A stretch of DNA of 64,000 bases from the NCBI RefSeq assembly GCF_003610635.1, contig NZ_RAQJ01000004.1:1-64000 (forward strand), given 5' to 3'. The notes under the pieces are model-generated. The model saw only the letters and a list, made by a program, of their open reading frames with translations, made no database searches and had not been told where the DNA came from. Position 1 is the first letter of the stretch; the number at the start of each line of letters is the position of its first letter. This document shows positions 1 to 64,000 of the stretch, in pieces. Origin of the DNA: Ichthyenterobacterium magnum. Its GTDB lineage: Bacteria > Bacteroidota > Bacteroidia > Flavobacteriales > Flavobacteriaceae. A program made the position numbers and the translations under genes.

Positions 1-152
1 AAACCCTTTTCTTTATTCACAACCCTTTTTTTATCTTTTTTTTATTTATTTTTTTACCGCATTCTTACAACCCTTGTAATAAAGACTTTAGAGATCTTAA
101 ACACCTTACTTCTTTAATATCTCCCTAGAAAGAAATTATACATATATATGTA

Positions 153-183
153 TTGTATGTAAATATTTATCACAGTATCTTTG
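153..183 (+). promoter_or_regulatory. Promoter of thrS-infC-rpmI-rplT
   Basis: TTG at 153-155 and a perfect Bacteroidota -7 box TATCTTTG (TAnnTTTG) at 176-183, separated by 20 bases. Transcription should begin near 190, giving a leader of about 20 bases before thrS. The sequence upstream (1-150) is T-rich with no gene seen. Confidence 0.7.
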
Positions 184-211
184 TCAACTTAAATTATTAC
201 ATACTTAATAA

Positions 212-2152
212 ATGATTGATATTACTCTACCAGACGGAACAGTAAAAAAATTTGAAAGCGGAATTACTTCATTAGACGTTGCTAAAAGCATCAGTGAGGG
301 TTTTGCTAGAAATGTTATTTCAGCAAACTTTAATAATATCACAATAGAAACATCTACACCATTAACTACTAATGGTTCATTAATATTATATACTTGGAAC
401 AATCCTGAAGGTAAAAAAGCGTTCTGGCATTCTTCTGCTCACGTATTAGCTCAGGCTATTGAAGATATTTATCCTAACGCAAAACTTTCAATTGGCCCTG
501 CAATTGAGAATGGCTTCTATTACGATGTAGATTTTGGAGATCAATCAATTTCTGATAAAGATTTTAAAGCAATTGAAACTAAAATGATCGAGATTGCGAG
601 AGGAAAACATGATTTTAAAATGCGTTCCGTTACAAAACAAGATGCTTTATCATTATATAAGTCTCAAAACAACGACTATAAAGTTGAGTTAATTGAAAAC
701 CTTGAAGATGGTACTATAACATTCTGTGACCATTCAACATTTACAGATTTATGTAGAGGCGGTCATATTCCAAATACTAGTATTATTAAAGCTGTGAAAA
801 TTCTTTCTGTAGCTGGGGCATATTGGAGAGGAGACGAAAATAATAAACAACTAACTAGAATATACGGCATCTCTTTTCCAAAACAAAAAGAGTTAACCGA
901 ATACTTAAATTTACTAGAAGAGGCTAAAAAGAGAGACCACAGGAAACTTGGCAAAGAACTTGAGTTATTTACTTTCTCTCAAAAAGTAGGTCAAGGACTT
1001 CCTTTATGGCTTCCTAAAGGTGCTGCTCTTCGCGAGCGTTTAGAAAATTTCCTAAAAAAAGCTCAGAAAAAAGCTGGTTACGAAATGGTAGTAACACCTC
1101 ATATAGGTCAAAAAGAATTATATGTAACTTCTGGACATTATGCTAAATATGGAGAAGATAGCTTTCAACCCATTCATACACCTAAAGCAGATGAAGAGTT
1201 TTTATTAAAACCAATGAACTGTCCTCATCATTGCGAGGTATATAATGCCAAACCATTTTCGTACAAAGAACTACCTAAACGATATGCAGAATTTGGCACA
1301 GTATATAGATATGAACAAAGCGGCGAACTTCATGGCTTAACTCGTGTTAGAGGTTTTACTCAAGATGACGCACATATATTTTGCACACCAGATCAGTTAG
1401 ATCAAGAATTTAAAAGCGTAATAGATTTAGTATTATATGTTTTTGGTTCTTTAGGTTTTGAAAACTTTACTGCTCAAGTTTCTTTAAGAGATCCTGAAAA
1501 TCCGGATAAATATATTGGCGATAATGCATTATGGGAAAAAGCAGAACAAGCCATAATTAATGCTGCAAAAGACAAAAACCTAAATTATGTTATAGAAACT
1601 GGTGAAGCAGCTTTTTATGGTCCTAAGTTAGATTTCATGGTAAAAGATGCTTTAGGCAGACAATGGCAATTAGGTACAATTCAGGTAGATTACACCTTAC
1701 CAGAGCGGTTTGACTTAACCTATAAAGGCAGTGATAATGAGCTTCATAGACCAGTAATGATACATAGAGCTCCATTTGGAAGTATGGAACGTTTTATTGC
1801 TATTCTTTTAGAACATACAGGCGGAAATTTCCCATTATGGCTCATGCCAGAACAAGTAATTATCTTGTCATTAAGTGAGAAATATGAAAAATACGCTGAA
1901 AAAGTTTTAAATTTGTTAGAAAATCACGAAATTCGCGCCCTCGTAGATAATAGAAATGAAACTATTGGGAAGAAAATCCGTGAAGCGGAAATGAATAAAA
2001 TCCCATATATGATTATTATTGGCGAGAATGAAGAGAAAGAAAACATGATTTCTGTTCGTCAACATGGAGGAGAAGATTTAGGCATGATTAGTGTAGATGC
2101 ATTCTCAAAAATTGTTGATGATGAAATTAAAAAAACATTAAAGACATTTTAA
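212..2152 (+). CDS. thrS: Threonine--tRNA ligase
   Basis: Charges tRNA-Thr with threonine in the cytoplasm and edits mischarged Ser-tRNA. The 646-residue length is normal for the full bacterial enzyme. Seen in order: an N-terminal TGS domain (about 1-60), the editing domain beginning with the HSSAH zinc/editing motif (about 73-77), a class II synthetase core with the PMNCPHHCEVY motif carrying a catalytic zinc cysteine, motif 3-like GTIQVDY, and a C-terminal anticodon-binding domain. It is the first gene of the conserved thrS-infC-rpmI-rplT group. A promoter box lies 28 bases upstream, supporting this ATG. Identification is secure. Confidence 0.98.
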   Translation: MIDITLPDGTVKKFESGITSLDVAKSISEGFARNVISANFNNITIETSTPLTTNGSLILYTWNNPEGKKAFWHSSAHVLAQAIEDIYPNAKLSIGPAIENGFYYDVDFGDQSISDKDFKAIETKMIEIARGKHDFKMRSVTKQDALSLYKSQNNDYKVELIENLEDGTITFCDHSTFTDLCRGGHIPNTSIIKAVKILSVAGAYWRGDENNKQLTRIYGISFPKQKELTEYLNLLEEAKKRDHRKLGKELELFTFSQKVGQGLPLWLPKGAALRERLENFLKKAQKKAGYEMVVTPHIGQKELYVTSGHYAKYGEDSFQPIHTPKADEEFLLKPMNCPHHCEVYNAKPFSYKELPKRYAEFGTVYRYEQSGELHGLTRVRGFTQDDAHIFCTPDQLDQEFKSVIDLVLYVFGSLGFENFTAQVSLRDPENPDKYIGDNALWEKAEQAIINAAKDKNLNYVIETGEAAFYGPKLDFMVKDALGRQWQLGTIQVDYTLPERFDLTYKGSDNELHRPVMIHRAPFGSMERFIAILLEHTGGNFPLWLMPEQVIILSLSEKYEKYAEKVLNLLENHEIRALVDNRNETIGKKIREAEMNKIPYMIIIGENEEKENMISVRQHGGEDLGMISVDAFSKIVDDEIKKTLKTF

Positions 2153-2187
2153 AATAGAACATTAAGTTTAACTAAAATATATAAGCC

Positions 2188-2739
2188 ATAGCAATACGTA
2201 GAAGAAGTTACTCTAAGCGAGTAGTAAAAGAAGATCAACACAATATTAATTCAAAAATTAGAGCCGAAAAGGTAAGACTTGTAGGTGATAATGTAGAAGT
2301 TGGTATTTATTCAACAAGAGAAGCATTATCTATTGCAGATGAGCAGGGTTTAGATCTTGTTGAAATTTCGCCAAAGGCTGATCCTCCTGTATGTAAGGTA
2401 ATGGACTATAAAAAGTTTCTTTACGAGCAGAAGAAAAGAGACAAGGCATTAAAATCTAAAGCAACTAAAGTAATCGTCAAAGAAATTCGATTTGGTCCAA
2501 ATACAGATGACCACGATTATGAGTTTAAAAAGAAACATGCTGAAAAATTTTTAAAAGATGGAGCTAAACTTAAAGCCTTTGTGTTTTTTAAAGGACGTTC
2601 TATCATTTTTAAAGAGAAAGGCCACATTTTATTATTAAAATTGGCTCAAGATTTAGAAGAGTTTGGTAAAGTAGAACAAATGCCAAAACTTGAGGGAAAG
2701 CGAATGATTATGTTCATAGCTCCCAAAAAAGCAAAATAA
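2188..2739 (+). CDS. infC: Translation initiation factor IF-3, AUA start
   Basis: Binds the 30S subunit, prevents premature 50S joining and checks the start codon. The open frame runs from a TAA at 2182-2184 to the stop at 2739. The first canonical start, ATG 2401, would remove the whole N-terminal domain. Reading back from it, the frame begins at ATA 2188 and gives [17 protein letters not shown], followed by a normal N-domain and the C-domain with [15 protein letters not shown]; 183 residues is the usual length. No ATG, GTG or TTG exists in frame between 2182 and 2401. E. coli infC uses AUU for self-control; AUA here probably serves the same purpose (inference). It lies 35 bases after thrS. 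Confidence 0.93.
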
Positions 2740-2741
2740 CC

Positions 2742-2760
2742 GCTGAGTTAAAACTTCAGC
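2742..2760 (+). other. Small hairpin between infC and rpmI
   Basis: GCTGA at 2742-2746 pairs with TCAGC at 2756-2760, and the stem can be extended by AGTT/AACT with a one-base bulge. It follows the infC stop by three bases and has no T-run, so it is not a typical terminator. It could be an attenuating or processing structure in the ribosomal-protein part of the operon; function is inference only. Confidence 0.35.
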
Positions 2761-2795
2761 AGATAACAATAATAAGCGAAACGTAAATTAAAACT

Positions 2796-2800
2796 AGGAG
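2796..2800 (+). promoter_or_regulatory. Shine-Dalgarno-like RBS of rpmI
   Basis: AGGAG ends five bases before the rpmI ATG. Most genes in this window have no such motif, as is usual for Bacteroidota, so a good match before a ribosomal-protein gene is notable. Confidence 0.5.
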
Positions 2801-2805
2801 AAATA

Positions 2806-3003
2806 ATGCCTAAAATGAAAACTAAATCAAGTGCTAAGAAACGTTTTAAACTAACTGGCACTGGTAAGATTAAAAGAAAGCACGCTTTTAAGAGTCATAT
2901 ATTGACAAAAAAATCTAAAAAGCGTAAGCTAGCTTTAACTCATGACACTTTGGTACACAAAGCAGATGAGGACAATATTAAAACAATGTTACGTTTAAAG
3001 TAA
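2806..3003 (+). CDS. rpmI: 50S ribosomal protein L35
   Basis: Small basic protein of the large ribosomal subunit. The 65-residue length and the start [20 protein letters not shown] are characteristic of L35. It lies between infC and rplT in the universal IF3-L35-L20 order and is preceded by an AGGAG ribosome site. Secure. Confidence 0.98.
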
Positions 3004-3016
3004 TAACGTTTTAATC

Positions 3017-3085
3017 GGTTAAAACAATTTATAAACCCTGGAGTTAGGCAAAAAAATTTAGCAAGTGTCATGTATTGACCGCCTA
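3017..3085 (+). other. Possible structured leader before rplT
   Basis: The 102-base rpmI-rplT gap contains nested complementary segments: TAGGC (3045-3049) with GCCTA (3081-3085), enclosing a GTCA/TGAC hairpin (3067-3079); GGTT (3017-3020) can pair with AACC (3034-3037). L20 represses its own operon through an mRNA structure in other phyla, so an L20-responsive leader is a plausible reading, but no known family was matched. Confidence 0.3.
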
Positions 3086-3105
3086 CTACAAAAAACAATT
3101 AAGAA

Positions 3106-3450
3106 ATGCCAAGATCAGTAAATTCAGTAGCAAAAAGAGCCAGAAGAAAAAAGGTTCTTAAGCAAGCAAAAGGTTACTTTGGAAGACGTAAAAACGTTTG
3201 GACAGTAGCAAAAAATGCGGTTGACAAAGCGATGCAATATTCGTATAGAGATCGTAGAAACAAAAAAAGAACATTCCGTGCATTATGGATTATGCGTATT
3301 AATGCAGGTGCAAGATTACATGGAATGAGCTATTCAAGATTTATGGGGAAACTTAAAGCTAACAATATCGAATTAAATCGTAAGGTTCTTGCAGATTTAG
3401 CGATGAACAACCCAGAAGCTTTTGAAGCTATAGTAAATAAAGTAAAGTAA
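3106..3450 (+). CDS. rplT: 50S ribosomal protein L20
   Basis: Binds 23S rRNA early in large-subunit assembly and represses its own operon in several bacteria. The 114-residue length, the start [20 protein letters not shown] and the [14 protein letters not shown] segment are typical. Last gene of the operon; a strong hairpin terminator begins 35 bases after the stop. Confidence 0.98.
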
Positions 3451-3485
3451 GGCGTTCGCCTAAATAATAACAACAATTCGCTTAT

Positions 3486-3520
3486 AAAAATCCGATTCTT
3501 AATTGAATCGGATTTTTTTT
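3486..3520 (+). terminator. Intrinsic terminator after rplT
   Basis: AAAAATCCGATTC, loop TTAATT, GAATCGGATTTTT followed by further T residues. It ends the thrS operon. Confidence 0.9.
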
Positions 3521-3608
3521 GTTCAATTTTCAACTCTAAGCTTAGCTAATCATTAACATTTATTTTAGTTAATTATAATTATCTTTCGCTTTCAAAAAAT
3601 TTATCATA

Positions 3609-6600
3609 ATGAATCCTATAAAACTAACTACACTCCTACTTTTACTTATTTTCTCAAATGCATTTAGTCAAGATAAAGACGATAAAAAAACTTGGAATGT
3701 TTCAAACCCAGAAGGCAATTGGAACTTTAAAGAATTAAAACTTTCTACCAACGAAGGCACATGGATGAATCTAGATGTAAGCCCAGACGGTAAATCTATT
3801 GTTTTTGATTTGCTAGGCGATATCTATAAATTAGATATTAATGGCGGAAAAGCAAAAGTACTTAGACAAGGATTAGCTTTTGAAATTCAACCTCGTTTTA
3901 GTCCAGATGGCAAATCCATATCATTTACTAGTGATGCTGGTGGTGGCGATAATATTTGGATTATGAATAGTGATGGTAGTGATGCAAAACAAGTAACTAA
4001 AGAAAACTTTAGATTACTTAACAATGCCATTTGGACCACAGATAGCAACTACCTTATAGCTAGAAAACATTTTACATCAACACGTTCTGCAGGAGCTGGA
4101 GAATTATGGATGTATCATAAATCTGGAGGAAGTGGTGTACAACTCACAAAAAAGAAAAACGACCAGCAAGATGTAAACGAACCTAGTTTATCATCTGATG
4201 GTAAATATTTATATTATAGTGAAGATATGTATCCTGGAGGATTTTTTCAATATAACAAAAACCCAAACAGTCAAATTTATGTTATAAATAGATATAATAT
4301 GGAGACTGGCGAAATAGATAGAATTACAGGTGGACCAGGAGGCGCAGCACGACCACAAATCTCTAAAGACGGAAAAAAATTAGCATTTGTAAAACGTGTG
4401 CGTACAAAAACAGTGCTCTATATACATGATTTAGAAACTGGCGAAGAATGGCCAATTTACGACCAACTTAATAAAGACCAACAAGAAGCTTGGGCTATTT
4501 TTGGTGTATATACTAACTACAATTGGCTACCAAATAATGAGGATATCATTTTTTGGTCTGGCGGAAAAATAAATCGTATTAATATTAACTCATTAAAAGC
4601 TACAGAAATTCCTTTTCAAGTTGATGCTACTATTAAAATTGCCGAAGCTATTGAAGTAGATACGCCTGTTGCACCTGAGAAGTTTGATGTTAATGTTATT
4701 CGTCATGCGGTAACTTCACCAGATGGAAAGACTTTAGCCTTTAACGCTTTGGGTTATTTATGGACTCAAAAGCTTCCTAATGGAACGCCTAAGCGTTTAA
4801 CTTCTAGTACAGATTTTGAATTTGAACCTTCTTTTTCTCCAGACGGAAAACATATAGTGTACGTAACATGGAACGACCAAAACCTTGGTGGTATTTATAA
4901 AATTTCTGTAAATGGAGGAACTCCAACAAAACTAAACTCTAACAAAGGTATTTTTAGAAATCCTTCTTATTCGCAAAGCGGAAACAAAATCGTTTACAAA
5001 AAAGAATCTGGTAATAATGAACAAGGACGAACCTATGCAAAAAAATCAGGATTATATGTAATGAATGCTGACGGCTCTAATACTAAGTTTATAACTAAAG
5101 AAGGCGACTTACCAGTTTTTAATGCTAATGACACTAAAATTATTTACCAAAAAGGAGGTTTGTTTTTTGGTGCATTAACTAAAGAACTAAAAAGCGTAGA
5201 CCTTAATGGTTTTGACGAAAAAATATTAGTAAAATCTAAGCATGGTAACAGGTTAGTTGTTAGTCCTGACGGAAATTGGATTGCCTTTGTACACCTACAT
5301 AAAGTATACATGGCTCCAATGCCAAAAGCCGGACAAACATTAGATATAACAGATAAAACAAAATTTGTACCTGTTACACAATTATCAAAAGATGCTGGTA
5401 TAAACTTGCATTGGTCTAAAGACAGCAAAACAATACATTGGACATTAGGCAACCAATACTTTTCTACAAAAGCAGCAGAAGACACCAAACTTGTAGAAAC
5501 CGGAATTAAAATTAATCTTGAAGCTAAAACTGATAAACCTCAAGGAACTATTGCTTTAAAAGGTGCTCGTATTATCACAATGGAAGGCGACGAAATTATT
5601 GAGAATGGTACCATAATAGTTAAAAACAATGTTATTGAATCTATTGGTAAAGCTTCAGATATTACAATTCCTTCAAACGCAAAAGTGTACGATGTATCTG
5701 GAAAAACTATTATGCCGGGACTTATAGATGTACATGCGCATATTGGAGGTTTCCGTTATGGATTAACAACACAAAAACATTGGCAATTTTATGCAAATTT
5801 AGCTTATGGTGTAACTACGGCTCATGATCCATCTGCACATTCTGAAACAGTTTTTGCACTTTCAGAGCTTCAAAAAAACGGAACTCTTGTAGGACCACGT
5901 CTCTACTCTACTGGTTTTATCCTTTATGGTGCAGATGGAGATTTTAAAGCTGTTATTAATAATCTTGATGATGCGCGTTCTTCTATTAGACGAACTAAAG
6001 CTTTTGGAGCTTTATCTGTTAAAAGTTATAACCAACCTAGACGTGAACAACGTCAACAAGTATTGCAAGCTGCACGCGAAGAAGGTATTTTTGTAGTACC
6101 AGAAGGTGGTTCAAACTTTTACCATAATATTACTATGATTATGGATGGACATACTGGCGTAGAACATAATATTCCTGTTGCTCCTGTTTATAAAGATGTA
6201 CTAGAACTTTGGGGAAATAGCAATGTTGGCTATACACCTACACTTATTGTAAATTATGGTGGCGTAAATGGTGAATTTTATTGGTATCAAAACAGCAATG
6301 TGTGGGAAAATAAAAAGCTATTAAAATACACACCAAGAGGTATTATTGATTCTCGCTCAAGACATCGTACAATGATCCCTGATGAAGAATATACTAATGG
6401 TCATATATTGGTTTCTAAAACGGCTAAATCTCTAAGCGATGCTGGTGTAAAAGTAAATCTTGGTGCTCATGGTCAATTACAAGGTCTTGGTGCACATTGG
6501 GAGTTATGGCTACTACAACAAGGCGGAATGACAAATCACGAAGCTTTAAAAGCTGCTACAATTAATGGCGCAAATTATATTGGAGCTAGTAATGATATTG

Positions 6601-6869
6601 GTTCTTTAAAAAAAGGTAAGCTTGCCGATTTAATTATTATGGACAAGAACCCATTAGATGATATTAAAAATTCTGAAAGTATTGTTTACACTATGATTAA
6701 TGGTCGTTTGTATGACACAGATACTATGAATGAAATTGGCAACGAACCAAAAGAACGTTCAAAATTCTATTGGGAAAACTCAAAATACAACGAAGCTTTT
6801 CCTTGGCATGAAGAAAGCCAAAGTTTCATGCAAGAAACTTGTGGTTGTCATATAGGGTCTTCACATTAA
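3609..6869 (+). CDS. Exported TolB-propeller / amidohydrolase fusion
   Basis: Begins with a signal peptide (MNPIKLTTLLLLLIFSNAFSQ, cleavage expected after about residue 20). Residues about 50-640 hold repeated PDGK..F TolB/PD40-type beta-propeller blades (SPDGKSI, SPDGKTL, SPDGKHI). Residues about 650-1070 form an amidohydrolase domain, with metal-binding HxH at 709-711 in GLIDVHAH, a later GAHGQ histidine, and the family ending GKLADLIIMDKNPLDD. This combination is common in Flavobacteria and probably hydrolyses a cyclic amide or dipeptide-like substrate in the periplasm; the substrate is unknown. A CGCH-type ending (ETCGCHIGSSH) could bind metal or heme weakly. Monocistronic between two terminators. 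Confidence 0.88.
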   Translation: MNPIKLTTLLLLLIFSNAFSQDKDDKKTWNVSNPEGNWNFKELKLSTNEGTWMNLDVSPDGKSIVFDLLGDIYKLDINGGKAKVLRQGLAFEIQPRFSPDGKSISFTSDAGGGDNIWIMNSDGSDAKQVTKENFRLLNNAIWTTDSNYLIARKHFTSTRSAGAGELWMYHKSGGSGVQLTKKKNDQQDVNEPSLSSDGKYLYYSEDMYPGGFFQYNKNPNSQIYVINRYNMETGEIDRITGGPGGAARPQISKDGKKLAFVKRVRTKTVLYIHDLETGEEWPIYDQLNKDQQEAWAIFGVYTNYNWLPNNEDIIFWSGGKINRININSLKATEIPFQVDATIKIAEAIEVDTPVAPEKFDVNVIRHAVTSPDGKTLAFNALGYLWTQKLPNGTPKRLTSSTDFEFEPSFSPDGKHIVYVTWNDQNLGGIYKISVNGGTPTKLNSNKGIFRNPSYSQSGNKIVYKKESGNNEQGRTYAKKSGLYVMNADGSNTKFITKEGDLPVFNANDTKIIYQKGGLFFGALTKELKSVDLNGFDEKILVKSKHGNRLVVSPDGNWIAFVHLHKVYMAPMPKAGQTLDITDKTKFVPVTQLSKDAGINLHWSKDSKTIHWTLGNQYFSTKAAEDTKLVETGIKINLEAKTDKPQGTIALKGARIITMEGDEIIENGTIIVKNNVIESIGKASDITIPSNAKVYDVSGKTIMPGLIDVHAHIGGFRYGLTTQKHWQFYANLAYGVTTAHDPSAHSETVFALSELQKNGTLVGPRLYSTGFILYGADGDFKAVINNLDDARSSIRRTKAFGALSVKSYNQPRREQRQQVLQAAREEGIFVVPEGGSNFYHNITMIMDGHTGVEHNIPVAPVYKDVLELWGNSNVGYTPTLIVNYGGVNGEFYWYQNSNVWENKKLLKYTPRGIIDSRSRHRTMIPDEEYTNGHILVSKTAKSLSDAGVKVNLGAHGQLQGLGAHWELWLLQQGGMTNHEALKAATINGANYIGASNDIGSLKKGKLADLIIMDKNPLDDIKNSESIVYTMINGRLYDTDTMNEIGNEPKERSKFYWENSKYNEAFPWHEESQSFMQETCGCHIGSSH

Positions 6870-6873
6870 AATC

Positions 6874-6908
6874 AAAAAGTCTATTCAAATTGAATAGGCT
6901 TTTTTTAT
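6874..6908. terminator. Bidirectional terminator between convergent genes
   Basis: AAAAAGTCTATTCA, loop AAT, TGAATAGGCTTTTTTT. It serves the amidohydrolase (plus) and the cyclase (minus). The cyclase stop codon (6885-6887) lies inside the stem. Confidence 0.8.
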
Positions 6909-7970
6909 AGAATAAATATTAATCTTAGATTGCTTACCTTTTAAAAGGATCTCTCCAAGATGATTGGTTATAAAAAAACTGTTCAGTTTTATCATATTTA
7001 ACAGTACTTCAGAAATTAAAAGCGATTCGTTATACACATTACATTCACCTTGAATTCTAGCTGTTGTATTAATCACATCACCATGATAAGCTAATTCCTT
7101 TTTTATTAAACCAACTTCTGCAATCATAAGTTTTCCGGCATGTAAACCTGCTTTAAATTCTGGCATAAACTCATAAGTTGCATTATAAAATTGGTTACGT
7201 TTTTGTAATTGATTTTGAAATGCAAAAAACAACTCAATACACTTGCTATTTTTAAGTCCGTTTTTATAATTCCAACTTAACACAGCTTCGTCACCAACAT
7301 ATTGATAGACTTCGGCATCAAATTTATTAAGGATTCTATTTAAATCTAAAAAACAGTCTTGAATAAACTGACTGTAAATGGTATGTCCTAAACTTTCGGC
7401 AATAGTTGTAGAATCTTTAAGGTCTAAAAACATTAAAATACGCTCTTCTTCTTGTGGTTTTCTATACTTACCAATAAGCATATTAAAAAAAGTGCCTCGT
7501 CCAAATTTATCGTTAGCAATCTTAATAAACGAGAACACAATAGAAGCAACTAAAAAGTAGATAACAATATTCCAAAACAATTTGCTTTCTCTCCACCAAC
7601 CCATATCGTTTGAAAGATTGATATCTAATTGGTCTTCTACAAATATTGAAATTATACTCAACGAAGCAATGATAAAAATAAAATAGATAATAGTTTTAAT
7701 AATGACATTTAAACCTAATATCAGCCTTTTATTTAAAAATGTCTCAAACAAAAATTCGATTATGGCATAAAAAACACCAATAATCAAACCAATAAGGAGT
7801 GCATAATGGTACCAAAAATATGTAGGCAAACTTAAAGGCTCGTCAATAAAAATGGCTAATTCTTCTTTTTGACCATTATACCTTATAAGCGCAAATAATA
7901 AAAATGCTAATACCCAAAAAACTAAAGATTGAATTAGTAATACGCCAAATTGCTTTAAGCTAGTTTGCAT
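6885..7970 (-). CDS. Membrane class III adenylate/guanylate cyclase
   Basis: Makes a cyclic nucleotide from ATP or GTP. The N-terminal half has four hydrophobic segments (about 8-30, 51-78, 84-110, 131-150); the cytoplasmic catalytic domain follows (about 172-355). The metal aspartates are present in FLDLKDST (D183) and VGDEAV (D227), and the transition-state residues N301 and R305 in the ending HGDVINTTARIQ, so the enzyme looks active. Substrate choice cannot be read. It follows an EF-hand gene by 10 bases on the same strand, so calcium input is possible (inference). Confidence 0.85.
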   Translation of the reverse strand: MQTSLKQFGVLLIQSLVFWVLAFLLFALIRYNGQKEELAIFIDEPLSLPTYFWYHYALLIGLIIGVFYAIIEFLFETFLNKRLILGLNVIIKTIIYFIFIIASLSIISIFVEDQLDINLSNDMGWWRESKLFWNIVIYFLVASIVFSFIKIANDKFGRGTFFNMLIGKYRKPQEEERILMFLDLKDSTTIAESLGHTIYSQFIQDCFLDLNRILNKFDAEVYQYVGDEAVLSWNYKNGLKNSKCIELFFAFQNQLQKRNQFYNATYEFMPEFKAGLHAGKLMIAEVGLIKKELAYHGDVINTTARIQGECNVYNESLLISEVLLNMIKLNSFFITNHLGEILLKGKQSKINIYSIKKAYSI

Positions 7971-7980
7971 TAATTATAGG

Positions 7981-8259
7981 TTATCTAGATTTATCACTTA
8001 TGTCATCTATTGCAAATTTAAACTCTTCCCAATCTATTAATCCGTCACCATCTTTATCGTAGCCATCAATAAGTCTGTTAGCAACAATACCTCTTATAAA
8101 ACCACTAATTTTGGCTTGTTTTAAAAGCTTTACAATTTCCTTTTTTGTTAGTTTACCATTACTATTTTTATCAAAAAAACTAAAGGCTTCTTCTGGAGAA
8201 CCAAAATGGTTAGTAATTAAAATTTGAATTTTGTTAAGTATAATCTCTTTTGTTGCCAT
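7981..8259 (-). CDS. Small EF-hand calcium-binding protein
   Basis: 92 residues with two canonical EF-hand loops: D30-x-N32-x-N34-G-K-x-T38-x-x-E41 and D68-x-D70-x-D72-G-L-I-D76-x-x-E79, separated by a helical linker as in half a calmodulin. No signal peptide, so it is probably cytoplasmic. It lies 10 bases upstream of the membrane nucleotide cyclase on the same strand and is probably co-transcribed with it, suggesting a calcium-dependent partner of the cyclase; this link is inferred from position only. Confidence 0.85.
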   Translation of the reverse strand: MATKEIILNKIQILITNHFGSPEEAFSFFDKNSNGKLTKKEIVKLLKQAKISGFIRGIVANRLIDGYDKDGDGLIDWEEFKFAIDDISDKSR

Positions 8260-8373
8260 AATAAAGCATTGTTATATTATCTAAAATAATAAAAAGAAAA
8301 TGAACTTAAGAAATCCTATGGGTTTTAGAATACACAGAACTAACAATTAATTATATACGTTGTTGTGCTTTCG

Positions 8374-9129
8374 TTATTTTTTCAGTTCTGTATTAATTAA
8401 TTCTATGACATGCTCTGATTTTTTTTTGATATTTTGATAAAGCTCAATCATTCCTTCAGAAGTCCATTTTGCTACAACACATCCATTTTTATATTCAAGA
8501 CTTTCAAAAAGAGTCTTGAAGTCTTTTTCTGAAATATTTACTTGTTCTGCAGTTTTTTTTCCTAAAAACACAGGCTTCATTCGTTCGATATCAACTAATT
8601 TCAAAATTGATTTAGATGTGTTTTCTTCATATTCCGCAGTTTCATGTTCAATATTGAATAAATTTTGTTGATAATGAAGTGATAATTCAAACAAATATAT
8701 TTTTATTGAATCGTTAGAAATAAGGTTCATATTACCAGAGTTTACTAAATCATTGTATGTAACATTGCTAGGTTGAAACCTTTCCTGGTTTAAAGTGTTT
8801 ATTACATTATAAGTTGTTTCGTTTAAATCTTGAATAGGTTGTCCGTTTATTTGACGTATTATTTTTTCAATTCCTAATGATTTTTTTTGCCTGAAATCTA
8901 TACTGTATTCAAGATTTTCAACATCTTTTTTTAAATCAAGCTTAATATTTGTCAGGTATTTAAACTCTCTTTGGGTTTCTATTTTTTTATTATTTGAATT
9001 GTTTATTTGAAGTGCAATTAAAATTCCAATAACTACAAGTACAATTTCACCAATAGCATATAACAAATACTTACTGAATTTACTTTCAATCAGCATTTTT
9101 TGTCTAATTTTTCTAAAGAATTTTATCAT
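8374..9129 (-). CDS. DUF6090 family membrane protein
   Basis: 251 residues. The N-terminus MIKFFRKIRQKMLIESKFSKYLLY and the single membrane helix YAIGEIVLVVIGILIALQINN (about 24-44) are the hallmark of DUF6090, a family abundant in Flavobacteria and of unknown function. The rest (about 45-250) is charged, alpha-helical and probably outside the membrane. It stands alone, with 114 and 101 bases of flanking AT-rich DNA. No function is assigned. Confidence 0.8.
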   Translation of the reverse strand: MIKFFRKIRQKMLIESKFSKYLLYAIGEIVLVVIGILIALQINNSNNKKIETQREFKYLTNIKLDLKKDVENLEYSIDFRQKKSLGIEKIIRQINGQPIQDLNETTYNVINTLNQERFQPSNVTYNDLVNSGNMNLISNDSIKIYLFELSLHYQQNLFNIEHETAEYEENTSKSILKLVDIERMKPVFLGKKTAEQVNISEKDFKTLFESLEYKNGCVVAKWTSEGMIELYQNIKKKSEHVIELINTELKK

Positions 9130-9230
9130 TGGTTAGTTATTTCTCGAAAGTTAGGATAATTATTCTATTCCAATCAAGTTAGAATAATGAAGCACAACTA
9201 GTGTATATAAATAAACATTAGATTCTTAAA

Positions 9231-10490
9231 TCACGTTTTCTGCTTCTTCTTTTTAGCTGCAGGAAACAAAACGTTATTAAGTATTAAACGATATCCTGGA
9301 GACGTTGGGTGCAAATCGAGTTCGGTTTTGGGATCACCAACTTTATGTGTATAATCTTCTGGATCATGGCCGCCATAAAACGTAAAAAAGCCCTTTCCTT
9401 TTATACCATGTATATATTTGGCCTCGTTATTGGTTTTATTTTCTCCCATAACCAATACATTAGATTTAATTTGCTCTCTAGTAAATGATGTGGTTTGTCC
9501 CATAAAACCTTTTACTAAAGCTGTATGGTTTTGGCAAAGCATTGATGGAATTGGATCCCATTTTGCAGAAAATTCCATAAGCGAAAAGTAATCTGTAGTT
9601 TTAGGGATTCTACGCTTTTGTGTCATATCTATAGACGAAAACTCATATACATTTGGGTTGCGTTCTAAAATATAATCTTTAAATGCAAAGGTTTTAGAGT
9701 AGTCTATTTTACTTTGGTAGCTAGGATCACTTCCGTCGCCATCAAACATTGGTTCGCAAATATCTACACCAGAAGCTGATAATGCAATATCAAAACTGTC
9801 TGTTGCACTACACATAGCAAACATAAATCCGCCACCAATAACATAATCTCTTATTTTTTGTGCCACGGCTAGTTTTTCTTCAGATACTTTATTATATCCA
9901 AGTTTGGTTGCTAAAGCTTCTGCCGCTTTTTTTTCTTCAATATACCAAGCAGCAGATCTAAATGATCTATAAAATTTACCGTATTGTCCTGTAAAATCTT
10001 CATGGTGCAAATGCAACCAATCGTATAAAATTAAGGCATCGTTTAAAACTTCTTCGTCATAAACCGTTTCATAAGGAATCTCGGCATAGGTTAATACCAT
10101 GGTTACGGCATCATCCCAAGGTTGTTGACCATGCGGAGAATACACTGCTATTTTTGGCGCTTTTTCTAGAACAACAGCTTCCATGTTTTGTGAAGGACTA
10201 CTTATTAACTCTAAAATCTCTTCGGCTTTAGCATTAGAAATCACTTCGAAACTTACACCTCTAATCTGACATTCGCGCTGAATTTCTTCTGCATCTGGTA
10301 ATAGAAAAGAACCACCTTTATAATTAAGTAGCCATTTTACTTTTAACTGTTTTTCTAGTGTCCAATAGGTTACGCCATATGCTTTTAAATGATTCTGTTG
10401 CTCATCAGCATTCATAGGTATTAGAATATAAGATGCATACGTATTTGCAACTATAATCAGGAATATTAATAAAGTTAAGGTCTTCTTCAT
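9231..10490 (-). CDS. Exported GATase1-like protein, unknown function
   Basis: 419 residues with a signal peptide (MKKTLTLLIFLIIVANTYA). Proteins of this kind in Flavobacteria are often labelled asparagine synthetase B, but there is no N-terminal nucleophilic cysteine and no ATP-PPase motif, so that name is not supported here. The middle resembles a class I glutamine-amidotransferase fold: KIAVYSPHG start, GGGFMFAMCSATD with a possible nucleophile-elbow cysteine, and FYGGHDPEDY with a histidine near the C-terminus. The protein would act in the periplasm. The identity of any substrate is unknown. Confidence 0.7.
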   Translation of the reverse strand: MKKTLTLLIFLIIVANTYASYILIPMNADEQQNHLKAYGVTYWTLEKQLKVKWLLNYKGGSFLLPDAEEIQRECQIRGVSFEVISNAKAEEILELISSPSQNMEAVVLEKAPKIAVYSPHGQQPWDDAVTMVLTYAEIPYETVYDEEVLNDALILYDWLHLHHEDFTGQYGKFYRSFRSAAWYIEEKKAAEALATKLGYNKVSEEKLAVAQKIRDYVIGGGFMFAMCSATDSFDIALSASGVDICEPMFDGDGSDPSYQSKIDYSKTFAFKDYILERNPNVYEFSSIDMTQKRRIPKTTDYFSLMEFSAKWDPIPSMLCQNHTALVKGFMGQTTSFTREQIKSNVLVMGENKTNNEAKYIHGIKGKGFFTFYGGHDPEDYTHKVGDPKTELDLHPTSPGYRLILNNVLFPAAKKKKQKT

Positions 10491-10589
10491 AATCGAAAGA
10501 TACTTAAAAATTAACGCTAAACTAAAGGCTTTAATATAGTTTTATAATTTTTTAGCCTAATTACGATTTTATAAGATAAGAGAGAATCC

Positions 10590-11636
10590 TTATTTTTTTA
10601 TGGGTTTAATCTTTGGTTCTGGTCCAGAAAGTAGCGATGCAATAACTTTGGTGCTAGGAAACTGCTCTAAAATTATTTTTAAAAACACTGTTATAGGTAT
10701 TGCCATAATAAGTCCTGGAATTCCCCATATATATCCCCAAAGCATTAACATTATTAAAACTGTAATGACGTTAATAGAAAATGATTTCCCCATAAAAATA
10801 GGTTCTAAAATAGCTCCAAATAATACTTGCACTCCTGTAATTGAAAGAATAAAAAAGAATAATGTACTTGTTGGATCTAACTCAACAAAGGCAAAAATTG
10901 ATAATAATATTACAGAAATAAACGAACCTACCATTTGAACAAAATTAATTAAGAACGCAAATAATCCCCAAAAAATAGGAAAACTTACATCAAAAAATAC
11001 GCATGCTAAACCTGTACCAATACCTGTAAGTAAACTCACTAAAAACTTAACTTTTATAAAGGTAATTAAATCTTTTTCAATTTTCATGAATGCTTTTATC
11101 GATGCATGTCTTTGCTTTAAAATTGTATTATTTAAAACCTTATGCATATTAATAGACTCAGACAACCATAAAATTGTAAAAAAGGTAATCATTAAGATGT
11201 TAGTTAAAAACTTTCTAACAAAATCAAAAGTTGATCCAATGGTTTCTTTCTGAAAGAATTGTGCTAAAAAATTACCGTCAGGATTATACTCCATGCCAAC
11301 CTTATCTTGCATGTAAAGCATTAAATCGTTAATTTTAATTTCAGCCTTACCAAAAAAACCAGTGTCATTTGATAAAATTTGCTTACTCGAAAGTTGCACT
11401 AACTCAACACCTATAAAAACACCAATAACAATTAGAGCTACCACGATTATAATACTCAATAACCGAGGTACGTTTCGTTTTCCTAACCAACGCATTAATG
11501 GTAAAAACAATAAAGCGATGAACATTGAAGAAATTAATGGGATAAATATAAACGACAGCGTTTTTAATAAATAAAACACTAATGGAACTACAATAAGTAG
11601 TAGCAAAATATTAGTAGTACGTCTTTGATTTAACAT
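10590..11636 (-). CDS. AI-2E family transporter (PerM-like permease)
   Basis: 348 residues, with about seven or eight hydrophobic segments and the family's C-terminal GALLEPIFMGKS-like motif (seen as GAILEPIFMGKSFSINV) followed by LWGYIWGIPG. The family includes TqsA and sodium/proton antiporter-like members, so the cargo cannot be inferred from family membership. Monocistronic; a good promoter sits just upstream on the minus strand. Confidence 0.9.
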   Translation of the reverse strand: MLNQRRTTNILLLLIVVPLVFYLLKTLSFIFIPLISSMFIALLFLPLMRWLGKRNVPRLLSIIIVVALIVIGVFIGVELVQLSSKQILSNDTGFFGKAEIKINDLMLYMQDKVGMEYNPDGNFLAQFFQKETIGSTFDFVRKFLTNILMITFFTILWLSESINMHKVLNNTILKQRHASIKAFMKIEKDLITFIKVKFLVSLLTGIGTGLACVFFDVSFPIFWGLFAFLINFVQMVGSFISVILLSIFAFVELDPTSTLFFFILSITGVQVLFGAILEPIFMGKSFSINVITVLIMLMLWGYIWGIPGLIMAIPITVFLKIILEQFPSTKVIASLLSGPEPKIKPIKK

Positions 11637-11661
11637 GAGGCAAGTTTTCTTTTCTATAAGT

Positions 11662-11689
11662 CAAAGTTAAGCTAAAATGCTTTCACAAA
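11662..11689 (-). promoter_or_regulatory. Promoter of the AI-2E family permease gene
   Basis: On the minus strand, TTTG (11686-11689), a 16-base spacer and TAACTTTG (11662-11669), 26 bases before the start codon. Confidence 0.55.
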
Positions 11690-11702
11690 TGCTTAAAAAA
11701 TT

Positions 11703-13244
11703 TTAAAATGGAACATCATTATCGTCTGGTTCTTCTGGAGCACCAAAAGCATCAGAAGCAGAAGGGAAATTATCTGGTTTAAACGTATCGTCATTTGCAG
11801 CTGCATTCATTTTAGAATGAAATTCACCAAATGGCGTATCAAAATCATCTAAATTATCAAACTTACCTAAATGCCCAATAAATTTTAAACGTATGTTTTC
11901 TAAGCCTCCATTTCTATGCTTTGCAACAATAAACTCTCCTTGACCTTCGGTTGGTGAACGCTCGTCATCATCCCATTCGTCAATCTTATAATATTCTGGT
12001 CTATAAATAAATGATACAATATCTGCATCTTGCTCAATAGCTCCAGATTCACGTAAATCTGATAATAATGGCCTTTTGCTTCCGCCACGAGTTTCTACAG
12101 CACGCGATAATTGAGATAAAGCTATTACCGGTACACTTAATTCTTTAGCTAAGGCTTTAAGGTTACGAGAAATCATAGATATTTCTTGCTCTCTGTTTCC
12201 TCCTTTTTGACTTCCACCACCAGTCATTAGCTGTAAATAATCAATAATAATCATCTTAATACCATGCTGAGATGCCAAACGCCTCGCTTTTGCTCTTAAA
12301 TCAAAAATAGATAACGAAGGTGTATCATCAATAAATAATGGTGCTTTTTCTAATGTTTTTACTTTTACATTAAGCTGTTCCCATTCGTGTTTTTCAAGTT
12401 TTCCGGTTCTAAGTTTTTCTGAAGACAAACCAGTTTCACTAGAAATTAAACGTGTAATTAATTGTACCGAAGCCATCTCTAAAGAGAAAAAAGCGACAGG
12501 TATATTTTGTTCTACAGCAATGTTTCTTGCCATAGTTAGAGTTAATGCAGTTTTACCCATACCTGGACGCGCCGCAACAATAATTAAATCACTCTCTTGC
12601 CAACCAGAAGTTAGCTTATCTAATTTTGTAAAACCTGAAGGAATACCACTTAAACCCTCTTTATTAGAAATTTCTTCAATTTTCTTTTTGGCTTGAATTA
12701 CTAAACTTTGAGCTGTCTCTGTAGATTTCTTAACGTTACCTTGAGTAACTTCATATAGTTTAGCTTCTGCATTGTCTAATAAATCGAAAACATCTTTTGT
12801 TTCGTCGTAAGCTTCTTCTATAATTTCGTTTGAAATTTTTATTAAACTACGCTGAATATATTTTTGAAGAATGATACGTGCATGAAATTCAATGTGAGCT
12901 GAAGATGAGACGCGTTGGGTAAGCGAAATAAGGTAAAAATCACCTCCTACCAAATCTAACTTAGCGTCCTTTTTAAGTTGACTAGAAACGGTTAATAAGT
13001 CGACTGGCTCACTGTTTTCAAATAATTTGAAAATTGCTTCAAAGATATGTTTATGAGATTCTTTATAAAAAGCGTCTGGGCTTAAAATGTCAATTACCTC
13101 ATCAACCCCTTTTTTATCAATCATCATTGCACCCAACACAACTTCTTCTAAATCAATTGCTTGCGGCGGTATTTTGCCTTTTTCTAAGCTAATAATTGTG
13201 CTTTTATCAACTTTATAGCCTTGTATCTGGTTGGGTTGTTTCAT
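11703..13244 (-). CDS. dnaB: Replicative DNA helicase
   Basis: Hexameric 5'-3' helicase at the replication fork. 513 residues. The N-terminal DnaB domain (about 25-130, PPQAIDLEEVVLGAMM) is followed by a RecA-like ATPase with Walker A ARPGMGKT (225-232), Walker B IIIDYLQLM, and the arginine-finger-region segment KHRNGGLENIRL. The C-terminal tail is acidic and ends DNDVPF, resembling a protein-interaction tip. It is encoded alone, downstream of the accA terminator. Confidence 0.97.
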   Translation of the reverse strand: MKQPNQIQGYKVDKSTIISLEKGKIPPQAIDLEEVVLGAMMIDKKGVDEVIDILSPDAFYKESHKHIFEAIFKLFENSEPVDLLTVSSQLKKDAKLDLVGGDFYLISLTQRVSSSAHIEFHARIILQKYIQRSLIKISNEIIEEAYDETKDVFDLLDNAEAKLYEVTQGNVKKSTETAQSLVIQAKKKIEEISNKEGLSGIPSGFTKLDKLTSGWQESDLIIVAARPGMGKTALTLTMARNIAVEQNIPVAFFSLEMASVQLITRLISSETGLSSEKLRTGKLEKHEWEQLNVKVKTLEKAPLFIDDTPSLSIFDLRAKARRLASQHGIKMIIIDYLQLMTGGGSQKGGNREQEISMISRNLKALAKELSVPVIALSQLSRAVETRGGSKRPLLSDLRESGAIEQDADIVSFIYRPEYYKIDEWDDDERSPTEGQGEFIVAKHRNGGLENIRLKFIGHLGKFDNLDDFDTPFGEFHSKMNAAANDDTFKPDNFPSASDAFGAPEEPDDNDVPF

Positions 13245-13358
13245 AGAATGCGAATGTAAATAAATTGCAAAGAAGAACTTCTTTTTTTAATCTTCTCAAT
13301 CTCAACAGGTAATGAACAATTTAACTGTTAATAACTTAAATATATTGTTAATAGTGAT

Positions 13359-13392
13359 AAAAAAAACCGAAACATAAAGTTTCAGTTTTTTT
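13359..13392 (-). terminator. Intrinsic terminator after accA
   Basis: On the minus strand, AAAAAAACTGAAAC, loop TTTAT, GTTTCGGTTTTTTTT, with one mismatch in the stem. It separates accA from dnaB. Confidence 0.75.
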
Positions 13393-13412
13393 AATCCTTT
13401 ATGTAATAAGGT

Positions 13413-14366
13413 TTAGCCTTTAAAGACACCCATTTTTGCGTATTTATCCATACGCTGATTTATCAAATCTTTTGGTGATAAGTTTTTAAGTTCGTCATAA
13501 TTAGCTTCAATTGCTTTTTTTACAGCTAAAAATGTTTTCTCTCTATCTGTATGAGCTCCACCAAGAGGTTCTTTTATAATATCATCAACTAAATGCAGTT
13601 TTTTCATATCTGGAGCAGTTAGTTTTAAAGCTTCTGCAGCTTGTTCTTTATATTCCCAACTACGCCACAAAATAGATGAACAAGACTCAGGAGAAATTAC
13701 TGAATACCATGTGTTCTCTAACATTAACACTTTGTCTCCTACTCCAATACCTAAAGCTCCACCAGAAGCACCTTCGCCAATAATAACAGTAATAATGGGC
13801 ACTTTTAAACGTGTCATTTCTAGAATATTTCTAGCAATAGCTTCGCCTTGCCCACGTTCTTCTGCTTCTAAACCAGGGTATGCCCCAGGAGTATCTATAA
13901 GGGTTACAACAGGAATTCCAAATTTTTCAGCAGACTTCATTAAGCGTAATGCTTTTCTGTAACCTTCTGGGTTAGACATTCCAAAATTTCTGTACTGCCT
14001 TGTTTTTGTATTGTATCCTTTTTGTTGACCTATAAACATATAACTTTGGTCTCCAATTTTACCAAGACCGCCAATCATTGCTTTGTCATCTTTTACATTT
14101 CTATCACCATGAAGTTCTAAAAATGAATCACCACAAAGTGCAGTAATATGATCTAATGTATAAGGTCTGTTTGGATGACGTGATAACTGTACGCGTTGCC
14201 AAGCCGTAAGGTTTTTATAAATATCCTTTTTAGTCTCAACTAGTTTTTTTTCAATCTTCTCACAGGTTTCAGTAACATCTACATCACTTTCTTTTCCTAT
14301 AACTTGACACTTTTCTAATTGGTCTTGTAATTCTTTTATTGGGAGCTCAAAATCTAAATATTCCAT
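13413..14366 (-). CDS. accA: Acetyl-CoA carboxylase carboxyltransferase subunit alpha
   Basis: With AccD it transfers CO2 from carboxybiotin to acetyl-CoA, making malonyl-CoA for fatty acid synthesis. 317 residues, normal for AccA. Visible: an N-terminal helical region, RPYTLDHI, then the crotonase-fold core with [27 protein letters not shown] and the oxyanion region [16 protein letters not shown]. Monocistronic with its own terminator. Confidence 0.97.
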
Positions 14367-14516
14367 TTAAACTTAAGTTTAGTTTTTAGTTAGTATGCAA
14401 ACCTACATATTTTTTTTCTCTTATAAGGAACGAAAAACACTAAATATAGGTTCTCTTTATCCATAAAACAAAGGTAATTATTATCAAAGAAAATATAAAA
14501 CTTTAATTGATTTGGC

Positions 14517-15416
14517 TTACGTACTCGTTTTCTTTTTCATGTTTTTGTAGTTTTTTAAAATACCATCCAATAACACTGTAACTATAATAAGTATGGCGCC
14601 ATAATAAAACTGAGAACTCATTGTTTCAGATTTTGGAAATACAATTAAAGCCATTAAAACACCATATATGGGTTCTAAATTATAAGTTAGAATTACTGTA
14701 TAAGGACTTAAGTACTTCATAACATGCACTGCACCTATAAATGCATAGGCTGTGCATACTGATGCCAAAATTAAAAGCCAAACCCAATCTGATGTAGACA
14801 ACATAAAAAAATCGGCACTAAACCCATCTTGAAAAAGCAAAAGAAATAGTGTTATAAAAACAACACCACTTATAAACTCATAAAATGAAATTACAGTTGC
14901 ATTATATTTTTCAATAAACTTACCATTAATTACTGCAAAAAGTGTTGAGAACAAAGCCGATGAAATACCTAATAGTATACCGTTAATGTATTTTATTTCA
15001 CTTTGTGTTATAAGAACCACGCCTATAATAACAATAATTCCAAAGATGATTTCATACCAAATTATTTGTCTTCTATAGATTAATGGTTCAATAAAGGATG
15101 CAAAAAAAGCGCCTATAGAAAACATTGCTAAAGCTATAGATATATTAGATTGATTAATGGATTCAAAAAAAGTAATCCAATGCAAGGCAATAAAAATACC
15201 TGCTCCAAAAAATTTGAGCATTGCCTTTATATCTACCTTAATTTTTAGTTTGATAAGCTTGATGTAGCCAAACATTAAAAGCCCAGCAATTAACATTCTA
15301 TACCATACGAGAGGAATTGATCCAATAGAGATTAGTTTACCAAGAATGGCTGTAAAACCAGCAATAAATACTAAAAAATGAAGATGAAAATAGTTGTTAA
15401 GCTTAGCGTTTGGCAT
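14517..15416 (-). CDS. EamA/DMT superfamily transporter
   Basis: Ten predicted membrane helices in two EamA halves, 299 residues; exports or imports a small metabolite that cannot be identified. The start is placed at ATG 15416 (MPNAKLNNYFHLHFLVF); a longer frame to 15455 would extend further into the upstream lptG gene and starts with an untypical leader. With this start it overlaps the lptG stop by 14 bases, so the two are translationally coupled. Confidence 0.88.
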   Translation of the reverse strand: MPNAKLNNYFHLHFLVFIAGFTAILGKLISIGSIPLVWYRMLIAGLLMFGYIKLIKLKIKVDIKAMLKFFGAGIFIALHWITFFESINQSNISIALAMFSIGAFFASFIEPLIYRRQIIWYEIIFGIIVIIGVVLITQSEIKYINGILLGISSALFSTLFAVINGKFIEKYNATVISFYEFISGVVFITLFLLLFQDGFSADFFMLSTSDWVWLLILASVCTAYAFIGAVHVMKYLSPYTVILTYNLEPIYGVLMALIVFPKSETMSSQFYYGAILIIVTVLLDGILKNYKNMKKKTST

Positions 15417-16482
15417 TACGTAAAAGGAATAAAGCCAGTATACCAAAAACAACATTTGGAAACCAAACCGCTATTATAGGTGAAAAGTCTGATTGCTCTG
15501 CCATCACCCCAAAAACTTTGTCAAAGAATACATAAATCATAGCAATAGTAATCCCTATTGCAAGATTGACTCCCATACCACCACGACGCTTAATTGAAGA
15601 CACAGCAACAGCAATTATGGTTAGTATAAATACTGAAACCGGAAGACTCCATTTTTTATACTTTACAACTTCATATCTACCAATATTTGAAGATCCTCTT
15701 TGTTTTTCTTTTTCTATGAATCTATTTAATTCATTATACTGCAAAGTTTCTGCAATGTATTTTACAGGTGTTAAATCTTCTAAATCAAATGAAAAAACAG
15801 TATCAAACCTACGTTGTGATTCAATAATTTCGTCATGGTCTCCAATGGTTCGTTTTACGTAATTAATTAGGTTGTATGTAGAATCTTCTTCAACATATTT
15901 AATGGTTGTCGCAGATATTTTGTACTTAAGCTTATTGCCGTCAAAATGTTCTAATGTAAAATTATTTCCTCGCTTAGATCTTGTATCAAAATTACTTACA
16001 TAGATATAATCATTATCATTAATCTGTCTATATATATTTTGAGTTTGCATAACATCCCGACTACTTTTAAGATACTTATACTTAAATTGATTAAACCCTT
16101 TACTAGCTTTTGGGGCTAAATACAAACCAAGCACTAAGGCAAACGCCGCAATTATAGAAGCACCAATCATATATGGTCTCAAAAATCTAGAAAAAGAAAC
16201 ACCTGAACTTAAAAAAGCAACAATCTCTGTATTATTGGCTAGTTTTGAAGTAAACCAAATAACAGATAGAAATAATAAAATTGGAAACAGAAGATTGGCA
16301 AAGTTAATTGTGAAATCTAAATAATATTGAGCAACAGCTGGAAAAGGCACTTCTTTTTCAAGAATCTTACCTATTTTTTCAGCTAGGTTTACTGTTATTC
16401 CAATTGGTATAAACAAAAGTAACATCATTAAAAATGTAAACAAGTAACGTTTTAATATGTACCAATCTAATATTTTTAACAT
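15403..16482 (-). CDS. lptG: LptF/LptG family LPS export permease
   Basis: Inner-membrane permease of the Lpt complex that moves lipopolysaccharide from the inner membrane to the periplasmic bridge. 359 residues: three N-terminal helices, a periplasmic jellyroll (about 125-255) and three C-terminal helices, with the family start LKILDWYILKRYLFTF. In Flavobacteria this copy is found next to tgt. Its ATG overlaps the tgt stop codon by one base (TAATG). Assignment to LptG rather than LptF is by gene context and less certain. Confidence 0.88.
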   Translation of the reverse strand: MLKILDWYILKRYLFTFLMMLLLFIPIGITVNLAEKIGKILEKEVPFPAVAQYYLDFTINFANLLFPILLFLSVIWFTSKLANNTEIVAFLSSGVSFSRFLRPYMIGASIIAAFALVLGLYLAPKASKGFNQFKYKYLKSSRDVMQTQNIYRQINDNDYIYVSNFDTRSKRGNNFTLEHFDGNKLKYKISATTIKYVEEDSTYNLINYVKRTIGDHDEIIESQRRFDTVFSFDLEDLTPVKYIAETLQYNELNRFIEKEKQRGSSNIGRYEVVKYKKWSLPVSVFILTIIAVAVSSIKRRGGMGVNLAIGITIAMIYVFFDKVFGVMAEQSDFSPIIAVWFPNVVFGILALFLLRNAKR

Positions 16483-17612
16483 TATAGACGTTTATCCATT
16501 TGTTTAACCATCATATCTTTCCATGTTCTAAAATCTCCTGCTAATATATGCTTTCTTGCTTCTCTTACCAACCACATATAGAATCCTAAATTATGTATGG
16601 TAGCAATTTGCTTTCCTAATAATTCATTCACAGAAAATAAATGTTTTAAATACGCTTTACTATATTCTGTATCTACAAAAGTAATTCCCATGTCATCAAT
16701 AGGAGAGAAATCATCTTTCCATTTTGCATTCTTCATATTTATTGTACCGTGAGCTGTAAATAACATTCCATTTCTAGCATTTCTAGTTGGCATAACACAG
16801 TCAAACATATCTACACCTAACGCTATATTTTCTAATATATTGATTGGTGTACCAACGCCCATTAAATAACGTGGTTTGTCTTCTGGTAAAATATCTGTCA
16901 CAACTTCGGTCATCGCATACATTTCTTCTGCTGGCTCACCAACAGACAAGCCTCCAATGGCATTACCTTGTGCTCCTGCATTTGCAATATATTCTGCAGA
17001 TTGCTTTCTTAAATCCTTATAAGTACTACCTTGAACTATTGGGAAAAATGTTTGCTCATAATCATACTTAAAAGGGGTTTTATCTAAATGTGTTAGACAA
17101 CGCTCTAACCAACGATGTGTCATGTGCATAGAACGCTTAGCATAATTATAATCGCAAGGATATGGTGTACATTCATCAAAAGCCATGATAATGTCAGCTC
17201 CAATACTTCTTTGGATTTCCATTACATTCTCTGGCGTAAAAGTATGATAACTTCCATCAATATGAGATTTAAATTTAACACCTTCTTCTTTAATTTTTCG
17301 ATTAGCAGACAAAGAATACACTTGATAGCCTCCAGAATCGGTTAAAATATTTCTGTCCCAGTTCATGAATTTATGCAAACCACCTGCTTGTTCTAAAATT
17401 GGTGTTTGCGGCCTTAAATACAAATGATATGTATTGCCCAAAATTATATCAGGATTAATATCGTTTTTAAGTTCACGTTGGTGTACGCCTTTTACAGAAG
17501 CAACAGTACCTACAGGCATAAATATAGGTGTCTCTATCTTACCGTGATCTGTAGTAATAACTCCAGCTCTAGCACTGCTTTGTGTATCTTTATTCTTTAA
17601 TTCGAAAGTCAT
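16482..17612 (-). CDS. tgt: tRNA-guanine transglycosylase, zinc cysteines missing
   Basis: Exchanges G34 for preQ1 in GUN anticodons on the way to queuosine. 376 residues from ATG 17612 (MTFELKNKDTQSSARAGV); a longer TTG start at 17636 lies in the promoter -7 box and is rejected. Catalytic parts are intact: ILTDSGGYQVYS, QGSTYKDLR, GGLSVGE and FDCVMPTRNARNG. The usual CxCxxC zinc motif before YSRAYL is replaced here by DDMGITFVDTEYSKAYL, with no cysteine, while the downstream IHN histidine is kept. First gene of tgt-lptG-EamA. Confidence 0.93.
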   Translation of the reverse strand: MTFELKNKDTQSSARAGVITTDHGKIETPIFMPVGTVASVKGVHQRELKNDINPDIILGNTYHLYLRPQTPILEQAGGLHKFMNWDRNILTDSGGYQVYSLSANRKIKEEGVKFKSHIDGSYHTFTPENVMEIQRSIGADIIMAFDECTPYPCDYNYAKRSMHMTHRWLERCLTHLDKTPFKYDYEQTFFPIVQGSTYKDLRKQSAEYIANAGAQGNAIGGLSVGEPAEEMYAMTEVVTDILPEDKPRYLMGVGTPINILENIALGVDMFDCVMPTRNARNGMLFTAHGTINMKNAKWKDDFSPIDDMGITFVDTEYSKAYLKHLFSVNELLGKQIATIHNLGFYMWLVREARKHILAGDFRTWKDMMVKQMDKRL

Positions 17613-17633
17613 ATTCAAGAAATCATCAGTCGG

Positions 17634-17641
17634 CAAACCTA
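17634..17641 (-). promoter_or_regulatory. -7 promoter box of tgt operon
   Basis: Minus-strand TAGGTTTG, a perfect TAnnTTTG match, 22 bases before the tgt ATG at 17612. A -33 TTTG is not obvious. Confidence 0.55.
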
Positions 17642-17813
17642 CACATTTTTTTTATTTTAATTTCTTAGAAATTTCATAAAGGTTCACGAAGTCATTTATA
17701 ATAAAATAAAAATAACTGAGTAAAGATAAATAACTAAACTGCATTAACTTCTTAATAAAATCGAAATTGTTAGCAAATGACTAAAATTCGTTAATAAGTG
17801 CTTTTAATCTCCT

Positions 17814-17844
17814 TTTGTTTAGCTTGTTTAATATTTTACTTTTG
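17814..17844 (+). promoter_or_regulatory. Promoter of the transketolase genes
   Basis: TTTG (17814-17817), 19-base spacer, TACTTTTG (17837-17844). Transcription should start near 17850, which excludes the in-frame ATG at 17815 as a start codon and supports ATG 17872. Confidence 0.75.
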
Positions 17845-17871
17845 ATGCTGAAAACAACTTACAATTTTAAC

Positions 17872-18717
17872 ATGCCAAACACACAACAATTAGAAGATTT
17901 AACCACTCAAGTAAGAAGAGATATACTTAGAATGGTACATAAAGTAAATTCTGGTCATCCAGGTGGATCACTAGGATGTGCAGAATTTTTTGTAGCACTT
18001 TATCAAGAGATAATGAACAGAAATGATTCATTTGATATGGATGGAATTGGCGAAGATCTTTTCTTCTTATCTAATGGCCATATATCTCCAGTTTTTTATA
18101 GTGTTCTAGCAAGATCTGGTTATTTTCCTGTTGATGAACTAAATACATTTAGACTTATAAATTCTAGACTACAAGGACACCCAACAACCCATGAAGGTTT
18201 ACCAGGTGTAAGAGTTGCATCAGGTTCGCTTGGTCAAGGTTTTAGTGTTGCCTTAGGTGCTGCAGCAACCAAGAAACTTAACAATGATAATCACTTGGTA
18301 TACAGTTTGCATGGTGATGGCGAGTTACAAGAAGGTCAAAACTGGGAAGGCATTATGTATGCTGCTGCAAATAACGTAGATAATATTATTTCTACGATTG
18401 ATTTAAATGGTCAGCAAATTGATGGCTCTACAGATGATGTTTTAGCCATGGGAAGTATAAGAAGTAAATTTGAAGCTTTTGGTTGGACTGTTGTTGATAT
18501 TGAAGAAGGAAATAATATGGATGCCATTTTAAAAGGAATGGCTGAAGCAAAATCACTAACAGGAAAAGGTAAACCCGTATGTGTTTTACTAAAAACAGTT
18601 ATGGGAAATGGTGTTGACTTTATGATGCATACACACGCATGGCACGGTAAAGCTCCTAATGATGAGCAATTAGAAATAGGATTGGCTCAAAATGCAGAAA
18701 CTTTAGGAGATTATTAA
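17872..18717 (+). CDS. Transketolase, N-terminal (thiamine diphosphate) subunit
   Basis: First half of a split transketolase of the pentose phosphate pathway. 281 residues from ATG 17872 (MPNTQQLEDLTTQVRRD). The ThDP pyrophosphate/magnesium motif is present as HGDGELQEGQNWEG...N, with SGHPGGSLG at the substrate channel and GSLGQGFSVALG. The C-terminal half is encoded 18 bases downstream. The start was chosen because the only upstream in-frame ATG (17815) lies within the promoter. Confidence 0.95.
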   Translation: MPNTQQLEDLTTQVRRDILRMVHKVNSGHPGGSLGCAEFFVALYQEIMNRNDSFDMDGIGEDLFFLSNGHISPVFYSVLARSGYFPVDELNTFRLINSRLQGHPTTHEGLPGVRVASGSLGQGFSVALGAAATKKLNNDNHLVYSLHGDGELQEGQNWEGIMYAAANNVDNIISTIDLNGQQIDGSTDDVLAMGSIRSKFEAFGWTVVDIEEGNNMDAILKGMAEAKSLTGKGKPVCVLLKTVMGNGVDFMMHTHAWHGKAPNDEQLEIGLAQNAETLGDY

Positions 18718-18735
18718 TCATCAATCAAGAAAACA

Positions 18736-19689
18736 ATGAAAACATATACAAACACAGGAAATAAAGATACACGCTCAGGTTTTGGAGCTGGATTAACAGA
18801 GTTAGGACAAACTAATGAAAATGTTGTTGCACTTTGTGCAGATTTAATTGGCTCATTAAAAATGGATGATTTTAAAAAAAATCATCCTGAACGCTTTTTT
18901 CAAGTTGGAATTGCTGAAGCAAATATGATTGGTCTAGCAGCGGGAATGACAATTGGTGGTAAAATTCCATTTACAGGAACTTTTGCTAATTTTTCTACTG
19001 GTCGTGTTTATGATCAAATAAGGCAAAGTGTAGCATACTCAGACAAGAATGTGAAAATCTGTGCATCACACGCTGGATTAACATTAGGAGAAGATGGTGC
19101 AACACATCAAATTTTAGAAGACATTGGGCTCATGAAAATGTTACCAGGAATGGTAGTTATAAACCCATGTGATTATAATCAAACTAAAGCTGCAACCATT
19201 GCAATTGCCGAGCATCATGGTCCAGTTTACTTGCGTTTTGGAAGACCAAAAGTAGCTAATTTCACTCCTGAAAATCAAAAATTTGAGATTGGAAAAGCTC
19301 TTCATTTAACAGAAGGAACAGATGTAACTATAGTTGCAACTGGCCATTTAGTTTGGGAAGCGCTTGAAGCTGCTACAACATTAGAAAGTAAAGGAATTTC
19401 TGCAGAAGTCATAAATATTCATACTATTAAACCTTTAGATGATAAAGCTATTATCGATTCTGTATCTAAAACTGGATGCATAGTTACTGCAGAAGAGCAT
19501 AATTATCTTGGTGGTTTAGGAGAAAGTGTAGCTCGCGTTTTAGCACAGCATAAACCAACACCTCAAGAATTTGTTGCAACAAATGATACTTTTGGTGAGT
19601 CTGGAACTCCAGCTCAGCTCATGGAAAAATATGGTCTTAATGCAAATGCCATCATTAAAGCTTCAGAAACAGTCATGAAAAGAAAATAA
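18736..19689 (+). CDS. Transketolase, C-terminal subunit
   Basis: 317 residues carrying the pyrimidine-binding domain and the C-terminal domain. Visible: catalytic glutamate region GIAEANMIGLAAGM, FTGTFANFSTGRVYDQIRQS, and the DXS/TK C-domain VTAEEHNYLGGLGESV. It must pair with the upstream subunit to form the active site. The two-gene form is frequent in Bacteroidota and resembles the split of E1 alpha/beta. Similarity to DXS makes a different ketose substrate conceivable, but the pair fits transketolase better. Confidence 0.94.
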   Translation: MKTYTNTGNKDTRSGFGAGLTELGQTNENVVALCADLIGSLKMDDFKKNHPERFFQVGIAEANMIGLAAGMTIGGKIPFTGTFANFSTGRVYDQIRQSVAYSDKNVKICASHAGLTLGEDGATHQILEDIGLMKMLPGMVVINPCDYNQTKAATIAIAEHHGPVYLRFGRPKVANFTPENQKFEIGKALHLTEGTDVTIVATGHLVWEALEAATTLESKGISAEVINIHTIKPLDDKAIIDSVSKTGCIVTAEEHNYLGGLGESVARVLAQHKPTPQEFVATNDTFGESGTPAQLMEKYGLNANAIIKASETVMKRK

Positions 19690-19822
19690 AAGAGCCATAA
19701 ACCACTAATTTTCAAATAATTTACTATACACCTTTATTAAAAAATAGAGTAAGCTGTAGGAAATAATATCTGTTTGGCAGCGTTTTTGATACTATACATC
19801 AAAATCACAAAAAACGAATATT

Positions 19823-20464
19823 ATGAAAATTTTAAAAAAATTTCACGAATACTTATTCAACAAAAATGACGTGAGTAAAAATTTAGTTATTAGTACACTT
19901 ATACTATCATTATTTTGTGTTAGTATTTATGCTCAAAAAGGAAGCTCTTTTGGAATTAAAGGCGGATTAAACTACAATGCCAATGGAGATTATTTTCAAT
20001 CTATTGGAGATAATGCGCAAAATCCAGATAGAAATATTGGGTATCATTTAGGCTTTTTTGGAAAGATAGGAAACCAACTCTATTTTAGACCTGAGCTTGT
20101 GTATACAAGCACAAAAAGTGATTATAATAATGATGATTTTAATATGAAAAAAATTGATGCACCACTTTTGGTAGGTATTAAGGTTCTGGGTCCTGTAAGC
20201 GTGTTTGGTGGTCCATCATTACAATATATATTAGATACAGAATTTGATGGTGTTGATATAAGCAATATAGACAATGATTTTTCTATAGGCTTAAACTTTG
20301 GTATTGGTTTAAGTTTAAATAAAATTGGTATCGATTTAAGATATGAGAGAGGCTTTAGTAATAATGAAGCCAACTTTATTGATAATAATTTAGGAACTAG
20401 TGTTGTTAGCAGAATTGACACAAGGCCAGACCAACTTATTTTAAGTTTATCTGTTGCCTTATAG
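19823..20464 (+). CDS. Outer-membrane beta-barrel (PorT-type) protein
   Basis: 213 residues. After a charged lead (about 1-19) there is a hydrophobic signal segment ending IYAQKG. The mature part, SSFGIKGGLNYN...GYHLGFFGKIG..LYFRPELVYTST, is the typical start of the eight-strand outer-membrane protein beta-barrel domain, with alternating strands to the C-terminus and a hydrophobic last residue. Function unknown; such proteins often have structural or adhesion roles. It has a 133-base gap from the transketolase genes and ends in a strong terminator. Confidence 0.82.
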   Translation: MKILKKFHEYLFNKNDVSKNLVISTLILSLFCVSIYAQKGSSFGIKGGLNYNANGDYFQSIGDNAQNPDRNIGYHLGFFGKIGNQLYFRPELVYTSTKSDYNNDDFNMKKIDAPLLVGIKVLGPVSVFGGPSLQYILDTEFDGVDISNIDNDFSIGLNFGIGLSLNKIGIDLRYERGFSNNEANFIDNNLGTSVVSRIDTRPDQLILSLSVAL

Positions 20465-20483
20465 ACAGAAATAATTAAACTTA

Positions 20484-20524
20484 AAAATAAAAGCCCACAT
20501 TTAATAAATGTGGGCTTTTATTTT
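20484..20524. terminator. Bidirectional terminator
   Basis: A perfect 19-bp stem (AAAATAAAAGCCCACATTT and its complement) with a three-base loop; flanked by T on both strands. It serves the beta-barrel gene (plus) and the FKBP lipoprotein gene (minus). Confidence 0.92.
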
Positions 20525-20540
20525 ATATCTAATCTATATA

Positions 20541-21530
20541 TTATTCATCCAATCTAGACTCTGTATTATCTGTATCAAGATAATTTGGTATTCCGTCACC
20601 ATCTGTATCATCATTGGTTGGGTCTCCATCACCAATATCATTTGTTGGGTCACCATCATTGTTTCTATCTACAAGTAAATCACTGTCAGGTTCTAAATCT
20701 TCATTTATAGTTAATGTTCCGTCACCATCATCATCAGCATCTATAAAATTAGATAAATTGTCTCCATCTGTATTATCATCTAGTAAATCACTATTCATGT
20801 TTAAGTCTTCTAAATGAGAAAAAACACCATCGTTATCATGATCATTAGCTTCAGTTTGATACAGTTCAAACTTAAAAATAAGGTTAGAATAGGCTGGTAT
20901 TGAAGATCCAAAAGGAGGAGAAGAAAAATAACCTAACCCCGAAGGTAAAAACATAACACCCAAACCGTAATCATCATATTGTTCTGTTCCGTCTTCATTA
21001 ATAATAAACGATGTTGCAGTATTAAACTCTGGCATAACTTTATTCCATCCCTCAACTAAACTAAGCAAATCAAAGACTGTAGAATTTATTGTAAAATCAA
21101 AAACATCTTCGTCTAATAAACTCCCCTCGTAATTAACCTTAACATCATCTGTAAAGTTAGGTGTGTCACCACCACCTTGATTTAGTTTTAGTATATAATA
21201 TTCATATTGTACATCAGCAAAAGTTGACGTTTTTATTTCTACAGCATCTATAAGTAAGGTATTATTACTTGGGTCTGGTAAAACACCATCTTCAGGTAAC
21301 TCGGTAATTATAATATCAGATATTGTATAATTTCCTGGCGTAGAAAAAGTTGAAGCATTATAATAATGAGTTTCTAGATACTCTAATAAATTTGCTTTAT
21401 CTTCAATTTGCTGTTCTGCTCTATCTCTCTCTGGCACCAAACTAACATTTGAACCATCGTCATCTTTTTTACACGATGTAAAAGACAATATAAATACTAA
21501 GAGTAATAGACTAAAATTTTTAATTTTCAT
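20541..21530 (-). CDS. FKBP-type prolyl isomerase lipoprotein with Ca-binding tail
   Basis: 329 residues. Lipoprotein signal ending SFTSC (lipidated Cys about 20). Residues about 120-235 look like an FKBP domain (VKVNYEGSLLDEDVFDFT...LVEGWNKVMP...GLGVMFLPSGLGY...IPAYSNLIFKFELY). The last 90 residues are an acidic array of DxDxDG repeats (NDHDNDGVFSHLED, DADDDGDGT, DDTDGDGIPNYLDTD) of the thrombospondin type 3 kind that bind calcium. Probably an envelope foldase anchored in the outer membrane. Several aromatic active-site residues of FKBPs are not clearly kept, so isomerase activity is uncertain. Confidence 0.8.
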   Translation of the reverse strand: MKIKNFSLLLLVFILSFTSCKKDDDGSNVSLVPERDRAEQQIEDKANLLEYLETHYYNASTFSTPGNYTISDIIITELPEDGVLPDPSNNTLLIDAVEIKTSTFADVQYEYYILKLNQGGGDTPNFTDDVKVNYEGSLLDEDVFDFTINSTVFDLLSLVEGWNKVMPEFNTATSFIINEDGTEQYDDYGLGVMFLPSGLGYFSSPPFGSSIPAYSNLIFKFELYQTEANDHDNDGVFSHLEDLNMNSDLLDDNTDGDNLSNFIDADDDGDGTLTINEDLEPDSDLLVDRNNDGDPTNDIGDGDPTNDDTDGDGIPNYLDTDNTESRLDE

Positions 21531-21624
21531 TTCAATTCACTTTTTCTTTCATATACACAAAACAATATTTAATTTACAAAGATCAATATTGTCTATTTTT
21601 AAGGCGCAAGATACAATAATATAA

Positions 21625-21632
21625 TACTTTTG
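21625..21632 (+). promoter_or_regulatory. -7 box upstream of S4-domain gene
   Basis: TACTTTTG, 36 bases before the ATG at 21668. No convincing -33 element at normal spacing. Confidence 0.5.
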
Positions 21633-21667
21633 CACAACACAATTAACGTCAATTTCACAACTTTAAT

Positions 21668-22039
21668 ATGCGAATAGATAAATTTCTTTGGTGCATTAGA
21701 TACTATAAAACTAGGAGCATTGCAACCAATGCATGCAAAAAAGGTCATGTAAAGGTAAATGGTCTAACAGCAAAGCCAAGCAGAGATATTTACATCACTG
21801 ATAAAATTGAGTTACGTAAAGACCAAATCAACTATAAACTAACAGTCAATGAAATACCACCAAATCGCGTTGGTGCTAAACTTGTTGATATTTATAGAAT
21901 TGATACGACGCCAAAAGAAGCTTTTGAAACTAAAGAACTTTTAAAATATGCTAAAGATTATTATCGAAAAAAAGGAACTGGTAGACCTACAAAAAAAGAT
22001 AGAAGAGATATTGATGAATATACAGACGAATCTGAATAA
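21668..22039 (+). CDS. S4 RNA-binding protein, Hsp15-like
   Basis: 123 residues. S4 domain at about 1-60 (MRIDKFLWCIRYYKTRSIATNACKKGHVKVNG) with a basic tail (KKGTGRPTKKDRRD), like Hsp15/HslR, which binds stalled 50S subunits carrying nascent chains. Followed after 52 bases by a phosphoribosyltransferase with its own -7 box. Family assignment is strong; the exact ribosome-rescue role is known only in other bacteria. Confidence 0.88.
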   Translation: MRIDKFLWCIRYYKTRSIATNACKKGHVKVNGLTAKPSRDIYITDKIELRKDQINYKLTVNEIPPNRVGAKLVDIYRIDTTPKEAFETKELLKYAKDYYRKKGTGRPTKKDRRDIDEYTDESE

Positions 22040-22068
22040 TTCTATACAACAAAACAAATAAGTCTTTT

Positions 22069-22076
22069 TATCTTTG
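22069..22076 (+). promoter_or_regulatory. -7 box of the phosphoribosyltransferase gene
   Basis: TATCTTTG. It contains the in-frame TTG (22074) that would give a longer protein; the ATG at 22092 lies 16 bases downstream and is the likely start. Confidence 0.5.
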
Positions 22077-22091
22077 AAAAAACTAATCGTT

Positions 22092-22595
22092 ATGGCTGAT
22101 ACTAAAAATCATATTCTAAACCATCAAGAAATTAACCACAAAATAAAGCGTATTGCATACCAAATTTACGAAAGCAATGTAAATGAAAGTGAAATAATTC
22201 TAGCAGGAATAGAAAGCAACGGTTTTATTTTAGCTAAAAAGCTCAAATCTATTTTAGATGAAATTTCAGATTTAAAGTCTGTACTCTGTAAAGTGGTTAT
22301 TGATAAAAAAAATCCGCTTTCTGAAATTAGTACAAGTTTAGATGCCGAAGATTATAAAAACAAATCTGTTGTTTTAATTGATGATGTACTAAATTCTGGT
22401 AGTACACTAATCTATGGCGTCAAGTATTTTTTAGATGTGCCTCTAAAACAATTTAAAACTGCTGTTTTGGTAAATAGAAATCATAAAAAATACCCTGTAA
22501 AAGCTGATTTTAAAGGAATTTCTTTGTCAACATCTTTACATGAACATGTAGAAGTTATTTTAAAGGGGAAACAGTTTGAAGCTTATTTAAAGTAA
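22092..22595 (+). CDS. PRTase-fold phosphoribosyltransferase (PyrR-like)
   Basis: 167 residues from ATG 22092 (MADTKNHILNHQEINHKIKRIA). The PRPP-binding loop is visible as VVLIDDVLNSGSTLIYG (about 96-112), and the N-terminal hood and flexible loop resemble PyrR/HPRT-type enzymes (ILAGIESNGFILAKKL). It could salvage a purine or pyrimidine base, or be a regulator; the substrate cannot be told. Converges with aroK, with a 9-base overlap of the 3' ends and no terminator between. Confidence 0.85.
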   Translation: MADTKNHILNHQEINHKIKRIAYQIYESNVNESEIILAGIESNGFILAKKLKSILDEISDLKSVLCKVVIDKKNPLSEISTSLDAEDYKNKSVVLIDDVLNSGSTLIYGVKYFLDVPLKQFKTAVLVNRNHKKYPVKADFKGISLSTSLHEHVEVILKGKQFEAYLK

Positions 22596-23105
22596 TTGAA
22601 ATAAAATAGCTTCTACAATATCATCAATTGACTTTTCGTCTGTATTAATTAAGATTTTTGATTGATTGTAATAAAACGAACGTTCAAATAAATGCTTTCC
22701 TATATATTCACTTAGTTCATCAATTGTTTCAATATGTGAAATTAAAGGGCGTTTTGAAGTTTCTGTAATTAATCTATTAGCTAAATTTTTAATTGATGTT
22801 TTTAAATATATGCTGATAACATTATCAGACTGCAAAATCAAGTTCATATTACTACCATAACATGGTGTGCCTCCACCTAAGGCAATTACAGTATTTTCTT
22901 TAGTAATAACCTCATTTAAGTATTCATTTTCTTTTTTTCTGAAATAAATCTCACCTTTAGACTTAAAAATATCGGAAACAGACATGTCTTCCTTAATTTC
23001 AATATAATTATCTAAATCCAGATGTTCGAAATTCAAAATCTGAGATAATTTATTCGAAATTATCGATTTACCCGAACCCATATAACCCATTAAGACTATA
23101 ACCAT
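22587..23105 (-). CDS. aroK: Shikimate kinase
   Basis: Phosphorylates shikimate in aromatic amino acid synthesis. 172 residues. Walker A GYMGSGKS (about 7-14), the shikimate-binding DLD region (EHLDLDNYIE), YFRKKENE for the R in FR.xE, and ALGGGTPCYGSN are all present. The 3' end overlaps the convergent phosphoribosyltransferase gene. Confidence 0.94.
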   Translation of the reverse strand: MVIVLMGYMGSGKSIISNKLSQILNFEHLDLDNYIEIKEDMSVSDIFKSKGEIYFRKKENEYLNEVITKENTVIALGGGTPCYGSNMNLILQSDNVISIYLKTSIKNLANRLITETSKRPLISHIETIDELSEYIGKHLFERSFYYNQSKILINTDEKSIDDIVEAILFQLL

Positions 23106-23181
23106 AAAACGCTTACAAATTGATTATTAAAAACATACATAATACACATGCAAAAAAACAAAAATTTATATAAAAAAAGTA

Positions 23182-23211
23182 TTGTTTTTTTAATTAAACA
23201 TTTTATATTTG
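23182..23211 (+). promoter_or_regulatory. Promoter of tRNA-Lys
   Basis: TTG at 23182-23184, 19-base spacer, TATATTTG at 23204-23211. The tRNA begins 23 bases after the box. Confidence 0.8.
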
Positions 23212-23234
23212 CACCCTCGTTAGAGAAACTTATT

Positions 23235-23307
23235 GACCAGTTAGCTCAGTTGGTAGAGCATCTCCCTTTTAAGGAGAGGGTCCTGGGTTCGAGCCCCAGA
23301 CTGGTCA
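23235..23307 (+). tRNA. tRNA-Lys (anticodon TTT)
   Basis: Cloverleaf: acceptor GACCAGT/ACTGGTC, D arm GCTC...GAGC, anticodon loop CTTTTAA with TTT, T arm CTGGG-TTCGAGC-CCCAG, discriminator A. The 3' CCA is not encoded. 73 bases. Confidence 0.97.
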
Positions 23308-23311
23308 CAAC

Positions 23312-23345
23312 AAAAAAAGTTAAGCTATATTGCTTAACTTTTTTT
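23312..23345 (+). terminator. Terminator between the two tRNA genes
   Basis: AAAAAAAGTTAAGC, loop TATATT, GCTTAACTTTTTTT. It ends tRNA-Lys transcription, so tRNA-Leu needs its own start. Confidence 0.85.
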
Positions 23346-23352
23346 ATTTTTG
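23345..23352 (+). promoter_or_regulatory. -7 box of tRNA-Leu
   Basis: TATTTTTG, whose first base is the last T of the preceding terminator, 15 bases upstream of tRNA-Leu. A -33 element would have to lie within the terminator hairpin and is not clear. Confidence 0.55.
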
Positions 23353-23366
23353 ATGACTTCATTATT

Positions 23367-23450
23367 GCGCACGTGGCGGAATTGGTAGACGCGCCAGCTT
23401 GAGGGGTTGGTGGACATTAGTTCGTGGAAGTTCGAGTCTTCTCGTGCGCA
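23367..23450 (+). tRNA. tRNA-Leu (anticodon GAG)
   Basis: Class II tRNA with long variable arm: acceptor GCGCACG/CGTGCGC, anticodon stem CCAGC/GTTGG with loop TTGAGGG (GAG), T loop TTCGAGT, discriminator A, CCA not encoded. 84 bases. Confidence 0.96.
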
Positions 23451-23522
23451 CTTTTAACTTCTATAATGAAATATAACAAATTGAATATCACAAACTATTT
23501 TAATAGATAAAACAAAAAACAC

Positions 23523-23530
23523 TATTTTTG
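23523..23530 (+). promoter_or_regulatory. -7 box of the CarH-like regulator gene
   Basis: TATTTTTG, 21 bases before ATG 23552. No good -33 partner at normal spacing, as might be seen in an activator- or repressor-controlled promoter. Confidence 0.5.
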
Positions 23531-23551
23531 TTTACCATTTATTAAAAATGA

Positions 23552-24448
23552 ATGAACAACGTAAAAAATAAGTTCAGTATAAAAGACCTTGAAAACTTAA
23601 CTGGTATCAAGGCACATACCATAAGGATTTGGGAAAAACGCTATAATCTACTTAAACCCAAACGTACAAACACCAACATTAGGTACTACGATTTATCTAA
23701 CTTTCAAAAGCTACTTAATGTAAGTTATCTTAATGAAAATGGTTATAAAATATCTAAAATAGCTAAGCTTGAGGAAGTAGAAATTCCAGAATTAGTTAGA
23801 TCCATAGCCAATCAAAGCAATCTTGAAAACCATGCTATAAACTCTTTTAAGCTATCTATGCTTAATTTTGATCAAGTACTATTTTACAATACTTATAACA
23901 GCCTAATTAGAGAAAAACCTTTTAGAGCTATATTTTATGAAGTTTTTATTCCACTAATGTCAGAAATTGGTATGCTATGGCAAACAGATACAATTACGCC
24001 TGCTCATGAGCATTTTTTAACAAATTTAATTCGTCAAAAAATACTTATTAATACCGAAAATATTAAGACTACAGCCTCTACAACAAATCGCACATTTGTA
24101 TTATATCTTCCAGACAATGAAGTGCACGAACTTGGTTTGCTTTTTATTAATTATGAAATTGTAGCTCATGGTCATCATGCTATACTTTTAGGGCAGAGCG
24201 TACCTTTAAATAGTTTAGTTGATGTTTTAAATTATTATAACGACATTACTTTTATTTCATATTTTACCGTAAAACCTAATAAAGAAGATTTACCTCAATA
24301 TTTAAAAGATGTTGAACTAAAAATACTAAATAGCTCAGATTCTAAATTTTGGGTGCTAGGTAAAATGATTCAAAATATAGACACTAAAACTCTTTCTTCT
24401 CAATTTAAAGCTTTTAATTCTATTCAAAAACTAGTTGATGAATTATAA
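23552..24448 (+). CDS. CarH/LitR-like MerR regulator with B12-binding domain
   Basis: 298 residues. The N-terminal MerR winged helix (about 8-75, IKAHTIRIWEKRYNLLKPKRTNTNIRYYD) is followed by a four-helix B12 cap with W143-x9-E153-H154 (MLWQTDTITPAHEH), the Wx9EH motif of adenosylcobalamin photoreceptors, and a Rossmann-like domain with E190-V-H192-E-L-G195, the ExHxxG motif whose histidine is the lower cobalt ligand. All features known to be needed for B12 light sensing are therefore present. It lies just upstream of the carotenoid genes, so it probably represses them in the dark (inference). An ATG at 23548 is in another frame. Confidence 0.88.
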   Translation: MNNVKNKFSIKDLENLTGIKAHTIRIWEKRYNLLKPKRTNTNIRYYDLSNFQKLLNVSYLNENGYKISKIAKLEEVEIPELVRSIANQSNLENHAINSFKLSMLNFDQVLFYNTYNSLIREKPFRAIFYEVFIPLMSEIGMLWQTDTITPAHEHFLTNLIRQKILINTENIKTTASTTNRTFVLYLPDNEVHELGLLFINYEIVAHGHHAILLGQSVPLNSLVDVLNYYNDITFISYFTVKPNKEDLPQYLKDVELKILNSSDSKFWVLGKMIQNIDTKTLSSQFKAFNSIQKLVDEL

Positions 24449-24482
24449 AATTAGGTAAATTTTATTTTGTTTAATTTTTTTG

Positions 24483-24490
24483 TATATTTG
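24483..24490 (+). promoter_or_regulatory. -7 box of the crt operon
   Basis: TATATTTG, only 8 bases before the crtI ATG, so the mRNA should be nearly leaderless. Upstream TTTG at 24466-24469 is only 13 bases away, shorter than usual. Confidence 0.55.
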
Positions 24491-24499
24491 TTAAACAAA
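24487..24499. promoter_or_regulatory. Palindrome over crtI -7 box and start codon
   Basis: TTTGTT-A-AACAAA, a perfect inverted repeat of six bases each side, covering the end of the -7 box and the first base of crtI. The related octamer TTGTTTAA recurs at 24467-24474, and TTGTTTAC at 23528-23535 by the regulator's own -7 box. A candidate operator for the MerR regulator, but such AT-rich words are expected several times in the window by chance. Confidence 0.35.
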
Positions 24500-25998
24500 T
24501 GAAATATTCTATCTCTATAATTGGCTCTGGTTTTTCGTCTCTAGCAGCATCTTGTTATTTAGCTAAAGCTGGCTATAATGTCTCTGTTTTTGAAAAGAAT
24601 AACACAATTGGTGGACGTGCAAGGCAATTAAAAAGAGAAGGCTTCACATTTGATATTGGCCCAACATGGTATTGGATGCCAGATGTATTTGAGCGTTTCT
24701 TTAATGATTTTGATAAAAGCTCATCAGACTATTATAATTTAGAAAAACTCAATCCTGCATATAGTGTATACTTTGGGAAAAATGATTTTATCACAATAGA
24801 AGATACTTTAGATAAAATCTGTATTGCATTTGAAAAAGAAGAAAAAGGAAGCTCTAAAAAATTAAAAAAGTTTATAAACCAAGCACAAAACAATTACAAT
24901 ATCGCTATTAAAGATTTGGTTTATAATCCTGGAGTTTCACCATTAGAGCTGATAACTCTAAAAACGGCAACAAAAATTAATCAGTTTTTTGGTAATATTA
25001 AACGTGATGTCCGTAAAGAATTTAAAAATAAACGACTAGCACAAATTTTAGAATTTCCAGTATTGTTTTTAGGTGCAAAGCCTAGTAATACACCTTCTTT
25101 CTATAGTTTTATGAATTATGCCGATTTTGGCTTAGGAACATTTCACCCTAAAGGAGGCATGTACCAAGTGATTTTGGCGATGAGAAATTTAGCTGAAGAA
25201 CTAGGAGTAAGCATAAATACAAACGCTCCTATTGAACAAATACTTGTTAATGATGGCACCGCTACAGGAGTAATCTCAAATGGTAAAACATATTATTCTG
25301 ACATTGTATTAAGTGGTGCAGATTACCATCATTCTGAAACTCTATTAAATAAAAAATATCGTCAATATTCAAATACCTATTGGGAAAAGAAAACCTTTGC
25401 TCCATCTTCTCTACTATTTTATATTGGTTTTGACAAGAAATTAAAGAATGTAAACCATCATACACTCTTTTTTGATGTTGATTTTGATGAACATGCTAAA
25501 GCAATTTATGATAATCCAAAGTGGCCAAAAAACCCATTATTCTATGCTAGTTTTCCAAGTACAACAGATAGCAATTTAGCTCCACAAGATAAAGAAGCTG
25601 GTATTTTTCTTATACCATTAGCGCCAGGGATAAAAGATACTACAGAAATAAGAGAACGCTATTTTAATATCATCATTGAACGTTTTGAAAAACTAACCTC
25701 GCAAAGTGTGAGTTCAAATATTTTATTTAAGGAAAGTTTTTGTATAAATGACTTTATAAAAGACTACAACTCCTATAAAGGAAATGCATATGGTATGGCA
25801 AACACTTTAATGCAAACTGCATTTTTAAGACCTAAACTAAGAAGCAAAAAAGTAAAGAATTTATTTTTTACAGGACAACTTACAGTGCCTGGACCAGGAG
25901 TTCCTCCATCATTAGTTTCGGGAAAATTGGCCGCTGAACTTATTACTAAACAACTTGCAAATCAAAAGACTAAAGTTACCGTTAATACTTCAAATTAA
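24499..25998 (+). CDS. crtI: Phytoene desaturase
   Basis: FAD enzyme that converts 15-cis-phytoene to lycopene. 499 residues, normal for CrtI. N-terminal FAD motif IIGSGFSSLAASCYLAKAGYNVSVFEKNNTIGGRARQ, then FDIGPTWYWMPD, and the C-terminal FAD motif FFTGQLTVPGPGVPPSLVSGKLAAELI. First gene of crtI-crtB-crtZ-crtY; crtB starts six bases after its stop. Confidence 0.96.
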   Translation: MKYSISIIGSGFSSLAASCYLAKAGYNVSVFEKNNTIGGRARQLKREGFTFDIGPTWYWMPDVFERFFNDFDKSSSDYYNLEKLNPAYSVYFGKNDFITIEDTLDKICIAFEKEEKGSSKKLKKFINQAQNNYNIAIKDLVYNPGVSPLELITLKTATKINQFFGNIKRDVRKEFKNKRLAQILEFPVLFLGAKPSNTPSFYSFMNYADFGLGTFHPKGGMYQVILAMRNLAEELGVSINTNAPIEQILVNDGTATGVISNGKTYYSDIVLSGADYHHSETLLNKKYRQYSNTYWEKKTFAPSSLLFYIGFDKKLKNVNHHTLFFDVDFDEHAKAIYDNPKWPKNPLFYASFPSTTDSNLAPQDKEAGIFLIPLAPGIKDTTEIRERYFNIIIERFEKLTSQSVSSNILFKESFCINDFIKDYNSYKGNAYGMANTLMQTAFLRPKLRSKKVKNLFFTGQLTVPGPGVPPSLVSGKLAAELITKQLANQKTKVTVNTSN

Positions 25999-26003
25999 TT
26001 TTT

Positions 26004-26843
26004 ATGAAAGTAATTTTTGACTCCGTTTCATATCAATGTTCTAAATCTATTACAAACACTTATAGCACATCTTTTTCTTTAGCAACAAAAATGCTTTCAA
26101 AATCAATTAGACAAGATATTTATAACATATATGGATTTGTTAGAGCTGCAGATGAAATTGTAGATTCATTTCATGATTATGATAAAGAAACCTTATTTAA
26201 TCTATTTGAAGAAGATTTAAAACGTGCTATAGAATATAAAATAAGCTTAAACCCAATTCTTAATGCATTTCAACACACCTTTCATAAATATAATTTAGAT
26301 ATAGCTTATGTAAATGCATTTATGAATAGTATGCGTTTAGATTTACACAAGAAAGAATACCTAACTTCTGAAGAATACAAATTATATATTTATGGTTCAG
26401 CTGATGTAGTTGGTCTTATGTGTTTAAAGGTGTTTGTAAAAGGTAATCCAGATAAATTTGAAGAACTTAAAGACACAGCTATGGCTTTGGGTTCTGCCTT
26501 TCAAAAGGTAAACTTCCTTAGAGACCTTAAAGCGGATCATGATGATTTAGAGCGCACTTACTTTCCTAACACAGACCTAAACAACCTTGATGAAAATACT
26601 AAAGAAGCTATTATAAATGATATTGAAGCTGATTTCACTAAAGGGGTATTAGGAATTAAAAAACTACCTATTGAAGCAAAATTTGGAGTATTCATGGCTT
26701 ATAGATACTATAGACAACTATTACAAAAACTAAAAAAAACACCTGCTTTAGAAATAAAAAATACGCGTATAAGAATTCCAAATCACAAAAAATTTGAGCT
26801 CTTAACGAGAAGTTATGTAAAGTATCAACTTAATTTAATGTAA
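26004..26843 (+). CDS. crtB: Phytoene synthase
   Basis: Condenses two geranylgeranyl-PP to phytoene. 279 residues. Both aspartate-rich magnesium sites are present: DEIVDSFHD (about 49-57) and FLRDLKADHDDLERTYFP. GGPP synthase (crtE) is not in this window and must be elsewhere. Tightly packed between crtI and crtZ. Confidence 0.96.
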   Translation: MKVIFDSVSYQCSKSITNTYSTSFSLATKMLSKSIRQDIYNIYGFVRAADEIVDSFHDYDKETLFNLFEEDLKRAIEYKISLNPILNAFQHTFHKYNLDIAYVNAFMNSMRLDLHKKEYLTSEEYKLYIYGSADVVGLMCLKVFVKGNPDKFEELKDTAMALGSAFQKVNFLRDLKADHDDLERTYFPNTDLNNLDENTKEAIINDIEADFTKGVLGIKKLPIEAKFGVFMAYRYYRQLLQKLKKTPALEIKNTRIRIPNHKKFELLTRSYVKYQLNLM

Positions 26844-26852
26844 TTTTATAGT

Positions 26853-27302
26853 ATGCGCATAACACTTTGGATATTTATTTTTTTGAGTACATTTTCAATT
26901 ATGGAATTTATGGCTTGGTTTACTCATAAATATGTTATGCATGGTTTTTTATGGAGTTTGCATAAAGATCATCATCTTAAAGACCACGATAGTTGGTTTG
27001 AACGCAATGATGCTTTTTTCTTATTTTATGCAGTGATAAGCATTATTTGTTTTTACCAATGGAACATTAATGATGTTTGGTTTTGCCTACCTATTGGTTT
27101 GGGGATTTTTGCTTATGGTTTAGCTTATTTTGTTGTTCATGATATATTCATTCATCAACGTTTTAAGTTTTTCAGAAAGGCTAATAATTGGTATGCAAAA
27201 GGTGTAAGACGTGCTCATAAGATTCATCATAAACATTTAGGAAAAACTGAAGGCGAATGCTTTGGAATGCTGTTAGTCCCATTTAAATACTTTAAAAGGT
27301 GA
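26853..27302 (+). CDS. crtZ: Beta-carotene hydroxylase
   Basis: Non-heme di-iron membrane enzyme making zeaxanthin from beta-carotene. 149 residues with four hydrophobic segments and all histidine clusters: HKYVMH, HKDHH, HDIFIH, and HKIHHKH. Its presence points to zeaxanthin as the pigment made by this cluster. Nine bases after crtB. Confidence 0.94.
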   Translation: MRITLWIFIFLSTFSIMEFMAWFTHKYVMHGFLWSLHKDHHLKDHDSWFERNDAFFLFYAVISIICFYQWNINDVWFCLPIGLGIFAYGLAYFVVHDIFIHQRFKFFRKANNWYAKGVRRAHKIHHKHLGKTEGECFGMLLVPFKYFKR

Positions 27303-27373
27303 TTAATTGCTTTTTTTAAACTAATTTCTTTATTTAACTAATAAAAGAAAAAACTACTTCGTAAGTCAGTAAA

Positions 27374-28078
27374 ATGAAAAGCCTTTACTTAATATTAAAT
27401 TTTGGTTCTTTATTAATTCCTTTTTTGTTTAGCTTTCATCCTAAACTTAAATTTTATAGATACTGGAAAGCTTTGTTTCTTTCAATTATAATAAGTTCCA
27501 TTCTATTCATTTCTTGGGATATTATTTTTACCCTTAATGGCATTTGGGGTTTTAATAGTGACTATTTTATAGGAACAAAATTATTATCATTACCTATAGA
27601 AGAATGGTTGTTTTTTATTTGTATCCCTTACGCTTGTGTATTTACACATTATGCATTACTTCATTATTTTCCAAATCTAGGTTTGCGGCCAAAAAACTCA
27701 ACAATAATAACCCACATTATAATAGCAATACTACTTTTACTAAGCTTTATATATTATGATAAATGGTATACACTTGTCAATTTTATTGTAACAATAATAA
27801 CATTGCTATTAGTAAGACTATTTAATAGTTCTATTTTACACAGTTACTATCTTACATTTTTAGTGATGCTTATTCCTTTTTTTATAGTTAATGGTATTTT
27901 AACTGGGAGTTTTATAGATAACGAAATTGTATGGTATAACAATAACGAGAATTTGAACCTTCGCTTATTTACAATACCTATTGAGGATACTGTTTATGCT
28001 TTTTCACTTATTTTAATAAATTTAGCACTTACAGACTTTTTCTATAAAAGGTTTTCAAAACAGAAGCTTGTCAATTAA
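27374..28078 (+). CDS. Lycopene beta-cyclase, fused CrtYc-CrtYd type
   Basis: Cyclises both ends of lycopene to beta-carotene. 234 residues, about seven membrane helices, made of two tandem lycopene-cyclase domains, each with the family motif: PIEEW near residue 75 and PIEDT near residue 210. This is the CrtYcd form rather than the FAD-dependent CrtY. It lies 71 bases after crtZ, and its 3' end overlaps the convergent thioredoxin-like gene by 24 bases. The last step before CrtZ acts. Confidence 0.88.
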   Translation: MKSLYLILNFGSLLIPFLFSFHPKLKFYRYWKALFLSIIISSILFISWDIIFTLNGIWGFNSDYFIGTKLLSLPIEEWLFFICIPYACVFTHYALLHYFPNLGLRPKNSTIITHIIIAILLLLSFIYYDKWYTLVNFIVTIITLLLVRLFNSSILHSYYLTFLVMLIPFFIVNGILTGSFIDNEIVWYNNNENLNLRLFTIPIEDTVYAFSLILINLALTDFFYKRFSKQKLVN

Positions 28079-28612
28079 GCTTCTAACTTCATCACTATTC
28101 CAATTTGCTGCACCATTCTTATCAATTACAATAGTTCCCTCTTTATCAATTAAAAATGTTCTTGGAATACTCGAAATAGTTAATTTTTCTGGATAAATAC
28201 TAAGTGAAATATAAGTCTCTAGTTCATACCCTTTTCTATCTAAAAACTTCTGAATAGTTTCTCTCTTTTCATTAGATACAATAACAAACTCGACTTTATC
28301 ATTATAATCATTATACAATTCTTGAATTTGAGGTAACTCTGCAATGCAAGGCGGACACCAAGTTGCCCAAAAATTCAAAAAGACAACCTTGCCTTCTAAG
28401 TTTTTAAAATTGATACGTTTTCCATCTAGGCTCTTTAATTCCCAATTAGAAAAAGTGATTTTATCTTTAAGCTCACTTTTTATAGATGGACTAAACATTG
28501 CCAATCCTTTATGAATAAAAACCTGAATAGGTAATCGTGTTTGAGGTATTAATAAAAGTGCAATAACTATTAAAAAAATAATATTACTGCGTTTCATTTT
28601 TTTTAATTTCAT
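28055..28612 (-). CDS. TlpA/ResA-like thioredoxin-fold protein
   Basis: 185 residues. An uncleaved or cleaved N-terminal hydrophobic segment (about 9-26) places the thioredoxin domain in the periplasm. Active site WCPPC in FLNFWATWCPPCIAELP; cis-proline loop SSIPRTFLID. Likely reduces disulfides or delivers reductant for cytochrome maturation, as TlpA/ResA do. ATG 28597 (MKRSN) is an alternative start. Its 3' end overlaps crtY. Confidence 0.86.
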   Translation of the reverse strand: MKLKKMKRSNIIFLIVIALLLIPQTRLPIQVFIHKGLAMFSPSIKSELKDKITFSNWELKSLDGKRINFKNLEGKVVFLNFWATWCPPCIAELPQIQELYNDYNDKVEFVIVSNEKRETIQKFLDRKGYELETYISLSIYPEKLTISSIPRTFLIDKEGTIVIDKNGAANWNSDEVRSLIDKLLF

Positions 28613-28621
28613 TTTAAATAA

Positions 28622-28657
28622 TTATAGCATAGTTTCTGAGTCGAAACTATGCTATAA
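28622..28657 (-). terminator. Perfect 15-bp hairpin between lipoprotein and TlpA genes
   Basis: TTATAGCATAGTTTC, six-base loop, and its exact complement. On the minus strand it follows the lipoprotein stop by about 30 bases and precedes the TlpA-like start by ten. The T-tract (TTATTT) is weak, so it may be a terminator or an mRNA 3'-end stabiliser. Confidence 0.6.
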
Positions 28658-28688
28658 ATCTAACAAAAAACAAAATTTAATCTATTAG

Positions 28689-29555
28689 TTATCGAGTTGC
28701 TGTACCTGTTGGTAGCGTTCCTGATAAAGAATGTAACGTTGGTGCTGTTGCAGAATTTTCATCTAATGCTTCACCAACTAATGGTTTAAGTAAAAATGGA
28801 TTTGGACTATTGTCTGGTTCTGGTTCTATAGACACAACAACTCTAGAAATATGGGTTGCTGCTGCTAAATCTACACCATTTGCCATTCCCATAATAAAAT
28901 CTTCTCCAGGAAAAGGAGGCAACATCGTATTATCTGTACCTGCAAAAGGATTACCGTCTTCATCTGCTCCTGCTGCTGTACTAAAGCGACCTGATGAAAC
29001 TGGAGTACCATCAATAATTGCCCAGCCTTCATACTTCCAACCAGTAGGTAACATAGGAAGTTCTAAAGTTGCTGCTGGTCCAGCTGTTGGGTCTAAAAAC
29101 CAAACACCTTTATTATTATCTGTTGTATCATTAGTAGAAGGTGTAACTAAAACATAGTCTCCTGCTATTGTAGAGAAGTCAGCAATAAGATCAGTATTTA
29201 CACTTGCCGAACCTCCAGCAAAATCACCAGCTAAAATTTTAATTGCACTTGGTAATGGATCTGGATCTACAGCTGGTTCAATAGACAACACAAAAGCTGT
29301 TGCAGTATTTAATTGATTTGTATTTACTTGAAATGTTTGCGGAAACGTAATACTAGAAAATGTTCCTGTAGATACAGGAGAACCATCAACAATAATCCAT
29401 CCTTCATAAACAAAATCACTTCCTAAATCTTCTAAACCACTAAGATTTAATGTCAAACTTGAGGTTGTAGGACCATTATTATCATCGTCACTACTGCAAG
29501 ACATAGCAAAAACTCCTATTGCTAATACTGCTAAACACATTTTTTTTATCATCAC
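28689..29555 (-). CDS. Lipoprotein with duplicated anti-sigma-like domain
   Basis: 288 residues. Lipoprotein signal ending FAMSC (Cys about 20), then SSDDDNN linker. Two copies of one unit: YEGWIIVDGSPVSTGTFSS ... VLSIEP (about 49-95) and YEGWAIIDGTPVSSGRFST ... VVVSIEP (about 175-245). The unit resembles the extracytoplasmic C-terminal domain of RskA-like anti-sigma factors, but there is no cytoplasmic sigma-binding part, so it is not itself an anti-sigma factor. Surface or outer-membrane lipoprotein of unknown function. Confidence 0.7.
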   Translation of the reverse strand: MMIKKMCLAVLAIGVFAMSCSSDDDNNGPTTSSLTLNLSGLEDLGSDFVYEGWIIVDGSPVSTGTFSSITFPQTFQVNTNQLNTATAFVLSIEPAVDPDPLPSAIKILAGDFAGGSASVNTDLIADFSTIAGDYVLVTPSTNDTTDNNKGVWFLDPTAGPAATLELPMLPTGWKYEGWAIIDGTPVSSGRFSTAAGADEDGNPFAGTDNTMLPPFPGEDFIMGMANGVDLAAATHISRVVVSIEPEPDNSPNPFLLKPLVGEALDENSATAPTLHSLSGTLPTGTATR

Positions 29556-29625
29556 TTATAATTTTAAAATTTCTATACTTCAAAATTATTTAATGATTGA
29601 CACATTAAATGTTAGCTACCTAACA

Positions 29626-30297
29626 CTAGCCAACTTTTTTCAAAATTCTTATTTCTTTTCTACTAAAATCGATATAACTTTCTTCTTTTAATTCGTTTAA
29701 AAGAATATTAAGTGTTGGTCTAGAAGTACCTATTAAAGAAGCAATATCTTTTTGTGTATATGGATGCTTTATAACATGATCTCCTGTGTTTTCACAGTTG
29801 TAACCATATTCTTCACACAGCTCATCTAAAAATTCTACAAGACGCGTTTTAGTATCTTTAAATAAAAGTAGTTGAAGTCGTCTTTCTAACTTTTTAAATT
29901 TAAGTCCAATAAATTTATATACCTTAAAACTAAAGGTTTGATTATCTCTCATTAGGTCATGCATAGTTTGCACACCAATTGGACATATTGAGGTTTTATC
30001 ATCAACAGATTGGGCAAACTCATCTCTTTTGCTTTCACCAAGAATGGCTTTCTCCCCAAACAATTCTCCTTTAGTTAAAATCGCCTTAACGACTTCTCCT
30101 CCATCTTCAGAGTAGTAACCGATTTTTACTTTACCTTTTTCAATTAAATAAATCTTATTAGATGAGTCTTCTTCAAAGTAGATGTAATCTTTCTTTTTAT
30201 AGGCATCAAAATCGTGATCTTGCTTATAAGCTTTAAACTTATGAGGGCAAAGCACTTTAAATAAATTGACATCATCAAAAAACCAAAGTGAATTCAT
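29626..30297 (-). CDS. Crp/Fnr family transcription regulator
   Basis: 223 residues: cyclic-nucleotide-binding fold (about 20-135, with GELFGEKAILGE) and a C-terminal HTH_Crp (TQKDIASLIGTSRPTLNILLNELKEESYI). The arginine-serine pair that grips cAMP in CRP is not kept (SKRDEFAQS instead), so cAMP binding is doubtful despite the cyclase at 6.9 kb. No Fnr-type N-terminal cysteine cluster. Targets unknown. Confidence 0.88.
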   Translation of the reverse strand: MNSLWFFDDVNLFKVLCPHKFKAYKQDHDFDAYKKKDYIYFEEDSSNKIYLIEKGKVKIGYYSEDGGEVVKAILTKGELFGEKAILGESKRDEFAQSVDDKTSICPIGVQTMHDLMRDNQTFSFKVYKFIGLKFKKLERRLQLLLFKDTKTRLVEFLDELCEEYGYNCENTGDHVIKHPYTQKDIASLIGTSRPTLNILLNELKEESYIDFSRKEIRILKKVG

Positions 30298-30362
30298 TTT
30301 TTTATTGTTTTGTTAGATGAATTGATTGTCGTTAAACAAGTTACATCCTTACAAAGAAGCAC

Positions 30363-30392
30363 AAAAAAACTCCTGAATTATTCAGGAGTTTT
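30363..30392 (-). terminator. Intrinsic terminator after aconitase
   Basis: Minus strand AAAACTCCTGAA, loop TAA, TTCAGGAGTTTTTTT. Confidence 0.85.
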
Positions 30393-30411
30393 AGCTTATT
30401 AAATAAAAAAA

Positions 30412-32679
30412 TTATGCGTTTTCTTTCTTTATTAGATTTAATGCAGAGCCTTCATTATACCAATCTATCTGTGATTGATTATAAGTATGATTTAACATGA
30501 TAGTATCTTTGCTTCCATCTGCATGAACAGTTTCTAATGTTAACTGTTTTCCTGGAGCAAACTCATTTAAATCTACAAAGTTGAATGTATCATCTTCTTG
30601 TATTAAATCGTAATCACTTTCATTAGCAAAAGTTAATCCTAACATTCCTTGTTTTTTTAGGTTTGTTTCATGTATTCTAGCAAACGATTTTACAATTACA
30701 GCTGCTACACCTAAATGTCTTGGTTCCATTGCTGCATGCTCTCTAGACGATCCTTCTCCGTAATTATGATCACCAACAACGACTGTTCTAACGCCTGCAG
30801 CTTTATATGCTCTTGCTGTATCTGGAACGCCTCCAAATTCACCTGTTAACTGGTTCTTTACAAAGTTTGTTTTCTTACCAAATGCATTTACGGCTCCAAT
30901 TAAACAGTTATTAGAAATGTTATCTAAATGTCCTCTAAAACGTAACCATGGACCAGCCATAGAGATATGATCAGTAGTACATTTACCAAAAGCTTTAATT
31001 AATAGTTTAGCTCCAGAGATTGTATTTCCAATTGGTTTAAATGGTGTTAAAAGTTGTAATCTTTCTGAAGTTGGGCTTACAGAAACATCAACACCGCTTC
31101 CATCTGCAACTGGCTCAATATATCCATTGTCCTTTACATCAAATCCTTTTGGTGGTAATTCCCATCCTGTTGGCTCATCAAACATAACTTCTTGACCATC
31201 TTCATTGATTAATTTATCTTTTAAAGGATTAAAATCTAAACGTCCAGCTATTGCTATTGCTGCTGTTATTTCTGGTGAAGCAACAAAAGCATGTGTATTA
31301 GGGTTACCATCGGCACGTTTTGCAAAGTTTCTATTAAATGAATGCACTATACTATTTTTTGGTGCATTTTTAGGGTCATTATATCTTGCCCATTGCCCAA
31401 TACATGGTCCACAAGCATTTGTAAATATTTTTGCATCTAAATTCTCAAACACTTCAAGAATACCATCACGCTCAGCTGTGTATCGTACTTGCTCTGATCC
31501 TGGATTAATTCCTAATTCAGCTTTCATTTTCAAACCTTTATCTAAAGCTTGTTGCGCAATAGAAGATGCTCTTGATAAATCTTCGTAAGACGAGTTAGTA
31601 CATGAACCTATTAATCCCCATTCTACTTGAACAGGCCAATCATTGGTTTTTGCTCTTTCAGTCATTTCACTACCAACTTGTGTTGATAAATCTGGAGTAA
31701 AAGGGCCATTTAATAATGGTCCTAATTCTGATAAGTTAATTTCAATAACTTGATCAAAATATTGCTCTGGATTAGCATAAACCTCTGCATCTCCTGTTAA
31801 ATAATCTTTAACTTGGTTTGCAGCATCTGCAACGTCAGCTCTATCTGTTGCACGTAAGTAACGCTCCATAGATTCATCATAACCAAATGTTGATGTAGTA
31901 GCTCCAATTTCTGCTCCCATATTACAGATGGTTCCTTTTCCAGTACATGACATTGCTGTAGCTCCAGGTCCAAAATATTCTACTATGGCTCCAGTTCCTC
32001 CTTTAGCAGAAACAATTCCGGCAACTTTTAAAATTACATCTTTTGGTGCAGTCCAACCAGATAACTTACCTGTTAATTTTACACCTATTAGTTTAGGGAA
32101 TTTTAGTTCCCAAGCCATTCCTGCCATAACATCTACAGCATCTGCGCCACCAACACCTATGGCAACCATTCCTAAACCGCCGGCATTTACTGTATGAGAA
32201 TCTGTACCAATCATCATTCCTCCAGGGAACGCATAATTTTCTAATACTACTTGATGAATAATTCCTGCTCCTGGTTTCCAGAAACCAATTCCGTATTTAT
32301 TTGAAACCGATTCTAAAAAATCAAACACTTCGCTACTTACATCGTTTGCACGTTTTAAATCTTGAGAAGCGCCTTGTTTTGCTTGAATTAAGTGATCACA
32401 ATGTACTGTTGTAGGAACTGCAACTTTGCTTTTTCCTGCTTGCATGAATTGTAATAAAGCCATTTGAGCTGTTGCATCTTGACAAGCAATTCTGTCTGGT
32501 GCAAAATCGACATAATCTTTTCCTCGTATAAATGCTTTATTAGGATTTCCATCCCAAAGGTGAGCATATAAAATCTTTTCAGAAAGCGTTAGTGGTTTAC
32601 CTACAATATCACGTGCTTTATCTACACGTTCTACCATAGTTGAATACACTTTTTTTATCATGTCTATGTCAAAAGCCAT
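30412..32679 (-). CDS. Aconitate hydratase
   Basis: TCA-cycle enzyme isomerising citrate and isocitrate. 755 residues, the length and order of the mitochondrial-type aconitase. Fe-S ligands are present in GSCTNSS (about 360) and [10 protein letters not shown] (about 420). Also seen: [28 protein letters not shown] and the swivel domain [15 protein letters not shown]. Monocistronic with promoter box and terminator. Confidence 0.96.
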
Positions 32680-32722
32680 ATATAAATTGTTTAAGGTTGA
32701 ATATTAGTTTTTAAAAGTCATG

Positions 32723-32730
32723 CAAAAGTA
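32723..32730 (-). promoter_or_regulatory. -7 box of the aconitase gene
   Basis: Minus-strand TACTTTTG, 43 bases before the ATG at 32679. Confidence 0.55.
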
Positions 32731-33031
32731 CAAATTTTACAACATATTTAAAAAATATGTAACGAAAACTAACAAAAACTAAATATAATTCATAAGAATA
32801 GCTTTTTTTTAACAATAAAATGAATAATCGTTAATATTTTACATTATAAAATAATAAATTAACAAAACTTATTTAATCAAATTTTTGCTTTATTAGAGAT
32901 AGATCTCTTAAATCTGTTATTGGTTTTTCAAAAAACCTATTAACCAATATAATCATAATGCATTGTAATAAATACCTCTTAGTTTAAACCAAAAATGCAT
33001 TTACAATAATCCATTTGCATAAAAAAAGAGT

Positions 33032-33039
33032 TAATTTTG
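33032..33039 (+). promoter_or_regulatory. -7 box of the PHM-like/SCO operon
   Basis: TAATTTTG, 21 bases before ATG 33061. TTTG at 33014-33017 is only 14 bases upstream, a short spacing. Confidence 0.45.
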
Positions 33040-33060
33040 TTTTAGTAGCTCATCGTTATA

Positions 33061-34209
33061 ATGAAATATAAAGCGTTAAAATATTCATTTTTTACAATAC
33101 TAATACTTATAATTATTGGTGGTATTTATTATTTTAACCTATCTAACAGACACAAAGCGATAGTTAAAAAACATATTTATCACAAGCTTGCTTTAGTAGA
33201 TAACACTTGGAACATTTCAACCCAAGATAGTCACATTTCATTAATTTCTCCTACTTTGATAATAGATAATATCTACAAATCTATGGAAGGTCCGCAAGCT
33301 ATAAGCCCTTTTCAAGTAGATAACTCTAAAGATGAGTTAATATGGCTTACCTCTTTTAAGACTCAAGTTTTAGACACCAATGAAACCAATCAACTTTCCA
33401 ACGATTTTATTTGTCATACCAATATTAATATTTACGATGGCGAACATTATTCGCGTTGGAATCTTAATCACAGAATTGGTGAACAATACCCAAGATTAAC
33501 ATCTCTAAGTAATGGTCTGGAATCTTTTAAGTTTCCTAATGGGTTTGGATACCCTGTATTTAGTAATGAAAATTTATTTTTAACTACTCAAACCCTAAAT
33601 CATAATATTAAATCTGACGCATTTTCAGTCAAACACAAAGTAAATATTGGTTTTCAACCACACAATATTTCAATGAAACCATTAATGAGTAAAAACTGTT
33701 TTGTGATGTTGCCTTATGATTCTAACAACCCATTTAAAGGTCCTACAGAAGCAAATCCAAATATGTGTTTACCTATTGAAATAAAAAACCATAGTTACAA
33801 AAACAGTAATGGTGAAAGCTTATCTGGACATTGGGTAATATTTCCTGGCAAGGCCACATACAGTTCTAATATTACACACCAATTACAACTCAAGGATAGC
33901 ACAAGCATGCATCAAATTATTACACATTTGCATCCTTTTGCCGAATCGCTAGCTTTTAGAGATAAAACTATAGACTCCACAATATTTATATCTAAAGCAG
34001 AAAATCATAAAGACAGAATAGGTTTAAAAAACATTCCTGTGTTTTCAAGTGAAAAAGGTATCATGTTATATGCTAATCATGAATACGAATTGGTGTTAAA
34101 TACTAACAATACAAGCGGCACGAATCAAGATATGATGGCAAGTATATTTGTGTTTTTATACGACAAAGAAATGGATGAGAAGTTAAATACATATAACGCC
34201 AACCTATAA
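33061..34209 (+). CDS. Membrane-anchored protein with PHM-like copper ligand pattern
   Basis: 382 residues, not assigned to a named family from reading. One N-terminal membrane helix (about 9-26), the rest outside the cytoplasm. The C-terminal half contains H289-L-H291 (IITHLHPFAESLAFRD), then 67-68 residues later M358-M359 in TSGTNQDMMASIFVFLYD. This mirrors the CuM site of peptidylglycine monooxygenase (HxH, then Met about 70 residues on, in a DEMC-like strand). C118-H119 in FICHTNINIYD could belong to a first copper site. One base before a SCO1 copper chaperone gene, consistent with a copper protein. Activity is inference. Confidence 0.6.
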   Translation: MKYKALKYSFFTILILIIIGGIYYFNLSNRHKAIVKKHIYHKLALVDNTWNISTQDSHISLISPTLIIDNIYKSMEGPQAISPFQVDNSKDELIWLTSFKTQVLDTNETNQLSNDFICHTNINIYDGEHYSRWNLNHRIGEQYPRLTSLSNGLESFKFPNGFGYPVFSNENLFLTTQTLNHNIKSDAFSVKHKVNIGFQPHNISMKPLMSKNCFVMLPYDSNNPFKGPTEANPNMCLPIEIKNHSYKNSNGESLSGHWVIFPGKATYSSNITHQLQLKDSTSMHQIITHLHPFAESLAFRDKTIDSTIFISKAENHKDRIGLKNIPVFSSEKGIMLYANHEYELVLNTNNTSGTNQDMMASIFVFLYDKEMDEKLNTYNANL

Positions 34210-34797
34210 ATGAAACGCTTTACATTTTTTCTTTTTGTTCTATTAATTGGTTGTAATAACACCAAAGAACTTCCAATTTTAAGTTATAAGATAAATGACT
34301 TGGGCGAAAGAGAAAACTACACAATTACTTATAAGGGTTTTGAAAACCAATTAGGCGAATCATTTTCAACCGAAACAATAAAAGACAAAATATTTATTGC
34401 CAATTTCTTTTTTACTAAGTGCCCAAGTATTTGTCCGCCAATGAAAGCACAGCTTGCTGCTATTGCAGATGCATTTAAAAACGATTCAGACTTTGTTATC
34501 ATCTCTCATACTATCGACCCAAAACATGATACTAGTGTTACACTTAAAGGTTATGCTGAAACTACTGGAATAAAAGCTCAAAAATGGCAGTTTGTTAGGT
34601 CGTCTGAAGAAAATACGCGCCTACAAGCCAATCAATTTATGACCAATTTTAAACCCAATGAAGATGGTACCGATTTCTATCATAGCAGTTATGTAGCATT
34701 GGTTGACAAAAACCAAATGATAAGAGGTTTTTATAATATTTTAGCAAATGAAGATGTTGCGCGGTTAAAAAGGGATATCTCCAATCTTTTATCGTGA
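34210..34797 (+). CDS. SCO1/SenC family copper chaperone lipoprotein
   Basis: 195 residues. Lipoprotein signal ending LIGC (about 15). Copper ligands CPSIC (C71, C75) and H158 (DFYHSSYVAL) are intact in a thioredoxin fold. SCO proteins supply copper to the CuA centre of cytochrome oxidase; here it follows the PHM-like protein by zero gap, and no oxidase gene is nearby, so it may metallate that neighbour. The 3' end overlaps the convergent acyltransferase gene by 9 bases. Confidence 0.9.
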   Translation: MKRFTFFLFVLLIGCNNTKELPILSYKINDLGERENYTITYKGFENQLGESFSTETIKDKIFIANFFFTKCPSICPPMKAQLAAIADAFKNDSDFVIISHTIDPKHDTSVTLKGYAETTGIKAQKWQFVRSSEENTRLQANQFMTNFKPNEDGTDFYHSSYVALVDKNQMIRGFYNILANEDVARLKRDISNLLS

Positions 34798-35910
34798 ATA
34801 TTTTTTATCTCTAAACTTTAAAATTGGTTGTTCAAACCATCTGTAAATCAATTCAGAGATCAGTAAAGTCGTTATTAAATATCCAATTAATGCGAAACAT
34901 TTTTGAAATACAGAAAACTGTTCTATTTCAAAAAAATGCTGAAACGTTAATAGTACCAATGAGTAGTTAACCAAATAAATAGTATAAGAACGCGTGCTTA
35001 TAAAATACACTAAAGGTTGCCAAATACCTTTGTAATTAAGACTAGAAAAATAAGGAAACATTAGCCCCAAACTTAAAATTAGTACTTGCAAATAAAACAA
35101 CGTATAGAACATAAGATGTGTTTCAGGCATAATTTTAAACCAAAAAATGGCTATGTGCAAAAGACCAAATAAAGCAATCCCTAATAACAATAAATACGTT
35201 TTGCACTTAGCAACCCAGTTAGGGAATTGTTTTGAGACATATATTAGCAAAAAGCCATAGTAAATACTATCTAATCTATAAACTACAACTTTTCTAAATG
35301 TTAAACTCCATGTCTTATAACTAGTAACATCAGTAGTTAAACCATAGTATAACTTAAGCCCAAACAAAACTACTATTGTTACAAGTGTTACAATTAAAAA
35401 CAGTTTTTTGGGTTTTACTTTTTTAAATACGGTAAAACTACAATACATTAAAAATGGTAGTATTAAATATGCATATTCTTCAATAGAAAGACTCCAAGCT
35501 TCAGTAAAAAAATCTGGATGTTGTGTCACAAAATTTTGCAAAAAAGGAACATATAACCATATATCGCTAACTAATCCTTTCCCAAGAGCTGATAAGAGTA
35601 AAACGTTAAGTATTAAAACCAAAAAATAGTTTGGCAGTGTACGAAGCCATCTACGTTTCCAAAACACAAAAAGGTCTTTAAACTTTGTTTTGTTAGAAGC
35701 AATTTGCTTGAGTAATATGCCACCAATTAAATAACCACTAAGTACAAAGAATAAGTCTACACCAACAGCACCAAAAAGGCGTATCACATCTAAAACAATA
35801 GAAGTAGTATTAGGAAACAACAAAAAAGTACAATGAGAAATCACGACTAAGCTAATTGCTATTGCGCGCAATAGGTCTAAACCAAATAATCTAGAAAGCT
35901 TAGTTGTCAT
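34789..35910 (-). CDS. Acyltransferase 3 family membrane protein
   Basis: 373 residues, about ten membrane helices. Family signature LGLDLLRAIAISLVVISHC with the catalytic-type histidine and later DLFFVLSGYLIGG. Such proteins O-acetylate surface sugars such as O-antigen or exopolysaccharide. It overlaps the ATG of the HTTM-like gene's stop by one base, so they form an operon. Substrate unknown. Confidence 0.9.
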   Translation of the reverse strand: MTTKLSRLFGLDLLRAIAISLVVISHCTFLLFPNTTSIVLDVIRLFGAVGVDLFFVLSGYLIGGILLKQIASNKTKFKDLFVFWKRRWLRTLPNYFLVLILNVLLLSALGKGLVSDIWLYVPFLQNFVTQHPDFFTEAWSLSIEEYAYLILPFLMYCSFTVFKKVKPKKLFLIVTLVTIVVLFGLKLYYGLTTDVTSYKTWSLTFRKVVVYRLDSIYYGFLLIYVSKQFPNWVAKCKTYLLLLGIALFGLLHIAIFWFKIMPETHLMFYTLFYLQVLILSLGLMFPYFSSLNYKGIWQPLVYFISTRSYTIYLVNYSLVLLTFQHFFEIEQFSVFQKCFALIGYLITTLLISELIYRWFEQPILKFRDKKYSR

Positions 35911-36992
35911 TAATAAAATTCTAAATATGTATTAGGTGCATCAAGATAGCCATTAATATGTTTTTGTATGTTTCTGTATACTCTTTCTTCAGGATATACT
36001 AACAAACCTATGGTTCTTCCAGACCATTCATTTAAATCTATATAATATTTACCTTGGTCATTTCTAACGTTATAACGTATATGACTTGGTAAGGCTTCAA
36101 TATCTTTATTTGCAGAGAAATAAACTTTGCAATACTTGGGTTTACCAGAAAAATAACTAAATGCTAATATGTGATCATATAATCCGAAAAAATTAAAAAA
36201 AGGAAAAATTATGGCAATCAAAAAAAACAATACAGCTTTAGGGTGTTTTAAGCTGAATAATTCTTTAGGCGAAAATGATTTGTTATAAAACAAATAGAAT
36301 AACACAAACACATTAAATAGCGTCATCGGGAATACCACATAGCCATAACCTTCAATAAGGAATGTAGTGAGAATAATAGCATGCATAATAGTTATAAGCC
36401 AAATCCCAAATTTTCTTGTTTTGGTAAACACTAAAAAAACACCAAATGAAGCTTCTAAAAATGGTACTGCATACGTAAATGTGAGTCGCATCCATGAAGG
36501 CACAAACGGAATACGTTTAGTAAGTCCGTTAGCCCATTTTTCAAAAAACACAGTATTGCACTTATGCATTCCGCTCCAAAAATAAGTACCAACCAATATT
36601 AAAAGTATACATTGCTTAGCTACTTTTGGATTTTCTCGAAACATGGTAAGTGCCAAAACCATAAATATAATTTCAAAATAAAAAGGCTGAATTCTGTTTT
36701 GGTCTAGCAATACCCAAAACACATATATAAGTACAATTGGTAGCCCAAACTTCCAACTAGGTTTAAATACAAATATTATAAAGCTTACTAAAAAAATTAA
36801 AATCAATGCAATATCTACACTTAAACTTGGTATTGGTAAGTTTTCAAAAACGGAAACCAAAGGAAATAATCGCTCAGAAATCCAAACTCTAGGAGAAATA
36901 ATTAATGGTATTAAAAATGCAAAAAATGCAAAAAGCCTTACCCAAAACAGCTTGTCTCCTTTAAAAGGTTTTAGAGTAACATTAGTATTCAT
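35910..36992 (-). CDS. HTTM-like integral membrane protein
   Basis: 360 residues, about nine membrane helices and a soluble C-terminal tail (about 275-360). The segment YFWSGMHKCN resembles the YxWSGxxK motif of HTTM/DoxX-like (vitamin K gamma-carboxylase-related) bacterial proteins. Function is unknown. Coupled to the downstream acyltransferase by a one-base overlap, which suggests a shared envelope role. Confidence 0.65.
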   Translation of the reverse strand: MNTNVTLKPFKGDKLFWVRLFAFFAFLIPLIISPRVWISERLFPLVSVFENLPIPSLSVDIALILIFLVSFIIFVFKPSWKFGLPIVLIYVFWVLLDQNRIQPFYFEIIFMVLALTMFRENPKVAKQCILLILVGTYFWSGMHKCNTVFFEKWANGLTKRIPFVPSWMRLTFTYAVPFLEASFGVFLVFTKTRKFGIWLITIMHAIILTTFLIEGYGYVVFPMTLFNVFVLFYLFYNKSFSPKELFSLKHPKAVLFFLIAIIFPFFNFFGLYDHILAFSYFSGKPKYCKVYFSANKDIEALPSHIRYNVRNDQGKYYIDLNEWSGRTIGLLVYPEERVYRNIQKHINGYLDAPNTYLEFY

Positions 36993-37089
36993 TTAGTGCT
37001 TTATGGCTAGTTGTATTGGCTAGGACTAAATTAATAAAAGAAAATGAGTAGTCGACTATAATCAACTATTGATCTTATAGCTAGCAAAT

Positions 37090-37518
37090 TTATTCTTTTA
37101 ATCTAGAATCTGTAAACTGATAGACTTTAGCATTGGTTTTAAAAGACATCTTTTTGGCTGTAAATCTTACCGTATTCTCATCTAAAACTTTGTACTCATA
37201 AATGTCAGTCAAACCACTAGAATAATGCAATTCATAAAATAGATTATTCTCAATCCACCATTCGCCTTTTTCTGCGCCAGTTTCTATATCACAATCACCA
37301 TTATAAACTGCTAGGAGAATAAACTTTCCATCATCAAATCTATGTTGAATCCATGTAGACTGAACACCTTCAATAATCTGATTTTCTTCAAATCCTTTCC
37401 AGCTTCCAAGTAGTCTTTTATCTAATTGTTTAGTTTTAGAATGCTGAATTCTTTTAGAGTTACAACTGGTTGTTAACGTAATAACTAAAAAGGAAACAAG
37501 AATATATTTTAATTTCAT
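37090..37518 (-). CDS. Small lipocalin-like lipoprotein
   Basis: 142 residues. Lipoprotein signal ending TLTTSC (Cys about 19). The mature part has LLGSWKGFEE, typical of lipocalin-like DUF families, followed by alternating strands. No ligand can be named. Stands alone between the HTTM-like gene and the MoxR operon. Confidence 0.7.
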   Translation of the reverse strand: MKLKYILVSFLVITLTTSCNSKRIQHSKTKQLDKRLLGSWKGFEENQIIEGVQSTWIQHRFDDGKFILLAVYNGDCDIETGAEKGEWWIENNLFYELHYSSGLTDIYEYKVLDENTVRFTAKKMSFKTNAKVYQFTDSRLKE

Positions 37519-37615
37519 GTGCAGCTTTAATTATGAACAATATATCTTATAGTTACTTAATAAGTTTAATATTAAGATACTATAAATCTATCCAATTAAA
37601 AAAGTAATAAAACAA

Positions 37616-38569
37616 TTAAAACAAACTCTTAATAATTTGCTCATCTGTAACGCCTTCGGCTTCGGCTTTGTAGTTTTTAATAATTCTGTGACGAAGAATA
37701 CCTTGAGCAACTGCTTGTACATTTTCTATATCTGGAGAAAACTTACCGTGAATTGCTGCATGTGTTTTTGCTGCTAGTATTAAGTTTTGTGATGCTCTTG
37801 GTCCTGCGCCCCAATCTACAAACTCTTTTACTAAATCTGAAGCTGTAGATGCTTTTGGTCTCGTTTTACTTACCATAGTAACCGCATACTCTATGACATT
37901 ATCCGCCACAGGAATACGACGAATTAAGTTTTGAAAATCTATAATCTCTTGTGCAGAAAACAAAGCATTTACAGTGGCTTGTATATCTGTTGTGGTTGCT
38001 TTAACAACCTGTACTTCTTCGTCAAATGTTGGATAATCTAAATTTATAGCAAACATAAAACGGTCTAACTGCGCTTCTGGCAAAGGGTATGTTCCTTCTT
38101 GCTCAATTGGGTTTTGTGTTGCTAAAACAAAATATGGTAAGCTTAGTTTATAATGATGACCAGAAACAGTAACAGCTCTTTCTTGCATAGCTTCTAACAA
38201 AGCTGATTGCGTTTTTGGTGGTGTTCTGTTTATTTCATCTGCTAAAATAATATTAGCAAATATTGGTCCTTTTATAAACTTAAAATGTCTGTTCTCGTCT
38301 AATATTTCACTGCCTAAAATATCACTAGGCATTAAATCTGGTGTAAACTGAATGCGTTTAAAATCTAATCCTAAAGCTTGAGCAATGGTGTTTACCATTA
38401 AGGTTTTTGCTAAACCTGGCACACCAATAAGTAATGCGTGACCTCCAGAAAATATTGAAATTAGTATTTGATTTACAACATCGTCTTGACCAACTATAAC
38501 TTTGGCAACTTCCTGCTTTAAGGCATTATATTTTTTTACAAACTGTTCTACAGCAGCAACATCAGACAT
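37616..38569 (-). CDS. MoxR family AAA+ ATPase
   Basis: 317 residues. Walker A GVPGLAKT (about 42-49), Walker B ILADEINRTPPKTQSALLEAMQE, and sensor 1 LATQNPIEQEGTYPLPEAQLDRF are typical of MoxR. MoxR proteins act as chaperones that load cofactors or help assemble complexes, usually with VWA-domain partners (Bat proteins). No VWA gene is next to it here; it ends an operon of periplasmic foldases, starting one base after the SurA-like stop. Confidence 0.94.
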   Translation of the reverse strand: MSDVAAVEQFVKKYNALKQEVAKVIVGQDDVVNQILISIFSGGHALLIGVPGLAKTLMVNTIAQALGLDFKRIQFTPDLMPSDILGSEILDENRHFKFIKGPIFANIILADEINRTPPKTQSALLEAMQERAVTVSGHHYKLSLPYFVLATQNPIEQEGTYPLPEAQLDRFMFAINLDYPTFDEEVQVVKATTTDIQATVNALFSAQEIIDFQNLIRRIPVADNVIEYAVTMVSKTRPKASTASDLVKEFVDWGAGPRASQNLILAAKTHAAIHGKFSPDIENVQAVAQGILRHRIIKNYKAEAEGVTDEQIIKSLF

Positions 38570-38570
38570 A

Positions 38571-40025
38571 TTATTTTTGTGTTTTTAACCAGTTACTATT
38601 AAACTCACAGTCTCTATAATCTCCGTTAATTTTAATGTAGGTATCATTGATTTTTTCGTTTTGCCACTTTTCAATCACTTTAAGTTGCTTGTCCTGTTCA
38701 GTCAAACTTTTAATTTTTAAGTAATCTTTTGCAAAATCTGCCTCGTGTTCATCAATTCTATCAGTAACTGTAAGTAATTTATACTTGATTCTATTTACTC
38801 TGTCTTGATCACGTAATACCAAACTTACTTCACCATCTTTTAGCTCTTGAATTTGACCATATAATTCTGGATCCATTTTAGTTAACTCAAAACTATAATC
38901 TTGTGTGTAAGGATTAATTAATTGTCCGCCATCATTTCTAGTTTCTTTCTCGTCACTAGATTCCTTAGCAGCATCTGCAAATGAGATTTCACCATTTACA
39001 ATATGCTCTCTAATTTTATTTATTTTGTCTTTTGCTTCTTGTATAGCCTCTTCACTTAGCTCTGGACGTAATAAAATGTGCCTTACATCATATTCTTGAC
39101 CTCTAATTTTTTCTAAATACACGATATGGTATCCAAAATCAGTTTCAAAAGGTTCAGATATTTCACCTTCTTGTAATGAAAATGCAACGTCTCTAAACTC
39201 TTTTACCATTCTAGGGCGTTTTCTGTTTAAAACATACTTTCCTCCTGTTTTTTTAGATTCTGTATCGTCAGAATAAAACACTGCTTTAGTTGTAAAGCTT
39301 GCACCATTTTCTATAACATCGGCTTTAAACTCTTTTAATTTGTTTATTACACGTTGTTTTTCTTCTTCGGATACTTTAGGTATCACAATAATTTGAGCCA
39401 CTTTTAACTCGGTCCCGAATGTTGGACGTTCGTCTTTTGGTATGTTATTAAAATACTCTCTTACTTCTTCTGGAGTCACTTCTATGTCTTCAACAATTTT
39501 ACGTTTCATATCCATAGCCAGTTTTTGGTTTTTGTTGATTTCGAACATTTCTTCTCTAAGGCTTTCCTCTGAGTCTTTATTATAAAACTCTAACAACTCT
39601 GCCATAGAACCGCCTTTTTGCTCAAGAAAAGCACTAATTTGTTGCTCAATATTTGATCGTATTTCCAACTCATTAACAACAATACTATCTTGTATGGCAT
39701 GATGCGCATAAAGTTTGTCTTCAAGTAATTTCCCAAATAATTGACATCTGGTAATCTCTGCAGTAGAAACGCCTCTTGCTTGTAATTGAATAAATTCTTT
39801 ATCTATATCTGAATCTAAAACTACATAGTCTCCAACAACGGCTACTACACCATCAACTTTAACACGGCTATTATCATTTGTTGCATTAGTCTCTGTTTTT
39901 GGTTTAGCTTCTTCCTCTTCAATTATTTCTTGAGAATAAGAACTATAAACACCTAGTAGTAAGATAAATAAAAGCGTTGTTTTTTTATTAATTATATATT
40001 TCAAATTGATTGTTTTTAATTGCAT
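38571..40025 (-). CDS. SurA-like periplasmic peptidyl-prolyl isomerase
   Basis: 484 residues. Signal peptide in the first 32 residues (ends SSYSQ), SurA N-terminal chaperone domain, then two parvulin-type domains at about 195-310 and 315-425 (LKVAQIIVIP...FGYHIVYLEKI; YDVRHILLRP...). Probably guides outer-membrane proteins to the BAM machinery. The start overlaps the upstream gene by 38 bases; it is the only ATG before the signal peptide. Confidence 0.9.
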   Translation of the reverse strand: MQLKTINLKYIINKKTTLLFILLLGVYSSYSQEIIEEEEAKPKTETNATNDNSRVKVDGVVAVVGDYVVLDSDIDKEFIQLQARGVSTAEITRCQLFGKLLEDKLYAHHAIQDSIVVNELEIRSNIEQQISAFLEQKGGSMAELLEFYNKDSEESLREEMFEINKNQKLAMDMKRKIVEDIEVTPEEVREYFNNIPKDERPTFGTELKVAQIIVIPKVSEEEKQRVINKLKEFKADVIENGASFTTKAVFYSDDTESKKTGGKYVLNRKRPRMVKEFRDVAFSLQEGEISEPFETDFGYHIVYLEKIRGQEYDVRHILLRPELSEEAIQEAKDKINKIREHIVNGEISFADAAKESSDEKETRNDGGQLINPYTQDYSFELTKMDPELYGQIQELKDGEVSLVLRDQDRVNRIKYKLLTVTDRIDEHEADFAKDYLKIKSLTEQDKQLKVIEKWQNEKINDTYIKINGDYRDCEFNSNWLKTQK

Positions 40026-40842
40026 CTTTGGTAATATCTTTTTCGAGTTGCTTAATTAACTCAAGCTTTCTTTTGTTTATTATAATCTGATTTACTGTAG
40101 GTTTAACAAATTCTAGAGGTGCAAAATCGTTTTGAAAAAGCACATCTTTAATTTGCACCAAATATAGGTCTAATGAATCTTTGAGTTGTATAAAATTAGA
40201 TTTTTTTAACAGTTCTTTCTTATTTTTTGCATTGAGTACTGGAATCTTTTCTATAATCTGAGAAGCTTTAATCCAAATAGAATCATTTAAAGAGTATGTT
40301 TTAAATTGAACAGATATAGAATCTAAATACTTTTGGTCTTCTAAATTGAAGTTTTTAAAGTGCTCTTCAATGTCTTTTTTATCTATTGCATTTACTGGTA
40401 TAGTAATGTATCTAAACTTTACTAACTCTTCATTAAGCTTAAAGGTTTCTCGATTAGCTTCGTACACTTTTTGAGCTTCATCATCTACAACTACTGTGTC
40501 GATACTCTTGTTTACTAAGGCTTCTAAATAAGCTGTTGTAAATAAGTCTTTTTTGTATTGGTCTACTAACTTATTAAACTCATCTTGTTTGTCTTCAGAT
40601 AAATTTCTTTCTGAGCCTTCTACCAAAAGTAATTGTGTAGCCCAACGATTAATAAATCCGTTTGTTATAAGTGTGCTGTCTTCTACAGAAGTACCTTCAG
40701 CAATTAAATCTTTTAAATCTTCTTTGTAAAGGTAATTATCATTAACTCTGGCAATAGGAACTCTATCATCTATGGTTTTAAAAAAATCACAAGATGATAA
40801 ACAAATAGACAGAATTAATATGAAAACCGATTTTTTAATCAC
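39988..40842 (-). CDS. SurA-related foldase lipoprotein
   Basis: 284 residues. Lipoprotein signal ending CLSSC (about 18). The sequence IARVNDNYLYKEDLKDLI is the usual SurA/PpiC N-terminal chaperone start; a PpiC catalytic domain is not evident, the middle (VKFRYITIPVNAIDKKDIEEHF) being a degenerate trace of it. Likely a chaperone without isomerase activity, attached to the outer membrane. Two bases after the preceding foldase gene. Confidence 0.8.
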   Translation of the reverse strand: MIKKSVFILILSICLSSCDFFKTIDDRVPIARVNDNYLYKEDLKDLIAEGTSVEDSTLITNGFINRWATQLLLVEGSERNLSEDKQDEFNKLVDQYKKDLFTTAYLEALVNKSIDTVVVDDEAQKVYEANRETFKLNEELVKFRYITIPVNAIDKKDIEEHFKNFNLEDQKYLDSISVQFKTYSLNDSIWIKASQIIEKIPVLNAKNKKELLKKSNFIQLKDSLDLYLVQIKDVLFQNDFAPLEFVKPTVNQIIINKRKLELIKQLEKDITKDAIKNNQFEIYN

Positions 40843-40844
40843 CT

Positions 40845-42791
40845 TTAATTTGCTATTTGAGTTTTAACTTTAGCTAAAACCGCATCGTTTATTTTAACAT
40901 TATAGCGTTTACCTAATGTATCGAGCCAATTTGTTTCTATACTATTTTGGTAATCGCTAATTACCTTACCTCGAGCTTCATCAAATGTTTTAATACCTTG
41001 TGGCATTACTTTACTTACATCTATAACGTGATAGGCATCGTTATAATTATAGATTTTAGAAACACCTTTTTTAAACTCAAATGCTATTGGTAAAGCTCTA
41101 TGCCCTTTTTCCATAACATCACTTGTTACGATTATGTTTTGCGCTCCATTGGCATTTAAAACTGTAGCTATCTCTTCGGCAGTTTTACCTTTTTCTAATA
41201 GTTTTATAGCCTCAGAAACAACTTCCTTTTTTGATGACGAAAATACTTTAGCATCAACTCTATCTTGCCAAACGTAATTGCTTTTATTCTTTTCGTAAAA
41301 TGCTTCAAGCCCAACGCTATCTTTTGTTGCTGCATTCCAAACCTCTTTTTCCATTAAATCAAAAAGAAGTAAACCATCTCTATATTCTTTTAAAACGTGA
41401 GCGAAATCTGGATTTACAAATTCTAAATTTGCCTCGTGATATTTTAAAAGCTCTTTTTCTAAATAGGTTTGATATTCTTTTTCTATAACAACTTCAGGCG
41501 CAGTTTTCTTATTAAAGTAATTACGCTGACTATTCATTAAATACTTTGCAAAATCTCCATAAGACAATGATGCTTTATCTATGGCAAGTGCTACTTCTTC
41601 TTTATTTAAGTTTTCAGGTATTACCCATGATTTCTTAAAAAACGAATCATCAATAAGTGTTTTAAAATAGTTTATTGCAGTTTCATTATTACTAACGTTG
41701 TATTGCGCTTTTAGCTTTTTTGTAAGTGCAGAATTTATAAGTTTTGAACGCGAATCTCTTTTAACTTTATTTTCTAATTCTCCTTTCATATTCTCAAAAG
41801 GCTCAACACCTTTTTTGCCAAGTAGCTTAACAATATGCCAACCGTAATTTGTTTTAAATGGTTTTGAAATTTCTCCTTTTTCATTTAAACTAAAAGCAAC
41901 ATTTTCAAACTCTTGAGAGCTTAATTGACCTCCTGTAAATGGAGCTAAAACGCCGCCTTTACTTGCCGAGCTGTTATCGTCTGAAAACTGTTTTGCAAGA
42001 GATTCAAATTTTTCGCCTTGTTGTATTTTTTTATAAATCTCATTGATACGCGTTTCTGGATTTAGTAAACTATCTTTTTGTTTATTAGACACCATGATAT
42101 GCGCAACGTTTACTTGACCTAATGATGGTCTTTTATCAAAAACCTTAACGATGTGATACCCAAAACGCGTTCTAAAAGGCATAGAGATTTCTCCTACTTT
42201 AGTATTGTAAGCAACATTTTCAAAGCTATAAACCATTTTAAAACCTGAAAAATAACCTAAGTCTTCAGCAAAAACTGTACTTCCATTATGCACAGCACTC
42301 TTTACCTTATCAAAGCCTTCTTTAGCAATTTGATTACGTAACTTTAAAAGTCTATTATAAACAGCTGTAGTATCTTTTTCAGACTCATCTATTCTAATTA
42401 ATACGTGTGATGCTTTTACATCGTTAGAAACTCTATCATAAGCTTCTTTAACCAATGCGTCTGTAACTTTATTATCAGCCAAAAAATTAGTTGTTAATTG
42501 CTTTTTATAATTACCAAACTCTCTAATGTATTTAGCATCTTTATCTAACCCTAAACGTTTAGCTTCTTTTACTTTTAATTGGTAACTAACAAATAGCTTT
42601 AAATAGGCATCAATATCTTTTTGTGTTTCGTCTTTTACTAAATCTAAGTTTTTACTATAAACCCTAACAAATTCTGAAGCCATTACTGGTTCATCATCTA
42701 CGGTAAATAAAACGTCATCATTGTTGGTTTGGGCAAATGCAAGTACAGTAAAACACACGAAGAGTGTGCTCAAAAATAATTTAATCTTCAT
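40845..42791 (-). CDS. Periplasmic peptidyl-prolyl isomerase, two parvulin domains
   Basis: 648 residues with a signal peptide (ends VLAFAQ). After an N-terminal chaperone region (VDDEPVMASEFVRVY), two parvulin domains follow at about 123-225 (VKASHVLIRIDES...FGYHIVKVFDKR) and 226-330 (NVAHIMVSNKQ...YGWHIVKLLGKK), then a long helical C-terminal part with a degenerate third repeat. First gene of the foldase-MoxR operon. Confidence 0.9.
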   Translation of the reverse strand: MKIKLFLSTLFVCFTVLAFAQTNNDDVLFTVDDEPVMASEFVRVYSKNLDLVKDETQKDIDAYLKLFVSYQLKVKEAKRLGLDKDAKYIREFGNYKKQLTTNFLADNKVTDALVKEAYDRVSNDVKASHVLIRIDESEKDTTAVYNRLLKLRNQIAKEGFDKVKSAVHNGSTVFAEDLGYFSGFKMVYSFENVAYNTKVGEISMPFRTRFGYHIVKVFDKRPSLGQVNVAHIMVSNKQKDSLLNPETRINEIYKKIQQGEKFESLAKQFSDDNSSASKGGVLAPFTGGQLSSQEFENVAFSLNEKGEISKPFKTNYGWHIVKLLGKKGVEPFENMKGELENKVKRDSRSKLINSALTKKLKAQYNVSNNETAINYFKTLIDDSFFKKSWVIPENLNKEEVALAIDKASLSYGDFAKYLMNSQRNYFNKKTAPEVVIEKEYQTYLEKELLKYHEANLEFVNPDFAHVLKEYRDGLLLFDLMEKEVWNAATKDSVGLEAFYEKNKSNYVWQDRVDAKVFSSSKKEVVSEAIKLLEKGKTAEEIATVLNANGAQNIIVTSDVMEKGHRALPIAFEFKKGVSKIYNYNDAYHVIDVSKVMPQGIKTFDEARGKVISDYQNSIETNWLDTLGKRYNVKINDAVLAKVKTQIAN

Positions 42792-42949
42792 AACTAATTT
42801 AATATTGTCATTTCAGCAAAAATAGTATAATTCAAACATTATACAAGCTAGTTTTTTTGAAACGTAAAAGTTGCATACTTAGTGTTAAAAAAAAAGTTAA
42901 ATAAAAAAAACTCATTATATTTATTGCATTAAATCCCTTTCATATACAA

Positions 42950-43405
42950 ATGAAGTATACATCAGAAATCATTGTAAAAGTACCTTTGGATGAATTCGTT
43001 AAAAAAATGAATAATGCTGAGAATATGAAACACTGGCAAAGAGGACTTATTGCAACCGAGCATATTTCTGGAACACCTGGTGAGTTTGGTGCTAAAATGA
43101 AACTTAATTACCAGTTAGGCAAACGCAAAATGGAACTTATAGAAACTGTTACTAAAAGTAATTTCCCTGATGAGTTTCATGCAATTTACAGTACAAAAGG
43201 CATGCACAATGCACAAGTCAACTTTTTTACACAAACACCAGAAGGTTATACTAAATGGACATCTAAAGCCGAGTTCACGCCTCTTAACTTCTCTATGAAG
43301 GTTATGACGTTTTTAATGCCTCGCGCTTTTAAAAAACAAACTCTTAAATACATGCATGATTTTAAAAACTTTGCAGAAAAAGGAACATCAGTAGCCAATG
43401 CGTAA
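42950..43405 (+). CDS. SRPBCC (START-like) family protein
   Basis: 151 residues, no signal peptide. Begins MKYTSEIIVKVPLDEFVKKMNNAENMKHWQRGL, typical of polyketide-cyclase/SRPBCC domains that hold a hydrophobic ligand in a helix-grip fold. The ligand is unknown. Overlaps the following small gene by 8 bases. Confidence 0.85.
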   Translation: MKYTSEIIVKVPLDEFVKKMNNAENMKHWQRGLIATEHISGTPGEFGAKMKLNYQLGKRKMELIETVTKSNFPDEFHAIYSTKGMHNAQVNFFTQTPEGYTKWTSKAEFTPLNFSMKVMTFLMPRAFKKQTLKYMHDFKNFAEKGTSVANA

Positions 43406-43634
43406 ACTCAAACTTATTTGGGACTTTAGAGGTGAAGTCGCCCTAAAAACTGCTCAGCATCATGAGATTCATTTAAAAGAATATATAACAATTCAGAAAT
43501 CTAACGTTAGCATTACTGGTTTTGAAGCCATTACAGATATGCATGCAATTGCCTTTCTTGTTGTTGATGAAAATGAAATGAAACCTTTAAGAGATGCGCT
43601 TAAACCACATCGTGGTCAAATCTATTCAGAATAA
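43398..43634 (+). CDS. Small conserved protein, unknown function
   Basis: 78 residues, cytoplasmic. Sequence MRKLKLIWDFRGEVALKTAQHHEIHLKEYI shows mixed alpha/beta character with several histidines near the start (QHHEIH). It starts inside the SRPBCC gene's end, so the two are translationally coupled and probably act together. No family recognised with certainty. Confidence 0.7.
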   Translation: MRKLKLIWDFRGEVALKTAQHHEIHLKEYITIQKSNVSITGFEAITDMHAIAFLVVDENEMKPLRDALKPHRGQIYSE

Positions 43635-43643
43635 AAATTAAAT

Positions 43644-43715
43644 ATGAAACATCCTGTAACTGAAATTTTAATCCTTAAAGGATATAATTATAAGGATATT
43701 CGATGTGACCTATAA
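43644..43715 (+). CDS. Possible 23-residue peptide
   Basis: ATG 43644 begins a short frame encoding MKHPVTEILILKGYNYKDIR plus CDL. It lies in the 101-base gap before the M1 aminopeptidase gene. No ribosome site; may be a leader peptide, a degraded gene or chance. Confidence 0.2.
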   Translation: MKHPVTEILILKGYNYKDIRCDL

Positions 43716-43735
43716 AAAGTAATATACATATACAC

Positions 43736-45586
43736 ATGAAAAAACTAACAGTATTATTTGCATTAGTATTGGCTATAACCAATTGTCAAAAAGAAAAAGA
43801 AGATATATTGGTTGAATCTTATGTAGAAGAATCACACTCGTATGCACAACCTAATAAAGCAGTAATAAAACATTTAGACCTCAACATTGAAGCAGACTTT
43901 GAAGATAAAGTCATTTCTGGAAGTGCTACCTATACCATAGAAAACAATAATGCTACAAAAATCATTTTAGATTCTAAATTTTTAGATATCGAAAAAGCAC
44001 AAGCAGATGGTAAAGACACACCATTTTCTTTAGGTGAATTTAACGAAATGCTAGGTCAGTCTTTAACAATAGATATAAAAGAAAACACAAAAACCATTAC
44101 CGTTTTTTATAAAACAACTTCAAAAACTGAAGCTTTACAATGGCTAAATCCTCAACAAACTGCAGACAAAGACCATCCCTTTTTATTTACACAAGGTCAA
44201 GCGATTTTAACTAGAACATGGATCCCTATTCAAGATAGTCCGCAAATTCGTATTACTTATAATGCTACGGTTAAAGTACCTAAAGATTTAATGGCCGTTA
44301 TGAGTGCAGAAAATCCGAAGCAAAAAAGCAAAGATGGCGTATATCATTTTAAAATGAAACAACCCATTTCTCCGTATTTAATTGCTTTAGCTATTGGAGA
44401 TATAGAGTATAAAAGCATTAGTGAACGCACAGGTGTTTATGCAGAAAAATCGATGATTGACAAGGTTAAGAATGAATTTTCTGATATGGAAAATATGGTT
44501 GCAGCAGCAGAAAACCTTTATGGTGATTATGACTGGGATCAATTTGATGTAATTGTCTTGCCTCCTAGTTTTCCTTTTGGTGGTATGGAAAACCCAAGAC
44601 TAACATTTGCAACGCCTACAGTTATAGCTGGAGATAAAAGTTTGACATCTCTTATTGCTCATGAGTTAGCACACTCTTGGTCTGGTAACTTAGTAACCAA
44701 TGCGACTTGGAATGACTTTTGGCTTAATGAAGGTTTTACTGTTTATTTTGAAATACGAATTATGGAAGCCCTTTACGGAAAAGATAGAGCTAACATGATT
44801 GCTTTAATAGGCAGACAAGATTTAGATGAAGAAATTGAAGCCTTAAAAGCAACACCTGAAGCAACAAAACTAAAACTCGATTTAAAAGGTCATAACCCAG
44901 ACGATGGTATGAATAGCATTGCATACGATAAAGGCTATTTGTTTTTAAGAACTTTAGAAGAAACTGTTGGTCGTGAAAAGTTTGATGCATTTTTAAAAGG
45001 GTATTTTAAAAAGCATGCGTTTTCTACAATAACAACTGGAGATTTTATAGCCTATTTAAATGAAAACTTATTAGACAAAAATCAAGTAACATTTAACACA
45101 GAAGAGTGGATTTTTAATCCTGGTGTCCCAAGCAATCAAGCCATTATTACATCTGATAAATTTGAAAATGCTGAAAAAACAATGCTTCAGTTTTTAAAGA
45201 ATAATAGTGTTGATATTTCACTTACAAAAGATTGGACGACTCAAGAATGGGTTCATTTTATTAGAAACTTTCCAAAAACAATGACTAAAGAGCAAATGGC
45301 TTTACTAGATAATGCTTTTGACTTTACAAACGCTACCAACTCACATATTGCAATGGTTTGGTTTGAGCAAGCAATTAATAATGATTATCGTGGTAATAAT
45401 GTTGATTCTAAAATTGAAGATTTTCTTATTAGCGTAGGTAGACGTTGGTATGTAGAGACATTATTTAAAGCTTATGAGAAAAATGATAAAATAGATGAAG
45501 CGCTAGTTATTTATAAAAAATCTAGACCAAATTATCATTCGGTTACAGCTAATACTATTGATGTTTTGTTAGACTATAAACCTTGA
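43736..45586 (+). CDS. M1 family aminopeptidase lipoprotein (LTA4H-like)
   Basis: 616 residues. Lipoprotein signal ending AITNC (about 17). Zinc site HELAH (309-313) with the downstream glutamate in NDFWLNEGF, and exopeptidase motif GGMEN. The C-terminal helical domain matches leukotriene A4 hydrolase-like aminopeptidases. Probably removes N-terminal residues from peptides outside the cytoplasm. Monocistronic. Confidence 0.94.
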   Translation: MKKLTVLFALVLAITNCQKEKEDILVESYVEESHSYAQPNKAVIKHLDLNIEADFEDKVISGSATYTIENNNATKIILDSKFLDIEKAQADGKDTPFSLGEFNEMLGQSLTIDIKENTKTITVFYKTTSKTEALQWLNPQQTADKDHPFLFTQGQAILTRTWIPIQDSPQIRITYNATVKVPKDLMAVMSAENPKQKSKDGVYHFKMKQPISPYLIALAIGDIEYKSISERTGVYAEKSMIDKVKNEFSDMENMVAAAENLYGDYDWDQFDVIVLPPSFPFGGMENPRLTFATPTVIAGDKSLTSLIAHELAHSWSGNLVTNATWNDFWLNEGFTVYFEIRIMEALYGKDRANMIALIGRQDLDEEIEALKATPEATKLKLDLKGHNPDDGMNSIAYDKGYLFLRTLEETVGREKFDAFLKGYFKKHAFSTITTGDFIAYLNENLLDKNQVTFNTEEWIFNPGVPSNQAIITSDKFENAEKTMLQFLKNNSVDISLTKDWTTQEWVHFIRNFPKTMTKEQMALLDNAFDFTNATNSHIAMVWFEQAINNDYRGNNVDSKIEDFLISVGRRWYVETLFKAYEKNDKIDEALVIYKKSRPNYHSVTANTIDVLLDYKP

Positions 45587-45649
45587 TAAAACAATAAACA
45601 TACGTGTTTTTGAGTTAAATATGTAACTAACTTAATAAAAACCAACCTA

Positions 45650-46237
45650 ATGAAAAAGTATTTTCTTTTTTCAATTTGTTTCATTGTAGGTTCATATCAA
45701 ATTTTAATAGCTCAAACTCCAGAACCTGATGATCAATCTCATGAAAAATGGGAATTTATATTAGAAGACACAGGTGATATACTTCAGCTTGCTTTACCAA
45801 TTGGAGCTGGATTAACTACAATAATAAAAGGCGATTGGAAAGGCACAAAACAATTTGCCTTATCATATTCAACAAGTTTTATTATAACACACTCACTAAA
45901 AAAAATAGTTAAAAAAGAACGTCCTGAAGGCAGAAATTTATTTGATGCATTTCCGTCTGGTCATACAACATCTGCTTTTTCTGGAGCTTCCTTTATACAA
46001 AGGCGTTATGGTTGGCAATATGGCAAATGGGCTTACTTACTAGCAGGCATTGTTGGTGTTAGCAGGATGGAAGGTCCAAATGGTTGGCATGACATTTGGG
46101 ATGTTCTTGCTGGAGCAACTGTTGGAATTGGAAGCACTTATCTTTTTACAGCACCATACGAAAAAAAGAAAATTGATGTTGGCTTTTTTTCTGATGGTAA
46201 AGAGACTTATGTTTTAACCTTAAAATATAAATTTTAA
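45650..46237 (+). CDS. PAP2 family phosphatase
   Basis: 195 residues with a signal-like start (ends ILIAQTP). The three phosphatase motifs are present: KKIVKKERPEG (KxxxxxxRP), FPSGHTTSAF (PSGH) and SRMEGPNGWHDIWD (SRxxxxxHxxxD). Likely dephosphorylates a lipid phosphate such as undecaprenyl-PP or a lipid A/PG phosphate in the periplasm. Convergent with guaB. Confidence 0.9.
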   Translation: MKKYFLFSICFIVGSYQILIAQTPEPDDQSHEKWEFILEDTGDILQLALPIGAGLTTIIKGDWKGTKQFALSYSTSFIITHSLKKIVKKERPEGRNLFDAFPSGHTTSAFSGASFIQRRYGWQYGKWAYLLAGIVGVSRMEGPNGWHDIWDVLAGATVGIGSTYLFTAPYEKKKIDVGFFSDGKETYVLTLKYKF

Positions 46238-46246
46238 ATCCAAATT

Positions 46247-47719
46247 CTATCTCGAATAATTAGGCGCTTCTTTAGTAATGGTAACATCGTGAGGATGACT
46301 TTCATTAATTCCTGAAGCTGTAATTTTTACAAACTGACCTTTGTCTTGAAGCGAAACAATATCTTTGGCACCACAATATCCCATTCCTGCACGTAAACCT
46401 CCAACAAACTGGTGAATACTTTCAAACAATTCACCTTTATATGGCACACGACCTACAATACCTTCTGGTACTAATTTTTTAATATCATCTTCTACATCTT
46501 GAAAGTAACGGTCTTTACTTCCTTGTTTCATGGCTTCTACAGAACCCATTCCGCGATACGACTTAAACTTACGTCCTTCGTAAATAATAGTTTCTCCAGG
46601 ACTTTCTTTTGTTCCAGCTAATAGAGAACCAAGCATCACACAATCTGCTCCAGCAGCAATAGCTTTAGGTATATCTCCAGTATAGCGTATTCCGCCATCA
46701 GCAATCACAGGAACTCCTGAGCCTTTTATAGCTGCTGCTACTTCTAATACCGCAGAAAATTGAGGAAACCCAACTCCTGCAACTACTCTTGTTGTGCATA
46801 TTGAACCAGGTCCAATTCCAACTTTTACAGCATCAGCTCCAGCTTCAACTAAATATTTAGCAGCGGCTCCAGTAGCAATATTACCAACAATAACTTCTAA
46901 TTTTGGAAACTGCTGTTTTATAGCTTTTAAAATGGTAACCACACCTTTTGTATGACCATGTGCTGTATCTATAATTACAGCATCAACACCAGATTTTACC
47001 AAAGCTTCTGCTCTATCTACAGCATCTGCTGTTACGCCAAGTGCAGCAGCAACACGCAATCTTCCGTAAGTATCTTTATTTGCAATAGGTTTTTGAGTCA
47101 CCTTAGTTATATCTCTAAAAGTGATTAAACCTTCTAATTTGTAATTATCATCTACAATTAAAAGTTTTTCAATTTTATTTTCTTGAAGAATTGTTTCAGC
47201 GTCTTTTAAAGATGTTCCTACAGCAGCAGTTACCAAATTTTCGCTAGTCATAACCTCAACAATTGGTCTGTCATTATTATGTTCAAAACGTAAATCTCTA
47301 TTCGTTACAATTCCGTTTAAAATTCCGTTTTTATCAACTATAGGAATGCCTCCAATACTATATTCTTTCATGTATTGTTTAGCGTCACTAACTTTAGCTG
47401 TTAAAGGTAATGTTACTGGATCTATAATCATTCCGCTTTCTGCACGCTTTACTTTTCTAACTTTAGCTGCTTGCTGCTCAATAGTCATGTTTTTGTGTAA
47501 TACGCCAATACCACCTTCTCGAGCCATAGCAATTGCCATTTTACTCTCGGTAACAGTATCCATAGCCGCAGAAACAACAGGAATATTAATAGTAATGTTA
47601 CGTGTAAATTTTGTTTGAATATTTACTTCGCGTGGAAGTACTTCTGAAAAAGCTGGAACTAATAGAACGTCGTCGTAGGTTAAACCTTCTCCAACAATTT
47701 TGTTTTCGTGTGCTGTCAT
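46247..47719 (-). CDS. guaB: Inosine-5'-monophosphate dehydrogenase
   Basis: Oxidises IMP to XMP, committing to guanine nucleotides. 490 residues from ATG 47719 ([22 protein letters not shown]). An in-frame ATG eight codons upstream (47743) lies at the predicted transcription start and is rejected. Two CBS domains (about 90-205) interrupt the barrel; catalytic GPGSICTTR (Cys about 308) and the mobile flap GRVPYKGE are present. Confidence 0.97.
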
Positions 47720-47721
47720 GA

Positions 47722-47742
47722 TGCAATTAAGATATAATTGCA
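47722..47742. promoter_or_regulatory. Inverted repeat in the guaB 5' region
   Basis: TGCAATTA, AGATA, TAATTGCA: perfect 8-base arms. It fills the space between the -7 box and the start codon, overlapping the transcription start, an ideal position for a repressor operator or a leader hairpin. Confidence 0.45.
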
Positions 47743-47744
47743 TG

Positions 47745-47752
47745 CAAAGATA
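47745..47752 (-). promoter_or_regulatory. -7 box of guaB
   Basis: Minus-strand TATCTTTG, 26 bases before ATG 47719. Confidence 0.6.
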
Positions 47753-47797
47753 CGACTAAAATTATGAATTTAGTTTTATGCTATCGTTAAATTAATT

Positions 47798-48496
47798 TTA
47801 TAAACTCTTGCAATAGTCTCTTAATGTATTTAAAGCATAATTATAGCGTTCTTCTGCTTTAGAAATATCACCTTTAAAACGAATAGCTTTTGGGACTAAT
47901 AAACCATATAAAAACTTCCCTTTTGCAACGCGCTCTATTTGATTTAAACTTCTTGAATCCATAGTATTATAAATACTTTGTATCCATTTGTACTGTTCTT
48001 TTTTTAAAATAGATTTATCCCAAGCAAGTGCCTCGTTTCCTTTTAATATAATTTCAGAATCATATAACTGTTTTAATACATCAAACACATTGTTGAATAC
48101 AACTTTGCTCCCATTTCTGGTATAATTTTTAAATTGCTTGGTTGTAAAAAGACTATAAGGAAATGCGTCTACTAACCTTAACTTATGCGAGATATATTGC
48201 GCCATAGAAAGCCATACAACTTCATGTCCTTTTATTCTTAGCTCAGCATTTAGCCATCTATAAAAATCTCTACGTTGCCTAATGGTTTTATAAGCTTGTA
48301 CATTATTATTACCAAGGTTATAGGCATTTGCCTTTTGCCAAGTACGTGTGTTGTTTCTTCTATCTGATGACAACCAATCTGAAGGCGATAATAATTTTGT
48401 TTGTGTTTCTTTTTGATACGCTCGTAGGCTTTTCCATTCTTTTGCATGAATAGAAATAGAGAAAAGTATTGCAAACAGTAATAAGTAATTTTTCAT
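47798..48496 (-). CDS. Exported protein of unknown function
   Basis: 232 residues with a signal peptide (ends SISIHAKEW). The mature protein is basic and alpha-helical, with many tryptophans and tyrosines (WLSSDRRNNTRTWQKANAYN). No known domain recognised; a periplasmic insertase- or muramidase-like role was considered but not supported by any motif. Last of four same-strand envelope genes downstream of the porin. Confidence 0.65.
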   Translation of the reverse strand: MKNYLLLFAILFSISIHAKEWKSLRAYQKETQTKLLSPSDWLSSDRRNNTRTWQKANAYNLGNNNVQAYKTIRQRRDFYRWLNAELRIKGHEVVWLSMAQYISHKLRLVDAFPYSLFTTKQFKNYTRNGSKVVFNNVFDVLKQLYDSEIILKGNEALAWDKSILKKEQYKWIQSIYNTMDSRSLNQIERVAKGKFLYGLLVPKAIRFKGDISKAEERYNYALNTLRDYCKSL

Positions 48497-48543
48497 TTAA
48501 GTGTAACAATCATAGCACTTAAATATACAAGAAATAAAACCTT

Positions 48544-49035
48544 CTATTGTTTTTTATGAAATAATTGAATAAAAATAATAGCTGTTGACGCCAAAAAAGT
48601 AATGGTCATTAAACTTCCTGAAAACATTACAATATACTTCACCCATAGCATTCCTTTCCAGAGCAAATAAATTCCTCCAAAAGTTAGTACAACAGATACA
48701 AAAGGCTCAATCATTAAAAACAGTTTAAGCTTTCTTTTTAATTTAGTGGTACTTAAAATTAAGCCTACTAAAAAGAAAATAATAGACATAGACAGTATAT
48801 GATTATGAACCAAAGTGAGCATCTCTTGATTGCTCTTTTTAAACTTCATAACCTCAGCATCTTCATCTGTTTCGTTACCAAGATACTGCTCTTCAATCCC
48901 ATTAGGATTAGCAGATGATGTTTGGCCTACAAACAACAAACCCGTATAAAAACCTATACTTAATACTATAATAAATGCACCAATGAGTAGTTTTAATTCT
49001 TTAGGAAATGTATGAAGTAATCCGTTTATCTGCAT
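48544..49035 (-). CDS. Four-helix membrane protein with HxH in helix 2
   Basis: 163 residues, four predicted membrane helices (about 15-37, 78-96, 106-126, 132-158). A periplasmic-side loop (about 38-75) is acidic. H77 and H79 (LTLVHNHILSMS) sit at the start of helix 2 and could bind heme or metal. Not assigned to a family. It begins directly after the FMN-binding protein gene with zero spacing, so the two almost certainly work together. Confidence 0.65.
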   Translation of the reverse strand: MQINGLLHTFPKELKLLIGAFIIVLSIGFYTGLLFVGQTSSANPNGIEEQYLGNETDEDAEVMKFKKSNQEMLTLVHNHILSMSIIFFLVGLILSTTKLKRKLKLFLMIEPFVSVVLTFGGIYLLWKGMLWVKYIVMFSGSLMTITFLASTAIIFIQLFHKKQ

Positions 49036-49563
49036 TTATAACACTTGTTTTGAATGAAGAATTTTTAGTGACTTTAGTAAATCATTCATTGCATTTGTCA
49101 TTGACCTAACTGAAATTGTAGCTCCTGAAATGGCAATAATATTATCTTGATATCTTAACTCGTCATTTTGAGTTTTACCAATAAATTGTTTAAGCCAGCG
49201 TTTGCTACCAATTTCACCGCCATAATCTTCGCGATACACTAAAACTTTGGCTTTAATAACAATTAAATCTTTATCTAAAAGTACAAGATAATCAAAGTTA
49301 TCTGTTTTACTTGCTGCTTTAGATATATATGCATAAGCAAGAAAAGTAGAATCAGTTTTTATTTCAAATAAATTATCAAGTCCAAATTTTGAAGGCAAAG
49401 TTTTAGCCAGTTCTGAATCTATAACAATAGGATTAAGCGAAAAATGCTCAACTTCAAAAGTAGCTTTTATTTGCTTGTCTACTTTTTTTTGAATGTTTTT
49501 TGGTAAGCCAAAAGACAATAAAGCCAAAGCTAGAAGTGTAAAAACTATGTGTTTAAAATTCAT
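49036..49563 (-). CDS. Exported FMN-binding domain protein
   Basis: 175 residues with a signal peptide or anchor (about 5-20). Near the C-terminus S146-G-A-T149-I-S151 (NIIAISGATISVRSM) matches the SGAT site to which FMN is covalently attached by ApbE in NqrC/RnfG-type domains. The mature domain would be in the periplasm. Neighbours are a porin upstream and a His-containing membrane protein downstream, suggesting an envelope redox role. apbE is not in the window. Confidence 0.82.
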   Translation of the reverse strand: MNFKHIVFTLLALALLSFGLPKNIQKKVDKQIKATFEVEHFSLNPIVIDSELAKTLPSKFGLDNLFEIKTDSTFLAYAYISKAASKTDNFDYLVLLDKDLIVIKAKVLVYREDYGGEIGSKRWLKQFIGKTQNDELRYQDNIIAISGATISVRSMTNAMNDLLKSLKILHSKQVL

Positions 49564-49697
49564 GCTGCAAAGATAATTTATTTTAAAATGTTAATACACA
49601 ATTTAAATGCCAAATAGCTAAAGTGAAAAATAAAGTTTCAGCTTTAGCTATCGGACAATTAAAAACTAATTCAAATCGTTGTATTCATTTTATGTTT

Positions 49698-50855
49698 TTA
49701 GAACCAAACACCTAAACCTACATTTAATTGGTTAGGAGTATCTGCACTTGTTGCATTGTCTTTAATTTGGTAATCTGCTTTTACAACAGCTCCGGGAGCA
49801 ATTTTGTAGCTTAAACCAAAGGTCCATTCGTTTCTGTTGTAGCTATCATTTTTCATTAAACCGCCATCAACAGATGCGTGAGTATCAAAGTCTTCGTAGC
49901 GTGCAAAAGCATAAAGTTGTTGTTCTTTATTTAATGGTAATAAATTATAAGCAGTTTCTAAATACCAACCTTGTAAAGCACTACCTAAATCTGCATTATT
50001 GAGCGTATTATAATCTTCAGTATCACTAATACTTGCATGAATAAACTGGCCTCTTGCTGTAAAACGTTTTTTAGCATAACGAGCATCTAAACCAACCATA
50101 GATATGCCTACAGAAGTTCCGTCAATCTTTTCAACATCATCTTCAGCTTGCGTACGTCCAAAATATCCTGATAATCCCAAACGTAATCCAGGAACTCCAT
50201 AATAATCTAACTTAGCAGCTAAATTTGGAGAATCTATAGTAGACTTAATTCCTTTTTGTCTTCCGTTTCTTAATCCATTTTTACCGCCTAAAACTTTAGA
50301 TCCATTTACAGACTGAAACCCATTAAAGATATACGCTTGGTAACGTAATGAAGCTTCATTAAACTTACCAGACACACCAACACCAATTTCCCTCCATGTT
50401 GTAGGCACAATACTTCCGTCAATACTTGGTCTTTCAACACCATTAAATGTTGTTGGTTCATGAAACTCATTTACAATTCCCATTGGCACTAACATTAAAC
50501 CACCACGAAGATTAACATTATCGTTTAAACTATATTGTATAAAGGCTTGTTCTACAAATACTTCTTCTACATGTTCTAACTCTACTTCTGTTACAAATTG
50601 TACTCTATCGTTAAACTTATATCCAAAAAGTAATACTAAACGTTGTACATCTAACTCGCCATTATCACCTTCTGGTTGATTATAAGTTATCTCACCGTAA
50701 CCACCAACAGTAACTCCTGTATTAATATTACCAGATAAGATACGTTGTGCAGCATTTTGCTGAGTTTGAGGATTAATACTCAATGAATCTGGGACTGTTT
50801 GCGCAACAACAAATGATGTTGTTAAAATTGAAATTAGTAAGGTTAATTTTTTCAT
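49698..50855 (-). CDS. Outer-membrane porin (porin O/P-like)
   Basis: 385 residues. Signal peptide (ends SFVVAQT). The mature part is a barrel of alternating strands (VGGYGEITYNQPEG, VQRLVLLFGYKFND, VQFVTEVELEHVEE, ... LNVGLGVWF) ending in aromatic F, with the EVELEH...VFVEQAFIQYSLND segment seen in phosphate-selective-porin-like families. Solute unknown. Upstream of the FMN-binding gene by 134 bases; a palindrome lies in its upstream region. Confidence 0.88.
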   Translation of the reverse strand: MKKLTLLISILTTSFVVAQTVPDSLSINPQTQQNAAQRILSGNINTGVTVGGYGEITYNQPEGDNGELDVQRLVLLFGYKFNDRVQFVTEVELEHVEEVFVEQAFIQYSLNDNVNLRGGLMLVPMGIVNEFHEPTTFNGVERPSIDGSIVPTTWREIGVGVSGKFNEASLRYQAYIFNGFQSVNGSKVLGGKNGLRNGRQKGIKSTIDSPNLAAKLDYYGVPGLRLGLSGYFGRTQAEDDVEKIDGTSVGISMVGLDARYAKKRFTARGQFIHASISDTEDYNTLNNADLGSALQGWYLETAYNLLPLNKEQQLYAFARYEDFDTHASVDGGLMKNDSYNRNEWTFGLSYKIAPGAVVKADYQIKDNATSADTPNQLNVGLGVWF

Positions 50856-50906
50856 TTTTATTGATTAATTATTATTCTTATTTAGACTTGATATAAATAA
50901 ATGTTT

Positions 50907-50922
50907 ATTTGCAGTTGCAAAT
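50907..50922. promoter_or_regulatory. Palindrome upstream of the porin gene
   Basis: ATTTGCA-GT-TGCAAAT, perfect 7-base arms, 52 bases before the porin start codon. Candidate operator for a dimeric regulator. Confidence 0.35.
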
Positions 50923-51037
50923 TTAAAACAGATAATGAATTACACAAAGTTTATTTAGATTAATTTTAAATAAAAAAGAAAAACGATTAATAATTGACTA
51001 ATAATAAGCTTAATATAAAATTAATTTAAAAGAATAA

Positions 51038-51901
51038 TTAATGATAAGCATTGAAGATTTTTGATGCTTCGTTGTAAGCACTTTCAAAACTCAAGGCGTT
51101 TAAATCATTATTTTTATTAGAAGTAAAGTACGATAATAGCTTTTCTGTTGGCATGTTACCTGTTAGCTCATCCTTTGCCATAGGACAACCACCAAAGCCT
51201 TGTATTGCACCATCAAAACGCTTGCAACCAGCTTTATAAGCCGCATCAACTTTTTCAAACCATGTATTTGGTGTCGTATGCAGGTGAGCACCAAACTCAA
51301 TATTTGGGTATTTATGAATTAAGTTAGAAAACAAATAATCAATATTTTCTGGGTTAGAAGTACCTACGGTATCACTTAAAGAAAGTATTTTAATTCCCAT
51401 TTTACTAAGTCGTTCTGTCCACTCTGCAACTATATCAACATTCCAAGGATCTCCATAAGGGTTACCAAATCCCATAGATATATAAACCACAACTTCTTTA
51501 TTTGTTTTATTAGCAATCTCTAATATTTCAGAAAGCGTTACTACTGATTGAGCAATTGTTTTATGTGTATTACGCATTTGAAAATTTTCAGAAATAGAAA
51601 ATGGATAACCTAAATAATTAATTTCTGGATGTTGTGATGCATCTACAGCACCTCTTGTGTTTGCAATAATAGCTAAGAGCTTACTTGTTGTGTTGGATAA
51701 ATCTAATTGAGATAATACTTGGGCTGTATCGACCATTTGAGGTATCGCTTTAGGAGATACAAAACTCCCAAAGTCAATAGTATCAAAACCTACTCTTAAT
51801 AAAGATTGAATATACTGAACTTTTTCCGCAGTTGGAATAAAATCTTTTATGCCTTGCATAGCATCTCTAGGGCATTCTATAATCTTAATTTTGGAAGACA
51901 T
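51038..51901 (-). CDS. mvaB: Hydroxymethylglutaryl-CoA lyase
   Basis: Cleaves HMG-CoA to acetoacetate and acetyl-CoA in leucine degradation. 287 residues. N-terminal IIECPRDAMQGIKDFIPT (RDxxQ motif, catalytic Arg/Asp), ending CKRFDGAIQGFGGCPMAKDELTGNMPTE with the GxGGCPxA catalytic cysteine. Fits with the leucine dehydrogenase at 60 kb. Confidence 0.93.
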   Translation of the reverse strand: MSSKIKIIECPRDAMQGIKDFIPTAEKVQYIQSLLRVGFDTIDFGSFVSPKAIPQMVDTAQVLSQLDLSNTTSKLLAIIANTRGAVDASQHPEINYLGYPFSISENFQMRNTHKTIAQSVVTLSEILEIANKTNKEVVVYISMGFGNPYGDPWNVDIVAEWTERLSKMGIKILSLSDTVGTSNPENIDYLFSNLIHKYPNIEFGAHLHTTPNTWFEKVDAAYKAGCKRFDGAIQGFGGCPMAKDELTGNMPTEKLLSYFTSNKNNDLNALSFESAYNEASKIFNAYH

Positions 51902-52040
51902 TCAGTAAATTATTAAAGGATAAAAGTACTATTATTTTTAATAACGTATTAAGTAGAATTTAATAAAAAAATGAAAAAATTTTGTAAGGAAGTACAAGCA
52001 TTTATCGACGTAACTATATAAATATGAAAAATATTCAACT

Positions 52041-52991
52041 ATGAAAAACTTTACTTCTCTTTTCTTAAAATATAATTTAGCCGTACTGGTTTTATTATTT
52101 TCATTATCTGCTCAAGCTCAATCTACAGCTAATTACAATATTTCTGTAACTACTATTTGGAATAGTATGCAACATTCTTCTGTTCCAGGTAATGCACATT
52201 GGTCAAATTTAATTGGAGCTACACATAATACACCAAATGAGTTTGTTAGTTTAGGAACTAATGCAACAACTGGTATTAAAGATGTTGCAGAAAGAGGAAA
52301 TAACGATGAATTTATAATCGAAATTAACAATGTAATTGATGCAGTTCCACCTCGAGCAGACCAATTACTTCGAGACGATTTTTCGCCATTTGCTGGTAAC
52401 GATTCAGTAGCAGGTTTTACTAATATTACCGTTAGTGAGGATTTTCCGTTAATTACTTTAGTGTCTATGGTGGCACCAAGTCCAGATTGGTTTATTGCTG
52501 TTAATAGTTTAAATCTAAGGTCAGGTGACAACTCTAATAATGGTTGGAAAGAGACATTTACAATGGATGTTTTTGTTTATGATGCAGGAACCGATGGAGG
52601 CGCAAATTATGGTTCATCAGATAACCCTATAAGCCCAGTAGCAGTATCCATGCTAAATAGTTCTCCTGTGGGCGGAAATAAAATGGCCGAAATTACGTTT
52701 ACTCTTAATTCGACTACATTAGGCTTAGAAGATGAATTTTTAGACATTAATAGTTTTCAATTATCTCCAAACCCATCAAAAGGAGTTTTTAATATTGCTA
52801 CTAGTACAACAAATACAATAAAAGAAGCAGTTGTTTATGATATATTAGGGAAACAGGTTTACGCACTTAGAAATACACAAAAAGAAGAAAACATAACTTT
52901 AAACTTAACTGCTCTAAATAAAGGAGTTTATCTTTTAAAAACATTACTTGAAAACAATGTAACTTCGACAAAAAAAATAGTTATAAACTAA
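52041..52991 (+). CDS. Type IX secreted Spondin_N domain protein
   Basis: 316 residues. Signal peptide (ends SAQAQ). Residues about 30-220 match a Spondin_N domain (YNISVTTIWNSMQHSSVPGNAHWSNLIGATHN pattern), an adhesion-type fold. The last 75 residues are a type A sorting domain (FQLSPNPSKGVFNIAT ... LNKGVYLLKT ... STKKIVIN) that sends the protein through the type IX system to the surface. Confidence 0.85.
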   Translation: MKNFTSLFLKYNLAVLVLLFSLSAQAQSTANYNISVTTIWNSMQHSSVPGNAHWSNLIGATHNTPNEFVSLGTNATTGIKDVAERGNNDEFIIEINNVIDAVPPRADQLLRDDFSPFAGNDSVAGFTNITVSEDFPLITLVSMVAPSPDWFIAVNSLNLRSGDNSNNGWKETFTMDVFVYDAGTDGGANYGSSDNPISPVAVSMLNSSPVGGNKMAEITFTLNSTTLGLEDEFLDINSFQLSPNPSKGVFNIATSTTNTIKEAVVYDILGKQVYALRNTQKEENITLNLTALNKGVYLLKTLLENNVTSTKKIVIN

Positions 52992-53098
52992 ATGATGAGC
53001 AAAGTAAATTATTTAGCAAATCAACAATTCCTCGATTAAATGCTTATAATTACGATAAATTGTATATTTTTATCGCCTAAATATTAACCTACACTATT

Positions 53099-55030
53099 AT
53101 GGTAATAAAAAATACTAGAGTAAAAATTACAAAGTTGTCACTAGTTATATTAGCTTTTTTTAGCTTAAACACACAAGCTCAAGATGTAAGCTGTGGCACT
53201 AAAGAATCAGCAGAATCTATTGAGTTTTTTAATGATAATAAAGAACGAATTCTGCAAATAGAACAAACGTTTTTAAACAATGAGTTTCGATCTGCAAATG
53301 CTGTAACTTCTGTACCTATTAAAGCACATGTTTTAAGGACGTCTGCAGGTACTGGTGGTTTATCTGTTTCAGATTTAAATAACGCAATGGATGTAATGAA
53401 TGCATTTTATGCTGGTGCTAATCTTGAGTTTTACCTATGTGATGGGATTAACTATATAGATGATGATACCTATTATGATTATCTAGATGATCAAGAAGCA
53501 GCTTTAACTGCTAATAATGTTCCAAACCTTATAAACATATATTTTGCAAATTCGGTAACTCGAGTAGATACTGTAGATGGAAATTATGCTATTTGTGGTT
53601 ATGCTTATTATCCTGGTGGAGCAGATACTATTTTAATGGATAATTCTTGTGCATTAAATGGTAGTACACTAGCTCACGAAATGGGACACTTTTTCTCTTT
53701 ACGTCATACACATGGTGGTACCGCAAACGAGTTAGTTGATGGATCTAATTGTACAACAGAAGGAGATTATATTTGTGACACACCAGCAGATCCTAGATTA
53801 TCTTACAGTAATGTAAACTCATCTTGTGTTTATACTGGAACTGATACTGATGCAAATGGAGATAGTTACGTACCAGACACTAGTAATGTAATGTCTTACT
53901 CCAGAAAATCTTGTAGAAACTCTTTTACACCCCAACAGTTAGCTAGAATTTATGCAACGCAACAATTAGCAAGAAACTATTTTGATTGTGCCAGTATTGA
54001 TGCAGATTTTGTTGCAGACAATACAAGCTCTTGTAGTAACTCTCTTACTGTAAATTTCACCGATAATAGTACAGGAGCAACGTCATGGCAATGGGATGTT
54101 GATGGTGATGATATTATTGATTACACATCTCAAAACCCTTCACACACATATGCAACTAGTGGGATTTATGATGTAACATTAACCATATCAAATGCACAAA
54201 ACACAATTTCTAAATCAAACTTAGAATACATAAAAGTAGGCGCTCAAAAATCTGTTCCCTTAGTTGAAGGATTTGAAGGCTTTTTACAAGCAAGTACAGA
54301 CGGTTGGACAGCAACTAACGAAGCTGGATCATCTTTTATTTGGTATGCAACTTCTGGACCAACGACATCAACCGATACTGGTCCTTTTAACGACAATACC
54401 ACAGGAAATACTTCTGGAGTATTTTTATATACTGAGGCTTCAGGTTCTAATCCTGGTGATGTTGCCGAATTCATTTCACCTTGTATAAATATAAATTACA
54501 CAGATGCTATGTTTGAATTTGCATATCATATGTACGGTAGCACTATGGGAGAACTGCATGTTGATATTGACTCTGGCTCAGGATATACTAACGACGTAAC
54601 TCAGGCTATTGTTGGGTCTCAACAGTCTAATCAAAGTGATGCTTACTTAACTAGACAAATAGATTTATCTGGTTATGCAGGACAAACCATTAATATACGC
54701 TTTAGAGCTATTAGAGGAAGTAATTTTAATAGTGATATAGCAATTGATGATATTAACCTTACGGGTACAACAACATTATCTACCGAAACGTTTACAGCTG
54801 ATTCAATTCGTATTTATCCTAACCCAGTAAACAATACTATTATTAATGTTAAACTGAAAGAATCTAACGAAAGTTTAACCTATAGAATTGTTAATCTACT
54901 AGGTCAAAATATTTTGAACGGAAATTTAAAAAACAACCAAATAGATGTGTCTAATATTGCTTCAGGAAGCTATTTATTAATTCTTGATTCTAATGGACAG
55001 AAAGTAATTAAGAAATTTGTAAAACTATAA
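53099..55030 (+). CDS. Type IX secreted M43 metalloprotease
   Basis: 643 residues. Signal peptide (ends NTQAQ). Zinc motif H193-EMGH197-FFSLR-H203 and Met-turn NVMSYS mark a pappalysin-like M43 protease. A PKD domain (about 300-375, LTVNFTDNSTGATSWQWDVDGD), a MAM/jellyroll-like binding domain (about 390-555) and a C-terminal sorting domain (IYPNPVNNTIINVKL ... IKKFVKL) follow. Probably digests extracellular protein. Followed by a bidirectional terminator. Confidence 0.92.
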   Translation: MVIKNTRVKITKLSLVILAFFSLNTQAQDVSCGTKESAESIEFFNDNKERILQIEQTFLNNEFRSANAVTSVPIKAHVLRTSAGTGGLSVSDLNNAMDVMNAFYAGANLEFYLCDGINYIDDDTYYDYLDDQEAALTANNVPNLINIYFANSVTRVDTVDGNYAICGYAYYPGGADTILMDNSCALNGSTLAHEMGHFFSLRHTHGGTANELVDGSNCTTEGDYICDTPADPRLSYSNVNSSCVYTGTDTDANGDSYVPDTSNVMSYSRKSCRNSFTPQQLARIYATQQLARNYFDCASIDADFVADNTSSCSNSLTVNFTDNSTGATSWQWDVDGDDIIDYTSQNPSHTYATSGIYDVTLTISNAQNTISKSNLEYIKVGAQKSVPLVEGFEGFLQASTDGWTATNEAGSSFIWYATSGPTTSTDTGPFNDNTTGNTSGVFLYTEASGSNPGDVAEFISPCININYTDAMFEFAYHMYGSTMGELHVDIDSGSGYTNDVTQAIVGSQQSNQSDAYLTRQIDLSGYAGQTINIRFRAIRGSNFNSDIAIDDINLTGTTTLSTETFTADSIRIYPNPVNNTIINVKLKESNESLTYRIVNLLGQNILNGNLKNNQIDVSNIASGSYLLILDSNGQKVIKKFVKL

Positions 55031-55052
55031 AAGTTATAGTTTATAAAAAAGT

Positions 55053-55087
55053 AAAAAAGCGAATTGATATTTCAATTCGCTTTTTTT
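55053..55087. terminator. Bidirectional terminator
   Basis: AAAAAAGCGAATTGA, loop TATT, TCAATTCGCTTTTTTT. The pyrD stop codon (55072-55074) is within the stem. Confidence 0.9.
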
Positions 55088-56094
55088 ATTAATGCTTTAT
55101 TAATGTCTTTAATAAGCTTTGGTCCTTCATAAATAAAACCAGTATAAAGCTGAACTAAATCTGCACCAGCTTCAAATTTTTCTAAAGCCTCTTTAGCTGT
55201 ATGAATACCTCCTACTCCAATTATAGGAAAAGCTTTTTTGCTTTCTGTTGCTAAAAACCGAATTACTTCTGTAGATCTACTGGTTAATGGTTTTCCACTT
55301 AATCCGCCAGTTTCAGATTTATTATTAGATTGTAAACCATCTCTAGAGATAGTTGTATTTGTTGCTATAACACCATCAATTTTTGTTTCAGAAACAATAT
55401 CAATAATATCTAATAATTGCTCATTAGTTAAGTCTGGAGCAATCTTCAATAAAATTGGTTTTGGGTTATCTTTCTTTGAGTTTTCATTTTTTAATACCTG
55501 CAAAAGCTCAGTAAGTGGCTCTTTGTCTTGCAAAGCTCTCAAGTTTGGCGTGTTTGGTGAGCTAACATTAACTACAAAATAGTTTACATAATCATACAAT
55601 GCATGAAAACAAATTTTATAATCTTCAACAGCTTTTTCATTTGGCGTTACTTTATTTTTTCCAATATTTCCGCCTATAAGAACATCTTTATTTTTCTTTA
55701 AACGCTCAATTGCTTCTGTAACTCCTCCATTATTAAACCCCATTCTATTAATAATTGCTGAGTCTTCTTTTAAACGAAATAGTCTCTTTTTTGGATTTCC
55801 CGATTGAGGTTTTGGCGTTAAAGTTCCTATCTCTATAAAACCAAATCCAAAGTTACTTAACTCGCTATACAACTTAGCATCTTTATCAAAACCCGCTGCT
55901 AACCCAACTGGGTTTTTAAACGTTAAACCAAAAAGTTTGCGTTCTAATCTTTTGTCTTCAATTAGATATAGCTTTCTAAATAAAAATGAAAATCCAGGAA
56001 TTTTACTTAAATTTCTAATTGCAGAGAATGTAAAATGATGAATCTTTTCTGGGTCAAACAGAAAAAACAATGGTCTTATAATTAACTTGTACAT
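55072..56094 (-). CDS. pyrD: Dihydroorotate dehydrogenase (quinone)
   Basis: Oxidises dihydroorotate in pyrimidine synthesis, passing electrons to quinone. 340 residues from ATG 56094 ([23 protein letters not shown]); a TTG at 56115 belongs to the promoter box. Class 2 signs: N-terminal membrane-associating helices, [34 protein letters not shown] and [14 protein letters not shown]. The end overlaps the terminator. Confidence 0.95.
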
Positions 56095-56112
56095 GAAAAA
56101 GATATTGAGCTG

Positions 56113-56120
56113 CAAAAATA
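56113..56120 (-). promoter_or_regulatory. -7 box of pyrD
   Basis: Minus-strand TATTTTTG, 19 bases before ATG 56094; the in-frame TTG inside it is not a start codon. Confidence 0.55.
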
Positions 56121-56167
56121 CTATTCATTTGATTAAAAATGCTAACATTCAATTTAGAAATTAGTGG

Positions 56168-56175
56168 TATTTTTG
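56168..56175 (+). promoter_or_regulatory. -7 box of pepT
   Basis: TATTTTTG, 48 bases before ATG 56224. No TTG at good spacing. Confidence 0.45.
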
Positions 56176-56223
56176 AAGTCTAAGTAGTAATATATTCCTT
56201 ATAGATATTTTAAAAGCATTAAA

Positions 56224-57462
56224 ATGATTTCAAAAGAAGACATAATAAAACGGTTTGTAAGTTACGTGACTGTAGATACAGAATCTGATCCAGAAAGTGA
56301 TACAACACCAAGTACTGCAAAACAATGGGATTTAGCAAACGCTTTAGTAAACGAGCTAAAAGCTATTGGAATGCAAGATGTGAGCATTGATGAAAATGCA
56401 TACATTATGGCTACGCTACCAAGCAATGTAGACCATGACGTACCAACCATTGGTTATATTTCTCATTTTGATACAACTCCAGATTTTACAGGCGCTAATG
56501 TTAAGCCTCAAATTATTGAGAACTATGATGGAAAAGATATTATTTTAAATGAAGCTGAAAATATTATACTTTCTCCTGATTATTTCGAAGATTTATTACT
56601 CTATAAAGGACAAACATTAATTACTACAGATGGCACAACATTACTTGGTGCTGATGATAAAGCAGGAATTTGTGAAATTATTTCGGCAATGGAATATTTA
56701 ATTCAGCATCCAGAAATTAAACATGGTACTATTCGTGTTGGATTTACTCCTGATGAAGAAATTGGTCGTGGTGCTCATAAATTTGATGTAGAAAGATTTG
56801 GTGCAGATTGGGCTTATACTATGGATGGAAGTCAAATTGGCGAGCTAGAATACGAAAACTTTAATGCAGCTGGAGCTAAAGTAAAAATTAAAGGCAAAAT
56901 TGTACATCCTGGTTATGCCAAAGGAAAAATGGTAAACTCAATGTATATCGCTACAGAGTTTATTAATGCTTTACCAAGAATGGAAACTCCAGAGCACACA
57001 GAAGATTACCAAGGGTTCTTCCATTTATATAGTATAGATGGTAAAGTAGACGAAACAACGCTGCAATATATTATTAGAGATCATGACAAAGACCATTTTG
57101 AAGCAAGAAAAGAAGTCTTACAAAAACTTACTAATGATATAAACACACAATATGGACGTGAAGTGGTTACTATAGAAATTAGCGACCAATATTTTAATAT
57201 GAAAGAAAAGGTAGAACCTGTAATGCATATTGTAAATATAGCAGAAGACGCTATGAAACAACTCAATATTACACCGCTTATAAAACCAATTAGAGGTGGC
57301 ACAGATGGTTCTCAATTATCATATATGGGATTACCTTGTCCAAATATTTTTGCTGGCGGACATAACTTTCATGGGCGTTATGAGTACGTTCCTGTTGAAA
57401 GCATGATTAAGGCTACAGAAGTCATTTGTAAAATTGCTGAGCTAACTGCTAAAAAATCTTAA
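56224..57462 (+). CDS. pepT: Peptidase T (tripeptidase)
   Basis: M20 zinc enzyme removing the N-terminal residue from tripeptides in the cytoplasm. 412 residues. Metal ligands: ISHFDTTPD (His), [10 protein letters not shown] (bridging Asp), [10 protein letters not shown] (Glu-Glu), TMDGSQ and the C-terminal [13 protein letters not shown]. Followed by a YdeI-like gene after one base. Confidence 0.96.
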
Positions 57463-57463
57463 G

Positions 57464-58060
57464 ATGAAAAAAGTCTATTCAGTTGAAGAGTATATAGAAA
57501 CTAATGCACATTTCGAGGAAGCTTTAACGCTTTTACGTCGTATAATAAATTCAACCGAATTAGAAGAAACTGTCAAATGGAGTGCTCCTGTTTATGCTCT
57601 AAATGGTAAAAACGTAGTAGGCCTTGGTGCATTTAAAAACCATTTTGGGATTTGGTTTTTTAATGGTGTCTTTTTAAAAGATGAACAAAACCTTTTAACA
57701 AATGCTCAAGAAAAAACAAAAGCGTTACGACAAATGCGTTTTAAATCAATAGATGATATTAATAAATATATTGTATTGTCTTATGTAAAGGAAGCTATTG
57801 AGAATCAGAAATTAGGAAGAGAAATAAAACCAACCAGAACAAAAAAGGAAACTATTATTCCTACAGAATTACAAAATGAATTAGAAAGAGATGCGAAGCT
57901 AAAAACAAGCTTTGAAGCACTAACGCCATCAAAACAGCGTGAGTATTGCGAGTATATTTCTACCGCTAAACGCGATGCTACAAAACTGGCGAGGTTAGAT
58001 AAAATTAAACCAATGATTATGCAAGGTGTTGGTTTACATGATAAGTATAAAAACTGCTAG
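57464..58060 (+). CDS. YdeI/OmpD-associated family protein
   Basis: 198 residues. N-terminal DUF1801/YdhG-like domain (ETVKWSAPVYALNGKNVVGLGAFKNHFGIWFFNG, about 35-70) and a C-terminal YdeI OmdA region (LTPSKQREYCEYISTAKRDATKLARLDKI). Cytoplasmic; role unknown. Co-transcribed with pepT (one-base gap) and closed by a strong terminator. Confidence 0.88.
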   Translation: MKKVYSVEEYIETNAHFEEALTLLRRIINSTELEETVKWSAPVYALNGKNVVGLGAFKNHFGIWFFNGVFLKDEQNLLTNAQEKTKALRQMRFKSIDDINKYIVLSYVKEAIENQKLGREIKPTRTKKETIIPTELQNELERDAKLKTSFEALTPSKQREYCEYISTAKRDATKLARLDKIKPMIMQGVGLHDKYKNC

Positions 58061-58082
58061 CCATTACTAAAAAACTAGTGTA

Positions 58083-58122
58083 ACTAAAAAAGCTTCAAGT
58101 ATTAACTTGAAGCTTTTTTAGT
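58083..58122. terminator. Bidirectional terminator
   Basis: A perfect 18-bp stem (ACTAAAAAAGCTTCAAGT and its complement) with loop ATTA, between YdeI-like (plus) and yajC (minus). Confidence 0.92.
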
Positions 58123-58138
58123 TTATATAAAGATTGCT

Positions 58139-58423
58139 TTATTTAGCAGGAGCATTCATTTTTCTGCTCATTTCCATAGAAATTGCAGAACGGTCAAACT
58201 TAATTTTTCCAGCTAATGTTTCAATAACACAACTACTATCTTTATCGTTAAGGTCTACGACTTTACCATGCATACCACTTTTAGTGATAACCTTGTCGCC
58301 TCTTTTAAGCTCGCTAGCAAACTTTTTTTCTTGTTTTGCACGTTTCATTTGTGGTGCAATCATAAAAAAGTAAACCACAGCAAACATGGCTACAAATGGT
58401 AACATACTTCCTAATCCTTCCAT
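58139..58423 (-). CDS. yajC: Preprotein translocase subunit YajC
   Basis: 94 residues. One N-terminal membrane helix (MLPFVAMFAVVYFFMIAPQMKRAKQEKKF) and the conserved RGDKVITKSGMHGKV core. Auxiliary part of the Sec translocon. Nine bases after the DUF1573 gene stop, on the same strand. Confidence 0.94.
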   Translation of the reverse strand: MEGLGSMLPFVAMFAVVYFFMIAPQMKRAKQEKKFASELKRGDKVITKSGMHGKVVDLNDKDSSCVIETLAGKIKFDRSAISMEMSRKMNAPAK

Positions 58424-58432
58424 CTAAACTAT

Positions 58433-58930
58433 TTATTGAACTTGTTTAATAACCGGCTTAGCTGGAGTCTTTGCTGGAGCGTTAGGATCTGCCTCTACAA
58501 ATGATTTAATTTTAACCACTTCAGAACCTTTTTCTGTATTTGTAGTTAATGTAATCGATTTAGTAACCGCTCCTTTTCCTTTACCGTTAAATTTAACTGT
58601 AAACTCAGCAGACTCTCCTGGAGCTAAAGGCTCTCTGTTCCAATCTGAAGGCACTGTACATCCACAAGTACTCTTAATGTTACTTACTACTAAAGGAGAA
58701 TTACCTGTATTTTTATATTTAAACTTAGTTTCAACTGGAGTACCATTTACAATAGTACCAAAATCGTGTTCAGTCTCTTCAAATGTAATTGTTGGGAAAT
58801 CTCCAGATGTTGCATCTCTCTCAGCTGCTGCAGCTACATTTTCTGAATTAATCTTGCTAGATGCATCTTCTTTACATGATGTAAAAGCTACCATACATAG
58901 TGCGCTTAAACCTAAAATCACTTTTTTCAT
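58433..58930 (-). CDS. DUF1573 lipoprotein
   Basis: 165 residues. Lipoprotein signal ending AFTSC (Cys about 19). DUF1573 core (HDFGTIVNGTPVETKFKYKNTGNSPLVVSNIKSTCGCTVPSDW) is an immunoglobulin-like fold with the CGC pair common in Bacteroidota. Function unknown. In an operon with yajC. Confidence 0.88.
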   Translation of the reverse strand: MKKVILGLSALCMVAFTSCKEDASSKINSENVAAAAERDATSGDFPTITFEETEHDFGTIVNGTPVETKFKYKNTGNSPLVVSNIKSTCGCTVPSDWNREPLAPGESAEFTVKFNGKGKGAVTKSITLTTNTEKGSEVVKIKSFVEADPNAPAKTPAKPVIKQVQ

Positions 58931-59052
58931 TACTATAAATTTTAATTATTAATTTTTATTTTTCATTCAAGGCGTTAAAAGTACTAATTATTTGTTCTAA
59001 TTAAAATTTTTTCGATAATTGAACAAAAAATTAACAGTAATACCAACTTCTA

Positions 59053-59997
59053 CTACATTAAGCCTCTTCCTATTTTGTTTAAAGTGCCTTGCGCAGTATA
59101 TTCTTTCACTATTTTATCTAGAATACCGTTTATAAACATACTACTTTTAGGTGTAGAATATTCTTTAGCTACTTCTAAATATTCATTTATTGTAACTTTG
59201 GTAGGTATTGAAGGGAATTTTTGAATTTCGCATATTGCCATTTGCAATAAAATAGAGTCTAAGCTTGCTATTCTTTCTGAATCCCAATTTGTAGTACGTT
59301 TTGCTATTTCTTCATTTAATTTTGAACGATTAAGCAGTGTCTTTTTAAACAAATCAACTGCAAAATCTCTGTCTTCGCTATTTTTAAGCAATTTAGGCGT
59401 AAAATGAGTTTCTGAAGAATTTGGTTTTACAGCGTTTAATAGTCTTAAGATATTAGTATTAACTACAGGAAGATCATCTAACCAAGTTAATTTTTTGTCT
59501 TCAAAATAATCGTATAGCTTATCATTAGGTGCTATAATTTGAGTAAACATGTCTACAACAAACTGTTTATCCTCATTAAAATCTGAAACTTCAGTAGCCA
59601 TATATGTTTTATAAATATCGCTTTCTAGTAAAGCTTTATATATAATATCAACATACTCAAAATCTAAATACCAAAGGTTTAGTTTTCGTTTTTCAAGTTC
59701 ATTTTTAAGTACCGTATTATTTCTTAATGAACGTAATACTTCATTATTTATAAACTTTGAATTGGGATTTTTTTCTTCGTGAGTTGCTAAAAACTTCTTC
59801 TGCTTCTTTTCTTGTTTGTCTTCGGCTTTTTTATGCACCTCTACAAGTAAAGTTAACATGCTTAAATACAAATCGTACATACTATCTAAACTGTGAAGAA
59901 GAAATTTTTCATCCTTCTTAAAATCATCACTTTCAGTCCCCTTAAAGGCATATAAGGTTTGCATGACTTTTATACGTATATGTCTTCTATTTAACAT
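59053..59997 (-). CDS. nusB: Transcription antitermination factor NusB
   Basis: 314 residues, more than twice the E. coli length because of an inserted, charged helical region (about 60-175), as is usual in Bacteroidota. NusB domain signs: MLNRRHIRIKVMQTLYAF at the start and LLQMAICEIQKFPSIPTKVTINEYLEVAKEYSTPKSSMFINGILDKI at the end. Binds boxA RNA with NusE/S10. A strong promoter and a hairpin precede it. Confidence 0.95.
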   Translation of the reverse strand: MLNRRHIRIKVMQTLYAFKGTESDDFKKDEKFLLHSLDSMYDLYLSMLTLLVEVHKKAEDKQEKKQKKFLATHEEKNPNSKFINNEVLRSLRNNTVLKNELEKRKLNLWYLDFEYVDIIYKALLESDIYKTYMATEVSDFNEDKQFVVDMFTQIIAPNDKLYDYFEDKKLTWLDDLPVVNTNILRLLNAVKPNSSETHFTPKLLKNSEDRDFAVDLFKKTLLNRSKLNEEIAKRTTNWDSERIASLDSILLQMAICEIQKFPSIPTKVTINEYLEVAKEYSTPKSSMFINGILDKIVKEYTAQGTLNKIGRGLM

Positions 59998-60018
59998 GTA
60001 AAGAACTTTTTAATTAAG

Positions 60019-60046
60019 AAAGCGAAAGTTTAATCACTTTCGCTTT
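60019..60046 (-). other. Perfect hairpin in the nusB 5' leader
   Basis: AAAGCGAAAGT, six-base loop, and exact complement (11 bp), immediately downstream of the nusB -7 box, so it would form the 5' end of the nusB mRNA. Alternatively it terminates leucine dehydrogenase transcripts, though the T-run is weak. Confidence 0.6.
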
Positions 60047-60047
60047 G

Positions 60048-60076
60048 CAAAAATACTATAATTTTATGAGTACAAA
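60048..60076 (-). promoter_or_regulatory. Promoter of nusB
   Basis: Minus-strand TTTG (60073-60076), 17-base spacer, TATTTTTG (60048-60055). Confidence 0.7.
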
Positions 60077-60099
60077 AATAATTTAAGCCGAAGCTTTAA

Positions 60100-61203
60100 C
60101 TATTTTAAATTTTCTTTTCGTCTAGTTTCAATACGCTCTTTAGCAATATTTAAAGCTGCAGAATTTGTTGTTATATCGTGAGCTTTAGCATAATCTAATA
60201 TCTCTAAAGTTGTATTGTATATGTTTTCTGTTTTACGGATAATCTCTTGTTTTCCGTAGTTTTCTAACTCTGCATATACATTGATGATTCCGCCTGCATT
60301 AATTAAAAAGTCTGGTGCATAAACGATACCTCTGTCTTGTAATAATTTACCATGAACAGTCTCATCTGCTAATTGATTATTAGCTGCTCCAGCAACAACT
60401 TTTGCTTTTAACTTATATACAGTTTCATCATTTATTGTTGCGCCAAGTGCACAAGGTGCATAAATATCCATAGGCTCACTATAAATATCATTACCTTCAT
60501 AAATGGTAACGCCATACTTAGATTTAATACTTTCTAATCGTTCTTGGTTAATATCTGCAATTGTAACATTTGCGCCTTCATTAACAAGATGCTCTACTAG
60601 CGCTTCACCAACATGACCAATACCTTGAACAAATATTGATTTATCTTCTAATACATCACTTCCAAATTTAAAATTTGCAGCGGCTTTCATGCCCATAAAC
60701 ACACCATAAGCAGTAATTGGAGATGGATTACCTGCACCACCTTTATCTTCTGATATACCAGTAACATAAGGTGTTACTTCACGTACTAAATCCATGTCTG
60801 CTGTATCCATTCCAACATCTTCAGCAGTTATATAACGACCGCTTAAAGAATGAACAAATTCACCAAACTTTTTCATAAGCTCAGGTGTTTTTTGAGTTTT
60901 AGCATCACCAATAATAACAGCTTTTCCTCCACCTAAGTTTAATCCTGTAATTGCAGACTTAAAAGACATACCTCGAGATAAACGCAAAACATCGTTTAAA
61001 GCTTCCCATTCGTTATTATATTGCCACATTCTTGTGCCTCCAAGAGCAGGTCCTAAAACTGTGTTATGTATACCAATTATTGCTTTTAAACCAGTATCTT
61101 TGTCGTTGCAAAAAACGATTTGTTCGTGATTATCGAATGAATTTTGCCCAAAAACTGGGTCTATTTTAGAAAGTTCTTTTGAACTTATTACGTCTGAAAC
61201 CAT
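60100..61203 (-). CDS. Glu/Leu/Phe/Val dehydrogenase (leucine dehydrogenase type)
   Basis: NAD-dependent oxidative deamination of branched-chain amino acids. 367 residues from ATG 61203 (MVSDVISSKELSKIDPVF), matching leucine dehydrogenases; a TTG at 61254 lies in the promoter. Signs: LGGTRMW, LNLGGGKAVIIGD (catalytic Lys), ITAEDVG, and NAD fold VQGIGHVGEALVEHL. May act with mvaB in leucine breakdown. Confidence 0.93.
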   Translation of the reverse strand: MVSDVISSKELSKIDPVFGQNSFDNHEQIVFCNDKDTGLKAIIGIHNTVLGPALGGTRMWQYNNEWEALNDVLRLSRGMSFKSAITGLNLGGGKAVIIGDAKTQKTPELMKKFGEFVHSLSGRYITAEDVGMDTADMDLVREVTPYVTGISEDKGGAGNPSPITAYGVFMGMKAAANFKFGSDVLEDKSIFVQGIGHVGEALVEHLVNEGANVTIADINQERLESIKSKYGVTIYEGNDIYSEPMDIYAPCALGATINDETVYKLKAKVVAGAANNQLADETVHGKLLQDRGIVYAPDFLINAGGIINVYAELENYGKQEIIRKTENIYNTTLEILDYAKAHDITTNSAALNIAKERIETRRKENLK

Positions 61204-61251
61204 AAAATAAAATTTAATCTGCAGTTTTATTAAATCAGTAAAAACAGCGAG

Positions 61252-61283
61252 CAAAAATAAATTAATATTAGAGTTTTCGCAAA
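61252..61283 (-). promoter_or_regulatory. Promoter of leucine dehydrogenase
   Basis: Minus-strand TTTG (61280-61283), 20-base spacer, TATTTTTG (61252-61259). It excludes the upstream TTG start. Confidence 0.75.
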
Positions 61284-61306
61284 ATTATGATTGTTAAAAT
61301 AGCAGA

Positions 61307-61336
61307 TTGTTAAAAACTAAATACATAGTATATTTT
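61307..61336 (+). promoter_or_regulatory. Promoter of the ABC exporter gene, near-leaderless
   Basis: TTG (61307-61309), 19-base spacer, TATATTTT (61329-61336). The ATG follows after two bases, so the mRNA probably begins at or next to the start codon. Confidence 0.55.
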
Positions 61337-61338
61337 AA

Positions 61339-63093
61339 ATGAATGCCTTACAACATATAAACAAGTATTTTTATAAATACAGATATCGCCTACTATTTGG
61401 AATACTCATTACAATTTGTGCGAAAATATTTGCATTATTTACACCTCGCCTAATAGGTAAGTCTGTTACTGTAATTTCAAAAAGGCTTAATGATGAGATT
61501 ACCCATGAGGCATTTAAAAATGATTTAAGTTTAAATATTATATATCTAATTGTAGCTGCATTAATTGCTGGTCTTTTTACTTTTTTAATGCGCCAAACTA
61601 TTATTAATGTATCTAGACATATAGAATATGACTTAAAAAATGAAGTCTATAAACAATACCAAAACCTGTCATTGAGTTTCTATAAATCTAATAGAACTGG
61701 AGATTTAATGAACCGAATAAGTGAAGATGTAGGCAAAGTACGAATGTATACAGGACCAGCAATAATGTATACTATAAACATGATAACACTTTTTATTGTT
61801 GCCTTAATTTACATGTTAAATATTGCTCCAACATTAACGTTATACGTAATGCTTCCGCTACCAATTCTATCTGTAATTATATATAAACTAAGTACGGTTA
61901 TTAATAAACGTAGCACTATTGTTCAACAATATTTATCACACCTTTCTACTTATACTCAAGAATCTTTTAGCGGTATTTCTGTTATAAAGTCTTATGGTAT
62001 TGAAGAAGAAAATATTAATGCTTTTAACTCACTTTCTAATGAGAGTAAACAAAAGCAAATCAATCTCACTAAAGTGCAAGCCTTATTTTTTCCGTCTATG
62101 ATTTTGTTAATAGGTATAAGTAACATACTAGTAGCTTATGTTGGTGGCATGCAATATATAAATGGAGAAATAAAAGATATTGGTACAATTGCAGAATTTT
62201 TAATATACGTAAACATGCTAACATGGCCTGTAGCTACTGTTGGTTGGGTTACAAATTTAGTTCAACAAGCCGAAGCATCTCAGAAACGTATTAATGAGTT
62301 TTTAAAACAAGAACCAGATATTAAAAACAATAATAATACGCCATCAATAATAAATGGAAATGTAGATTTTAAAAATGTTTCATTTGCGTATCCTGATACC
62401 AATATACAAGCATTAAACAAGGTTAGTTTTTCAATTAAAAAAGGAGAAACTCTAGCCATTTTAGGTAAAACTGGCTCTGGTAAGTCTACAATATTAGATT
62501 TAATAGGTAGACTTTATGATGTACAAGAAGGTGTGATTGAAATTGACGGAAAACAGATAGATCAAATACATCTTAACAGCTTAAGAAATAGCATAGGATA
62601 CGTGCCTCAAGATGCCTTTTTATTTTCAGATAGCATCAAAAACAATATTATGTTTGGTAAAGAAGATGCTACTGAAAATGAAGTCATTAAAGCTGCTAAA
62701 AATGCCGATGTTCACAAAAACATCATAGCATTCACTAATGGTTACGATACCAAATTAGGCGAACGTGGTATTACACTTTCTGGTGGCCAAAAACAACGTA
62801 TTTCTATTGCTAGAGCAATAATTAAATCTCCAGAGATTCTTTTATTTGACGACTGTTTATCTGCAGTAGACACAGAAACCGAAGAAAAAATACTAAAAAA
62901 CCTCAGACAGGTTTCTAAAGGAAAAACAACAATAATTGTTAGCCATAGAATTTCTTCAGCCAAAGATGCAGATAAAATAATTGTACTTGAAGATGGTAAA
63001 ATCACACAAAGTGGATCTCATGAAACACTAGTAAATACCGATGGTTATTATAAAGAATTATACAACAAACAACTTAGCCAAAAAGAAATATAG
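61339..63093 (+). CDS. ABC exporter half-transporter, degenerate Walker B
   Basis: 584 residues: six-helix membrane domain (about 1-310), then an ATPase domain with Walker A GKTGSGKST (about 378-386), signature LSGGQ and Walker B ILLFDDC. The catalytic glutamate after Walker B is aspartate (DD), as in the degenerate half of heterodimeric exporters such as MdlA/BmrC types. No partner half-transporter is next to it. Likely exports a lipid or drug-like compound; substrate unknown. Confidence 0.93.
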   Translation: MNALQHINKYFYKYRYRLLFGILITICAKIFALFTPRLIGKSVTVISKRLNDEITHEAFKNDLSLNIIYLIVAALIAGLFTFLMRQTIINVSRHIEYDLKNEVYKQYQNLSLSFYKSNRTGDLMNRISEDVGKVRMYTGPAIMYTINMITLFIVALIYMLNIAPTLTLYVMLPLPILSVIIYKLSTVINKRSTIVQQYLSHLSTYTQESFSGISVIKSYGIEEENINAFNSLSNESKQKQINLTKVQALFFPSMILLIGISNILVAYVGGMQYINGEIKDIGTIAEFLIYVNMLTWPVATVGWVTNLVQQAEASQKRINEFLKQEPDIKNNNNTPSIINGNVDFKNVSFAYPDTNIQALNKVSFSIKKGETLAILGKTGSGKSTILDLIGRLYDVQEGVIEIDGKQIDQIHLNSLRNSIGYVPQDAFLFSDSIKNNIMFGKEDATENEVIKAAKNADVHKNIIAFTNGYDTKLGERGITLSGGQKQRISIARAIIKSPEILLFDDCLSAVDTETEEKILKNLRQVSKGKTTIIVSHRISSAKDADKIIVLEDGKITQSGSHETLVNTDGYYKELYNKQLSQKEI

Positions 63094-63168
63094 TTATTTG
63101 TTGGTTAGTAATCTTTTTTTTTAGATTTTTGGTACAAGAAAACAACACAAAAAAACATTTAATTAGCT

Positions 63169-63564
63169 ATGAGTGACCACGGAATGATGGAGAAAGAGGA
63201 AATTTTCTCAAAAGTATTGCGAGCAGGAAGACGAACTTACTTCTTCGACGTAAGAGCAACTAAAGCTGGTGATTATTACCTCACAATTACTGAAAGTAAA
63301 AAATTTACTAATGATGATGGTTCTTTTCACTACAAAAAACACAAAATCTATTTATACAAAGAAGATTTTTCTGAGTTTAATGAGATTTTAAGAGAAATGA
63401 CAGATTATATCATTGACGAAAAAGGCAATGAAGTTATAAGCGAACGTCATCAAAAAGATTTCAAAAAAGAAGACATGTATACTTCAAATAATGAAACTAC
63501 AGAAACTAATGATACACCTGCATCTCCTGAAAGCTTTACAGATGTAAACTTTGAAGATATATAA
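63169..63564 (+). CDS. DUF3276 (PUR-alpha-like) nucleic-acid-binding protein
   Basis: 131 residues. Residues 8-85 (EIFSKVLRAGRRTYFFDVRATKAGDYYLTITESKK) match the bacterial PUR domain, which folds like eukaryotic Pur-alpha; BpuR of Borrelia binds DNA and RNA. The C-terminal 35 residues are acidic and low-complexity. Widely conserved in Bacteroidota; role here unknown. Confidence 0.9.
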   Translation: MSDHGMMEKEEIFSKVLRAGRRTYFFDVRATKAGDYYLTITESKKFTNDDGSFHYKKHKIYLYKEDFSEFNEILREMTDYIIDEKGNEVISERHQKDFKKEDMYTSNNETTETNDTPASPESFTDVNFEDI

Positions 63565-63587
63565 ATCTAACTTTTGTTAAATTATAC

Positions 63588-63618
63588 AAAACCGTTACAT
63601 TACAGTAACGGTTTTTTT
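63588..63618 (+). terminator. Intrinsic terminator after DUF3276 gene
   Basis: AAAACCGTTAC, loop ATTACA, GTAACGGTTTTTTT. Confidence 0.9.
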
Positions 63619-63643
63619 ATTTTTATACCTTAACTAATACTTT

Positions 63644-64000
63644 ATGAGATTAATCTTCCTTATTCTGGTTATAGTAATTACTAACGTAACTGCGCAAACC
63701 AAAACAGACTTAAACTATTATCTGCCTCAAAACACAACATACAATCAAAACATTCCTACGCCAGAGTCTGTAATAAGGCATCACGTTGGCGAGTGGCATA
63801 TTACGCATGACAAACTTGTTCATTATATGTATGCGTTAGCAAATGCTTCAGATAGAATAACTATTGAAGATAGAGGCCACACGTTTGAAGATAGACCTTT
63901 GCTTCTACTCACAATAACATCTCCAGAAAATCAAGCTAATATTGATACCATACGAGATAAACATATTACTGCAACTAATAATAGCACTGTAAATAATAGT
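63644..64000 (+). CDS. M14 family zinc carboxypeptidase, 5' part only
   Basis: Begins at ATG 63644 and runs open to the window edge (119 codons). Signal peptide MRLIFLILVIVITNVTAQT, then LNYYLPQNTTYNQNIPTPES, VGEWHITHDKLVHYMYALA, and RPLLLLTITSPENQ, as in exported Flavobacteria M14 metallopeptidases. The zinc site must lie beyond the window. Preceded by the DUF3276 terminator; the upstream TACTTTAT is only a weak -7 match. Confidence 0.85.
   Translation, partial: MRLIFLILVIVITNVTAQTKTDLNYYLPQNTTYNQNIPTPESVIRHHVGEWHITHDKLVHYMYALANASDRITIEDRGHTFEDRPLLLLTITSPENQANIDTIRDKHITATNNSTVNNS

Follow-up and report, generated by a model that had tools for sequence, protein, structure and literature searches.

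Background

Peptidylglycine alpha-hydroxylating monooxygenase (PHM) and DBM are the textbook two-copper enzymes, for which it is debated whether the two coppers stay separated or approach each other in catalysis. The CuM ligands of PHM, H242, H244 and M314, are spaced by 70 residues (H244 to M314) and 72 residues (H242 to M314). The second site, CuH, is needed for catalysis in PHM; it is formed by H107, H108 and H172, and a full CuH triad is also present in the core of DBH. The substrate carboxylate of PHM is held by R240, N316 and Y318. Closed structures of a single-copper mutant and of DBH feed the debate about copper distance, and one paper describes 6ala_C and 4zel_A as closed conformers, a single copper being bound by the CuM ligands together with H107, as in the H108A mutant of PHM (PMC6123673). 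PNGase F and PHM belong to one Pfam clan according to the relevant section of another paper (PMC8812541), and a table in a review of metalloproteomes appears to place PHM on the eukaryotic side (PMC7435645). As for the SCO proteins, the known clients discussed in one account are heme-copper oxidases (PMC6696091).

Here we describe a gene pair of Ichthyenterobacterium magnum in which the gene for a protein predicted to have the PHM fold, provided with the residues of a CuM-type site but devoid of the CuH triad, is directly followed by a gene for a SCO1/SenC-type protein. The window that we analysed is a stretch of 64,000 nucleotides from the genome of this bacterium, a Flavobacteriaceae-type draft of 3.0 Mb; all the coordinates below refer to it unless another locus is named.

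A gene pair and its family

The two genes form a single unit (Table 1), the ATG of the SCO gene coming directly after the stop codon of the gene upstream (34209/34210), as the initial annotation, which noted that there was no gap between them, had correctly seen. At E<=0.001, searches of Pfam, NCBIfam and the sequences of the PDB give nothing for the 382-aa product of the upstream gene. Profiles A1 and A5 of its family likewise give nothing significant against PDB sequences (best E 0.4), and the plasmid records searched for the family contain no match; these absences hold for the libraries searched (Pfam, NCBIfam, PDB and plasmid records). Neither PF01082 nor PF03712 is listed for the 382-aa protein, for the 28 A5 members or for 10 of the 20 distant members. 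Two faint matches were discarded, one of the 382-aa protein to AVR-Pik_HID, which we attribute to chance (12.9 bits against a cut-off of 27), the other of one A5 member to TIGR02906 (E 0.0014), a lone match for which support from the fold is absent. The open-licence literature yielded neither a description of this family nor one of a PHM-like protein linked to SCO, which is weak evidence of novelty.

Homologues are nonetheless available for comparison. Our scan of GTDB contigs recovered 27 loci, nearly all assigned to Flavobacteriaceae, Flavobacteriales or Bacteroidota/Bacteroidia, with one Algicola MAG. The protein is present in 23 of the 299 genomes sampled in the family. Among 395 genomes of the phylum, a search with the single protein finds 3 carriers; profile A1, apart from a single chance match, also finds 3 among the 296 sampled from the order, and the wider profile A5 finds 18 among 355 from the class, of which 16 lie outside Flavobacteriaceae. 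A weak match at the level of the order (L038, E 0.007) covers only 183 bases of DNA that appears to encode unrelated genes, and was rejected. In what follows we speak of 44 non-redundant near members (8 duplicates having been dropped) and of 20 distant loci; identity to the 382-aa protein is 39-70% in 42 of the near members and 23-36% in the 20 distant ones, and the joint alignment comprises 63 members, the partial near member L030 being left out. To judge from its predicted N-terminal helix, the protein is likely to be exported and anchored in the membrane.

Table 1. Position in the window of the two genes, of their conserved residues and of the flanking genes
Feature	Position	Strand	Remarks
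Aconitase gene	30412-32679	-	Flanks the gene pair on one side
Gene for PHM-fold protein, probable copper protein	33061..34209	+	382 aa, likely membrane-anchored; first gene of the pair; ORF, model, fold match, homologues
N-terminal helix, residues 2-25, likely membrane or signal anchor	33064..33135	+	DSSP of the model; hydrophobic by inspection
C118-H119, in the strand carrying PHM H107-H108 (CuH)	33412..33417	+	C 62/63, H 62/63
Q177, at the likely place of PHM H172 (CuH) by ungapped profile alignment	33589..33591	+	Q 58/63, R 5/63
H181	33601..33603	+	Invariant in the near family only: 44/44 near, 12/20 distant
C236, in a stretch between the jelly rolls that PHM lacks	33766..33768	+	C 63/63
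H257-W258, entry of the second jelly roll	33829..33834	+	H 62/63, W 63/63
H289-x-H291, putative CuM-type ligands (PHM H242/H244)	33925..33933	+	Conservation; aligned with HxH of Cu2_monoox_C
M359, putative CuM-type Met (PHM M314)	34135..34137	+	Conservation
Gene for SCO1/SenC-type copper chaperone or thiol reductase	34210..34797	+	195 aa; PF02630, clade, motifs
SCO C71-P-S-I-C75 copper motif	34420..34434	+	28/28 linked SCOs
SCO H158, third copper ligand	34681..34683	+	28/28 linked SCOs
Acyltransferase-3 family gene	34789..35910	-	PF01757, E 3.2e-28; flanks the gene pair on the other side

The predicted fold is that of PHM and DBH

The AlphaFold2 model of the PHM-like protein, obtained from an input of 27 sequences, has a pLDDT of 89.8 and a pTM of 0.85, and the double jelly roll of the PHM catalytic core is present in it (residues ~52-375). 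When this model is compared with the PDB by Foldseek, PHM and DBH fill rows 1 to 28 (best E 6.4e-9). With VIA-align, the best match is the PHM conformer 6ala_C (Z 17.5, 240 residues, 3.2 A), DBH 4zel_A is aligned over 248 residues at 3.6 A (Z 16.6), and PHM or DBH occupies each of the first 26 rows, after which PNGase F follows, from 9.1, as the next family. The resemblance to PHM and DBM that had been suggested from the sequence is thus borne out at the level of the predicted structure. PNGase F shares the double jelly roll (Z 8-9), but it is a glycosidase without copper, and its match to the fold is much weaker. The two top rows are thus the closed conformers 6ala_C and 4zel_A, and the match to the open structure 1phm (4.8 A, Z 14.5) is poorer; the angle between the C-terminal and N-terminal subdomains being that of a predicted model, this is weak evidence that the PHM-like protein adopts a closed shape.

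Within this common fold, identity to PHM is only ~10-12%, and the protein differs from PHM (6ALA, 1PHM), as it does from DBH, by the loss of the CuH histidine triad, by an additional stretch between the two domains that contains C236, and by its N-terminal anchor.

Homology with bacterial Cu2_monoox_C proteins

Bacteria also possess proteins of the Cu2_monoox_C family (PF03712). Of 296 genomes sampled from the phylum, 34 encode them (with 25 passing the cut-off); that of I. magnum does not. Thirty of these proteins were taken, of which 28, without L061 and L062, were aligned in two sets called A2 (15 proteins) and A3 (13 proteins); no protein of either set departs from the six copper ligands (15/15 and 13/13). 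Comparison of the untrimmed profiles gave a weak signal (P 0.047 for A1 with A2, P 0.018 for A1 with A3), which increased when the N-terminal domain was trimmed and members were added: the hhalign score between 43 near members and the 30 trimmed cores is 42.3 (P 5e-5), for at most 32.0 in 100 column shuffles and 16.9 with the reversed profile, and between all 63 members and the 30 cores it is 57.0 (probability 92.6, P 4.6e-7), for at most 21.8 in 100 column shuffles and 19.0 in reverse. The 20 distant members, taken alone against the same cores, score 54.5. Since trimming was chosen after the weak result, it is the shuffled controls, made on the same trimmed alignments, that should be weighed here. 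In the profile alignment HLHP faces HMHL, and the last Met motif comes close to DEM, the pairing of the Met varying between alignments.

We therefore consider it supported by profile comparison that the PHM-like family is a distant homologue of the PHM/DBM group, with sequence homology to bacterial Cu2_monoox_C and the HxH...M motif in register with theirs. It is nevertheless a family separate from Cu2_monoox_C: it matches no Pfam model, and the Cu2_monoox_C proteins keep the six copper ligands (28/28 aligned), have an N-terminal CxxCH or C...CH motif and have no SCO gene nearby (0/20 loci, up to ~6 kb on each side, less at contig ends). By its probable mode of action, too, it would stand with the PHM/DBM group, but the CuH histidines that help to define this group are absent and neither of the two Pfam models matches. 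The N-terminal motifs just mentioned belong to the Cu2_monoox_C proteins of other Bacteroidota (L040-L069, e.g. L040:571-2106 on the + strand), in the form C-x-x-C-H in A2 and C...C-x-x-x-x-C-H in A3, and from their sequence suggest that a complete PHM core has been joined to a c-type haem domain.

Conserved residues of a probable CuM-type site and the loss of the CuH histidines

The initial annotation had drawn attention to H289-x-H291 and to a methionine pair placed 67 and 68 residues after H291, and proposed that they reproduce the CuM spacing of PHM. Both H289-x-H291 and D357-M358-M359 are indeed found at these places. The distances, 68 residues from H291 to M359 and 70 from H289 to M359, are close to, without being identical with, the 70 and 72 of PHM. 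Conservation was as expected for three of the four residues singled out (H289 63/63, H291 62/63 with one X, M359 63/63), to which P292 can be added (63/63), and fell short for M358 (51/63). The latter is replaced by Ala in the 12 other members, so that M359 is likely the CuM ligand. A His-x-His and Met site of the CuM type is thus indicated both by conservation and by the alignment with the HxH of Cu2_monoox_C, and from these residues and the predicted fold we hold it highly probable that copper is bound at H289, H291 and M359. In the columns that align with PHM R240, N316 and Y318, no conserved counterpart is seen: the family has A/G/T (column 287), S/V/T (361) and F/L/Y/A (363), the assignment of these columns depending on an alignment of ~11% identity.

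The situation is completely different for CuH. In none of the 63 members is there an HH pair at 115-123 or a His at 172-178: the CuH triad is gone, and the idea of a full dicopper enzyme of the PHM type is not sustained. Several other residues are nearly invariant instead, namely C118-H119, C236 and H257-W258 (Table 1), together with N121 (62), R145 (62) and N180 (63). No cysteines other than C118 and C236 are conserved across the whole alignment, the second of these lying in an insertion whose extent, approximately residues 219-256, was judged by eye from the alignments. H181, H192 and H244 are invariant in the 44 near members and variable in the distant ones. In the distant member L192 (4782-5978, + strand), C118 and H119 are replaced by Gly-Arg, C236, H257 and the CuM-type residues being kept.

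The correspondence between these residues and the CuH ligands of PHM can be proposed with varying assurance. In the part of the profile alignment concerned, which is of low confidence, C118-H119 falls on H107-H108 with a gap of one residue, and if read without gap H119 falls on H107. H181, being invariant in the near family, was considered as the heir of PHM H172 but is disfavoured, as it is present in only 12 of the 20 distant members and the ungapped profile alignment sets Q177 there. This register of Q177 with H172 is likely, although the rows obtained with a model of the fragment 46-184 (pLDDT 77), for which Foldseek gives no E below 0.001, disagree by up to five residues: residue 184 falls on PHM 179 in 5 rows, on PHM 181 in 12 and on DBH 340 in 1, and residue 183 falls on 183 in 3. 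In no row of the fragment model does residue 184 fall on PHM 175, as would be needed for H181 to correspond to H172. A side branch of the family (L136, L137, L138, L139 and L088) has Arg at position 177; in L136, L137 and L139, the three of the five whose neighbours were listed, ParA/ParB-like genes adjoin, without SCO.

The probable SCO partner

The downstream gene encodes a protein of the SCO1/SenC family (PF02630, E 1.8e-19, 70.5 bits for a cut-off of 22.8) with a lipoprotein-like N-terminus (C15) and the usual CxxxC and His. A SCO gene is adjacent and on the same strand at 28 of the 44 near loci, absent at 15, and one locus lies at a contig end (hence 28 of 43 testable). C15, C71, C75 and H158 are kept in all 28 linked SCOs, and C71, C75 and H158 also in the 17 other SCOs with which these were compared. 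The linked proteins nevertheless form a separate clade (28/28, support 0.75, against the 17 others), and in our sample of 299 genomes they are found only beside the PHM-fold gene: a SCO scoring at least 161 bits against that of I. magnum occurs in 15 genomes, in each of which it comes immediately after the PHM-like gene; the next match is at 114 bits. When presence of SCO is mapped on the tree of the PHM-like proteins, 5 changes are needed, compared to a mean of 12.0 after shuffling. From all this it appears probable to us that this SCO clade is dedicated to the PHM-like protein.

The dependence is not reciprocal. The co-occurrence with SCO1 that had been expected across genomes stands if one starts from the SCO (15/15 genomes) and fails if one starts from the PHM-like gene, SCO being absent in 8 of the 23 positive genomes of the 299-genome sample, at 15 of 43 near loci and at all 20 distant loci (~5-6 kb on each side, less at contig ends), which means that it is not required by the fold. 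Other SCO paralogues are present in these genomes and might serve the PHM-like protein.

A conserved chromosomal location

In the near family, 38 of 44 loci have an acyltransferase-3 gene at most 1.2 kb away from the PHM-like gene, in one position or the other; of the six remaining loci, five lie elsewhere in the genome and one leaves no room for it. For comparison, we took the DNA beside MoxR in eight genomes without a PHM-like match. Aconitase is present there in six of them, with no PHM-like or SCO gene near aconitase-MoxR in any of the six, and with an acyltransferase between aconitase and MoxR in one. The PHM-like gene, SCO and usually the acyltransferase thus look like a cassette between aconitase and MoxR. 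Its presence at one locus indicates that the adjacency of the two genes has been inherited rather than formed many times, and consequently the loci should not be counted as independent events.

Some neighbours deserve mention. The acyltransferase is adjoined by a gene for a MauE-type domain protein (35910-36992, - strand; PF07291, E 1.3e-7), and at L130 a 360-aa protein resembling the latter adjoins the PHM-like gene itself. A TlpA-like thioredoxin (WCPPC) is encoded ~4.4 kb away from the PHM-like gene, at 28055-28612 on the - strand; in the section of a paper that concerns Bradyrhizobium, TlpA is presented as the reductant of ScoI and of COX II (PMC6696091). The claim that no oxidase is nearby is correct for COX1, whose four matches are all on another contig (C1, the pair being on C4), and is limited to this subunit, since COX1 was the only oxidase subunit searched. 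Beside the distant members, no partner gene recurred in the 8 of 20 neighbourhoods inspected by eye.

What the PHM-like protein might do

On balance, we lean towards the view that the PHM-like protein is a membrane-anchored copper redox protein facing the periplasm, in which a CuM-type site is combined with a second site that has been rewired, and to which a SCO is dedicated, and that it is probably an oxygenase, this last point, considered for itself, having in our opinion an even chance. One copper would be held at the H289/H291/M359 site of the double jelly roll, and CuH would be replaced by an arrangement around C118, H119, C236 and H257. The SCO of the neighbouring clade would load the copper or reduce the cysteines, as may be deduced from its exclusive adjacency in our sample and its intact CxxxC...H motif. 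The oxidation of a substrate of the envelope, dependent on O2, would be the outcome, and is the weakest of the steps that we infer.

Two versions of the second site can be imagined. C118 and C236 may form a disulfide accompanied by one histidine, the protein being then a single-copper protein in closed shape, like the H108A mutant of PHM, or C118, H119, C236 and H257 may themselves bind copper at a thiolate site. The latter recalls CuA, where two Cys bridge two coppers, with two His and a Met or carbonyl as further ligands. An account of CuA sites, in the portion of a paper devoted to them, likewise names two Cys, two His and weakly bound axial ligands, and has SCO proteins serve these sites (PMC6696091). 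That CuH has been exchanged for such a thiolate, perhaps CuA-like, copper site, metallated by the dedicated SCO in the manner of CuA, seems to us quite doubtful; if it were true, the protein would be a two-site copper oxygenase combining an intact CuM with a sulfur-based electron relay.

The same pair of cysteines has inspired the idea that the SCO is mainly a thiol reductase (or disulfide shuffler) for C118 and C236, copper being delivered from elsewhere. These are the only two conserved cysteines (62/63 and 63/63), and SCO or SCO-like proteins are discussed, in the corresponding passages of a paper, in two roles, that of copper chaperone and that of thiol reductase for the CuA cysteines (PMC6696091), but the third copper ligand H158 is kept in 28/28 linked SCOs and the distant L192 has C236 without C118 and H119, so that we regard this role as decidedly improbable. 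A copper store, carrier or sensor, in which Cu(I) is kept at the CuM-type site, with no chemistry on oxygen, and copper is exchanged between this site and SCO, would account for the loss of CuH, the electron-storage site, for the SCO neighbour and for the lack of a conserved redox partner gene in the 8 of 20 distant neighbourhoods listed. One would expect, however, many Met, Cys and His ligands in such a protein, where those conserved amount to about one or two sites, and both domains of the PHM double jelly roll have been retained in full; we find this explanation unlikely.

Two more extreme possibilities can be opposed to each other. An ordinary two-copper enzyme of the PHM/DBM type would have the fold and the CuM motif observed here, but hardly without the CuH His-His and third His, absent in 63/63 members when the Cu2_monoox_C proteins keep all six ligands (15/15 and 13/13), and it appears very improbable. 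That the protein has lost its metal function and kept a structural or binding role has a precedent in the double jelly rolls of PNGase F, which is without copper, and of viral capsid proteins, as listed in part of a paper on this fold (PMC8812541), but seems just as hard to believe, given the near-perfect retention of H289, H291 and M359 down to 23% identity and the adjacent SCO.

Conclusion

The family described here would extend PHM-like copper proteins into bacteria, and would provide SCO with a client other than a heme-copper oxidase. As a natural family with CuM, without the histidines of CuH and predicted to be closed, it would also be a ready test case for the debate about the distance between the two coppers.
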